A stretch of 38,998 nucleotides of DNA from a bacterium (GTDB lineage Bacteria > Vulcanimicrobiota > Xenobia > Xenobiales > JADMJV01): NCBI GenBank assembly GCA_030149525.1, contig JASBRJ010000376.1:1-38998 (forward strand), read 5' to 3'. Positions 1 through 38,998 of the stretch are shown here, in pieces. The notes under the pieces were generated by a model, which searched no databases, was not told the origin of the DNA, and worked only from the letters and a program-made list of their open reading frames with translations. The position numbers were made by a program, and so were the translations under genes. Position 1 is the first letter of the stretch, and every line of letters starts with the position of its first letter.

Positions 1-1598
1 GCAGGTTGAAATCCACTACTCTCCGCCGTTGCCTCACCTATGTTTGCAGCAACCTCCAATCTACGACCCGGCTCAAGTTCGCCCATAGCCATTCGCCGGG
101 CCCGCCGCCATCCCGGCTTCTCATGGAGATCCTTTTGGTGATGGAGAGTGTGACAAGCTCTACAATAGAGTCTCAACTCATCCAGGGCATGACCGCCTCC
201 CTCACTGACGGGAACGACATGGTGAACTTCCAAGAGAGCACCTCGCGCCCCACACCGCTCGCAACAGTTACCGGCTCTGGCAAACAGTGCGCGGAGGGTG
301 GAGTTGGGAATGTATTCTCGGCCGACGGACAGAGGCCGAGGTTTCGAGTCCCTTGGGGGATTTTGCTGAGAGGGCGCTGACAACTCTCTTCCGTGCTGCT
401 GTCCCGTGCTCGACTCCTTGTTTGGGAGATGAACGGCCGTTTCATTCGCTCCGGCCGCGTTGGTGGGCGGAGCGGCTTGTTCCACTCGCTCTGAGTCGCA
501 AGGACAGCACTTGCTCCCGTGTCCCTCTGAATCAGCGTCCACCGCAAGCGTCTCTACCGTCAACGGTTTGGATTTGCGGAGTGTATCTTCCAAGACCTGG
601 CTATTCACCGGATGGACACCCTGATCTGTTTCGTACCAGGCGCTTCGACAGTTGTCACAAGTGTGTATTAACACCTGGTGACGCAACCGCGCACGAGCCG
701 TCCCTTGATCCAAGACTCTCTCAGCCATCCGGGCGACCACGTCCCCTCGACCGACTCGTTTACCGGTCTGGGCCCGAACCCGCCGTTCCGCGGCTTCGTA
801 GAGGGCATATTGATCCGGGGTGAGGTCGATAACCAGGCGGATCTTTCCCGGGTGACGGGCGGCGGGAGTGCTTGGATGAGCCGCGTTTGCGGTCTCGTCT
901 ATCATAGGTGTGCGAGCCTGGGTCTCGGCCTCCGACTTGCTCACCATCCCTGGCTTCAAGACAAGACCGCCCTCGGCCCCGCACCTCAAGACTGCCCCAG
1001 CATCTGCAGCTTGAGCGCCGCCGGTCTCGGTCGGCCCCCTTTCGGAAGCAGCACTCCGCAAAGAAACAGACTTCTCCGAAGTTCTCACACTCTCACTCAG
1101 AACCGCTTTCACAGCCTGAACAGTGGCCACAGGCTTTTTCCGCAAGGATGCCTCAAGGGCCCGATGCCTTTTCCACTGAGTCGGGCTCATGGCGACTTTT
1201 TTAGAGACGGCGTCCGTGGAATTCGTCAAAGCGAAATCGAGCCACTCACGCTCCGTCTCAGGGGTTGCAAGACTCTGGAGCGCTCTCACCTTACCCCAGC
1301 CGATCTCTCCTTTCTTAAAGGCCTGAGACAGAAGCGGTAAATGCTCCAGGGCTTTGGCAGTACCGAGAAGCCACGAAAGCTTCTTGCCCGAGAGACTCAA
1401 CACTTTCTCCCCGTACTCGGATATGGTGGCATAGCCCAGCGTTCGGAACCCACCGGTACGCACCATGGCCAGAAGACACAGACCCATCTTCCACTCGGCA
1501 TCAGCAAGATTCTTGCGAATGCGACGACTTGTTTTGTCCAGCTTCCCGGCGGATAAGCGCCCGAGACCAGCTAGAGCATCTTGAAAAAGTAAAGACAC
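1..1598 (-). CDS. HNH endonuclease with DUF222-like N-terminal region, C-terminus beyond left edge
   Basis: One reading frame stays open on the minus strand from about 1670 down to base 1, so the gene is partial at its 3' end. The N-terminal 130 residues are helical and contain LGYATISEYGEKVL and AFKKGEIGWGKVRALQSLATPETE, the pattern of the DUF222-like domain that precedes HNH nucleases. A variable linker follows, including a segment IRLVIDLTPDQYALYEAAERR. Near residues 445-480 is the HNH core: CERCG, LEVHHVVPVSEGGG, then LYCRACHTLHH. These supply the Cys pairs for structural zinc and the His residues for the metal-dependent nuclease site. Start: GTG at 1598 follows AAGGGGGG with 5-nt spacing; an in-frame TTG at 1661 is the alternative. 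The plus-strand frames here are shadows. Nuclease role is from family knowledge; target unknown. Confidence 0.86.
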   Translation of the reverse strand, partial: MSLLFQDALAGLGRLSAGKLDKTSRRIRKNLADAEWKMGLCLLAMVRTGGFRTLGYATISEYGEKVLSLSGKKLSWLLGTAKALEHLPLLSQAFKKGEIGWGKVRALQSLATPETEREWLDFALTNSTDAVSKKVAMSPTQWKRHRALEASLRKKPVATVQAVKAVLSESVRTSEKSVSLRSAASERGPTETGGAQAADAGAVLRCGAEGGLVLKPGMVSKSEAETQARTPMIDETANAAHPSTPAARHPGKIRLVIDLTPDQYALYEAAERRVRAQTGKRVGRGDVVARMAERVLDQGTARARLRHQVLIHTCDNCRSAWYETDQGVHPVNSQVLEDTLRKSKPLTVETLAVDADSEGHGSKCCPCDSERVEQAAPPTNAAGANETAVHLPNKESSTGQQHGRELSAPSQQNPPRDSKPRPLSVGREYIPNSTLRALFARAGNCCERCGARGALLEVHHVVPVSEGGGHALDELRLYCRACHTLHHQKDLHEKPGWRRARRMAMGELEPGRRLEVAANIGEATAESSGFQP

Positions 1599-1863
1599 GA
1601 AAGCCCCCCTTAGAGCATCACGATTCTCTTCTCCCGTCTCTTTCTCATTAGGCCATCTCAATACCTTTTAAAAGAGTGAACATTTGGGCACTAATTGTTT
1701 GCACAAAGAGCGATTGCGATTCCCCGTGGGGGATTTCCCTGCGACCCGGTCCCGGAGCCGTGCTCGACGCCTGATTCCATTCGCCCCGCCAGGCCACGCC
1801 AGACCCCCCGACCTCTCAAAACTCACGAAAGTACAAACCGCACCATAAGACAATAAACCTAAC
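1599..1863. other. Intergenic region between divergent genes
   Basis: This 265-base stretch separates the leftward HNH gene from the rightward Hpt gene, so it should hold both promoters. An imperfect hairpin (ATTCCCC GT GGGGGAT) lies near 1720-1736. No coding frame with a good start was found, and no recognised RNA family. Confidence 0.4.
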
Positions 1864-2229
1864 GTGAGGCAATTCGAAACGGCGAGACTGCTCCTCCGGC
1901 ACGACAGATTGATGGCAAAGTTTGGTGGGTCTGCACCCCTTTTGGCGCATTCAGCCGGCCTCTTCCTGGTCAGTTGGGAAGGGGAGTTGGAGAACTTGAA
2001 GCGCTGCATACAAGCTGACGATTCTCACGGTTGCGCCAAGGCGATTCATAGTTTGAAGGGTTCCATCGGATTCTTTGCCGAGGATAATTTTTTTCAGGAA
2101 GCGGCCGATATGGAAGGCATGGCCCGGCGTGGACAGCTCCACGAAGTTATCCATCAGCTGCCCGGTTTTGAAAAAAGACTGAATCGGTTTGCGGCCGAAC
2201 TGGAAGAAATGAGAGAGAGTTTGTGCTGA
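1864..2229 (+). CDS. Hpt-domain histidine phosphotransfer protein
   Basis: A 121-residue single-domain protein. Residues 14-115 fit the Hpt four-helix bundle: DRLMAKFGGS at the first helix, and the signature AIHSLKGSIGFF, with His62 as the predicted phosphorylated residue followed by the SLKGS turn. Such proteins relay phosphoryl groups between response-regulator receiver domains and hybrid kinases. The start is GTG at 1864; an in-frame ATG at 1912 would cut into the domain and is less likely. It overlaps the next gene, a response regulator, by 7 bases, so the two are probably translationally coupled and act in one phosphorelay. No cognate kinase is adjacent; the nearest histidine kinase is at 21.9-23.7 kb and lacks a receiver domain. 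Confidence 0.85.
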   Translation: MRQFETARLLLRHDRLMAKFGGSAPLLAHSAGLFLVSWEGELENLKRCIQADDSHGCAKAIHSLKGSIGFFAEDNFFQEAADMEGMARRGQLHEVIHQLPGFEKRLNRFAAELEEMRESLC

Positions 2230-2948
2230 GAATTCTGTTAGTAGAAGACAACCAAATCCAGGCAGGTCTTGCCGGGAGTTTTCTTGCCATGGGGTTACCT
2301 GAGTCCAGATCGGTTCGAGCCCGCTCTTTGAAAGAGGCAAGAACATGTCTCAAGCGGGAGGCTTTCGATCTCGTGCTTCTCGATTTAGGGCTTCCCGACG
2401 GTGAGGGCTTAGAGGTTGTCCTGACCGTGAAAGAGGATGCACCCGAACTCCCTATTGTTGTTCTTACATCCCAGAATGAAGAAGGACTGGGCCCCCTCTG
2501 CATCCAGGCGGGAGCCACCGACTTTCTGAGTAAGCGAGAACTCACTCCTCAAGCCCTGGTCAGAGCCGTGGAGTACGGTGCGTCGAGAAAGGCCGAAGCC
2601 GTCACCCTTGAGTTGAGTCGCCAAGTGGAGGAGCTGCGCTCGGTTTGCCGTCTAGACAGTAGCTCATTCACCGGGAGCTTCGGAGAGAAGTACGTTAAGC
2701 TCATGGTCCAGTCCAACATGCTCGGCACATCAGAACATCACGAGTTCGTGGCCGAACTTTTCGACAGTGGCATCACCGGGTCCGAGATGATCGCTCTTCA
2801 TTGCGATTGTTTGGAGATGGCCTGTCGGGAGGCCGATGAGCGCTCGCGAGTGAGATATCTCCAAGATTGCCGTGTTCTTTTGATGGCTACCATGAGTCTT
2901 CTCATGGACTGTAACAGGGTCGAATCAGCGGTTCCCGCGGCCAACTAA
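2223..2948 (+). CDS. Response regulator: receiver domain plus helical KaiA/RsbU-like output domain
   Basis: Residues 1-120 form a CheY-like receiver domain with all key residues visible: Asp9 in LLVEDN, phospho-acceptor Asp54 in LVLLDLGLPDGEG, Thr82 in VVLTS and Lys104 in FLSK. Residues 125-150 look like a coiled linker. Residues 160-235 are helical and contain FVAELFDSGITGSEMIALHCDCLE, which resembles the helical KaiA/RsbU superfamily dimer domain (pattern: region, then Gly-hydrophobic-x-x-E-hydrophobic-x-x-hydrophobic-His). No DNA-binding or enzymatic output domain is present, so signalling is probably through protein contacts. The gene overlaps the Hpt gene upstream, its likely phosphodonor partner. 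Receiver assignment is firm; the C-terminal assignment is a motif-level inference. Confidence 0.85.
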   Translation: MLRILLVEDNQIQAGLAGSFLAMGLPESRSVRARSLKEARTCLKREAFDLVLLDLGLPDGEGLEVVLTVKEDAPELPIVVLTSQNEEGLGPLCIQAGATDFLSKRELTPQALVRAVEYGASRKAEAVTLELSRQVEELRSVCRLDSSSFTGSFGEKYVKLMVQSNMLGTSEHHEFVAELFDSGITGSEMIALHCDCLEMACREADERSRVRYLQDCRVLLMATMSLLMDCNRVESAVPAAN

Positions 2949-2955
2949 GCTCAAT

Positions 2956-2976
2956 CCTTCCTGAAATTAAGGAAGG
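2956..2976 (+). terminator. Weak hairpin after the response regulator
   Basis: CCTTCCT and AGGAAGG form a 7-bp perfect stem with a 7-base loop, followed by GGTCGTTTT. The short, interrupted T-run makes it a weak intrinsic terminator, or a partial one allowing read-through into the gene at 3008. Confidence 0.4.
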
Positions 2977-3007
2977 GGTCGTTTTCAAGGAATCGGAAGA
3001 GACTGAG

Positions 3008-4555
3008 GTGAGCGACTTCGATCTTTCCGCGTTCTTAGCTGAACAGGCTGCCGGGGGGACCTCCCAGGGGGAGGGCGGATTCACAATTTCCCACGAAAAG
3101 GCTGCTCGGAAGATGGCCGAGTACAGTCTTCCCCGAGAGTACGCCTGGGTTCTCAAGCTGATTCAGGCGGGCGTTTCCTGGGGCTGTTCGGCGATTAAGG
3201 TGACCCAGACAAGAGTGGAGTCGACCCTCTTTTTCGAATTCTCCGATTTCCGCCCACTCCCCACAAATAAAGAGTTGATCACAGCCATTTTGCGAGCCGA
3301 TTTGGAAAGTTCTCTCCCCATCGACGCCTTCGCCATGGGTTTACGATTGCTGGTGGAGAAATCGCATCTTTCCTTTCTGCTTCTCATTGACACCGGAGAC
3401 TTGGAGCCCCAGGCCATTTACGCCGGAGTCTACTTTGGCGAGATGGACGAATCCAAGCGAGCTGCCAAGCGTCTTGGTTGGGGTAAGGGAGTCACTCTCA
3501 AGATCAATCATATCGCCCATACCGAGACGAATCGATTGCTCCTCAATTACGCCACCGTTAAGCGGCACGGTTTGCCGTTGCTCTTGGAACTAGAGAAGCA
3601 CGCCTTCACTTGCCCTGTACCGCTCATCGTCGACGGGCGCCGTATTGACGGCGTTTTCCGTGGTAGCCGCTTCTACTGGGGCGGCGATTTCAAGCCTCTT
3701 CGCACGGTGTCTGTAGAGGCTGATGGTGAGATCAACCCACCTTTCGTTATGAGCCCAGGTTTCGACAACCAGGTCTTCACCGTTTTCACGCCTCGAAGGG
3801 AGCTCTCAGCTTTGAATGAACCGGCCACGGCCGAGGCCTTTGTGCTTCTTGCCGGCCGCAGTCAGAGGCTCGAGTACATCATGCATCGCCCGATCGAGCC
3901 GAACACGCTCTACTGGGTCCGAAACGGAGTGATTGTCGATCAGGACCCCTTGCCCCGAACGGCTCGAGCCCTCACCCTTTACGTTTTTGCGAACGCCGAG
4001 GGCATCCGTTCCGACCTCACGGGCTTTCAACTTTTGCGCGATCGGTTGCGAGTGGAAAGAAGCGAGCGGGTGCTCCGAAAAGTTGCGGAACTCCTAGATA
4101 GAGAGGGCGAAATCAAAAGGGAGATTCTGGATAAGCCTCCCAAGGTGACCGAGATGGACGAACAGGAATTGAGCCGCCTTCCTCGTCATGCCAGGGCCCT
4201 TTCTCGGGGTCTACAGCGTGCCACCGAAGTTGTCGAAGGCGAGCAATACCCTCAACTGAAACCTTATCGGAAGTTCGCCAGGAATGTCATTCAAGGAGCC
4301 TATTCCGCCCTTCAGATCACTGTGCAGGAACCCGATCATTGGACCCGGACTCCGTTCCGTCTGATCTACTTCGAAGAGTTGAAAAAGTTAGCCAAGCTTC
4401 TTGAGTCCGGGACTGAGCCCACGCTCCCGCCCCTGAAAACTCTCCTCCCTGAACCGCCCTCCACCGATTCAGCCATTGAGTTCGAAACGGAAGACGACCC
4501 TAGCAGCCTGCTGGTCCAGGAGAAATTCTCCTGGAAACCGCCGGACGAGCGTTAG
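3008..4555 (+). CDS. GHKL-ATPase-like protein of unknown function (paralogue 1)
   Basis: A 515-residue protein homologous along most of its length to the protein encoded at 34044-35426 and, more weakly, to the C-terminal part of the pseudokinase at 13329-14966. Shared landmarks are FTISHEKAARKMAEYSLP near residue 25, YAWVLKLIQAG near 45, VDGRRIDGV near 205, and a C-terminal block WVRNGVIVD...AEGIRSDLTGFQL. The order (helix with LIQ-A, strand, glycine turn, GVTLKI) recalls the GHKL fold of HtpG/MutL, but the Asn of the E-x-x-x-N box seems replaced, so ATP binding is doubtful. The C-terminal 110 residues are helical and then acidic. No signal peptide or membrane segment is seen. Start is GTG after GGAAGAG. 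The fold call is inference; the paralogy is visible in the sequences. Confidence 0.75.
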   Translation: MSDFDLSAFLAEQAAGGTSQGEGGFTISHEKAARKMAEYSLPREYAWVLKLIQAGVSWGCSAIKVTQTRVESTLFFEFSDFRPLPTNKELITAILRADLESSLPIDAFAMGLRLLVEKSHLSFLLLIDTGDLEPQAIYAGVYFGEMDESKRAAKRLGWGKGVTLKINHIAHTETNRLLLNYATVKRHGLPLLLELEKHAFTCPVPLIVDGRRIDGVFRGSRFYWGGDFKPLRTVSVEADGEINPPFVMSPGFDNQVFTVFTPRRELSALNEPATAEAFVLLAGRSQRLEYIMHRPIEPNTLYWVRNGVIVDQDPLPRTARALTLYVFANAEGIRSDLTGFQLLRDRLRVERSERVLRKVAELLDREGEIKREILDKPPKVTEMDEQELSRLPRHARALSRGLQRATEVVEGEQYPQLKPYRKFARNVIQGAYSALQITVQEPDHWTRTPFRLIYFEELKKLAKLLESGTEPTLPPLKTLLPEPPSTDSAIEFETEDDPSSLLVQEKFSWKPPDER

Positions 4556-4631
4556 TTTCGAGCCCCCGCCTAATGCTCCGGGGCGCCCGGCTCGTCTCGC
4601 CACGGTACCTGTCAGCTAGAGGAAAGTGCTT

Positions 4632-5234
4632 CTAGTAGTACCCCTCCTGAAAGTCCTCATCTTCAAATTCGACATCCTCTTCCATCGGTGCCGGTTGGCC
4701 GAAGCTTATTTCAAGTTGGTCGTCGAGGTCGATCGTGGCGTCTTCATGGACGATCGGTTCGTAACGAACCCAGGTGAGCTCTTCCTCGAAGTCTTCGTCG
4801 TAATATTCGGCTTTCTGACAGAGTTCGTAGCCCAGCCGCTCTAGAGCTTCGGGACGGTTCATGAAGGTATGACTGGAAGAGGGTCGGGCCGAGCCTTCAA
4901 TAGGCAGTTGACCGAAGCCGCGCTTCTTCATCTCGTCCAGCATGGCTTGCAGGAGGCGGAACAGTTGGTGGCGAGCCTTATTGCTCAAGACGATGTCGTC
5001 CACCAGAACAACTCGCTCACGCTTACCCTCGACCATGGTGTTGTCGACCCAGGCCATAAGGTAGCCCACGATTTTTTCCTCATGTTCGACGCCGAAGCAG
5101 AATGACTTGTTGTCCGGTCGGGACAGGTTGTCCATAATGTCGGCGGCCGACATGGGATAGGTGGGAGGGTAGTGATGGTTGGCCAGGTCCTCCACAAACT
5201 CGGCGTCTTCCGGTTCCAGGACGACTATTTCCAT
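4632..5234 (-). CDS. GNAT-type N-acetyltransferase
   Basis: A 200-residue protein. The N-terminal 140 residues fit the GNAT fold: MEIVVLEPEDAEFVEDLANHHYPPTYPMS at the first strand and helices, a central VVLVDDIVLSNKARHQLFRLLQAMLDEMKKRGF segment corresponding to the strand 4/helix 3 acetyl-CoA site, and LERLGYELCQKAEYYDEDF near residue 140, like the LGF-x-x-x-x-Y end of GNAT enzymes. The canonical Q/R-x-x-G-x-G/A loop is not clearly conserved (SNKARHQ). An acidic tail rich in Asp and Glu follows. The ATG overlaps the end of the upstream oxygenase gene by 10 bases, so the two are coupled. Substrate is unknown; a protein modification role beside the oxygenase is inference. Confidence 0.7.
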   Translation of the reverse strand: MEIVVLEPEDAEFVEDLANHHYPPTYPMSAADIMDNLSRPDNKSFCFGVEHEEKIVGYLMAWVDNTMVEGKRERVVLVDDIVLSNKARHQLFRLLQAMLDEMKKRGFGQLPIEGSARPSSSHTFMNRPEALERLGYELCQKAEYYDEDFEEELTWVRYEPIVHEDATIDLDDQLEISFGQPAPMEEDVEFEDEDFQEGYY

Positions 5235-6016
5235 GTTGCGACCTTCCTTTGAGCCACCTCGTTGAGCATGTCCAAGAGCTCTTCTTCACCGGCCCGTTCC
5301 AGACAGGTCAAGACCGTGCGATAGTTGGTTTCGTCCACGTAATTGGCGGTGATGGAGAACCCTGTTTCGAGATTGCGGGTCTGGTGCCACCATGCCCCGG
5401 GAATGAAAAGCACTTCTCCGGCTTCCACATCGGCAAATTGAACCCGGACATGTCGGAACTTAGGAAAGCGCTTGAGGTCGGGTTCGAACGCACACACTTC
5501 ACCGTCGTACAGGTAGTCTTCAAATTCCGGAGCGATGATAGCCCATCGTTTTTTGCCGGTGACCTGAGCATTCCAGGCGGCCGTGTGACCAAGATCCTGG
5601 TGAAGACCCATTCCGGAGCCTTGCGCACCCAGAAAGAGCCACATCATGTCGTTCTTTTGAGGCAACTCTTCCAACCAGTCCTCTTGAAAGTAGACCGGAA
5701 CGGTGAAGTCCTCAAGCAGTTCCGGACAATCGCTTCGAAAACACCAACTGGTGAGATAGTCGCCGCCGTCACGACCCTGCTCCACTGTTTCGATGTAGTC
5801 GCTCAACCGAGTTTCGCGCGTGCCTTCCACCACACTGTCTCTGGGGGTGACGCTCACTCGGACATCGGGATAGCGTCGGGCAAGCTCTGAAGGGGTCCAA
5901 CGTCGGGCCGCCCAGTCATCGGTCAGTCCGGTCAGAATCACAGGGAATCCGGGAGCAGCGAATTGCTCTCTAAACTGTTCAAGCGTTGGTCGATGGCATC
6001 GGGGAATCTCGGCCAT
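5225..6016 (-). CDS. JmjC/cupin-8 Fe(II)/2-oxoglutarate-dependent oxygenase
   Basis: Cupin-like oxygenase of about 263 residues. The iron-binding facial triad is visible: His139 and Asp141 in MGLHQDLGHTAAWNAQ, and His211 in LFIPGAWWHQTRNL; GKKRW and the IPxxWWH motif are typical of the JmjC/cupin-8 family. These enzymes hydroxylate proteins, ribosomal subunits or small molecules. Start: ATG at 6016 is preferred because GGAAG lies 8 bases upstream; a GTG at 6031 is the only longer option. It overlaps the acetyltransferase gene downstream by 10 bases and lies 31 bases after the unknown gene upstream, so the three form an operon. Cytoplasmic. Family call is strong, substrate unknown. Confidence 0.86.
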   Translation of the reverse strand: MAEIPRCHRPTLEQFREQFAAPGFPVILTGLTDDWAARRWTPSELARRYPDVRVSVTPRDSVVEGTRETRLSDYIETVEQGRDGGDYLTSWCFRSDCPELLEDFTVPVYFQEDWLEELPQKNDMMWLFLGAQGSGMGLHQDLGHTAAWNAQVTGKKRWAIIAPEFEDYLYDGEVCAFEPDLKRFPKFRHVRVQFADVEAGEVLFIPGAWWHQTRNLETGFSITANYVDETNYRTVLTCLERAGEEELLDMLNEVAQRKVATWK

Positions 6017-6047
6017 GGATGGATCTTCCACCCAAAATCAACAGACC

Positions 6048-6470
6048 CTACTCGTCGACGTCGTCGTGGTCGTGCCGTTGGTAGATAAGAGAGCCGTCTT
6101 TTTCCGTTACGACTTCAACCGTGCCGTCCCGGGAGGTCATTTCATAGATACGACCGGTCGCTCCCAGGTTTCGCAGAAGCAGAGTGCTGCGGATTTGACC
6201 GTTCCAGCCCTTTTCCTTAACCCACATGGTTTCCATCTGGGTTCCATTCTCGTTGAGCTTACCCACCACGGAGAAAGTCTGTTTTCTCCTTTTCGGGAAA
6301 AGACGGGAAAGAAGATCTCGCTCATGGTCTTGCAGGACGGATTCCATGGTCTGACTCACCACCGTATGCGCCCTTTCAGCACCCCCTTTGGAATGCAACA
6401 GGGACGTCTCGAGGAGTTTGCCTCTCTCGGCGATCTGCCATGCTCTGTTATGTGTTCTTGACCCACCCAT
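6048..6470 (-). CDS. Conserved-looking hypothetical protein, first gene of the oxygenase operon
   Basis: A 140-residue soluble protein that I do not recognise. The first 70 residues are basic and helical (ERGKLLETSLLHSK, ESVLQDHERDLLSRLFPKRRKQ). The second half seems beta-rich with alternating strands (FSVVGKLNENGTQ, TMWVKEKGW, RIYEMTSRDGTVEVVTEKDGSLIYQ), ending in a His/Asp tail. No signal peptide is present. It lies 31 bases upstream of the JmjC/cupin-8 gene on the same strand and probably shares its promoter, which should be in the 6471-6717 spacer. Confidence 0.6.
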   Translation of the reverse strand: MGGSRTHNRAWQIAERGKLLETSLLHSKGGAERAHTVVSQTMESVLQDHERDLLSRLFPKRRKQTFSVVGKLNENGTQMETMWVKEKGWNGQIRSTLLLRNLGATGRIYEMTSRDGTVEVVTEKDGSLIYQRHDHDDVDE

Positions 6471-6717
6471 AGTCTATATCCACTAGTAGTCTAACCCATG
6501 TTACAGCCCATAAATCGACCTTAAATGAAAACAATATTGATAAAGTGTTAACCAGTTGTAAAAGAATTGTAAACCGAGACTAGGAAGGTCGTTTGTCAAT
6601 ATCCCATGGGCGATTCTGGGCGGAGTTTTTATCTTCCAAGAACCGATGGCGAGGAACAGCCAAGAGGCCTGGTGGTTCAAGGCCGAATATACTCAAGACT
6701 CCCCATAATGCCTGAAA
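6471..6717. other. AT-rich divergent promoter region
   Basis: This 247-base spacer separates the leftward oxygenase operon from the rightward His-rich gene. Bases 6481-6580 are AT-rich and contain TTGATA followed after 16 bases by TAAAAG, and the words GTTAAC and TTGTAA twice. It probably contains both promoters. No reading frame stands out. Confidence 0.35.
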
Positions 6718-7404
6718 ATGACCAGGTGTTCACATGACGAAAATCTGAAAGTGGTTCGGAGACTCTATCTTTATAATGTGCAAATCCGTTCTTCTGTCCA
6801 TCAGTCTCATACTCACCACAAGCCCCGGACGACCGAATCGAGCAAACGTCCCTGTGTCCATTCCCATCATCACCACACAGAAGAGGCTGCGGGTCCCTTT
6901 CCCTACATTCGGGAATCCTACGTGGAGACGCCTCACGCCCTGATGGAGGCGTTGGGCGCTCACGAACACCCTTCCACTTTAACGGGGGCGGCGGCCGGTG
7001 CCATCGGTGCGCTGGCTGCCATACGCAGCGTTCAGAACTTCCAGGTGGGCGGAGCCGTCCACAATATTGAGGGACTCGGCAACGTGGCTCTGGCCGCTGC
7101 CGGAGGACTCACCGCTTTTGAAATGTTGTCCGAGGCCGGAGAAGCTCACGGACACGCCCACGGACACGCAGAGGGCCACGGATTCGGGTTAATAGGAGCA
7201 CTTGAAGTGGCCCACGGATTGGCCGAATTGACGGTCGGCGGAATGGAACTCAGAAGGCCCGGCCGAACAGGAGCCAGCGTCCTACGGTTGATCAAAGGCA
7301 CTTCCATTCTCGCGGCTCAACTGGTGCCTTCCGTGGCAGGTTTAGCTAACTTCGTGGCCCTGGGGAGCACCATCGCCGGTGCCGTGGTCGACCCCCTGCA
7401 CTAG
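6718..7404 (+). CDS. Histidine-rich hypothetical protein with hydrophobic Gly/Ala segments
   Basis: A 228-residue protein not matched to a family I know. The N-terminal 60 residues are basic and carry His clusters (SHTHHK, HSHHHHTEE). The middle and C-terminal parts have several Ala/Gly-rich hydrophobic stretches (LTGAAAGAIGALAAI, NVALAAAGGLTAFEML, LGSTIAGAVV) that could be membrane-inserting or amphipathic helices, and a second His cluster, AHGHAHGHAEGHG. The His runs suggest divalent metal binding; this is inference from composition only. The start at 6718 is uncertain because no clear ribosome site precedes it; a shorter protein beginning within the first 50 codons is possible. The diguanylate cyclase gene follows after 81 bases. 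Confidence 0.55.
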   Translation: MTRCSHDENLKVVRRLYLYNVQIRSSVHQSHTHHKPRTTESSKRPCVHSHHHHTEEAAGPFPYIRESYVETPHALMEALGAHEHPSTLTGAAAGAIGALAAIRSVQNFQVGGAVHNIEGLGNVALAAAGGLTAFEMLSEAGEAHGHAHGHAEGHGFGLIGALEVAHGLAELTVGGMELRRPGRTGASVLRLIKGTSILAAQLVPSVAGLANFVALGSTIAGAVVDPLH

Positions 7405-7485
7405 AGCAATTCTCGAGAGTCTTGTCCTAGAAATCCACCAAACGTCCTCTCGTCAAAGGTTAACGCCTGGGCTATGCTCTCCTGA

Positions 7486-8343
7486 GTGAAGCTGAAATGG
7501 GTGGATCTCTTCTTTCGAAGAATCGGTGGGGTGTGGACAAGCCTCCTCTCCCTCGTTCTCATTTTGCTGTTGGGTTGGCTCGACTGGGTCACAGGCTTTG
7601 AACTTTCATTTTCCGTCTTCTATCTGGTCCCCGTGTCCATTTCCGCCTGGTACGTTCGAGGGCGGGTTTGCTATATTTTGGCTTTCTCAGCGGCCGGCGT
7701 CTGGCAAACCTCCAACGTTATGGCCGGAGAGAGTCTTTCCCATTCCGTCTTCTATGTTTGGAACGCTCTCACACGAATGGGCTTCTATGTGATGATGTGC
7801 TACGTCCTCAGAGAGCTTCGAAGAGTTATGGCCAGAGAGCGAAAAGCGTCCCGTAGGGATCATCTGACCGGCTTGTTTAACCTCAAAGCCTTCGAAGAGT
7901 CGCTAGAGCGAGAAAGCGCCCGAGCGGTTCGCCACAAGAAGCCTCTCGCCGTCGGTTTTATCGACCTCGACAATTTCAAGAAGGTCAACGACGAGATGGG
8001 TCATGCCGAGGGGGATCGAGTCCTCACCAGAGTGGCTCAAACGCTCACCGAGAATCTCCGCAAATCCGACGTGATAGGGCGGGTCGGTGGAGATGAGTTC
8101 GTCGTCCTCCTGCCCCAAACCGGTCTCCAGGAGGGAGAGGCGGTGGCTGGGAAGCTGGTGGATTGTTTGGCTGAACTGAGCGCCCGGGAGGGCTGGCCCA
8201 TTTCCGCAAGTCTCGGCCTCGTGGCCCTCACCTCGCCGCGTCCCGAGCAGACCACAGCTGAGATTCTTAAGCTTTCCGACGCCCTGATGTATAAAGTGAA
8301 AGAGAAGGGCAAGAACGCATACCTCGTGGAGGGCCTGGACTGA
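7486..8343 (+). CDS. Membrane diguanylate cyclase (GGDEF)
   Basis: A 285-residue protein with about four hydrophobic segments in residues 15-110 (e.g. SLVLILLLGWL) and a GGDEF domain from about 122 to 283. DHLTGLFN opens the domain, FIDLDNFKKVND (159-170) holds the metal-binding Asp, and the active-site loop GGDEF is intact at 201-205. An inhibitory I-site RKSD at 192-195 lies exactly five residues before GGDEF, so feedback inhibition by c-di-GMP is expected. The protein should make c-di-GMP from two GTP at the inner membrane in response to an unknown signal. Start is GTG at 7486. No EAL or HD-GYP partner is present in this window; a degenerate GGDEF protein is encoded at 24344. Confidence 0.95.
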   Translation: MKLKWVDLFFRRIGGVWTSLLSLVLILLLGWLDWVTGFELSFSVFYLVPVSISAWYVRGRVCYILAFSAAGVWQTSNVMAGESLSHSVFYVWNALTRMGFYVMMCYVLRELRRVMARERKASRRDHLTGLFNLKAFEESLERESARAVRHKKPLAVGFIDLDNFKKVNDEMGHAEGDRVLTRVAQTLTENLRKSDVIGRVGGDEFVVLLPQTGLQEGEAVAGKLVDCLAELSAREGWPISASLGLVALTSPRPEQTTAEILKLSDALMYKVKEKGKNAYLVEGLD

Positions 8344-8411
8344 CCGAGCCAGGGGCCGGCACGGGGTTTACCGCTGAAGGACTGAGGGTCGAAAAGCACG
8401 ATTAGTGTATT

Positions 8412-10046
8412 ATGGAAGACCTCTCGAGCGCCGACGCAGAAGGCAAAGCCGGTGGCAAGCGGCCTCGAGCGCTCATTTGGTATCCGGTTCTTCTGGTGCT
8501 CCTCACCTTTTGGCTCTACTATCCCATTTTAGATTATCTTCAGCTAGGATTTGAAGACGAAGGGGAGATACTTCACGCGGGCCATCGGGTTTTTCAAGGA
8601 CAGTTTCCTAACCGAGACTTCTTCGTCATGTTCCCGCCCTTAAGCTACTTGATTCCCGCTCTGTCCTGGACGATTTTCGGTGAATCTCTGTTTACCGCGC
8701 GGTTACCCCTGCTTTTCTTGATAGCGGCGTCGGCGGTGTTGCTCTTCTTTATCGGGCGTCGACTGTTGTCCGACCGAGTTTCCGCTCTCGCCGCCGCTCT
8801 CTTTGTGATCGAGGTGACCAATTGGCCCGTCTGGAGTCAGAACTGGAGCAACGTTCCGTTTATTCTTCTAGCTTGTTGGTTGCTCATTTTGTATGTGGAG
8901 AGGCGGTCTCGCTGGGGTCTGTACCTCGCCGGCCTGGCGGTGGGCTTGTGTTTCTTGAACACTCCTCAGGCTGGTGTCATCACATTAGTGTTGGGGAGCA
9001 TCGTTGCTTTTACCGACCAGCAGTGGCGGGAACGCATCCGATCTTTGGGGACTCTTCTTTTGGGCACGGCCACTATCTTGGGAGCATTCTGTCTCATCTA
9101 TGCGATCAACCGCGCCCTCTCTCCCATGCTCGAAGATCAATGGTCGGTTCTTCTCTCCCAGTATCCTGGGTTCAACAAGATTCCATACCAGATTTTCCCC
9201 GACAAAGAGCTTTTTCTTTCGGGTCTCGAAACCGCAGGCGGTCTCTCCTGGGCCGAATGGTGGCAGGCTCGTCGACAGCTCATGGGGCTCTTCACCTGGC
9301 CACTGGTCACACTCTTGAGTCACAGCCTCTACTACCCAGTGGTCCTGCTCGCGTTTGTACTGGCCTTTCATCAGTGGTGGACGACTCGAGAAAGAGTTTT
9401 CTGCATCGTTGCCGTCGCACAGCTTGGATTATCTTTCCATACCCTCTTTCGACCCGACGCCGCTCACTTAGCTTTCACCCGAACGCTCTGGTGGATACTG
9501 TTCTTTTTCTTGCTGCAGAAACTCTTGACCGGTCGGCCGAGAGTCACGAAAGCGTTGGTTCTCACCCCTCTGGTAGTGGCGATCCTAGCGGCGTCCATTC
9601 AGGCAGGACTGCGTCGCAAGCAATGGACTGGAGCACCGTATCAGGTTGTACTCGCCCGAGACACCCTGAGAGTTTCCGACCCCAGAGTGGGCACAATTCT
9701 CCAGAATCTTCAGCGCTTTTTGAACGACAAAACCAAGCCGGGCGACAAGATATTTATCTATCCCTGGAACGCCCTTCTCTACATTTTGATGGGCCGAGAC
9801 AACGTTGCCACGGTCGATCGCCTGCTTCCCATCTACACCCCGCCGGCCGTCTTTGAGAGCGTGTTTCAGGAGCTTGTGAAAAGCGAAGAGGATTTGAAGC
9901 TGATCTTACTCTTCTCCATCAACTTTGATCTCTACCTGGCTCAATATCCCAACGTTCCGCCGGAACTGTTCAAAACCACCTATCTCAATTTTGAGGATCG
10001 TCTCAAGGAGAGATTTCCGAGTAAGGTTTTCAAAGTTCAACTCTGA
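8412..10046 (+). CDS. Integral membrane GT-C-type glycosyltransferase
   Basis: A 544-residue polytopic protein. After a cytoplasmic basic tail, the first membrane helix (LIWYPVLLVLLTFWLYYP) is followed by the loop LGFEDEGEILHAG, where Asp49, Glu50 and Glu52 fit the acidic catalytic motif of GT-C enzymes (PMT/ArnT type, polyprenyl-phosphate-sugar donors). FFVMFPPLSYL in the same loop fits the family's proline motif. About ten to twelve more hydrophobic segments follow to residue 410, then a soluble C-terminal domain of some 130 residues, probably periplasmic. Length and architecture match bacterial mannosyl/arabinosyl transferases; donor and acceptor are unknown. The GH20 glycosidase gene starts 22 bases downstream, suggesting a shared envelope glycan pathway. 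Confidence 0.82.
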   Translation: MEDLSSADAEGKAGGKRPRALIWYPVLLVLLTFWLYYPILDYLQLGFEDEGEILHAGHRVFQGQFPNRDFFVMFPPLSYLIPALSWTIFGESLFTARLPLLFLIAASAVLLFFIGRRLLSDRVSALAAALFVIEVTNWPVWSQNWSNVPFILLACWLLILYVERRSRWGLYLAGLAVGLCFLNTPQAGVITLVLGSIVAFTDQQWRERIRSLGTLLLGTATILGAFCLIYAINRALSPMLEDQWSVLLSQYPGFNKIPYQIFPDKELFLSGLETAGGLSWAEWWQARRQLMGLFTWPLVTLLSHSLYYPVVLLAFVLAFHQWWTTRERVFCIVAVAQLGLSFHTLFRPDAAHLAFTRTLWWILFFFLLQKLLTGRPRVTKALVLTPLVVAILAASIQAGLRRKQWTGAPYQVVLARDTLRVSDPRVGTILQNLQRFLNDKTKPGDKIFIYPWNALLYILMGRDNVATVDRLLPIYTPPAVFESVFQELVKSEEDLKLILLFSINFDLYLAQYPNVPPELFKTTYLNFEDRLKERFPSKVFKVQL

Positions 10047-10068
10047 GTAGAAGGGGGGATGACAGTTC

Positions 10069-11994
10069 ATGAGACAAGTCTATAGGGCTTTGCTGGTCCT
10101 GGCCTTTTTTTCCACTTCCTGTGCTACAGACCGGCCCGCCAAGGTCTGTGCCGCTGAGGTTCGACCGCTCCCTGCAGCATGGGAAGCTCCCGCTCACAGT
10201 GATCTCTGGCCGAAACCCAAAAAGCTTGAGACTCTTCAAGGAGCCTCCTGGGGGGGCGATACGAAAACCGTGGTCTATTGTGTCCGGCCCGATTGGAGAG
10301 TGCCGCTTCAGAAAGCTTTCCCGAAATTGACGTTTTCTCTCGATCCAGAGTCCGCTAACGTCCGAGTCCAACTCGATTCGACCCTTCAGGAGAAACCGGA
10401 GGGAGCTTACCGCTTGGAGATGCGGGAAAACTCGGCTACCCTGGCTGGGCGGGACCTGGCTGGAGCCGCCTACGCCCTTCATACTTTCCAACAACTTCTC
10501 CGTCTTAAGCGATTTGAGCCGGTCGAAATAGAAGATTGGCCCACCCTCCCAATCCGAGGCTTGATGCTCCATACCGGTCCTCAATCGGGGGCGACCCACC
10601 GTAGGCTTCTGGAGCAAGCGATGGGCCCTTTAAAGATGAACATGCTTTTGTTGGAGTGTGAATATACCCAATGGGAGAGTTGTCCGGAGCTTTGGGACCA
10701 GAATGTTTCGATCAAAAAGTCGGAGTTGGAGAAGACCGTTGATGCAGCCCGCCGGAATTTGGTGGAGCCGGTCCCGCTCATTCAGACTCTCACACACATG
10801 GGCTGGCTCTATGTCAACGGCCAAAACAAAGAGCTGGGAGCGTCTTCCAATTTCTACAGTTTCCCTCCCCAAGACAAGGCCACCTGGACGAAAATTCTAA
10901 GGATTTACGAGGAAGCCATCGAGCTTTTTCAGCCCAAGCGTTTTCATATCGGCTTCGACGAGGTCAGGGGGCTCCGCGGCCTGTTCCCTGGAAGCGAGAA
11001 AACCACCGAGCAGGTGGTTGCCGAGGAGGCGGAGGTTCTTCGAAAATGGCTGCTGGAAAGGAATCTTCAGACTCTCATGTGGGCCGACCCCTTGATTCAT
11101 CGAAGTGAAACTGGAGAGATAGGGTTTGCCAGAAGCCCGGAAACAGCGCGCTTTCTAAGGGAGAACCTCAGCAAAGAGATTCTTTTGATGGACTGGCAAT
11201 ATGAGGTGAAACCTCCCAGATTTCCGGAAGTCAAAGTGCTCGCCGAGGCAGGGTTTCAAGTGATGGCCGCAACCTGGAACGATCCCGCAACCACGGTGGG
11301 TCACGCAGCCTCAGTGGCAGAACATAATGGGCTGGGTGTGATCCATACGACCTGGCCGGGGAGGGTTCTCAACGATAGAGTTGTGGAGGGGAGCGAGTTC
11401 TACCAGTTCGCCGAGATGGTGACGGCGGCCGAGGCCGCTTGGAACGGCGGGGCAAACTCAGAGGTGGAGTCCGGACCTGTCTTCAGACGACTATGGAGCG
11501 GCTACAACCCGCCTTCTCAAAGCTCCGGAAAGGCCGTCGTTTTTGAAGGGGAAAAGAGCGAAAACCTGGAGTCCGAGAAGAGCCGGCTCGGAGGGGTTCA
11601 GTTTCAAACCGGTCAGCGGATTCTTGTCAACGAGCCTGTCCAACTCACTCTAGGCTCAACTGCTGCGGAGATAGACCTGCTCCTCTTCGCTCGGGGGGAG
11701 AAAAAGCCGGGCGTTGCGGTGGCGAATCTTGAGATTCACTGGGATGACGGGCAGATGAAACAGGTCCCGCTCCGTTGGCAAAAGGAGGTCGAGCAACTGG
11801 AGGGAGGGGTTCTCATGTATCGTGCACCGGTGGCCTGGCAAGATGGTTCTAGGCGCCTGCATCGTTGGGGCTGGGTCAATCCTGAGCCGGAGAAGCCTAT
11901 CAGACGTCTGGTCTTTGTGCCGGTTCAAGAAGGCGCGGAGTTGGTTGTCGAGGGAGTCACTCTCCTCGACCAGGCAGTGAGTGACGACTCATGA
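10069..11994 (+). CDS. Exported family-20 glycoside hydrolase (beta-N-acetylhexosaminidase-like)
   Basis: A 641-residue protein with a leader ending in FFSTSC, which could be lipidated at Cys18 or act as a plain signal peptide. Residues 45-160 fit the small GH20b domain (LWPKPKKLETLQG; AYRLEM; AGAAYALHTFQQLL). The catalytic barrel starts with LPIRGLMLHTG (near 160). RFHIGFDEV carries the catalytic pair Asp297-Glu298, matching the H-x-G-G-D-E motif with one Gly changed to Phe. Later barrel strands contain LMWADPL and MAATWND. Residues 480-640 form a C-terminal beta-rich domain. It likely removes terminal N-acetylhexosamine from envelope or external glycans. The gene overlaps the next ORF's earliest possible start by 4 bases. 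Confidence 0.85.
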   Translation: MRQVYRALLVLAFFSTSCATDRPAKVCAAEVRPLPAAWEAPAHSDLWPKPKKLETLQGASWGGDTKTVVYCVRPDWRVPLQKAFPKLTFSLDPESANVRVQLDSTLQEKPEGAYRLEMRENSATLAGRDLAGAAYALHTFQQLLRLKRFEPVEIEDWPTLPIRGLMLHTGPQSGATHRRLLEQAMGPLKMNMLLLECEYTQWESCPELWDQNVSIKKSELEKTVDAARRNLVEPVPLIQTLTHMGWLYVNGQNKELGASSNFYSFPPQDKATWTKILRIYEEAIELFQPKRFHIGFDEVRGLRGLFPGSEKTTEQVVAEEAEVLRKWLLERNLQTLMWADPLIHRSETGEIGFARSPETARFLRENLSKEILLMDWQYEVKPPRFPEVKVLAEAGFQVMAATWNDPATTVGHAASVAEHNGLGVIHTTWPGRVLNDRVVEGSEFYQFAEMVTAAEAAWNGGANSEVESGPVFRRLWSGYNPPSQSSGKAVVFEGEKSENLESEKSRLGGVQFQTGQRILVNEPVQLTLGSTAAEIDLLLFARGEKKPGVAVANLEIHWDDGQMKQVPLRWQKEVEQLEGGVLMYRAPVAWQDGSRRLHRWGWVNPEPEKPIRRLVFVPVQEGAELVVEGVTLLDQAVSDDS

Positions 11995-12038
11995 AACTTT
12001 CGGAATGTCATGAGCTTCCCGAGGGAGAAGGACCCCGT

Positions 12039-12473
12039 ATGAAGCTTCAAGCGGTCATTTTCCTCCTAGCCTTTATCACAGTCTTACCTCTCTCGGCCAA
12101 GGAATCGGAGACGAAGCCTCTGGTTGCCACTGGGCAGATCGTTTCCGCTGCTCTCACCGGTCGCACGGCAGCTTTCGAACAAGCTGTTCGAGCATCGGTC
12201 ACCCTCACAAACTCGACCCCTCAGACGATTCGAGGCGTTCATCTGGTGGGGCATTTCCTAGGGGCCGACGACAAGGAACTCCACGAAGACGAGACCAGTC
12301 TGGACGTCAAGCGAAAAAGTGAGGAGACGGGATTCCTCTATTTCAGCAATCCAAGTCGGCTTCATGTCACCAAAATCGTCGTGGAAATGAGCTACGAGAT
12401 CGATGGAGAATCGAAAAAAGAGAGCTTTACTATCGAGCGCAGCTTCGTTGAGCCGGTGCAATACAACAAATAG
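12039..12473 (+). CDS. Small secreted beta-rich protein
   Basis: About 144 residues. The true start is probably ATG at 12039, after AGAAGGA with 6-nt spacing; the frame is open back to 11991, overlapping the GH20 gene, but the upstream extension would bury the signal peptide. MKLQAVIFLLAFITVLPLSAKES is a typical Sec signal peptide with cleavage after LSA. The mature part has alternating strands (FEQAVRASVTLTNSTPQTIRGVHLVGHF; KIVVEMSYEI) like an Ig-like or FxLYD-type fold, but no specific family is recognised. It probably follows the glycosidase in one transcript and acts outside the cytoplasm. Confidence 0.65.
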   Translation: MKLQAVIFLLAFITVLPLSAKESETKPLVATGQIVSAALTGRTAAFEQAVRASVTLTNSTPQTIRGVHLVGHFLGADDKELHEDETSLDVKRKSEETGFLYFSNPSRLHVTKIVVEMSYEIDGESKKESFTIERSFVEPVQYNK

Positions 12474-12493
12474 GAATCAAGGGAGTTGTACAG

Positions 12494-13123
12494 ATGAAAC
12501 CGAACCTGGATAGGCTAAGTGACGGACAGAAAAAGCTGTGGCCGGAACTTTCCGAAACACCGGACGATTTCACCCTTTTTTGCGGCGTAGCTCTCACCAT
12601 CCGCTTCGGTCATCGTCCCACCTCGGGTTTCGACTTCTACTGTCGAAAAGACTTCGATGCAGAGAGCTTATACGAAACCCTGTCCTTTCTGAAGGGAACC
12701 GAGGTTTCTCAACTCTCCACCAATACACTGGTTTGTCAGGTTCATCGAGGAGAGCCGGTCAAGGTTTCCTTTTTCGGGCTTCCCGACTTCGGCTTCGTGG
12801 CAGAGCCTGAGATTGTGGAGGGCCCGGCCATCAAGGTGTCCTCTCTTCTCGAACTTGCCGGGATCAAAACATCTATCGTGCAAAAACGTGCGGTGGCGCG
12901 CGACTACATCGACCTGGATATGATTCTCACCAAGGGGGGAGTCTCTCTCACCGATGCCCTCCTGGCAGGCCGCCAACTTTACGGTCGACTTTTCCACCCC
13001 CAGGTGGCTCTCCAAGCCCTGCGCTTCTTCGGCGACGGCGACCTGAACGAACTGCCGGAAGACGTGCGAACGAGGCTTTCTGAGGCGTCGGCTCAAGTGG
13101 AGTTAGAAAAGCTCAAGGAGTAG
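12494..13123 (+). CDS. AbiEii/AbiGii-like nucleotidyltransferase
   Basis: A 209-residue protein resembling the nucleotidyltransferase AbiEii/AbiGii toxin family. The core motif F-x-L-x-GG-x-A-L is seen as FTLFCGVALTIRFGHRPTSGFDFYC at residues 26-50, with the first Gly replaced by Cys and a single Asp (Asp47) where the family usually has two acidic metal ligands. VKVSFF (near 92) matches the third catalytic strand, and KRAVARDYIDLDMIL (near 132) matches the conserved R-D-x-x-D-L helix. SD is AAGGGAG. AbiEii proteins act as toxins with an AbiEi antitoxin; no AbiEi-like gene is adjacent, so this may be an orphan or a housekeeping member. Altered motif residues make activity uncertain. Confidence 0.72.
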   Translation: MKPNLDRLSDGQKKLWPELSETPDDFTLFCGVALTIRFGHRPTSGFDFYCRKDFDAESLYETLSFLKGTEVSQLSTNTLVCQVHRGEPVKVSFFGLPDFGFVAEPEIVEGPAIKVSSLLELAGIKTSIVQKRAVARDYIDLDMILTKGGVSLTDALLAGRQLYGRLFHPQVALQALRFFGDGDLNELPEDVRTRLSEASAQVELEKLKE

Positions 13124-13351
13124 TCAAATTGGTGTCGAGGTGATTAGCTTTTTCTGCTGGAGCAGTTTGATTTCTTTAGGTCTGCTTTCTTTGGGGACAT
13201 CGAAGAACAGGCCCTGTACTTGCTGAGAGCCACGCGCTTTTATCACGATGTCGAAGTGGCCCTTGCAGGCGTGTTCTTTGCCCTCGGAATCGACAACAGT
13301 AAACTGGTACGCCTGAATCTTGACCTCTTCACTCCCGAGATTCCAGCGCAG
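13124..13351 (-). CDS. Small ORF downstream of the pseudokinase, no canonical start
   Basis: A minus-strand frame of up to 75 codons, ending in TGA at 13124-13126, directly abutting the stop of the plus-strand AbiEii-like gene. Its product reads like a real protein: EVKIQAYQFTVVDSEGKEH, then CKGHFDIVIKARG, GLFFDVPKESRPKEIKLLQQKKL. There is no ATG, GTG or TTG before the conserved-looking part. The possible starts are CTG at 13351 (overlapping the end of the pseudokinase gene in another frame), or translation by frameshift from the upstream gene. I do not recognise a family. The window between 13132 and 13328 is otherwise without a gene. Confidence 0.42.
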   Translation of the reverse strand: MRWNLGSEEVKIQAYQFTVVDSEGKEHACKGHFDIVIKARGSQQVQGLFFDVPKESRPKEIKLLQQKKLITSTPI

Positions 13352-14966
13352 GGGCTACCAACAAAGTGCCGGCTCGCCGCGCCGAACTCAGCTTCTGAGA
13401 GCGCACCAGATCACAAGCGTTGGCAAGTAGAGTTTCCAGCTCCGCAGGACCGGTCAATTTGTAGGGGTCGGGGGCAGCGAGCACGACGCGATTGGCAAAC
13501 TTATTTTGAACGTCCTGGTCTTTCACCAGTGGTAGGAGCTGCAAGTAGTCCTTTGGGCGGTCCCATCTGAGCGGTTGGGTTAGCAAGAGGTCTTTGATTT
13601 TATCCAGTAAGAGCTCTCGCGCCAGTTCTCCCAGACGTTCTTTCAGTCTATTGTCGGAGATACCGCGATAGGAGATGTCGAGAGGCCAGGGTCCATCCAA
13701 CAGAAGCTGTGTTGGTGAGAGAGTGTGGAATCCCCCTTGATAAGTCAGGCCGTCGACCCTCAGGAAAAAACCTGGCTCCTGACTGCAGTACGACCCGAAG
13801 ATTCGGAATCCCTCACGCTCCCCCAACAACTCCAGTTCGTGCTGGAGATTCAGAGGATGACCATTCCAGCTGACTCCGGCCTCACTCAATTGAACCCGTC
13901 GAAGTAACTCGGAGGGAAACGTCTGCGGAAGTTCTCCGTACATAGAGAGAGTGACGCCTTTACTCCGTCCTGGGGTCATGCTTGGCGGATTCAGGCCTTC
14001 GAAGTCTGCCTGCCATCGACCACTCGTTAGGGTTACTCGTGCTCCGCGGGAGAGGACTCCCACGATGCCTCGACCCAGATGGTGAAGGGGATTTTCGGCA
14101 GACTGCACGGCTGCCAAAAAGAGCCCTTCGATCTGTTGTTTCTCAAGTTCCGGAAGGTCGTAGTGAACTCGCAGACCGGACTTGCTTGTTCGGAAAGTTA
14201 TAGCGGAGCTTTTCAAGGCATGACCTGCCGCCACCAGTGGTAACAGATAGTCGTGAGGTCGGGCAAATTGAAATTGGGCGAGCTTCTCAAGGGTCTTCTC
14301 GGGGTTGAGAGTGAAGCGACCGTCCTTCTCATCCTTTTGACCCTCTCGGCCGGCCTGGTCCAAGAATCTGCCTATTTCCGAGGCCGCTTCCTGGGCTGCC
14401 GGAGCGGGTTTTTCCCGCAGCCGGGATAGCATCTCGAAGATGTCATCGGGTCGATCGTCGGGTGATTTGCTCATCAGTGCTTCCACCAGGTCTACCAGGT
14501 TACGGGGAAGATCCGGCCGGTTTTCCATTAGCGGAGTGGGGTTCTCATGAACAATGCGAAAAAGAGTTTTCATAGCATCGTTGTCGCTCCTGTAGGGAGC
14601 TTGTCCGGTCAGAAGATGGTATGCCAGCGACGCTGTACCGTAGAGATCGGACTTGGGGTTGAAAGAGGCCCCCATAAAGACCTCGGGGGCCATATACTGA
14701 ATGCCCGGCTCATAGGAGCCGCTACGGACCTGGGCGGCGCCGGCAAGCTGGTTGATAGAGCCCAGACCAACCTCGGTAAGTATCCACCGGTCCCCACTGA
14801 GTATGAGCTTGTCAGTGGTCCAATTGCGATACAAGAACCCCTGAGAATGAAGATGTTCCAGGGCGTCTAGAGTCTGTTCCAGGAACGAGGTAACGAAATC
14901 CACGGGTTGAGGACCTTGCTTCAGCCAAACTGCCAGGGGTCGGCCTTCAAGCCATGGCCTTGCCAT
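13329..14966 (-). CDS. Pseudokinase C-lobe fused to GHKL-like domain (3' part of a TAG-split gene)
   Basis: A 545-codon frame, directly in phase with the ORF upstream (14967-15332) and separated from it only by one TAG. Residues 1-185 are the C-lobe of a Ser/Thr-kinase fold (DALEHLHSQGFLYRNWTTDKLIL; YMAPEVF; DLYGTASLAYHLLTGQAPY). Catalytic residues are gone: HRD is YRN, the Asn of the catalytic loop is Lys, and DFG is EVG. Residues 230-545 align with the proteins at 3008-4555 and 34044-35426: GRFTLNPEKTLEKLAQFQF, LGRGIVGVLSRGARVTL, GVTLSMYG, LDISYRGISDN. ATP phosphotransfer is not expected; a binding or scaffold role is inference. Alone, this piece would start at ATG 14966, inside the kinase fold. 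Confidence 0.8.
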   Translation of the reverse strand: MARPWLEGRPLAVWLKQGPQPVDFVTSFLEQTLDALEHLHSQGFLYRNWTTDKLILSGDRWILTEVGLGSINQLAGAAQVRSGSYEPGIQYMAPEVFMGASFNPKSDLYGTASLAYHLLTGQAPYRSDNDAMKTLFRIVHENPTPLMENRPDLPRNLVDLVEALMSKSPDDRPDDIFEMLSRLREKPAPAAQEAASEIGRFLDQAGREGQKDEKDGRFTLNPEKTLEKLAQFQFARPHDYLLPLVAAGHALKSSAITFRTSKSGLRVHYDLPELEKQQIEGLFLAAVQSAENPLHHLGRGIVGVLSRGARVTLTSGRWQADFEGLNPPSMTPGRSKGVTLSMYGELPQTFPSELLRRVQLSEAGVSWNGHPLNLQHELELLGEREGFRIFGSYCSQEPGFFLRVDGLTYQGGFHTLSPTQLLLDGPWPLDISYRGISDNRLKERLGELARELLLDKIKDLLLTQPLRWDRPKDYLQLLPLVKDQDVQNKFANRVVLAAPDPYKLTGPAELETLLANACDLVRSQKLSSARRAGTLLVAPALESRE

Positions 14967-15332
14967 CTACATAGGCTCACAGTCGAATCGCCCATCCACA
15001 AACGGTGCCAGATTGGGATGATGAACGCTCCTGCCAATGTGGAGTTCACGCTGAAGTAGCGAAGGCTCGGCGTGGAAGAAGATTCTGATCAGAAACTTCT
15101 CGTTGTTTTGGTCGATAGCCTCATAATTTTCGTTGTCGATGCGCTTAACCAGACGGTAGGCCTCTCCAACCACCTCTTGTATCTCAGGAAATGGGCTGGG
15201 TTCTCTCTTGGGCTCTTTCTTGCGGCCAAACAAACGCCGAAACACCGTGGAATTTTTGACGACCCCGAATCTTGTCCTGGCAGCACTCCCATCAAAACTT
15301 TGCCGATAAGTTAACATGCAGTCAGACACCAT
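14967..15332 (-). CDS. Pseudokinase N-lobe (5' part of a TAG-split gene)
   Basis: A 121-codon frame ending in TAG at 14967-14969, followed in the same frame by the kinase C-lobe. Residues 55-121 form an N-lobe: AYRLVKRIDNENYEAIDQNNEKFLIRIFF, where the VAIK lysine is Arg83, LLQRELHIGRSVHHPNLAP for helix C and the next strand, and FDCEPM at the hinge, where the stop falls. Replacing TAG with a sense codon restores a normal hinge (EPM-x-MARPWLEGRPL). The start is uncertain: ATG 15332, ATG 15317, or GTG 15245, which gives a clean N-terminus FRRLFGRKKEPKREP and leaves room for divergent promoters. This is either a recently broken gene, a sequencing error, or read-through. Confidence 0.7.
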   Translation of the reverse strand: MVSDCMLTYRQSFDGSAARTRFGVVKNSTVFRRLFGRKKEPKREPSPFPEIQEVVGEAYRLVKRIDNENYEAIDQNNEKFLIRIFFHAEPSLLQRELHIGRSVHHPNLAPFVDGRFDCEPM

Positions 15333-15352
15333 TCGTGGTAGACTGAATTACC

Positions 15353-16327
15353 TTGGAACCGGAATCGCATATCAAGAGAGTCAGGCTTTTTCACACCAAC
15401 GATTTTCATCGTCGGTTGAAGCCGCTGAGCGATGGAACAGGCGGCGCCGACCGCATGGTGGGCAAGATTCGTGAGTTGGAAGAGGCCAACCCCGGCTCCA
15501 TCACCGTCAACGTTGGCGATGTGGCCGGCGACAACACGGCCCACGGACCAGATCATTTCAAGCCGATTCCTGAGATCTTTAACCAGGCCGATATCGATAT
15601 TCTGGCCCTGGGTAACCATGAGTTCGAAGACTCCGATAACGATTATCAGAATCTTCAAGAAGGCCTAATAAAACCGTTCAAGGGTGATGTTCTGGTGGCC
15701 AATGTGGCTCATAGCGACGGTCGTCCTATCGAAGGCACCAAGCCCTACACCATCAAGCAACTTCAAGATCATTCCATCGCCTTCATCGGCGTGGTCACAA
15801 GAGATCTGGCTTCAGCTGTCTTTCCCGCTGCAGGCGCCGGTCTGAGCACCATGCCCATCGAGGAGACTCTGCGAGATCTCATCCCCAAGGTGAAAGCCGA
15901 GGGCGCAGAAGCCGTTGTTGTCCTGGGCCATGACAACCTCACCAACATGCAGAAGATGGCCAAAGAGGTGGACGGAGTCGATCTGGTTCTGGCAGCTCAC
16001 GACCATCGTTCAACGGAGAAGCCCATCGAGGTGGTCAGAGACGACGGGAGCAAGGCTTGGGTCGCCGAAGCCGACGCTTACGGGCGCAGTGTGGGAGAGG
16101 TGGATCTCCTGTTTCAAGACGGTCGACTCCGCGGGGTAGAGGGCAAACTCCACCAGGTGGACGAAAGCTCTCCCAGCGACCCTCTTATCAAAAAGATTAC
16201 CGACGATCATAAGAACGGACCTCGCGTTCGTATGCCCGAAAAAAAGCAGAAAATGGAAACTGTGGCAAGCTTCGAGGAATTAGCCAAAATCTTCGCCCAG
16301 CAGCAAGAAAGTAAGGACCAGCAGTGA
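15353..16327 (+). CDS. Metallophosphoesterase, 5'-nucleotidase-like
   Basis: A 324-residue protein matching the calcineurin-like domain of the 5'-nucleotidase/UshA family: LFHTNDFHRRL (Asp17, His19), NVGDVAGDN (Asp56), LGNHEFE (Asn-His), VVLGHDNL and AAHDHRST supply the two-metal site. It lacks the usual signal peptide and the C-terminal nucleotidase domain, so it is a short, cytoplasmic variant; residues 275-324 are a charged helical tail (KKQKMETVASFEELAKIFAQQQ). The only start in frame is TTG 15353. Its end overlaps the GTG of the RNase II-like gene by 4 bases, so both are translated together, suggesting a combined role in RNA or nucleotide turnover. Substrate is unknown. Confidence 0.85.
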   Translation: MEPESHIKRVRLFHTNDFHRRLKPLSDGTGGADRMVGKIRELEEANPGSITVNVGDVAGDNTAHGPDHFKPIPEIFNQADIDILALGNHEFEDSDNDYQNLQEGLIKPFKGDVLVANVAHSDGRPIEGTKPYTIKQLQDHSIAFIGVVTRDLASAVFPAAGAGLSTMPIEETLRDLIPKVKAEGAEAVVVLGHDNLTNMQKMAKEVDGVDLVLAAHDHRSTEKPIEVVRDDGSKAWVAEADAYGRSVGEVDLLFQDGRLRGVEGKLHQVDESSPSDPLIKKITDDHKNGPRVRMPEKKQKMETVASFEELAKIFAQQQESKDQQ

Positions 16328-18093
16328 GCAATCCGATCTCAAACCGAATGACGCCGCCTCAAATAACGAGTCAGCAAGCCCCTAAAAAGGCTCGCTTCAA
16401 AGAGAAGGGGCCCCAAGAGAAGTTTGTCAATCTGGCCGACACGGTGGGCGGTTCTTGGCATGATCAGCTGGCCTCCTTGAAGCCCACGTTGCAGGCCCGT
16501 GAAGAGCTTGGTATCAGCGGTGCGGTTATCACCAAAGAGAACGGCGAGATGATCGAAAAGATTCTCTCCGACAAGACTCCCACCGAAGACCTGGGAGTTA
16601 TCGCCGATCGTCAAATGGCTGAGAACGGCATGGTTCCAGATTTCACGAGTCCGGTGAAGGAAGCGCTGGCCGCTGTTCCCGCCCAACTCAAACCGGATCA
16701 CGCATCGGTGGTCGATTTGCGACATCTGGCCATGGTTTCCGTAGACAATGGTGATCTGAATCCTATCACTGGTAAGCTCGCCAACGCCTCCAAGGACATC
16801 GATCAGGTCGAATATGCCGAGCGGATGCCCAACGGCAACATCAAGATGCTGGTGGGAATTGCCGATGTGGACTCAGCCGTGAAGAAGGGCGATCCCATCG
16901 ACAACTCCGCCATGCGCCAGGGAGCGACGGTATACACCGACGAGAAGATTTTTCCCATGCTTCCCCGGGAATTGAGTGAAGACAAAACCTCTCTAAACGG
17001 TGGTGAAGACCGACTGGCCGTGATCAAAGAGTTTCAAGTAACCCCCGACGGTACCATTGTTGAACCCAAGGTTTACCGAGCCTACGTCCACAACAACGCT
17101 CAGATGGCCTACGATTCCGTCAATGAATTTCTCACTGACGGAGACGGCCCTCGACCGCCCCAACTGCAAGATCCGAAACTGGCGGAGCAGATCCAACTGC
17201 AAGACGAGGCTGCCCAGCGACTCAGGGTTTTCTTTCACGGCAAGGGGTCGTTGGATATCGAGAGCTCCGAAGCCAAGAATGTCAAACAAGACGGCAAGAT
17301 TGTCGACATGACCAAAGAGGTTCAGACTCGAGCCAAAGATAAGGTCAAGTACAACATGATGGCGGCCAACATCAGCAGTATGCGGGTTTTGGACGAGGCC
17401 GGTTTGCCCACTCTTCGCCGCATCGTGAAGACTCCTGAAAAATGGGATCAGATTGTCGACCTGGCCAAAAAATACGAGTACAAATTGCCCTCCGATCCCA
17501 ACGCCAAGGCGCTGAACGCCTTCCTCGAGAGTCGCAAAGAGGCCAACCCGGAGGCCCATGAAGCGCTTTCTGCCAAAGTGGTCCTCCTGGTGGGTCGCGG
17601 GGAATACGTTGTGGCCAAGCCCGATGAGCCGATTGAAGGTCACTTTGCCCTGGCCGCCCCCGACTACGGTCACACCACGGCACCCAATCGACGCGGCCCT
17701 GACCTCGTCAATCAGCGTATCGAGAAAGCGCACGCTCAAGGGGAAGATTGCCCTTACAGCATCGAAGAGTTGGAGCAGCTCGCCGAGCACTTCAACAAGC
17801 AAGAGTCGGCCATTAAAAATGTGGAGCGTCGAGTGCACCGAAGCGCCACCGCAAAGTTGGTGAAGCCCATGATCGGCAGAACCTTCGACGGGCGATTCCA
17901 TAAAGAGTTGACCAACGGCTCCCTGGTGAGAGTCAAGGAGCCTTTCGTGACCGGCATGATCAAACGCAAGCTCGAGATGGAAGCGGGAGATCCTATCCGA
18001 GTGAAGCTCACCGGTGTGGATGTGGAAAAAGGCCATGTCGACTTTGAGAAAGCCTCCGATCAAGAAGTGGAAGGTTTTCTGCTAAAACATTAA
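16324..18093 (+). CDS. RNB-domain (RNase II/R family) ribonuclease
   Basis: A 589-residue protein with an RNB catalytic domain from about 125 to 450: GIADVDSAVKKGDPIDNSAMRQGATVYT, FPMLPRELSEDKTSLNGGEDRLAV and NMMAANISSMRVL match the RNase II/R core. Of the four catalytic acidic positions, Asp144 (or 141), Asp158 and Asp160 can be assigned in VDNGD and SKDIDQ, but the fourth is Gln161 instead of Asp. YGHTTAPNRRGPDLVNQR (near 460) matches the conserved S-P-I-R-R-Y-x-D-L-x-x-H block with loss of the His. No classic cold-shock domains precede it; the C-terminal 70 residues could be an S1-like OB fold. Start GTG overlaps the upstream phosphoesterase. It may be a divergent, possibly slow, 3'-5' exoribonuclease or an RNA binder. 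Confidence 0.82.
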   Translation: MSNPISNRMTPPQITSQQAPKKARFKEKGPQEKFVNLADTVGGSWHDQLASLKPTLQAREELGISGAVITKENGEMIEKILSDKTPTEDLGVIADRQMAENGMVPDFTSPVKEALAAVPAQLKPDHASVVDLRHLAMVSVDNGDLNPITGKLANASKDIDQVEYAERMPNGNIKMLVGIADVDSAVKKGDPIDNSAMRQGATVYTDEKIFPMLPRELSEDKTSLNGGEDRLAVIKEFQVTPDGTIVEPKVYRAYVHNNAQMAYDSVNEFLTDGDGPRPPQLQDPKLAEQIQLQDEAAQRLRVFFHGKGSLDIESSEAKNVKQDGKIVDMTKEVQTRAKDKVKYNMMAANISSMRVLDEAGLPTLRRIVKTPEKWDQIVDLAKKYEYKLPSDPNAKALNAFLESRKEANPEAHEALSAKVVLLVGRGEYVVAKPDEPIEGHFALAAPDYGHTTAPNRRGPDLVNQRIEKAHAQGEDCPYSIEELEQLAEHFNKQESAIKNVERRVHRSATAKLVKPMIGRTFDGRFHKELTNGSLVRVKEPFVTGMIKRKLEMEAGDPIRVKLTGVDVEKGHVDFEKASDQEVEGFLLKH

Positions 18094-18189
18094 GCCCGAC
18101 CTCGAGCCGGTGAACTGGCTCACACTGTATCTCGTTTCACGGCGCGCTTTTCTGTTCGGCTGTTAGGATGCCGGCACAGGAGGTCGCAT

Positions 18190-19404
18190 ATGATGAAACT
18201 CAAGGTAGGTTTATGTTCAGCACTCTTAGCTTTAACAAGCACGACCACTTTTGCCGATACGTCCACTTCCGTTAGCTCGCACGAGGAGCCGAGCCAACTG
18301 CGCGAGCACCGTTCCCAGGAGAGGCTCCGGCTCGTCACCCAGGTCATCGACAATCCGCCGAGATTCGTAGAACGGTATTATCGACAGGACGGCAGCCTGG
18401 CCAAAGTCGCCGTGATGAGGCTCCGAACGGATATGGAGCGCAGGTGGGCGGAACTTTCGGATCAGTGGAACCGGGAGCGTTCGTCGGGCAATCTCTCCGG
18501 AACACCGGTGGTGACCCTTGAGGATGTGGACTGGGACTCTCCTCTCGATTGGGCAAACACCCCCGGTGGCCGTCTGCAACAGTGGTATGGCGAAGACGGT
18601 CGGACCGTTGTCTTCGAAAGGCGCAACGTCGGGCCGCGAGTTGAGCACCGCTCTCAGAAGCTTCACTGGAGGTCCGGTGAGGGCGTCGCCCCCGGCGAGC
18701 AGGCCGCTCAGCCCCCCGCGTCGGCCTCGCCCACTCGCGCCTCGACTCCACCCAACACCAGTTTTGACATCGACCCCTCTGAAGCCCCAGCTCAGATCAC
18801 GGCTTCCAGCTCTAAGGTTGAGGGCTCGTCGCCTGCTAAGCCTGCCGGACCGGCTCTAGAGGACATGACCCTCGACCAGCTTGCCACCCATTTGCAGAAC
18901 CGTATGAATCTAATCGAAAGTGTTCACGGCTACGGCAAGAACAAGGCGGTGGCGACTCTGCGCTCCAAGATGGAGGCAGCAGGGGTCGGCTCCGGTCTTC
19001 AGTTCTGCTCTTCCTGGGGGGATTGGCAGGCCCTCATCGTTATCAACGAATCTCGACCGCGACTCAGGCCCACCATCGGTCGTCTCAAACAAGCCAGCGG
19101 AAAAGAGCTATCCCGGTCGCAGCGTGAGGATCTCCGAGCCGAAGCCCTGCGCGCCCTCGCAGTTGCTGGTGAAATTGAGAGAGCCCTCGATTTTCGGATG
19201 AAAGGCCTGGTGGTGAGTGCCCAGATCTGGGACAGGGAACAATACCTTAAAGAGATTGAAAGAACAGCGAAGGCTGCAGAGAAACCGAGAATTCGCCAGA
19301 TGGAACAAGAGCTTGATATCATCAAGAGAATGAATTCAAAGAGTCTCAAGAGTTGGCGAGAAATGATCGAGTCTCTGCCCTACCCTGGGCAAGAGGCAGG
19401 GTAA
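18190..19404 (+). CDS. Secreted protein of unknown function
   Basis: A 404-residue protein with a good ribosome site (AGGAGG) 7 bases before ATG 18190 and a Sec signal peptide, MMKLKVGLCSALLALTSTTTFA, cleaved before DTST. The mature part has an N-terminal region of about 130 residues (RLVTQVIDNPPRFVERYYRQDGSLAKVAVMRLR), then a Pro/Ser/Ala-rich linker at 165-225, then a helical C-terminal region (LDQLATHLQNRMNLIESVHGYG; a long charged helix REQYLKEIERTAKAAEK). The second part may form a coiled coil. Not recognised. It ends 20 bases before the stop of the convergent XRE-FlhA gene. Confidence 0.7.
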   Translation: MMKLKVGLCSALLALTSTTTFADTSTSVSSHEEPSQLREHRSQERLRLVTQVIDNPPRFVERYYRQDGSLAKVAVMRLRTDMERRWAELSDQWNRERSSGNLSGTPVVTLEDVDWDSPLDWANTPGGRLQQWYGEDGRTVVFERRNVGPRVEHRSQKLHWRSGEGVAPGEQAAQPPASASPTRASTPPNTSFDIDPSEAPAQITASSSKVEGSSPAKPAGPALEDMTLDQLATHLQNRMNLIESVHGYGKNKAVATLRSKMEAAGVGSGLQFCSSWGDWQALIVINESRPRLRPTIGRLKQASGKELSRSQREDLRAEALRALAVAGEIERALDFRMKGLVVSAQIWDREQYLKEIERTAKAAEKPRIRQMEQELDIIKRMNSKSLKSWREMIESLPYPGQEAG

Positions 19405-19424
19405 TCGAATCGACCTCCGTCCGG

Positions 19425-20558
19425 CTACTCCGTAACGATGGACCAAGGTCTCACGGTTACGCCGGGGGGGATCTCCTCGGTGGAGAGAACCGCCGTGTGC
19501 GCAAACGAGAGTTTCGGTCTCAAGCTCGGAGAAACCACCAGGACGGCATTCAGCCCTCTCTCCATCATTTGAGTCAAAGCCGACTCAATTTCGTCGCAGA
19601 GGGTGGGAGTAACTTCTTCGGCCTCGAGCACAACAGCCACGATCTCTTGATCACAGTTAGTGTATTCGGAACAGATAATCTCGCCCAGAGCCCTTCGCAC
19701 GTTTTCGAGGAGTCCGGGAAGAGAATCGTCCATCGGGGCTTTGTCGGCGATGTTCTCAAGAATGAGGGCGAGATCTCGGATCGAGACGCTCTCTTTCAAA
19801 AGAGCTTGAAGGATGGCTCGAAGCTTGGCCCTTGATATCAGGTGAGGAATCACCTCATCGACCAGGTGAGGGCGCTCTAAGGCCGACAGCAGTTCTTCAA
19901 CCTCGTCAATTCCCAGAAGCCGATAAGCCTCGTTTCGGATGCTATGAGTGAGGTGAGTCGCGATCACACTCACGCCGTCAAAATACATAAGCCCATCCAG
20001 GGGCGGTCTCGTCTCCACCCACTTTGCCGTGAGTCCGTAGGTGGGGTCGACGGTGAGGTGCCCCGGTAAGCTTTCTAGTTGTTCTTCAGGACCCACGGCC
20101 AGGAATCTTCCCATTTCCACCAGGCCGCTCGCCAAGGGAAGTTCCCGCACGAGAATTCTATAACGGTTCGTTTCCAGGCCAAGATTGTCTCGAAATCTCA
20201 CCCCTGGTGTGACCACACCTAGCTCTTTGGCAAGGAATCGACGAATGGAGCCCACCCGCTCCATCAACTTCTCGGTCAGTGGCTTTAAATCGGCAGCGAG
20301 TTCCACAGTGAGAAGATCGAAAGTGAGATAGTCTTTGGTGTCTGCCTCGGCGACCGGCGATCTCAGGAGTTTCTCCGGTTCCAACTGGAGCGCTTGAGTG
20401 ACTCGCCTGAGAGAGTCTTTTGAGGCGGAGCCGGCTTCCATGCGGCGTAGAGTCCGGACACCAAGGCCACACCTTTCGGACAGTTCTTCCTGTGTCATTG
20501 CCCTGGCTTCTCGTTCTTTGCGAAGCCTTTCCCCATTGACCCTTATACCTTTTCCCAT
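19425..20558 (-). CDS. XRE-type HTH protein fused to FlhA/SctV cytoplasmic domain
   Basis: A 377-residue protein with two parts that do not normally occur together. Residues 7-62 are a Cro/C1-type helix-turn-helix (LRKEREARAMTQEELSERCGLGVRTLRRMEAG). Residues 75-377 match the cytoplasmic domain of the type III export gate FlhA/SctV (FHIPEP family): VRFRDNLGLETNRYRILVREL, DPTYGLTAKWV, GVSVIATHLTHSIRNEAYRLL, PHLVDEVIP, LKESVSIRDLALILENIAD, NVRRALGEII. The FlhA membrane region is absent. In flagella and injectisomes this domain docks export chaperones and substrates, so the protein may sense such ligands and regulate DNA; that is inference. ATG 20558 is chosen; a TTG at 20591 would add eleven unlikely residues. 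No other secretion gene is in the window. Confidence 0.85.
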   Translation of the reverse strand: MGKGIRVNGERLRKEREARAMTQEELSERCGLGVRTLRRMEAGSASKDSLRRVTQALQLEPEKLLRSPVAEADTKDYLTFDLLTVELAADLKPLTEKLMERVGSIRRFLAKELGVVTPGVRFRDNLGLETNRYRILVRELPLASGLVEMGRFLAVGPEEQLESLPGHLTVDPTYGLTAKWVETRPPLDGLMYFDGVSVIATHLTHSIRNEAYRLLGIDEVEELLSALERPHLVDEVIPHLISRAKLRAILQALLKESVSIRDLALILENIADKAPMDDSLPGLLENVRRALGEIICSEYTNCDQEIVAVVLEAEEVTPTLCDEIESALTQMMERGLNAVLVVSPSLRPKLSFAHTAVLSTEEIPPGVTVRPWSIVTE

Positions 20559-20638
20559 GGGTTGATGATACCATCGAGAAGCTGCTGTCAAAAGGACAGT
20601 TAGCGGCCGCTTACAGGCCGTGGCGAAAGCCTCAACTA

Positions 20639-21097
20639 CTAGCTCTGAGTATAGGCCCCGTCTTCACAGGCCAAAACGAACTGCTCGGCCAGGGTCTTCA
20701 AGTCTTCCCACTCTTTGCGGATCTTCTTGGCTTCGGTGGGGTCGATGACTCCGTCGTCCTGGTAGGATTCGGACACGGCGGCCAGGAGTTCGGAGAACTC
20801 GCTCAAGAGACGCTGAGTGGCTCCCAAAACCGGACCGGAGACCTGACTGTTGGCGGCGGGGTTAGAAACAAAAAAGCCCCCGTTGGCCTGGCAGAGCCAT
20901 TGCACGGGGAGCTTGTTCTCGGTACAGGTGATGATGTTTTGTAGTCTGTCGAGAGGGTTCTCCGCTCCCGGGCTGGTCTCCGATTCTTTGTCGTGACACC
21001 ATTTATAGACAAGGGAAGAGGACACCCCAAGCTCCTGGGCCACGAATTTGACGCCCTTTTCTTTGAACGTTTCCTTGAGGACTTCATTGGATTTCAT
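20639..21097 (-). CDS. Phage CII-like helix-turn-helix protein
   Basis: About 152 residues. The N-terminal 70 residues, KETFKEKGVKFVAQELGVSSSLVYKWCHD then NPLDRLQNIITCTENKLPVQWLCQANGGFF, match the phage regulatory protein CII/CP76-type pattern: a helix-turn-helix that ends in a conserved W-L-C-x-x-x-G-G-F-F. The C-terminal half (LLSEFSELLAAVSESYQDDGVIDPTEAKKIRKEWEDLKTLAEQF) is helical with an EF-hand-like D-x-D-G-x-I-D stretch also seen in that family. ATG 21097 is preceded by AGAGG at 5-nt spacing. No other phage gene is nearby, so it is probably a domesticated chromosomal regulator. It lies 80 bases upstream of the XRE-FlhA gene on the same strand and could be co-transcribed. Confidence 0.7.
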   Translation of the reverse strand: MKSNEVLKETFKEKGVKFVAQELGVSSSLVYKWCHDKESETSPGAENPLDRLQNIITCTENKLPVQWLCQANGGFFVSNPAANSQVSGPVLGATQRLLSEFSELLAAVSESYQDDGVIDPTEAKKIRKEWEDLKTLAEQFVLACEDGAYTQS

Positions 21098-21130
21098 AAC
21101 CACCTCTTCAGTCCCCGGAGCGAAATTCTT

Positions 21131-21820
21131 TCAGTTGAAGAGATGGCGTTTCCCAGGGTTCACCTGAAACCGGTCCCCTGTTTGCTGAACAAAGCCCCCG
21201 GCCACAAGAGTTTGAAGGGTGCTTCTTAGCTCGTCGATGTCGTAACACTTCACCTGAGGTCGTGAGAAAAGAGTGTCTTGGGTCGAAGGTCCCACGCCCA
21301 GGAGGTGGTTGACCCAGTGGGAGGCGATTTCACCTTTGTTGTAGTGCTGAGGCTTGTTGCTGTTCATCATGTAGTCGACAGCGTTATAGAGCGACGAGAA
21401 CATAATTTCCAGGACAAAGATGCCGATCCCAAAGAAGATGCCGTTAATGGCTAACTCTTCTCTGTTCTCCGCTTGCCACTGGTGACTGGAGCCCCAATTG
21501 TCGTCGTTCCAGGCCTCACGGTAATCTTCGACCCCGCTGTGGACTAGGTTCAATCCCAGAGTCGCCGTGCTTTCTCTTCCGATGTATCCGATGAAAAAGC
21601 TCACAGCGAGAATGATGGCGGGAGTCACGATGTAGCCGACTTTTGACGGTTCCGGACCGGCTATGTAATCGTAGAAGAGGACCGAGCCAAGGGTAAGGAG
21701 CGTGAAAGAGAGCAGAAATTTTCCGACCACCGTGGCGCCGTTTCTCGGTTTCCGTGGACGAAGTTCCGGAAGCTCCGCTTCGAGCGTCATCTGAATTCTT
21801 TGCTGGTGAGGATTTGCCAT
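21131..21820 (-). CDS. Membrane protein of unknown function
   Basis: A 229-residue protein with an N-terminal cytoplasmic segment, two close membrane helices (VGKFLLSFTLLTLGSVLFYDYIAG and VGYIVTPAIILAVSFFIGYIG), a third hydrophobic stretch near residue 125 (AINGIFFGIGIFVLEIMFSSL) and a soluble C-terminal domain of about 75 residues. The latter (YDIDELRSTLQTLVAGGFVQQTGDRFQVN) looks like a winged helix: helix, recognition helix, and beta hairpin reading through an unwound wing. No family recognised. It precedes the CII-like gene on the same strand with a 33-base gap, so the two may form an operon with the XRE-FlhA gene. Confidence 0.65.
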   Translation of the reverse strand: MANPHQQRIQMTLEAELPELRPRKPRNGATVVGKFLLSFTLLTLGSVLFYDYIAGPEPSKVGYIVTPAIILAVSFFIGYIGRESTATLGLNLVHSGVEDYREAWNDDNWGSSHQWQAENREELAINGIFFGIGIFVLEIMFSSLYNAVDYMMNSNKPQHYNKGEIASHWVNHLLGVGPSTQDTLFSRPQVKCYDIDELRSTLQTLVAGGFVQQTGDRFQVNPGKRHLFN

Positions 21821-21902
21821 ACCCTTACCATAGTCTACCGACCGGCGTTTGATAATTGAAAAACAGCTTCAATATTTTAATAGCGGGTGGCGGAGCTAGA
21901 AG

Positions 21903-23660
21903 TCAGTCCAAACCTGAAGCCTTTCCGGAGCCCTGTCCCCCCGGAGCGGCCGGCAAGGTGAAGGAGAAGACCGACCCCTCACCAGGGACGGACCGAACGG
22001 ATATCCGACCACCGTAACTTTCCACCACTTTGCTGCATAGGGTCAATCCCAGTCCCGTTCCCGGAACTTCCGAGCGAGTTTTCAGTCTTTTGAACGGTTG
22101 GAAAATCCGCTCCTGGAACTCCTCCGGAATCCCCTCCCCGTTGTCGGCTACCTCAATCCGTACTTCGTCCTCTTCCTGGAAAACAGAGATTTGCACTTCG
22201 GGAGGGCGTTGAGGATGGCGGTATTTGATGGCGTTGAGGATAAGGTTTTGGAGGACTCGGCTGAGCTGAGCCTTGCCGGCAAGAACCTGAAGGGAGTTGT
22301 CCGGCTTTAGAATTTTGATCTTGCTCTCTTCGATCGTCGGGCCCATATTTTTGAGCGCCTCATCAAGGGCTTCGGTAACCAGGACCGACTGCTTAAGGTC
22401 GGAGTTTTTCTGAACCAGAAGAAGTTCCCCCAGGCCCGAAAGGAGCCGCTCCATCCGCTCCATGCTCTGACGACATTCAAACAGAAGAGTCGCGTTGTCT
22501 TCGTCTTGCTCAAACTCCGGACTGAGGGTGAGCAGTTGGAGGCAAGTTTTGGTCGTTCGGATCGGTTCTTTCAGGTCGTGAGAGGCGGCCCAGGTGAAGT
22601 GGGTGAGTTCGTCGTTGATGCGTGCCAGCGACTCGTTCTTTTCCAACAGTTGCTCGTTCATGGAGTCGGCGTAAGTCAGCGCTCGTTTGTTAGCTCTGGA
22701 GATGGAGAGGAAGAGGAGAATCAGCAGAGCGTCGATGAGAAGTCCACCGTACAGGATGGTTTTCGGCTGTGAGGTGGCGGTGGACTTCAAAAAAGAGGGC
22801 TCCGCCCTGAGCTCAAATTCCCAAACCCGTCCGTAGAGCGGTAGCTTGACGGTTCGTTGCAGTTTGGTATCCTCTCCGGAGGGATCGAATTCGTTATACA
22901 GGATTTCTCCCTGATCGGTGATCTTCACCGCCACCTGTCGTGCCTCTCGGCGAAGGGTCCCTTCCAGGAGCTTCTTCATAACGAACGGAGCATAGACGAA
23001 TCGAAACGGTTCTCCCTCACTTTTCAATGGTGCAAAAAAGAGAAAGCCCGGAGTTTGGGAAGAATCTTGAACCAGAACGATTGGGCCGGTGATCTGAACC
23101 GAGTTCGTCGACTTCGCTCTGAGGGCAGCCGTATGACGATTCTTTTCATGGGCCATGTCCAGCCCGAGGGCCTTGAGATTGGCCTCTAGCGGCTCAATAG
23201 AAACAATGGGGTAGAGAACAGGCTCTGAGTGGTCGGGATAAGGCTTGAAGTCGCTTCGAATCGAGCGTTGTCGTTGCAGGAAACCCTCAAGTTTTTTTCG
23301 CTCCACTTCTTCAATGATTCCGATTCCGTTGATTCCGGGGTAGCGCTCCTCGATTCGAAGAGTGCCCGCAAATCGGGGCCAGGTTCGTTGACCCGTCTCC
23401 GCCTCTAACACGCTCAGATGAGACACTCCGGCCCACAGAGCTTCCTCATACTTTTCCATACGCTCTTCTACCCGCTCGACCAACTGCGATGTCTGTCGCT
23501 CGAACAGTTCGTCCACCCGCTGCTGATGCTCGGTGACAGTGAAGTGCCAGGCGGTTAGAGTGATGACCAGAGATAGACCCACCACAAGCCAGTGATACCA
23601 GTGCAAGCTGCCGCTCTGCTCAAGTTGAGCTCGGACTTCACTGTGGGAGTTGCCGGTCAT
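21903..23660 (-). CDS. CHASE-domain sensor histidine kinase
   Basis: A 585-residue membrane sensor. Helix 1 spans about residues 22-42; an extracytoplasmic CHASE domain follows (RFAGTLRIEERYPGINGIGIIEEV; FLQRQRSIRSDFKPYP; LGLDMAHEKNRHTAALRA; QITGPIVLVQD), then helix 2 at about 302-322. The HisKA domain has the phospho-acceptor His361 in FTWAASHDLKEPIRT. The ATPase domain shows its N box (LQNLILNAIKYR), G1 (DNGEGIP), F box (FQPFKRL) and G2 (GTGLGLTL), all intact. CHASE domains sense small extracellular ligands such as cytokinin-like molecules or peptides. No response regulator is adjacent, so this is an orphan kinase; the Hpt/REC pair at 1.9-2.9 kb is a possible but unproven partner. Confidence 0.95.
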   Translation of the reverse strand: MTGNSHSEVRAQLEQSGSLHWYHWLVVGLSLVITLTAWHFTVTEHQQRVDELFERQTSQLVERVEERMEKYEEALWAGVSHLSVLEAETGQRTWPRFAGTLRIEERYPGINGIGIIEEVERKKLEGFLQRQRSIRSDFKPYPDHSEPVLYPIVSIEPLEANLKALGLDMAHEKNRHTAALRAKSTNSVQITGPIVLVQDSSQTPGFLFFAPLKSEGEPFRFVYAPFVMKKLLEGTLRREARQVAVKITDQGEILYNEFDPSGEDTKLQRTVKLPLYGRVWEFELRAEPSFLKSTATSQPKTILYGGLLIDALLILLFLSISRANKRALTYADSMNEQLLEKNESLARINDELTHFTWAASHDLKEPIRTTKTCLQLLTLSPEFEQDEDNATLLFECRQSMERMERLLSGLGELLLVQKNSDLKQSVLVTEALDEALKNMGPTIEESKIKILKPDNSLQVLAGKAQLSRVLQNLILNAIKYRHPQRPPEVQISVFQEEDEVRIEVADNGEGIPEEFQERIFQPFKRLKTRSEVPGTGLGLTLCSKVVESYGGRISVRSVPGEGSVFSFTLPAAPGGQGSGKASGLD

Positions 23661-23724
23661 CTGTGAAAACTTCGAAGCGCGCCAAGGTGATTACTGCCGT
23701 GAAAACCCGCCTTTTTTCCGAACC

Positions 23725-24258
23725 TCACCTGGAGTCGAGTAGCTGTCGAATGTCCATAACTTCAGCCCACGACCTCGGGGCGGTCCCCACTCCTACCAGT
23801 CGTTCCAAACGGACGGCCAGTTTGGATTTCTGGAAATCGCCCGGTGTGTATAGATAGAGGGCATCGTCTAACAGGTACCACGCTTCGGAAGACTCTTTAA
23901 AGCGCTCAATCTGTTGAAAATCCGGCTGTAGCGCGGGCTTACGAAGGAAAAGCACATGTACGTTTCCGGGGGAAACGTCACACTTATCTGGCACAGGATT
24001 GTCTTGTAGGACGGCCTGAAACTGAGAGGCTTTCAGAAGGACGGGCCGAGTTCTCACCCCAAAGTTCGACTTCAGAATCTCCCTTAAGGCCTCTTCCAGC
24101 TCGTCTCTCGTCTGCTCGGAGCGGAAAGCAAGATTCCCGCCTTCGAGCACGGAACGAACAGCTAGAAACCCGCGCTCGGTGAGAGCGGACTCCAACTCCG
24201 GCATCGCCACGTTTTCCCGATTCACGCCTTTGAGTAAGGCCAACCAAAGTGTACTCAC
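23725..24258 (-). CDS. DUF1697 family protein
   Basis: A 177-residue soluble protein matching DUF1697: the N-terminal LALLKGVNRENVAMPELESALTERGFLAVRSVLEGGNLAF aligns with the family's A-L-L-R-G-I-N and S-G-N-V-x-F motifs, followed by a conserved NVHVLFL strand and the C-terminal G-x-x-x-T-x-R-x-W region, here VGVGTAPRSWAEV. The usual length of the family (about 175) is matched. The function of the family is not established. Start is GTG at 24258. The gap of 64 bases to the histidine kinase gene on the same strand allows co-transcription. Confidence 0.85.
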   Translation of the reverse strand: MSTLWLALLKGVNRENVAMPELESALTERGFLAVRSVLEGGNLAFRSEQTRDELEEALREILKSNFGVRTRPVLLKASQFQAVLQDNPVPDKCDVSPGNVHVLFLRKPALQPDFQQIERFKESSEAWYLLDDALYLYTPGDFQKSKLAVRLERLVGVGTAPRSWAEVMDIRQLLDSR

Positions 24259-24343
24259 CTGAAGGCAGTTGGCCGGGCGAGGGCTCAGAACCTTCGGACG
24301 GCGTTATTCTCAGTCTGGTTGGATCGATTTGCCGCCAAGAAGC

Positions 24344-24850
24344 CTAAATCCAACCTCGCAACAAGAACGAGGAACCTGTTACCGCGGCAACCTCGGCCAC
24401 CAGGTTGTCGGCGGCCTGAAGAATTTGTTGAACATCGTCCACAGCCTTGGGTCGAGGCAGATAGAGGAATCCGGCGCAAGGGGTGAGAGCCCAGTTTTTC
24501 CCTTCAGCGAGTTGGTCGAACCGCCCCATAAGATGATCGGCCAATTGGTGGCCCGACTTGGCCTCGGAAACCCGTGCCAGGATGAGAAAACGGTTCGACA
24601 AGATTCTTAAGACCGTGTCGTCTTCGCGCAGAACCTGCCCCATCAGTGAACCCACCTCGCGGGCATCCAGCGACTCTTGGGGTCCTTCCAAGTGAAGAAG
24701 TCCTACCACAAGTCCGTTGCGCCGATGAGCCGCACGCGCGAGTTCTCGTCTGACCGTGGAGACCATTTCTTCGGGAGGGGCGATTTCGGTCGAGATCGTC
24801 ATCGGTGCGGCGGTTGTTCTCTTGAATAGATCTAGGATGTTCCTCAACAC
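24344..24850 (-). CDS. Degenerate GGDEF-like protein
   Basis: A 168-residue protein that keeps the pattern of a GGDEF domain without its catalytic signature. VRRELARAAHRRNGLVVGLLHLEG corresponds to the first helix and strand, VLREDDTVLRILSNRFLILARV to the strand carrying GGDEF (here LSNRF), and AVDDVQQILQAADNLVAEVA to the C-terminal helix. Metal- and GTP-binding residues are missing, so cyclase activity is not expected; it could bind nucleotide or partner proteins. Start is GTG at 24850, 8 bases after AAGGAGAG. The stop codon lies inside an inverted repeat (GGTTGGAT at 24317 and ATCCAACC at 24348). Confidence 0.65.
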   Translation of the reverse strand: MLRNILDLFKRTTAAPMTISTEIAPPEEMVSTVRRELARAAHRRNGLVVGLLHLEGPQESLDAREVGSLMGQVLREDDTVLRILSNRFLILARVSEAKSGHQLADHLMGRFDQLAEGKNWALTPCAGFLYLPRPKAVDDVQQILQAADNLVAEVAAVTGSSFLLRGWI

Positions 24851-25001
24851 GCTCTCTTCTCTCCTTAATCGAAGATTAACGCCGCTTGATGAGAGGGAGA
24901 CTCACCAGAAAATGAATGCTGAATGAAAAGAGGATGAATATACCATAGTGCTCCCAGGGAGCTTGAACAAAGCTTGAATATCGTCGTTAAAGGGAGAAAA
25001 A

Positions 25002-25067
25002 CTGTAAGGCAATGTTAACACGAGAGCCTTACATGGCGCCTGGCGAAGCTGTAACATGGAGTTAACA
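25002..25067. promoter_or_regulatory. Two spaced 19-bp direct repeats upstream of the decapeptide-repeat gene
   Basis: CTGTAAGGCAATGTTAACA at 25002-25020 and CTGTAACATGGAGTTAACA at 25049-25067 share the frame CTGTAA-N6-GTTAACA, 47 bases apart. They lie 30-95 bases before the ATG at 25096, inside a 245-base spacer that has no gene. A regulator binding site pair is the simplest reading. AGGAGG follows at 25077, 13 bases before the start codon. Confidence 0.45.
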
Positions 25068-25095
25068 GATTAGCTCAGGAGGCTTTACACATACA

Positions 25096-26421
25096 ATGAC
25101 CACAATCTCTAACAATCGCCCCTTAACCCACAAGAACGTCTCCCTCCCCAGTTCCGCCAACACTCAAATGCAGGCCACCGGCACCTCCGCCGTCAGCTTT
25201 GACTGGGCCGGTTCTTCCCTCGGTTTTAACAGCTCTTTGGGGGGTAGCCTCGACAGCATCCTCAACAGCCCTAATCTTGCCCTCGCCGTTTCCAGTGGCG
25301 GTTCCAACGCTAGCGCCACAGCCACAAACGGCTCCAGCGCCACGGCCAACGCAAGCTTCGGCTCCAACGCCACAGCCCAGGCCAACCTCGACTCCGTAGC
25401 TCGCAGCACCGCCACCTTCGGATCTACGGCAACCGCAACCGCTTTCGATGAGTCCACTTCTCGGGCCGGCGCCACCTTCAATTCTCAGGCCAATGCCGAA
25501 GCTTTCCAAGCCTCCATCGCCGGTGCCGACGCCATCAACAACTCCAGAGCCAACGCGGTAGCCGACGACCGAAGCGACCTTCCTCGCATCGACTCCGACG
25601 CCTACGCTCTGGCCGTGAACAACTCCCAGGCCGACTCCGTAGCGACCAAACTGTCCGTGACCAGAGCCATCGCCACCGACAGTTCTCAGGCCTCTGCCCG
25701 GGCCGACTTCCACTCTACGGCCGTTTCCGTGGCAAGCGCCGATTCCGACGCCACCTCCACCGCTTTCAATCGTAGTCGTGCGAGCGCCGATGCCGACCTG
25801 AGATCGACTGCTTCCAGCCTTGCCAAGCATAGCTCCGAAGCGACCACGAAGGCCTTCGACGAGTCCAAATCCCGAGCTTTCGCCGACTGGGGCTCCTCAG
25901 CCAACGCAGAGGCTTTCCAGGCCTCCATTGCCGGAGCAGACGCTATTCGCAACTCCCGCGCCAACGCCGTGGCCGATGATCGAAGCGACCTCCCTCGCAT
26001 CGACTCCGACGCTTACGCTCTGGCCAAAAACAACTCTGAAGCCGACTCTATCGCCACTAAGCTTTCCGTCACTCGGGCCATCGCCACCAACGATTCCTCG
26101 GCCTTCGCCCGAGCCGACTTCCACTCCACCGCGACCTCCGTCGCCAACAATATCTCAGACGCCACCAGCACCGCTTTTAACCGCAGTCACGCCACCGCCC
26201 AGGCCGATGCCGATGCCGACGCAACAAGCCTTGCCAAGCATCGCTCAAACGCCGTCAGCAGCGCTTTCGGCTACTCCACAGCCAAGTCGTTCGCCGACTG
26301 GGGTGGTTTCTCGTTAGCCTCCGCCCGTTTTGACTCCACCGCTATCGCTGAAGCTGTGGCCAGTGCGTCTGCTGCGTCTCTGGCCGAATTCGGAGGTTTC
26401 TCGAGAAGCCGAGCAGGTTAG
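25096..26421 (+). CDS. Ser/Ala-rich decapeptide-repeat protein, predicted beta-solenoid
   Basis: A 441-residue protein made almost wholly of ten-residue units x-S-x-A-x-A-x-A-x-x from about residue 70 to the end; I count about 36 units, for example GSTATATAFD, NSQANAEAFQ, HSTAVSVASA. Two units are extended to 17 residues by the same insert, RSDLPRID. Ser then small alternating Ala favours a narrow beta-solenoid with regular turns, as in adhesins, surface fibres or ice-binding proteins. There is no Sec signal peptide; the first 70 residues are Ser/Asn/Gly-rich. A 137-residue block is duplicated (see repeat). The 82-residue protein encoded 67 bases downstream carries similar units. Function is unknown; structural or cell-surface use is inference. 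Confidence 0.8.
   Translation: MTTISNNRPLTHKNVSLPSSANTQMQATGTSAVSFDWAGSSLGFNSSLGGSLDSILNSPNLALAVSSGGSNASATATNGSSATANASFGSNATAQANLDSVARSTATFGSTATATAFDESTSRAGATFNSQANAEAFQASIAGADAINNSRANAVADDRSDLPRIDSDAYALAVNNSQADSVATKLSVTRAIATDSSQASARADFHSTAVSVASADSDATSTAFNRSRASADADLRSTASSLAKHSSEATTKAFDESKSRAFADWGSSANAEAFQASIAGADAIRNSRANAVADDRSDLPRIDSDAYALAKNNSEADSIATKLSVTRAIATNDSSAFARADFHSTATSVANNISDATSTAFNRSHATAQADADADATSLAKHRSNAVSSAFGYSTAKSFADWGGFSLASARFDSTAIAEAVASASAASLAEFGGFSRSRAG
25513..26334 (+). repeat. Tandem duplication of a 411-bp coding block
   Basis: Copy 1 (25513-25923) and copy 2 (25924-26334) each encode 137 residues: twelve ten-residue units and one 17-residue unit. The best conserved part encodes SRANAVADDRSDLP and DSDAYALA in both; in the 54 bases around it I count four differences, all at third codon positions. 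The duplication is therefore not recent and the amino acid sequence has been held. Confidence 0.75.
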
Positions 26422-26488
26422 AGCGGAGTCTCCCCAACGGGCTCGGACCTACCGGGCCTGAACGACTGCCCAATGAAAGGAGACAATC

Positions 26489-26737
26489 ATGTCATTGGAT
26501 AGAGAATACATCGAACAATTGAAGGCTTCCGGCCGTATCGACGAAGCCACCGCAAAAAGGCTTCTCGAGGCCGGAGTCGGCCGCCCTCATCGAGGCCCTC
26601 GAGGGAAAGCGAGAGCGGTTGCCGTAGCGGTTGCCTCGGGGCCTAACGCCAAGGCTGAAGCTCACTCCCACGGAGAGAGTGTAGAGGCTCTCGCCGGTCC
26701 TGGAGAGAGTGTCTACAGCAGCGATAAACTCGACTGA
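26489..26737 (+). CDS. Small protein with decapeptide-like tail
   Basis: An 82-residue protein with AAGGAGA placed 7 bases before ATG 26489. The N-terminal half is a charged helix pair (REYIEQLKASGRIDEATAKRLLEAG) followed by a basic stretch (RPHRGPRGKARA). The C-terminal half, AVAVAVASGPNAKAEAHSHG then ESVEALAGPGESVYSS, shows the same alternating Ala and ten-residue spacing as the large repeat protein upstream. It may be a cap, chaperone or nucleator for that protein; this is inference from adjacency and composition. The end of the gene abuts the stop of the convergent gene at 26738. Confidence 0.68.
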   Translation: MSLDREYIEQLKASGRIDEATAKRLLEAGVGRPHRGPRGKARAVAVAVASGPNAKAEAHSHGESVEALAGPGESVYSSDKLD

Positions 26738-27139
26738 TCAGTCCATGTAGCGAGCGTCGTCAACGGCGCTCGTTATGTTTTGGTCGGTGATTTCTTTCAC
26801 CTGAATAAGAAGGCTCTGTCCCTCTTCAATGAGTGCCAGGGCTTCTTCTATGATGCCGTCTCGCGGGTCTTCTAGAAAACTCCGGAGGATGTCGATACCC
26901 TGACCGATTTTGTCCACACCTTGGAGAGAGCCCTCCAGGAGAACCGTGGCTTCTTCTTCCGGTGGGGTCATTTGAGTCAGACCTTGATACCAAGCGTCGA
27001 CATGCTCTGCGAAGACTTCCAGTCCTCGCTCAAAGTCTTCTTCTGAGATCTCCTCTTCAAGAAAGCGGTCGACCAGATTTTCGGCCACAGCGAGAGGGGA
27101 GTTAGGGTTAGGTCCGGACTCGGCCTGTACTTGATGCAT
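26738..27139 (-). CDS. Acidic helical hypothetical protein
   Basis: A 133-residue acidic, all-helical protein (AENLVDRFLEEEISEEDFERGLEVFAEHVDAWYQGL; SLQGVDKIGQGIDILRSFLEDPRDGIIEEALALIEEGQSLLIQV). No signal peptide, no known motif. The pattern resembles small helical-bundle adaptor proteins but no family is recognised. It is convergent with the decapeptide companion gene, the stops meeting in TGATCA, and divergent from the secreted protein gene starting near 27237. Confidence 0.6.
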   Translation of the reverse strand: MHQVQAESGPNPNSPLAVAENLVDRFLEEEISEEDFERGLEVFAEHVDAWYQGLTQMTPPEEEATVLLEGSLQGVDKIGQGIDILRSFLEDPRDGIIEEALALIEEGQSLLIQVKEITDQNITSAVDDARYMD

Positions 27140-27236
27140 CAGGCGATTTTTGAGAGTCCGGCGGGCTTACCTCCCCGAACTTTGCAGAGTCTTCATCAAG
27201 TTTTCACCAAAGAATAAGGAAGGCTTGAAGCGCTCG

Positions 27237-27818
27237 ATGTATCCTTGGCTCATGAGCACCAAGACGAGCTTTCTCAGCGCCTTCGCACTTCTGGTAACCC
27301 TCCAGGCCGCACAAGCGGAGCCCCGCACGTCCATCACTCGGACCTCGCCTTACCATACCGAGATTGTGATTCACGACAACAGTCTAGAGGCACGGCAAGC
27401 TCACAGGCTCCAGGCTGAGCAAGCTCGCCGCAGACGAGAGCAGCGAGAACAACGACAGTGGGAAAGAGCTGCGGTCGACCGAAACGTTGATGTTCGGCCC
27501 GCTTTTGTTCCCCGCAGTGATTCCCTGGAGTCGATTCGGGAACGGCAGAAGTATCATGCTCAACGGAACGAACCTCCGCACTTCTTCAATGGGGGTCGCT
27601 GGACCGGTGGTCAGGAGGGACTGTTTTTGGGAGGGCCGGGGTTCGGATTCTTCCCCGGTGTGGGATTTCCAGTGGTAGGATTCCCTGGCCCAGGTTTCGT
27701 TGGCCCCGGTTTCCCCGGCGGATATTGCGGTCCGGGTTTTCAAGGTGGGTTTCGCCAACCGGTTCCTTATCGAGGCCATTTCCGCGGTGGAGGCTTCCGC
27801 GGCGGAATTTGCCGCTAG
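27237..27818 (+). CDS. Secreted Arg-rich protein with Gly/Phe/Pro-rich tail
   Basis: About 193 residues from ATG 27237 (ATG 27252 also possible; AAGGAAGG lies 13 bases before the former). MSTKTSFLSAFALLVTLQAAQA is a signal peptide. The mature part has a strongly basic, charged helix (ARQAHRLQAEQARRRREQREQRQWERA at about 65-90) then a tail from 125 made of GF, PG and VGF repeats (GPGFGFFPGVGFPVVGFPGPG) with FRGGGFRGG at the end. Composition suggests a disordered, extracellular or envelope protein. No family recognised. The gene is 81 bases upstream of glutamate dehydrogenase. Confidence 0.65.
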   Translation: MYPWLMSTKTSFLSAFALLVTLQAAQAEPRTSITRTSPYHTEIVIHDNSLEARQAHRLQAEQARRRREQREQRQWERAAVDRNVDVRPAFVPRSDSLESIRERQKYHAQRNEPPHFFNGGRWTGGQEGLFLGGPGFGFFPGVGFPVVGFPGPGFVGPGFPGGYCGPGFQGGFRQPVPYRGHFRGGGFRGGICR

Positions 27819-27899
27819 ATCGCTACCCATTGACTCGGCCACAAGTTCGAATGCCAATCTATCCTCGCTCCCTCATCAATTTTAGGCAAAGGTGACTCC

Positions 27900-29159
27900 A
27901 TGAAGACAGCAAGTAAAGCTGATGAATTGAAACCCCACGAACAGGTGAACTTCTATTTCTCCAAGGCTGCCGACACGCTCGATTTAGGAGCCCGGGAGAG
28001 GATGATTCTGACCACGCCTTTTCGGGAGATGAAGGTTGAGATACCCCTCCGGAGAGACTCGGGCGAGTGGGAGTCGTTTGTGGGCTTCCGGGTGCAGCAC
28101 GACTGCTCAAGGGGACCCTGCAAGGGGGGCATCCGATACCATCCGGAGGCCGATGAAGATCATGTTAAGGCGTTGGCCTCCCTGATGACATGGAAGACAG
28201 CTGTAGCCGACATCCCCTACGGAGGGGCCAAGGGTGGGATCCAGTGCGATCCTTCTCAAATGAGCCGAAGAGAGCTTGAACTTTTGACCCGAGGTTTCGT
28301 GGATCGGATAGGTCCCATCATCGGAGTCGATGTGGACATCCCGGCGCCCGACATGAACACAAATGCGGAGATGATGGGCTGGTTTATGGATCAGTATAGT
28401 CTTCGTCACGGATATTCACCCGGCGTTGTCACTGGTAAACCGGTGGCTCTTGGGGGGAGCTACGGACGCGAAGAAGCGACCGGTCGAGGTGTCATGCTTG
28501 TGACCAAAAAGGCTTGCGAGGCGAGGCAGATTTCTCTCAAAGGAGCCCGCATCGTGGTGCAAGGTTTCGGTAATGTTGGAAGTCACGCCGCCCGCTTTCT
28601 GCATCAGCAGGGTGCTCGTATTGTGGCCGTCTCGGACGTGCACGGAGCGATCGCACGACGAGAGGGTCTAGACCTGGAACATCTTCTCGCTCATGTGGCC
28701 AAGAGTGGAACCGTTACAGGGTTCTCCGAGGCCCAGGAGATCGCACCCTCCGAACTCTTCTCCGTGGATTGCGAAGTCTTTATTCCGGCTGCCGTGGACG
28801 GCGTCTTGAACGAGCGCACGGCACCAGCCTTGAAGGCCCAAATTGTGGTGGAGGGGGCGAACGCACCGACAACCCCCGAAGCCGATGCTTTTCTTTCCCA
28901 GGGAGATGTTCTGATCGTCCCCGATATTTTAGCCAACGCCGGTGGGGTCATCGTGAGCTATTTCGAGTGGGTGCAAAACAAACAAGCGCTGCGATGGAGC
29001 GAAGATAAGGTGAACGCTCGCCTTGAAGAGTATCTCCTCCGGGCCTATTCCAACGTCGAGAACGCTTCTTCCCAGCACTCTACATCTCTTCGACACGGTG
29101 CTTTTATCCTTGCCGTCAAGCGGGTTCTCGAGGCTAGCAAGCTGCGGTGGATGACCTAG
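27900..29159 (+). CDS. gdhA: Glutamate dehydrogenase (Glu/Leu/Phe/Val dehydrogenase family)
   Basis: A 419-residue enzyme of the short hexameric class. Catalyses reversible oxidative deamination of glutamate to 2-oxoglutarate and ammonia with NAD(P). Conserved blocks seen: GFRVQHDCSRGPCKGGIRYHP (substrate lysine), ASLMTWKTAVADIPYGGAKGGI (catalytic lysine), DIPAPDMNT, GREEATGRGV, the Rossmann loop VVQGFGNVGSHAARFL, SDVHGAI, PAAVDGVLNE, and VVEGANAPTTPEAD. Asp in SDVHG at the end of the second Rossmann strand is compatible with NAD preference, which I have not tested. The ribosome site AAAGGTGA is 4 bases before ATG. Symbol chosen for the activity; gudB is the alternative name. Confidence 0.95.
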   Translation: MKTASKADELKPHEQVNFYFSKAADTLDLGARERMILTTPFREMKVEIPLRRDSGEWESFVGFRVQHDCSRGPCKGGIRYHPEADEDHVKALASLMTWKTAVADIPYGGAKGGIQCDPSQMSRRELELLTRGFVDRIGPIIGVDVDIPAPDMNTNAEMMGWFMDQYSLRHGYSPGVVTGKPVALGGSYGREEATGRGVMLVTKKACEARQISLKGARIVVQGFGNVGSHAARFLHQQGARIVAVSDVHGAIARREGLDLEHLLAHVAKSGTVTGFSEAQEIAPSELFSVDCEVFIPAAVDGVLNERTAPALKAQIVVEGANAPTTPEADAFLSQGDVLIVPDILANAGGVIVSYFEWVQNKQALRWSEDKVNARLEEYLLRAYSNVENASSQHSTSLRHGAFILAVKRVLEASKLRWMT

Positions 29160-29489
29160 CTAGTATCGGAAGCGAGGGGTTTTTTCGTACTTGGATTCGA
29201 TGTTGCGATAGAGCTCAAATTCCGGATCTCTAGCATCTCGTTCCGAAAAGTCCGTGAAGGTTCCCGGTTTTTTCCTAGAGTTGTAGAGTTGAAAATCCGT
29301 TTGCCGTCCACGTTCCTGGTCGTAGGTGTCGAGGGCTTTGGATTCTTTGCCTCGGTAGTCGTCGAGACTTTGCTTCTGATACTCTCGATAGATTGGGGTG
29401 TAGTGCGGTTGATGGGTGGGCGGATAAGCGTAGGCCGTCGTCAGGGTGGCTAGAAAAATGGTAAAGCAAAGGATACCTTGTCTCTTCAT
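29160..29489 (-). CDS. Small secreted Tyr/Asp/Arg-rich protein
   Basis: A 109-residue protein with a signal peptide (MKRQGILCFTIFLATLTTAYA, cleavage before YPPT) and a polar, Tyr-rich mature part (HYTPIYREYQKQSLDDYRGKESKALDTYDQERG; FSERDARDPEFELYRN). GAGGAG lies 11 bases before the ATG. Not recognised. It follows the small lipoprotein-like gene (29491-29634) after one base, so the two are co-translated. The stop meets that of the convergent glutamate dehydrogenase. Confidence 0.68.
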   Translation of the reverse strand: MKRQGILCFTIFLATLTTAYAYPPTHQPHYTPIYREYQKQSLDDYRGKESKALDTYDQERGRQTDFQLYNSRKKPGTFTDFSERDARDPEFELYRNIESKYEKTPRFRY

Positions 29490-29490
29490 G

Positions 29491-29634
29491 TTACCAACTC
29501 TCCTCGCCGCTCTGGGGAATTTGTTGCTCCGGGTCGTAGGCAGACGATCTGGCGCAGGTGGTCAGGAACAGTAGAAAAGCGAAGATGACCAGTCCCACAA
29601 GCCAGGCTGATGGATGAAGAAATGTGGTGTTCAT
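29491..29634 (-). CDS. 47-residue lipoprotein-like small protein
   Basis: A short ORF with a strong ribosome site (AAGGAGAAG) 5 bases before ATG 29634 and stop TAA one base before the next gene's ATG. The product starts MNTTFLHPSAWLVGLVIFAFLLFLTTCARSS: a single hydrophobic helix ending in LTTC, a plausible lipobox, followed by a 20-residue polar tail (YDPEQQIPQSGEESW). It could be a small lipoprotein or a single-pass membrane peptide. The coupled small secreted protein suggests a joint envelope role. Confidence 0.62.
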   Translation of the reverse strand: MNTTFLHPSAWLVGLVIFAFLLFLTTCARSSAYDPEQQIPQSGEESW

Positions 29635-29785
29635 AGGCTTCTCCTTTATCTCAATTGTATCGCCTCAGGATGAACTTCTTTCCAAGTCTTGATGAGAAGA
29701 TTATGAAGCCGGCTGCTTTGAAGCCTCGTTCGAGTTCAGTCGAGTGAAGGAACAAGGATCCTGAAGCGACAACCTGGGCAGAGTC

Positions 29786-30952
29786 GTGAATAAACTCAAG
29801 GCCGCAACGCTGGTCGCCTTCGTCATCTCTTTGGTTGCCTCGATTAAGATGATCGATATCGACTGGCACACCTACATCATCCACTTCACCTTGTGGACAC
29901 TTGTCTTTTCCATGGCGGCCATAGCTTTCAAGCAGCGAGGGTTGCGAATCCTGGCCCTCAATTTAGCCTTGATGTTCGGGCTGTTGTGGTTCTTTGAAGC
30001 GGTGCTTCTGATCAAGGATGTGGCTGAGTGGGGGACCATTCGAAGAGTCAAGAAGAATATCCCAAGAGAGTTCCTGGCAGACCATGAGATTCTCGGCATG
30101 GCTCCCGAACCGGGGCGCGTTTACGACAATATCGTCACTCGTGGCGACGACCTCGTCTACCAAGCTCATTACACCTTCGACGACAACGGCTATCGGATTA
30201 CTCCCGAGCCCTTGGACCCCCAGGCGCCCGCCATCGTCTTCACAGGATGCTCGTTTACACTGGGGGAGGGACTCAACGATGAACAGTCCTATCCCTATCG
30301 AGTGGCGGAGATGCTCGGTCGTCGCTACCGGGTTCTCAACCTCGCATTCTCCGGATACGGGGCCCATCAGACTCTTGTGGGCTTTCAAAGCGGGCTTTAC
30401 CAGAAGGCGATCGGTGAGTCGAATCCGGTCACAGTGATCCATTTCGCCATTCCGGAGCATCCGGACCGTTCCGTGGGGGCTCTCAGTTGGGGGCAGAGAG
30501 CCCCGAGGTACAAACTCACAGAGGACGGCCGGCTCAAGTTGGAAGGCACCTTCAAGAAGAACGCAAGCCTTGCCGAAAAGATACGGCATCGTCGTCTGAA
30601 AGAATCCGTCAAATCTTCCATCGGCCGCCGCCTGGCGACCTACCGGACCAAAGACGAAGATATCAAGTTATGGATTCGCATACTTCTGGAAACGCAAGAG
30701 GCCGTCCATCGGGATTATCCAGGCGCTTCTTTTCAAGTGGTTTTCTTTAACACGCCTCATGTGAACACAGACAGAATGGAAAAGGCTTTGGCCGAGAGCG
30801 GTCTGCAGTATCATCTGGTGATGTCTCACAGCCCGGAGTTGAAGAAGAAAGAGTTCTTCATCCCAATAGACGGACACCCCAACGCTAAGGCGGCCCAGAG
30901 GTTGGCGGAGTTCATGATCTCCAGGGTGCTCCCGAAGCAAAACAAGCCCTGA
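29786..30952 (+). CDS. Membrane-anchored SGNH/GDSL-type hydrolase
   Basis: A 388-residue protein with three N-terminal hydrophobic segments (residues 7-25, 32-48, 55-78) and a C-terminal SGNH domain. Block I is IVFTGCSFTLGEGL, where the usual G-D-S is G-C-S with the nucleophile Ser retained; block II has a Gly in NLAFSGYGAHQTLV; block V is PIDGHPNAKAAQRLAEF with the D-x-x-H catalytic pair. This domain type removes or transfers acyl groups on cell-surface glycans. Start is GTG at 29786. Ends within a hairpin shared with the convergent gene. The exchange of Asp for Cys in block I is odd but does not touch the catalytic Ser. Confidence 0.8.
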   Translation: MNKLKAATLVAFVISLVASIKMIDIDWHTYIIHFTLWTLVFSMAAIAFKQRGLRILALNLALMFGLLWFFEAVLLIKDVAEWGTIRRVKKNIPREFLADHEILGMAPEPGRVYDNIVTRGDDLVYQAHYTFDDNGYRITPEPLDPQAPAIVFTGCSFTLGEGLNDEQSYPYRVAEMLGRRYRVLNLAFSGYGAHQTLVGFQSGLYQKAIGESNPVTVIHFAIPEHPDRSVGALSWGQRAPRYKLTEDGRLKLEGTFKKNASLAEKIRHRRLKESVKSSIGRRLATYRTKDEDIKLWIRILLETQEAVHRDYPGASFQVVFFNTPHVNTDRMEKALAESGLQYHLVMSHSPELKKKEFFIPIDGHPNAKAAQRLAEFMISRVLPKQNKP

Positions 30953-30975
30953 GATAAAGGATATCTCAGGGCTTG
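30943..30975. terminator. Bidirectional terminator hairpin between convergent genes
   Basis: CAAGCCCTGAGATA at 30943-30956 and its exact complement TATCTCAGGGCTTG at 30962-30975 form a perfect 14-bp stem with a 5-base loop. The stop codon of the SGNH hydrolase gene lies in the left arm, and the gene at 30982 ends just to the right. There is no long T-run on either side. Confidence 0.75.
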
Positions 30976-30981
30976 TGGGCG

Positions 30982-31272
30982 CTACTTCCGATTGGCGTAG
31001 TTGGCGAGCTTAATAAGGGCTTTGCCAAGACCGGTTGAGCGAAAGACGCGCTTGCCGCCAATCTCTAAATCGATGGTGATGTTTTCCTGATTAAGAGCGT
31101 TCGTAAGCGGAACGATCTTGACTAGAGTGTGTCGCAGAGTCTCGGTCTGCAAGACCTGGCGCGCAGTGCGAAGATCTTTGAGTTCGACCACAAGTCGTTC
31201 TCCGCGGCCTCGAATCTTAATTTCCGTGTCCTCGGGGCCATTCAAGGTCAGGTCCCCTTCAATGGAGAGCAC
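30982..31272 (-). CDS. Small hypothetical protein, second gene of a two-gene unit
   Basis: A 96-residue protein. The first part has alternating strands (SIEGDLTLNGPEDTEIKIRGRGERLVVELKDL), then a helix (TARQVLQTETLRHTLVKIVPL), then strands (ENITIDLEIGGKRVFRS) and a basic helical tail (LGKALIKLANYANRK). It looks like a compact alpha/beta fold; no family recognised. Starts at GTG 31272, three bases after the stop of the 74-residue gene, so it is translated with it. Confidence 0.6.
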   Translation of the reverse strand: MLSIEGDLTLNGPEDTEIKIRGRGERLVVELKDLRTARQVLQTETLRHTLVKIVPLTNALNQENITIDLEIGGKRVFRSTGLGKALIKLANYANRK

Positions 31273-31275
31273 GGC

Positions 31276-31500
31276 TTAGGCTTTGTTCGACGAGGTTCGG
31301 ACCTTGATAGTGCCGTTGAGCTTCCACAGAGCATGCTCGGCGCCCTCGCCTGCCTTGGAAGGGACCTGGACTTCCATGTCTTCGAACTCGTAGCTGATTT
31401 CCGAGCCCAGTCCTGTCAGACGCTCGTAAAGGCCGATAGCAAGGTCGGGCCAATTCTTGGTTTCCTGGATGGTGGGGTTGGTGTTGACAGTGGTACTCAT
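31276..31500 (-). CDS. Small hypothetical protein, first gene of a two-gene unit
   Basis: A 74-residue protein (WPDLAIGLYERLTGLGSEISYEFEDMEVQVPS; HALWKLNGTIKVRTS): one helix followed by four strands. Not recognised. GGAGG is 6 bases before ATG 31500, a strong ribosome site, suggesting high expression. A shared promoter motif is at 31530-31548. Co-transcribed with the gene at 30982. Confidence 0.62.
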   Translation of the reverse strand: MSTTVNTNPTIQETKNWPDLAIGLYERLTGLGSEISYEFEDMEVQVPSKAGEGAEHALWKLNGTIKVRTSSNKA

Positions 31501-31529
31501 AGAATCCTCCGATGTTTGATGCGACTATT

Positions 31530-31548
31530 CTTGTACAAAACTTATACA
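31530..31548 (-). promoter_or_regulatory. Shared promoter motif, copy 1
   Basis: On the minus strand the sequence reads TGTATAAGTTTTGTACAAG, about 30-48 bases before the ATG at 31500. It resembles the motifs at 31702-31720 and 32313-32331, each before another gene in this cluster. Either an operator for a common regulator or an unusual core promoter (TATAAG as a -10 element). Confidence 0.45.
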
Positions 31549-31701
31549 TGCCGCAACATCTGCCCCGGTAAGACAAGGGCAGCCTGAGGTATACCCATCC
31601 CCGCCTTCGGCCTGCCTTTTCTAAAGGGCGAGTAAAGAAAGGGAGTAGAAACTCCTATTCTTCAGTATGTCCCCATTCCAACCCAGGGTGGCAAGTCAGG
31701 G

Positions 31702-31720
31702 TTTGCACAAAAGCTGTACA
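31702..31720. promoter_or_regulatory. Shared promoter motif, copy 2
   Basis: TTTGCACAAAAGCTGTACA, 28-46 bases before the FAS1 gene start at 31748. The reverse complement TGTACAGCTTTTGTGCAAA matches copy 1 at 14 of 19 positions. Confidence 0.42.
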
Positions 31721-31747
31721 TTTCTTTCACAAAACTTGGAGGATGAA

Positions 31748-32254
31748 ATGAAAAAACTTGTACTGATTCTGCTGCTTTGCGCTTTCGCAACAACCAGTTC
31801 CCTAGCTCACTGTGGTGAGTGCGGTGCCTCGAAGGAAGGGCACAGTCACGACAAAACAATCGTCTCGGTGGCTAAAGAAGCTGGCACTTTCCAGACACTG
31901 CTCACCGCAGCGCAGGCCGCCGGACTAGTGGAGACGCTGACCGGCGAGGGTCCCTACACCGTATTTGCCCCCACCGACGATGCCTTCGCCAAGCTTGGTG
32001 ACGACACCATAAAATCTCTTCTGAACGACAAAGAAAAACTGAAGGCGATATTGCTGTATCACGTGGTTCCCGGCAAGAAGTACGCCGCTGACGTAGTCAA
32101 AGCTTCCACACTCCCCTCGGCTCAAGGTGGAGAGATCGATGTGGAAGTGAGCGACGCCGGAGTGAAAGTTGACAACGCCAACATCGTGAAAACCGACATC
32201 GAAGCCGGTAACGGAGTCATCCATGTGATTGACTCGGTCATCTTGCCCAAGTAG
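31748..32254 (+). CDS. Secreted FAS1 (fasciclin) domain protein
   Basis: About 168 residues from ATG 31748, which has GGAGG 6 bases upstream and gives MKKLVLILLLCAFATTSSLA, a clean signal peptide; the longer frame from 31667 is rejected. A short Cys/His stretch follows (HCGECGASKEGHSH), possibly metal-binding. The single FAS1 domain spans about residues 35-168 with both conserved boxes: YTVFAPTDDAFAKL, and the C-terminal NGVIHVIDSVILPK; YHVVPGKKY sits between. Single-domain bacterial FAS1 proteins act in adhesion or the envelope. It has its own terminator and promoter motif. Confidence 0.92.
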   Translation: MKKLVLILLLCAFATTSSLAHCGECGASKEGHSHDKTIVSVAKEAGTFQTLLTAAQAAGLVETLTGEGPYTVFAPTDDAFAKLGDDTIKSLLNDKEKLKAILLYHVVPGKKYAADVVKASTLPSAQGGEIDVEVSDAGVKVDNANIVKTDIEAGNGVIHVIDSVILPK

Positions 32255-32273
32255 CTCTCGTACGACAACCTGA

Positions 32274-32308
32274 AGGGGTCTCCCGGTGGAGGCCTCTTTT
32301 TTTTGTAA
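32274..32308 (+). terminator. Intrinsic terminator of the FAS1 gene
   Basis: GGGGTCTCC and GGAGGCCTC form a 9-bp stem with two wobble pairs and a 4-base loop, followed by eight T. It lies about 20 bases after the FAS1 stop codon. Confidence 0.85.
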
Positions 32309-32312
32309 AGGG

Positions 32313-32350
32313 TTTGTATAGCTTTTTTGGAAAAAAGGTTGTACAATGCT
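32313..32350 (+). promoter_or_regulatory. Shared promoter motif, copy 3, and a downstream TTGTACAAT
   Basis: TTGTATAGCTTTTTTGG at 32314-32330 resembles copies 1 and 2; it is followed by an A/T symmetric run and TTGTACAAT at 32339-32347, itself similar to the other half of copy 1. The region lies between the FAS1 terminator and the ferritin-like gene start at 32384. Confidence 0.4.
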
Positions 32351-32383
32351 CTTGTGGGGGCGAACCAAAGGAGATTTCGTCAC

Positions 32384-32857
32384 ATGAATGCTGTAGCAAA
32401 GCCCGTCCAGCCCGCGAGTCTGTCGCAGATCGAGGCCGACCTGAGCCGTCACCTTGCTTCCTTCTATTTACTGTCTTCCCAGTATCAAAAGCATGAATGG
32501 CTAAGTGAGAAGCCCGGCACCAGAGAGTTCTACCGATGCTTTCAGCAGAACCGCAAAAACGTGGAGGAGGGCATAGCGTCGCTCTCTCGCCGGTTGAGTC
32601 TGTTGAACCACTTAGGGGAAGAAAGGTCCGACAATGCCGCTTATTTCTTCGAAGAAAAAGAGTCCCGCCTTTCTCTTAGGGAGATGCTGCGACGGGACTC
32701 CATGGTCGAGCGAAGGGTTTGTCTTCTTCTCGAACATACTCTAGCAAAGTCGTTAAAGCTCCAGGATGAGAAAACGGCATGTGTTGTCGAAGAGCTGCTC
32801 CAGCAAGCAAGGGAGCGTTTGAGTCTACTTAAGGAGCACTTGGCTTTGGCTGGGTAG
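32384..32857 (+). CDS. Ferritin-like/Dps-like helical protein
   Basis: About 157 residues from ATG 32384 (AAAGGAGA 8-9 bases before it; an earlier in-frame TTG at 32327 would overlap the promoter motif). The order of helices resembles the Dps/ferritin-like bundle: LSQIEADLSRHLASFYLLSSQYQKHEWLS, then FYRCFQQNRKNVEEGIASLSRRLSLLNHLG, corresponding to the H-x-x-W and lower ferroxidase helices, and two C-terminal helices (MVERRVCLLLEHTLAKSLK; EELLQQARERLSLLKEHLAL). The exact ferroxidase ligands are not conserved as in typical Dps, so iron oxidation is uncertain. The fold call is inference. Confidence 0.6.
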   Translation: MNAVAKPVQPASLSQIEADLSRHLASFYLLSSQYQKHEWLSEKPGTREFYRCFQQNRKNVEEGIASLSRRLSLLNHLGEERSDNAAYFFEEKESRLSLREMLRRDSMVERRVCLLLEHTLAKSLKLQDEKTACVVEELLQQARERLSLLKEHLALAG

Positions 32858-32908
32858 AAGATTCGAGTAACCTTTTCCTTCCTCGTAGGTTACAATCAGT
32901 CATAGGCC

Positions 32909-34051
32909 ATGGCTAGATTCCAACTCGTTACCACACTCTTGTGGCTCTTCTTGGTCCTTCGTTTTGTGGTGCCACTTTCGCTGAGCCCGACCTGGACCGT
33001 CGTTCTTGGTCTTGTCTTGCTGGTCGCCGCCCAGCAACATTTTCTCATTCGGCGATTTCGCGGCTCACCTTTCTCCCCGGAGTTGCCACGGCCGCTGGGG
33101 ATGCTGGCAAACGCTCTACTTTGCACTCTTCTGCTCTTGACCGTTTTCCAGACTACCCTGGAACTGCTGTCTCTGTTAGGCTATCTGATCAACAGGAGCT
33201 ATTTTGTCCCACCGCTTGCCCTCCGCTACGTTATGGGCATCGTTGCGGTAACGCTTTCGGTCGTTGGAGTGACTCAGGCCGTCCGCGTTCCTCCGGTAAA
33301 AGAGGTGGAAGTGGAGCTTGCCAATCTTCCCCCGGAGTTCGACGGTTATCGATTGATACACCTGACCGACTTGCATCTCAGCCGACTCTTCCCCGGCTCG
33401 TGGGCCGAGAAAGTTGTCGATAAGGCGAATGCCCAAAACGCCGATCTAATCGTCATCACCGGAGATCTGATGGACGGGACTTTGCAAGCCAGGAGAAGCG
33501 ATGTGGAGCCTCTGGGCAAACTGAGAGCCAAAGACGGCGTCTTCGTCATTACCGGAAACCATGAGTATTACTACGGATACGAGGGTTGGATGAAGAGATA
33601 TGAAGAACTTGGGATGACAAGACTCGCCAATAGTCATGCTGCGATTTCACGAGGCGGCTCGAAACTCGTCCTGGCCGGAATCACCGACTCCACCGCTCAG
33701 CGTTTCGATCTTCCGGCCCCGAACCTCAAGGGAGCTCTTTCCGGCGCGCCTGCCGGGGCACCGGTCATTCTCTTGGACCACAAGCCCGGCGGGGCACGCT
33801 CGGCAGCCAAGGAGGGGGTCTCATTGCAGTTGTCCGGTCACACCCACGGCGGCATGATCAAAGGGATGCACTGGCTGGTGGCTCGCTTTAACAGAGGCTT
33901 TGTGTCCGGTTTCTATGACGTCGACGGAATGAAGCTCTATGTCAATAACGGGACAGCCCTATGGAACGGATTTGCGCTCCGAATCGGAGTTCCGTCAGAG
34001 CTCACAGTGATCACGTTGCGGCGAGGTTCGGCCGACCAGGTTGTCAGTTGA
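32909..34051 (+). CDS. Membrane metallophosphoesterase (YkuE/YaeI type)
   Basis: A 380-residue protein with about four membrane helices in residues 5-125 and a cytoplasmic or periplasmic calcineurin-like domain from 145. The two-metal ligands are visible: LIHLTDLHLSRL, VITGDLMDG, FVITGNHEYYYG, ILLDHKP and LSGHTHGGMI. This matches the family of membrane-anchored phosphoesterases in which YaeI (E. coli) and YkuE (B. subtilis) act on lipid or envelope phosphates. Substrate is not known here. Ends 8 bases inside the convergent GHKL-like gene, so the two stop regions overlap. Confidence 0.9.
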   Translation: MARFQLVTTLLWLFLVLRFVVPLSLSPTWTVVLGLVLLVAAQQHFLIRRFRGSPFSPELPRPLGMLANALLCTLLLLTVFQTTLELLSLLGYLINRSYFVPPLALRYVMGIVAVTLSVVGVTQAVRVPPVKEVEVELANLPPEFDGYRLIHLTDLHLSRLFPGSWAEKVVDKANAQNADLIVITGDLMDGTLQARRSDVEPLGKLRAKDGVFVITGNHEYYYGYEGWMKRYEELGMTRLANSHAAISRGGSKLVLAGITDSTAQRFDLPAPNLKGALSGAPAGAPVILLDHKPGGARSAAKEGVSLQLSGHTHGGMIKGMHWLVARFNRGFVSGFYDVDGMKLYVNNGTALWNGFALRIGVPSELTVITLRRGSADQVVS

Positions 34052-35426
34052 GAGCTCTCAAGAGTTCCAGCCGAAGATCCTGAACTGCTTCTCTAAGTGC
34101 TCGCTCTCGTTCTTCGGATTGCTGTTTCGCGGTTTTCATGAGCGCGCCGCCACCCGCCAGAAGACCTAGGCCTAGAGGCTTTACAGGAAGAGAGAGTGCC
34201 CCAAACGCGAGCAGCGCGCCACCGGCCCATTGCCCATAACGACGCATGCCCTTGCCCACTTCTTCCACAGAGTCTTCGAACTCAGAAAGTTGAAAAATGC
34301 TCTCTGCGAGGGCTTTTACAGCGCGTGTCTTTCTCTGCTCTCGCTCCTGGCTTTCGGCAAGCCTGAAGGATGATAGATCGGTATCCAGTCCCTCAGCGCT
34401 GAGAAAGAGGGCGGCCGCACAATGAGTTCGAGATTTGCTGATGAACTCCGAGTCGACCACCGCCCCACTCTTCACCCAAAAGAGCTGGCTGTATTTCCGA
34501 GATTCTGTGAGTTTGGAGTTTCGCGCCGACGTTTCTTTGTCCCAAAACGACGTCAGAAGGTAAGCTCCGCCAGTTTCTCTAGAGGCTTTCTTTCTGTCTA
34601 TCATCTTGAGGCTCGCGTTTTGAAGGGCTGCCGCTTTATAGTCGCTTGGATGGCTGCCCAGAAGACTTATCGGCTCCTTGCGTCCCGGCAGTATTGCCGC
34701 TCTCAGAAGCGTACCGGTAGGCAACTTAAGGGAGGGCTGGAGGTCTTCGAGGTAGCCTAGTGTCAAGGGAAAAGTCATTTGCGAGATTCCATAGTGTGGA
34801 CTATTGAGAAGCGAGTCGATTCTTCGACCATCAACAGAGCAGGGTATGGGTGAGACGAAGCAGTTCTCTTGCAAAACTCGGGTCAGACCGGCTCGGACAG
34901 CAGCGAGGCTTAGGCGTTCTCTTATATTTTGAAGCAAATTTTTGCTGGGGCATAGAGAGATACAAAGACGGCTAAGAGTCCTCCTCTCCTGGCTTGGAAC
35001 CCGCTTGAGTTCGCCGTCGGTCCAGAGTAAGTCTTGTTCTTCGCCTTCAAGAGAAAGCAAAAAAGGGAAGTCGTTTCCTATTCCCACGCTCCAGAGCCCT
35101 GACAGCAAGTAGTCAAGGGATGCATCGGCCTTAGGTGCGGGGTCAAAGAAGCCGTTCTCCACCTTTTCCAGCGTCAATGAGGGAAGTTGAAAGTCGATGT
35201 CGAGCTCGGTGCGTTTGAGGCGTACATTGATAACCGATTCAATATTCTGCGCCGCCGCAGCCTGTATGATTTTGACAACCCAGGCGTACTCAAAGGGTAG
35301 TTGAAATTCGGCGATTTTTCGCAGGGCTTCTGCTCGAGAAATTGTGAAACTTTCTCCAGCGCCCACCACGGAGCCCCCAGCTTCGAACCCTTTTAGGTAA
35401 TTTGATAGAGGTGAAGTTCTCTCCAA
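34044..35426 (-). CDS. GHKL-ATPase-like protein, membrane-anchored (paralogue 3)
   Basis: A 460-residue homologue of the protein at 3008-4555: FTISRAEALRKIAEFQLPFEYAWVVKIIQAAAAQ at about 28-60, SPIPCSVDGRRIDSLL near 200, FWVKSGAVVD and AEGLDTDLSSFRL near 330-355. LDYLLSGLWSVGIGND sits where GHKL proteins have the glycine-containing lid. Unlike paralogue 1 it has a C-terminal hydrophobic hairpin (WAGGALLAFGALSLPVKPLGLGLLAGGGAL, about 395-425), so it may be membrane-bound, and then a charged helix. Start is TTG at 35426, with AGGAG 6 bases before it. A TGAACAT inverted repeat lies upstream. Fold is inference; homology to paralogue 1 is clear. Confidence 0.76.
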   Translation of the reverse strand: MERTSPLSNYLKGFEAGGSVVGAGESFTISRAEALRKIAEFQLPFEYAWVVKIIQAAAAQNIESVINVRLKRTELDIDFQLPSLTLEKVENGFFDPAPKADASLDYLLSGLWSVGIGNDFPFLLSLEGEEQDLLWTDGELKRVPSQERRTLSRLCISLCPSKNLLQNIRERLSLAAVRAGLTRVLQENCFVSPIPCSVDGRRIDSLLNSPHYGISQMTFPLTLGYLEDLQPSLKLPTGTLLRAAILPGRKEPISLLGSHPSDYKAAALQNASLKMIDRKKASRETGGAYLLTSFWDKETSARNSKLTESRKYSQLFWVKSGAVVDSEFISKSRTHCAAALFLSAEGLDTDLSSFRLAESQEREQRKTRAVKALAESIFQLSEFEDSVEEVGKGMRRYGQWAGGALLAFGALSLPVKPLGLGLLAGGGALMKTAKQQSEERERALREAVQDLRLELLRALN

Positions 35427-35460
35427 AGTTGACTCCTGGATTAGAATTTTCGGGGAGGTC

Positions 35461-35487
35461 TGAACATCTCATTCCATGTTCAGTCAA
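35461..35487 (-). promoter_or_regulatory. Inverted repeat and -35-like element before paralogue 3
   Basis: TGAACAT at 35461-35467 and ATGTTCA at 35476-35482 form a perfect 7-bp inverted repeat with an 8-base gap. A minus-strand TTGACT (-35-like) lies at 35482-35487, touching the repeat, about 55 bases before the TTG start. Suits an operator covering the promoter. Spacing is wrong for a LexA box. Confidence 0.48.
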
Positions 35488-35610
35488 TTTTCATCTCAAG
35501 CTCAGGACATTTTCAGGGAAAAACATCAGAATGCAGTTGAAAGCAAAAACCTGCCGACGGGTGAATCTCCCAACCCAAACACCCCAGGCCACAAAGCCCG
35601 TCGACCTCCT

Positions 35611-35642
35611 GGTCAGCCTCCTCCGGCTGGCCTCTTTTTTTT
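35611..35642 (+). terminator. Orphan intrinsic terminator
   Basis: GGTCAGCC and GGCTGGCC form an 8-bp stem (one wobble) with loop TCCTCC, followed by TC and eight T. It is oriented for plus-strand transcription, yet no plus-strand gene ends here: the nearest upstream plus gene stops at 34051. The spacer 35427-35698 otherwise holds only a weak 67-codon frame (35476-35679) that runs through the hairpin. A short untranslated RNA is possible. Confidence 0.75.
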
Positions 35643-35698
35643 GACAGTGACAAAGGTATTGGGACCAGTGTATCCTTGACCGCTTGATATAGTAGCCC

Positions 35699-36295
35699 TC
35701 AAAGCTCGTCTATGGCCGCCTCAATCTTTTTTGCGCAATCCTCACAAACGGTATGCGTTAAAGGCTTGTCGGCACTCCGGCTCGTCAGCGTGCTGCGTTG
35801 AAGAATCTCCTCGATCTCTTTCCACCCTTCTCCTGGATGGTGAATTCGGCAGCACCAGGAGCACATCCTCAGGAACGAACATTTTGAGAAATCGATCGGT
35901 GCCTGTCGGCAGGCGGTGGCGAGCGATTGAATCCGGCAGTTCAGGTTCTCACCTCGAAGAGGGATGACCGTGAGCAGAAGGCGCTGTTTCTCTATTTCCG
36001 TATCGCAGCGGAAGGGGATGCTGCAAATCTTCCCTGTACGGCGTACGGCCCTTAGTAGCGCGTCCAATAAACCGAAAAGTTCGGAGTTGGAGAAGATCCT
36101 CTCGAAAGGCTTTCCCACAAAGCTTGCCAGATTCGACGCCCCCGGGGCTTGCAAAGCGGTGATGATATTCTTCTCGTTGAGACGGTAGGAAAAGACCTGT
36201 GTACCGCAGAGCGACGAGCCAGGGGTTTCGAGTATGAGAACCGAGTTTGTCTGCTTAGAACGCGCGACCTGACTCTCTGATTCTCCATTCCTCAT
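35699..36295 (-). CDS. PAS-like protein with Cys-rich C-terminus
   Basis: A 198-residue protein. Residues 35-125 fit a PAS domain (NIITALQAPGASNLASFVGKPFERIFSNSELFGLLDALLRAVRRTGK; IPFRCDTEIEKQRLLLTVIPLRG). The C-terminal part has CSFLRMCSWCCRIH, a Trp-x-E-I-E-E-I-L helix, and THTVCEDCAKK: two C-x-x-C pairs that could bind zinc, in the arrangement seen in a known class of bacterial PAS proteins with the R-C-D and C-S-W-C motifs. It has no kinase or output domain. It may sense redox state or a ligand and act on partner proteins; this is inference. Confidence 0.75.
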   Translation of the reverse strand: MRNGESESQVARSKQTNSVLILETPGSSLCGTQVFSYRLNEKNIITALQAPGASNLASFVGKPFERIFSNSELFGLLDALLRAVRRTGKICSIPFRCDTEIEKQRLLLTVIPLRGENLNCRIQSLATACRQAPIDFSKCSFLRMCSWCCRIHHPGEGWKEIEEILQRSTLTSRSADKPLTHTVCEDCAKKIEAAIDEL

Positions 36296-36384
36296 CTCTA
36301 GATGATAACCTTAAGAGTGGAGTTACTCATCTGACATGATCCTACTAGCGCGAACTCCTCAACAGGCCCAACGGACGAACGAAG

Positions 36385-37293
36385 TCAGTCGGGCTGAACA
36401 GGGGACACAAAATCTTTCGGCTTTAGCGCCACGAGAGAACAGGAAACCCAGGGGAGAACAGTCTCTGCGGTATTTCCCATAATAAGTCCTGAGATGCCGG
36501 AGCGGGCTACCGTTCCCATGACCAGGATATTGACCGGCATGCTCTCCAAGAGGTCGTGAATAAGAGCAGCCGGAGAGCCTTTGGCAACCCTGGTCTCAAG
36601 GCCGTGGCCAATTTCGCAGCCGGACAGTTCGTCTTCAATCTGAGCTCGGGCCGCGCTCTCCACTTTGTCTAAAGCGGGGGAGGACAGCACGGGAGAAAAG
36701 GGAGAGACTTCCACGGCGTGCAGAACGACCAATCGACGCTTCTGTTCTTGAGCCAGTTGCAGCCCCCACTGAAGCGCCCGCTTGCCGACCTCTTTGAGAT
36801 CATGGGCCACCAGCACCACTCCCTCCGGATCCGCAATTTCCGTCTTGGCTATCCAAACAGGACTCGGGCATTTTCTCAGAACTTTCATGGAAGTGCTGCC
36901 AAGCAGAGCACGCCAGAGTGTCCCGGGCTCGCCGGTTCCGATGCACACCAGTCGAGCGCCAATCGCTATGGCCTCTTTCACGATGGCAAGCCAGGGGTTG
37001 CCGAATCGAATCTTCCAATCTGCCGAGATAGACTCTTTGCGTAGATTGGTGGTGGCCTCTTCCAGAGTCGCTTTCACACTCGAATAGTGCTCTCTCACCG
37101 GTCGAGAATTGGCCGCCTCCAGTCTCTGGGTTTCTTCATCGGACATGTTCACCACATGGAACAGGACGATATCGCTCCGGTTCTTTCGAGCGAAAGCTGT
37201 GGCTTCGGCCAACGCCTGCCGCGACGACTTGTCTAAAGAAAAGTCGGCTTTCATTTTTAGGGGCACAAGGACAGGACCCGCTTCATTCCACAC
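36385..37293 (-). CDS. Tandem universal stress protein
   Basis: A 302-residue protein made of two UspA domains (about 1-150 and 157-295). Domain 2 keeps the ATP-binding loop G-x2-G-x9-G-N/S pattern: LVMGTVARSGISGLIMGNTAETVL; domain 1 has a similar CIGTGEPGTLWRALLGSTSMKVLRK. HVVNMSDEE and HAVEVSPFS end the second strand of each domain. The layout matches UspE-like proteins that respond to stress or energy limitation. Start is GTG at 37293; the first residues are uncertain. Cytoplasmic. Confidence 0.92.
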   Translation of the reverse strand: MWNEAGPVLVPLKMKADFSLDKSSRQALAEATAFARKNRSDIVLFHVVNMSDEETQRLEAANSRPVREHYSSVKATLEEATTNLRKESISADWKIRFGNPWLAIVKEAIAIGARLVCIGTGEPGTLWRALLGSTSMKVLRKCPSPVWIAKTEIADPEGVVLVAHDLKEVGKRALQWGLQLAQEQKRRLVVLHAVEVSPFSPVLSSPALDKVESAARAQIEDELSGCEIGHGLETRVAKGSPAALIHDLLESMPVNILVMGTVARSGISGLIMGNTAETVLPWVSCSLVALKPKDFVSPVQPD

Positions 37294-37331
37294 GATGTTT
37301 TGCTAGGTCCTTCCCAGAGCCATACGATTGT

Positions 37332-37646
37332 TTACCAGGCGCTTCCCGGCAACACCGGTCGCCCCGGAGACACCACCATGGGATAAGGCCAGGCTTTGGG
37401 GGCCAGGTCCACATGAGAGTTCCCAAACGCGTCATCTCTGGTGGGGCTCTTCTCAAGCTTCAGTCGTTCGGCAAGCTTTCGTTTGTCTGGTGATTCGATC
37501 TTAATGAACTGGTCCACTTCCTCGAGCCCCAGGGTTCTTGCCGCCTCAAGATTTCGGGAGAGGCTCTGTTCCGGCAGCGGAGCCTCTTGGGCTTGGAGAG
37601 AACCTATCAAGAGTAAAGACATCAAACTCGTGGTGACAATTTTCAT
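37332..37646 (-). CDS. Small secreted hypothetical protein
   Basis: About 104 residues from ATG 37646, which has AAGGAGA 6 bases upstream; the longer frame from 37676 is rejected. MKIVTTSLMSLLLIGSLQA is a signal peptide with cleavage before QEAP. The mature part is charged (SLSRNLEAARTLGLEEVDQFIKIESPDKRKLAERLKLEKSPT) with a Pro-rich tail (PKAWPYPMVVSPGRPVLPG). Not recognised. It follows the QueG-like gene by 87 bases on the same strand. Confidence 0.68.
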   Translation of the reverse strand: MKIVTTSLMSLLLIGSLQAQEAPLPEQSLSRNLEAARTLGLEEVDQFIKIESPDKRKLAERLKLEKSPTRDDAFGNSHVDLAPKAWPYPMVVSPGRPVLPGSAW

Positions 37647-37732
37647 AACGTGTCTCCTTGATGCTAGAGTAGTCAAAGAAGATGATCCGCCTGTGAATCC
37701 TGAGTGAAGAATCTATGAATGTTTTGCCGGGC

Positions 37733-38998
37733 TCAGCTAGGAAAGCAGTCTCCAAATTTCAAGAGCAGTTTCGGGTTGCCACGCAGACGAATTCGTCGGG
37801 TGAGGAGCGCCCATCCCATGGACACATCTTTTCGCAAAAACTTGATCCAGGTGTCCGCGTCGGCCCACATGGTGAGATTAGCGACTCCTTGAATGCCGTC
37901 CTCAACAATGAGTTCCCCGTTGTTGATGACAACCGTGTGACTGGTTTTCGTCGCGCCTGAGAAATGGAAGTGGTAGACCGCTTTCCACCCTTTCGCGACC
38001 TTCCTTTGAAACAACAAGGGCAGACCCATAAGAAAGCCGGGAACATCGCTTGGGCGAAGCCCTCCGACTCTCTTTGTCTTCTTGTGGGGAAAGCGTTTCT
38101 TGACATGCGCCTCGGCATCGCTTCCTTTAACGACATAGACGGTCTCATCTTTCGCTTGGAGCGGCCTCACAACGGTCGTTAGGAAGTCTTTCTTACTCTC
38201 TAGATAAGGTCCGATGACGTCTTCGCCCGCAGGGCAGACCGACAGGCAGTAGGCGGCTTTGTAGTTGGCGCCAAACGATAAGCTTTGCCACATCGACGAC
38301 GACTCGGAGTCTCTATATTTGGAACGGTAGTCTCGCGCATTTTTGCTGTCGACAAGATCCTCCACCCAATCTGTGAAGCCACCCATGAATTCACGATAGT
38401 TGTGAGTGTAGCAGGAGCTGAAGTTAAAATATCCGTCCGGCTCGATGGCTCCTACAGGACAAGCCGCAACACATAACTTGCAGCTGAGGCAAGGATTAAA
38501 ATCAATCGGTGTATCGTGCTCGGTTACCTCTGGCTCGATCAGTATTGTGCTGAGCAGAATAAAGTTGCCGAATTTAGGATGGATGACGTTGCGATGAATG
38601 CCCATCTGGCCGAGGCCTGCTGCCACAGCAACGGGTTTGTGCGACACGAGCCATACCTTGCCTGGGAAGTTGTCCATTTCCATGGGAAAGCCCATAGCCG
38701 GATTAAGAGCTCTAATGCCCCGGTCCTCAAGTGCACGGACAATCTTTCTCGTCACCTCGTTGGTTTCTTCCCCGGTGGCATGAAACTCGGCATTCGCTAT
38801 GGAGCGTGCCGTCGCTCGAATCGGCTCTCGATTCATCTTCATAACAATGCTGATCAGAGTGCGCGTTTGAGGAAACGCCTTTTGTATGTCCGCTCGCTGA
38901 TCGTCGAGGAGAGGATTGTCAAGACTCACAAAACCCACATCATCTGCGCCCATCTGAAAACAGAGACTTTTCAATTCCTCAGACGAAAGCTTGTTTTC
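37733..38998 (-). CDS. QueG-like iron-sulfur protein with C-terminal SCP2-like domain, partial at right edge
   Basis: The frame runs from the right edge (N-terminus missing) to 37733. The N-terminal part resembles epoxyqueuosine reductase and reductive dehalogenases: MGADDVGFVSLDNP, LNPAMGFPM, GLGQMGIHRNVIHPKFGNFILLSTIL. Two [4Fe-4S] motifs are visible, CLSCKLCVAACPVGAI and CLSVCPAG, with a further Cys in SSCYTH between them. The last 110 residues (RKVAKGWKAVYHFHFSG; HTVVINNGELIVEDG; ADTWIKFLRKDVSMGWALLTRRIRLRGN) match a sterol-carrier SCP2-type domain that binds hydrophobic ligands. Whether it acts in tRNA modification is doubtful because of this fusion. A cobalamin site cannot be judged. 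First TTG at 38974 is probably not the true start. Confidence 0.85.
   Translation of the reverse strand, partial: ENKLSSEELKSLCFQMGADDVGFVSLDNPLLDDQRADIQKAFPQTRTLISIVMKMNREPIRATARSIANAEFHATGEETNEVTRKIVRALEDRGIRALNPAMGFPMEMDNFPGKVWLVSHKPVAVAAGLGQMGIHRNVIHPKFGNFILLSTILIEPEVTEHDTPIDFNPCLSCKLCVAACPVGAIEPDGYFNFSSCYTHNYREFMGGFTDWVEDLVDSKNARDYRSKYRDSESSSMWQSLSFGANYKAAYCLSVCPAGEDVIGPYLESKKDFLTTVVRPLQAKDETVYVVKGSDAEAHVKKRFPHKKTKRVGGLRPSDVPGFLMGLPLLFQRKVAKGWKAVYHFHFSGATKTSHTVVINNGELIVEDGIQGVANLTMWADADTWIKFLRKDVSMGWALLTRRIRLRGNPKLLLKFGDCFPS

Follow-up and report, generated by a model that had tools for sequence, protein, structure and literature searches.

What would a DNA-binding protein do with the cytoplasmic domain of a type III export gate? 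The question is raised by a gene on the minus strand of the 38,998-nucleotide stretch analyzed here (the window), at positions 19425..20558, whose 377 codons run without an internal stop from an ATG at 20558 to a stop codon ending at 19425. The start is aligned in four orthologues and fits the promoter spacing described below. An earlier note had read this single frame as an XRE helix-turn-helix (HTH) joined to an FHIPEP cytoplasmic domain, and Pfam, NCBIfam, PDB and structure-model comparisons bear this out. The XRE/Cro-C1 HTH occupies residues 12-64 (20367..20525) and matches Pfam HTH_3 with 34.4 bits (2e-8), above the curated cut-off of 23 bits; PADLOC matches to the fusion are essentially confined to this part. 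The FlhA-type cytoplasmic domain follows at residues about 71-377 (19428..20348). The FHIPEP search that had been proposed as a check on it gives a clear match in two stretches (residues 63-313, 192.9 bits, 1.3e-56), covering positions 321-574 of the 657-position profile. The NCBIfam FlhA model matches at 4e-63, yet far under its full-length cut-off, and crystal-structure chains of the FlhA cytoplasmic domain (FlhA-C) match the sequence at 1.6e-38. When an AlphaFold model of moderate quality, built without templates (pLDDT 72, pTM 0.46), is compared by Foldseek, FlhA-C structures come out on top (E 4e-25, 325 columns).

We aligned the effector part with Salmonella FlhA and mapped onto it the domain boundaries that we take to apply there. 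The linker starts near residue 71, D1 covers residues about 82-149 and 195-214, D2 about 150-194, D3 about 215-292 and a shortened D4 about 293-377. The description of this part as a nearly full-length cytoplasmic domain thus holds for D1-D3 and fails for D4, which has 85 residues in the fusion versus 113 in the same genome's own FlhA (∼28 shorter). D4 forms the FliJ cleft in FlhA. Trp354 of the FlhA linker is not retained. The membrane region (profile positions 1-320) is absent, the match beginning at position 321, and the most hydrophobic 19-residue stretch of the fusion reaches only 1.24 on the Kyte-Doolittle scale.

The fusion recurs. In a survey of 149 genomes of the phylum, a complete copy was found in five of the six sampled genomes of the window's family: the window genome itself (G000), G001, G003, G004 and G005. 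The sixth member (G002) lacks it, and no complete copy occurs outside the family among the 149. Complete fusions score 538-671 bits, while the next match, an ordinary FlhA, scores 240 bits. Because an ORF with the same two domains is present in four relatives, an assembly join or a frameshift between two genes is excluded; the survey of other genomes that the note had proposed thereby settles this point. The copies are 36-78% identical to one another. Residues 1-66 of the window protein share 55-59% identity with the sister genus, and the FlhA part 34-41%. Within the sister genus dN/dS is 0.15-0.31, approximate figures in that dS exceeds 1 in most pairs, with the HTH under stronger constraint than the FlhA part; judged by these ratios, the fusion is under purifying selection. 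The locus is syntenic in G001, G003 and G005, and neither G004 nor the window shares a neighboring gene with these three at the fusion locus. Directly downstream of the fusion, two sister-genus loci encode short proteins (L067:8669-9241, minus strand; L070:10998-11438, plus strand) with a polar N-terminus and a glycine-rich hydrophobic middle; they occupy the same place and are dissimilar in sequence.

The region ahead of the gene suggests what the HTH might do. Upstream of all five copies lies an array with GGCC repeated at an 11-bp period, that is, one helical turn. In the window this putative operator (GGCC-N7-GGCC-N7-GTCC-N7-AGCA, 37 bp, 20583..20619, minus strand) has its elements at -61, -50, -39 and -28. 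G001, G004 and G005 carry four GGCC copies at -62, -51, -40 and -29, and G003 carries three plus GACC. The window array matches the sister genus's four-copy array at 13/16 positions, the best of 38,961 window positions; a score at this level is met once in the 39 kb, shuffles reach it at that place with a frequency of about 2e-5, and periods other than 11 bp give no comparable score. No 8-mer from upstream of the window gene recurs in the corresponding region of at least two other orthologues. Six genomes (about 48 Mb) together contain three perfect four-copy arrays, each directly upstream of a fusion gene, and we infer from this restriction to places where the gene occurs that the fusion protein itself binds the array. 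One-mismatch arrays elsewhere in the six genomes are as frequent as a reversed-pattern control, and a regulon search with three exact copies found no more matches elsewhere than that control, so that no further target can be named; an array confined to the gene's own promoter makes no wider regulon visible.

Between array and gene lies an extended -10 box, TGG-TATCAT (20565..20573, minus strand), 6 nt before the ATG, and the pattern TGn-TAnnnT stands at exactly this distance in 5/5 orthologues. No Shine-Dalgarno-like sequence precedes the ATG in any of the five. The position of the box, together with this lack, indicates that the fusion mRNA is probably leaderless and made from an extended -10 promoter; the five agreeing promoters are related by descent and do not count as five independent observations. 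The earlier suggestion of a soluble, DNA-binding version of the gate domain is therefore supported, by the missing membrane part and by the conserved promoter and operator-like array upstream of every copy. Very probably, to judge from these upstream regions, the fusion protein binds DNA at its own promoter and regulates transcription there.

We then asked where the FlhA domain came from. The window genome has two full-length FlhA genes, on C27 and C177. The C177 gene is grouped with genes for flagellin, FliS, FliF, FliG, FlhB, FliR and MotA/MotB-like proteins, and the C27 gene with genes for FliK, a rod/hook protein, FliM, FliP, FliR and FlhB-like proteins; these names are read from the sequences, with profile matches for FHIPEP, flagellin and FliS only. 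C27-type FlhA is widespread in the phylum, including genomes in which flagellin or FliS is not detectable, as is the flagellar-type export system to which it belongs (L035 on C27, L134, L138). A tree was built from 75 FlhA-C domains; its long branches call for caution about the inner branching order. In it the fusions are monophyletic (support 94) and, together with the other soluble paralogues, nest inside the clade of C27-type FlhA, separate from the C177 type (96). By this tree, the FlhA domain of the fusion is a descendant of the FlhA of the second, flagellin-less export system.

A link to the flagellin flagellum was considered and rejected, because co-occurrence with flagellin and FliS fails and the tree places the fusion elsewhere: the fusion is absent from G002, which has both flagellin and FliS, and present in G001 and G005, where neither was detected. 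A Pfam scan of 31 window ORFs finds no export gene beside the fusion (flhB, fliR and fliP included), and for these ORFs the statement that the window holds no other type III gene stands. Two other window genes are worth recording. A protein-kinase-like ORF at 13329-15332 lacks the first 91 Pfam profile positions and follows directly on a 121-aa ORF that lies in a different frame, so that the two may possibly be a split gene. The gene at 16324-18093 encodes an exonuclease of the RNase II/R type, whose RNB domain is preceded by a polar N-terminal extension some 150 residues long.

Can the effector domain still do what a gate domain does? In Salmonella, complexes of FliS, FliT and FlgN dock in the D1-D2 cleft of FlhA, with Asp456, Phe459 and Thr490 taking part (PMC8166844, PMC5932034), and a tyrosine of FliS and of FliT bonds Asp456 in this cleft (PMC5932034; PMC8166844). 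The corresponding stretch of the window fusion (19956..20048, minus strand) retains D171 (equivalent to Asp456), Y174 (Phe459) and T201 (Thr490). At 10/12 listed cleft positions (among them P157, D171, P172, Y174, G175, D194, S197, A200 and T201) the fusion equals its own genome's C27-type FlhA, versus identity of about 47% over the domain. From these residues, docking of an export chaperone by the window species' fusion is credible. The sister genus differs. Its fusions have D/W/Q-N or S/W/H at the equivalents of Asp456, Phe459 and Thr490, and R, W and Q/N/H at the positions of 442, 459 and 490, while the C27-type FlhA of the same genomes is unchanged. Because the cleft is kept in the window and remodeled in the sister genus, the alignment indicates that the docking site is not a conserved property of the family.

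The best explanation of the whole, which we hold tentatively, is that the fusion is an XRE-type one-component regulator whose soluble effector domain, derived from an export gate, reads an export client. The FlhA cytoplasmic domain assembles into rings. Several fusion subunits, joined through this ring-forming domain, would occupy the array from a single face of the helix, and the bound oligomer would govern the promoter of the fusion gene itself, whose mRNA is probably leaderless. Three sister species have a short gene 4-31 nt downstream of the fusion, and there this gene would come under the same control. A client, most likely a chaperone-substrate complex, would enter the D1-D2 cleft, the oligomer would change, and transcription would be switched. 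We lean slightly toward the view that the FlhA domain does sense a client and is more than a means of oligomerization. That this client is a chaperone-substrate complex of export is a guess that we make with some reserve.

The proposal that the availability of export substrates is coupled to transcription is accordingly left partly standing. Descent from an FlhA that belongs to a real export system in the same genome and the kept cleft of the window copy speak for it; the altered cleft of the sister genus and the failure to track flagellin or FliS speak against it, as do the truncated D4, the lost Trp354 and the lack of an adjoining export gene. On these sequence comparisons, export sensing by the fusion is plausible.

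How else might such a protein be explained? The FlhA domain might be an assembly scaffold and nothing more, aligning at least four HTH domains on the phased array, with any signal unrelated to export. The spacing of the sites by one helical turn fits this, as do the changed cleft in the sister genus and the seven other soluble FlhA-C proteins of the same genome, which have other N-terminal parts and so suggest a reusable module. However, the window copy keeps its chaperone cleft far better than the remaining domain, and a 300-residue D1-D4 domain with intact D2 is large for oligomerization alone; we consider pure scaffolding unlikely, though it is the main rival to the candidate signal that we rank first, and ourselves still regard as doubtful, namely a client of the flagellin-less export system. 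Rapid divergence of the effector part, together with the remodeling of the cleft between genera, would also suit a domain whose ligand is a peptide or small molecule with no relation to export, as is the case in many one-component regulators. Retention of the cleft in the window species counts against this, as does the fact that we know of no FlhA-C with small-molecule binding as its function, and we judge this explanation improbable.

Confinement of the array to the gene's own promoter and the retained cleft of the window copy lend some weight to a further idea: that the protein is mainly a decoy, a soluble FlhA-C that competes for export chaperones or FliJ and so tunes export, while the HTH steadies its own level. 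Such a decoy would hardly have the HTH as its most constrained part or an altered cleft in the sister genus, and we find it more improbable still. That the gene is a chance fusion, a pseudogene or an assembly join without function is refuted, to a degree that leaves it almost no probability, by five intact orthologues, dN/dS well below 1 and the conserved promoter with its operator-like array. Returning to the regulator that reads an export client, its fullest form would be a sensor that is a duplicate of the export gate, competes with the gate for chaperone-substrate complexes and reports the traffic to DNA, a design that would have had two or more origins, one of them in this phylum and another in bacteria of the Lachnospiraceae type; we offer this form as speculation.

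The soluble FlhA-C proteins mentioned above (C144, C238, C30, C89, C83, C231 and C28; L028-L034) differ in their N-terminal parts, several lack D2, and C144-type relatives occur across the phylum. In the sister genus, L073, L074 and L075 show tandem pairs of FlhA-C proteins whose N-termini resemble secretion signal peptides, so that these domains are perhaps exported. The lineage of G150 (L010, L099) has, besides full-length FlhA, a soluble protein of ∼490 aa with a full FlhA-C in 36/37 genomes, and some of its genomes also have a D1+D3 version of 207-218 aa. This radiation of soluble FlhA-C proteins raises the question of what the domain does outside the gate.

A search of other genomes' contigs returned mostly bare XRE proteins, the informative matches being L010 and L011, and a plasmid search had flhA or unannotated FlhA-like proteins among the matches listed. 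L011 comes from a metagenome-assembled genome titled Agathobacter sp., and from this title alone we take the label Lachnospiraceae-type. In it and in ten more of 98 sampled surrounding genomes, an XRE HTH precedes FlhA D1 and D3, and both D2 and D4 are missing. A profile built from five of these fusions gives 84 bits for their own FlhA, 77 for the C27 FlhA and 48 for the window fusion, and on these scores the two kinds of fusion most likely arose separately. Separate origins would mean that the pairing of a DNA-binding domain with an FlhA module has been kept more than once. The Lachnospiraceae-type fusion occurs with FlhA in 11/11 genomes, but FlhA is present in 87/98 of the sampled relatives anyway, and the co-occurrence is therefore uninformative. 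In nearly all of the ten upstream regions of L103-L112, a GTTGTTTTAC motif or near variant stands ahead of the -10 region, and this motif is possibly the operator of these XRE+FlhA genes.

The open-access literature searched contained nothing on FHIPEP with a helix-turn-helix or with a regulator function. The claim that no regulator of this design has been described thus holds for that literature, and the design is not confined to this genome, since the architecture recurs in the window's family and in Lachnospiraceae-type genomes. The regulator design is real and, going by the open-access literature searched, apparently undescribed.

It is instructive to compare it with known systems. The fusion resembles the FlhA/SctV gate (FHIPEP, PF00771) in having D1-D3 and a portion of D4, with the dimple residues retained in the window copy; it differs from the gate in lacking the membrane region, in its short D4, in the attached HTH and in its place outside an export operon. 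With XRE (Cro/C1) one-component regulators it shares an N-terminal HTH, a C-terminal effector and an operator, here putative, at its own promoter. Their usual operator has one or two dyads, whereas the fusion has an array of four phased sites, and its effector comes from a type III export gate. The Lachnospiraceae-type proteins (L011, L103-L112) likewise place an XRE HTH before FlhA D1 and D3; unlike the window fusion they lack D2 and D4, and hence a D1-D2 cleft, and their similarity to true FlhA exceeds that to the window fusion. In FliT-FlhDC, FlgM-FliA and ExsCDE, a free chaperone or a secreted anti-factor reports export status to transcription, and none of these systems uses a gate-derived domain as the fusion does. 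In the two-component systems FlgSR, FlrBC and FleSR, a kinase detects assembly of the MS ring and rotor (PMC7064773). These systems tie transcription to the state of the flagellum's export apparatus, as the fusion putatively would, but their sensor is a kinase, whereas that of the fusion would be a gate paralogue on the DNA-binding protein itself. What is known of the coupling of expression to type III export comes mainly from two-component systems, free chaperones and secreted anti-factors; if the reading proposed here is true, a regulator with a copy of the docking domain of the gate would sense export directly and offer a ready-made readout of its status.
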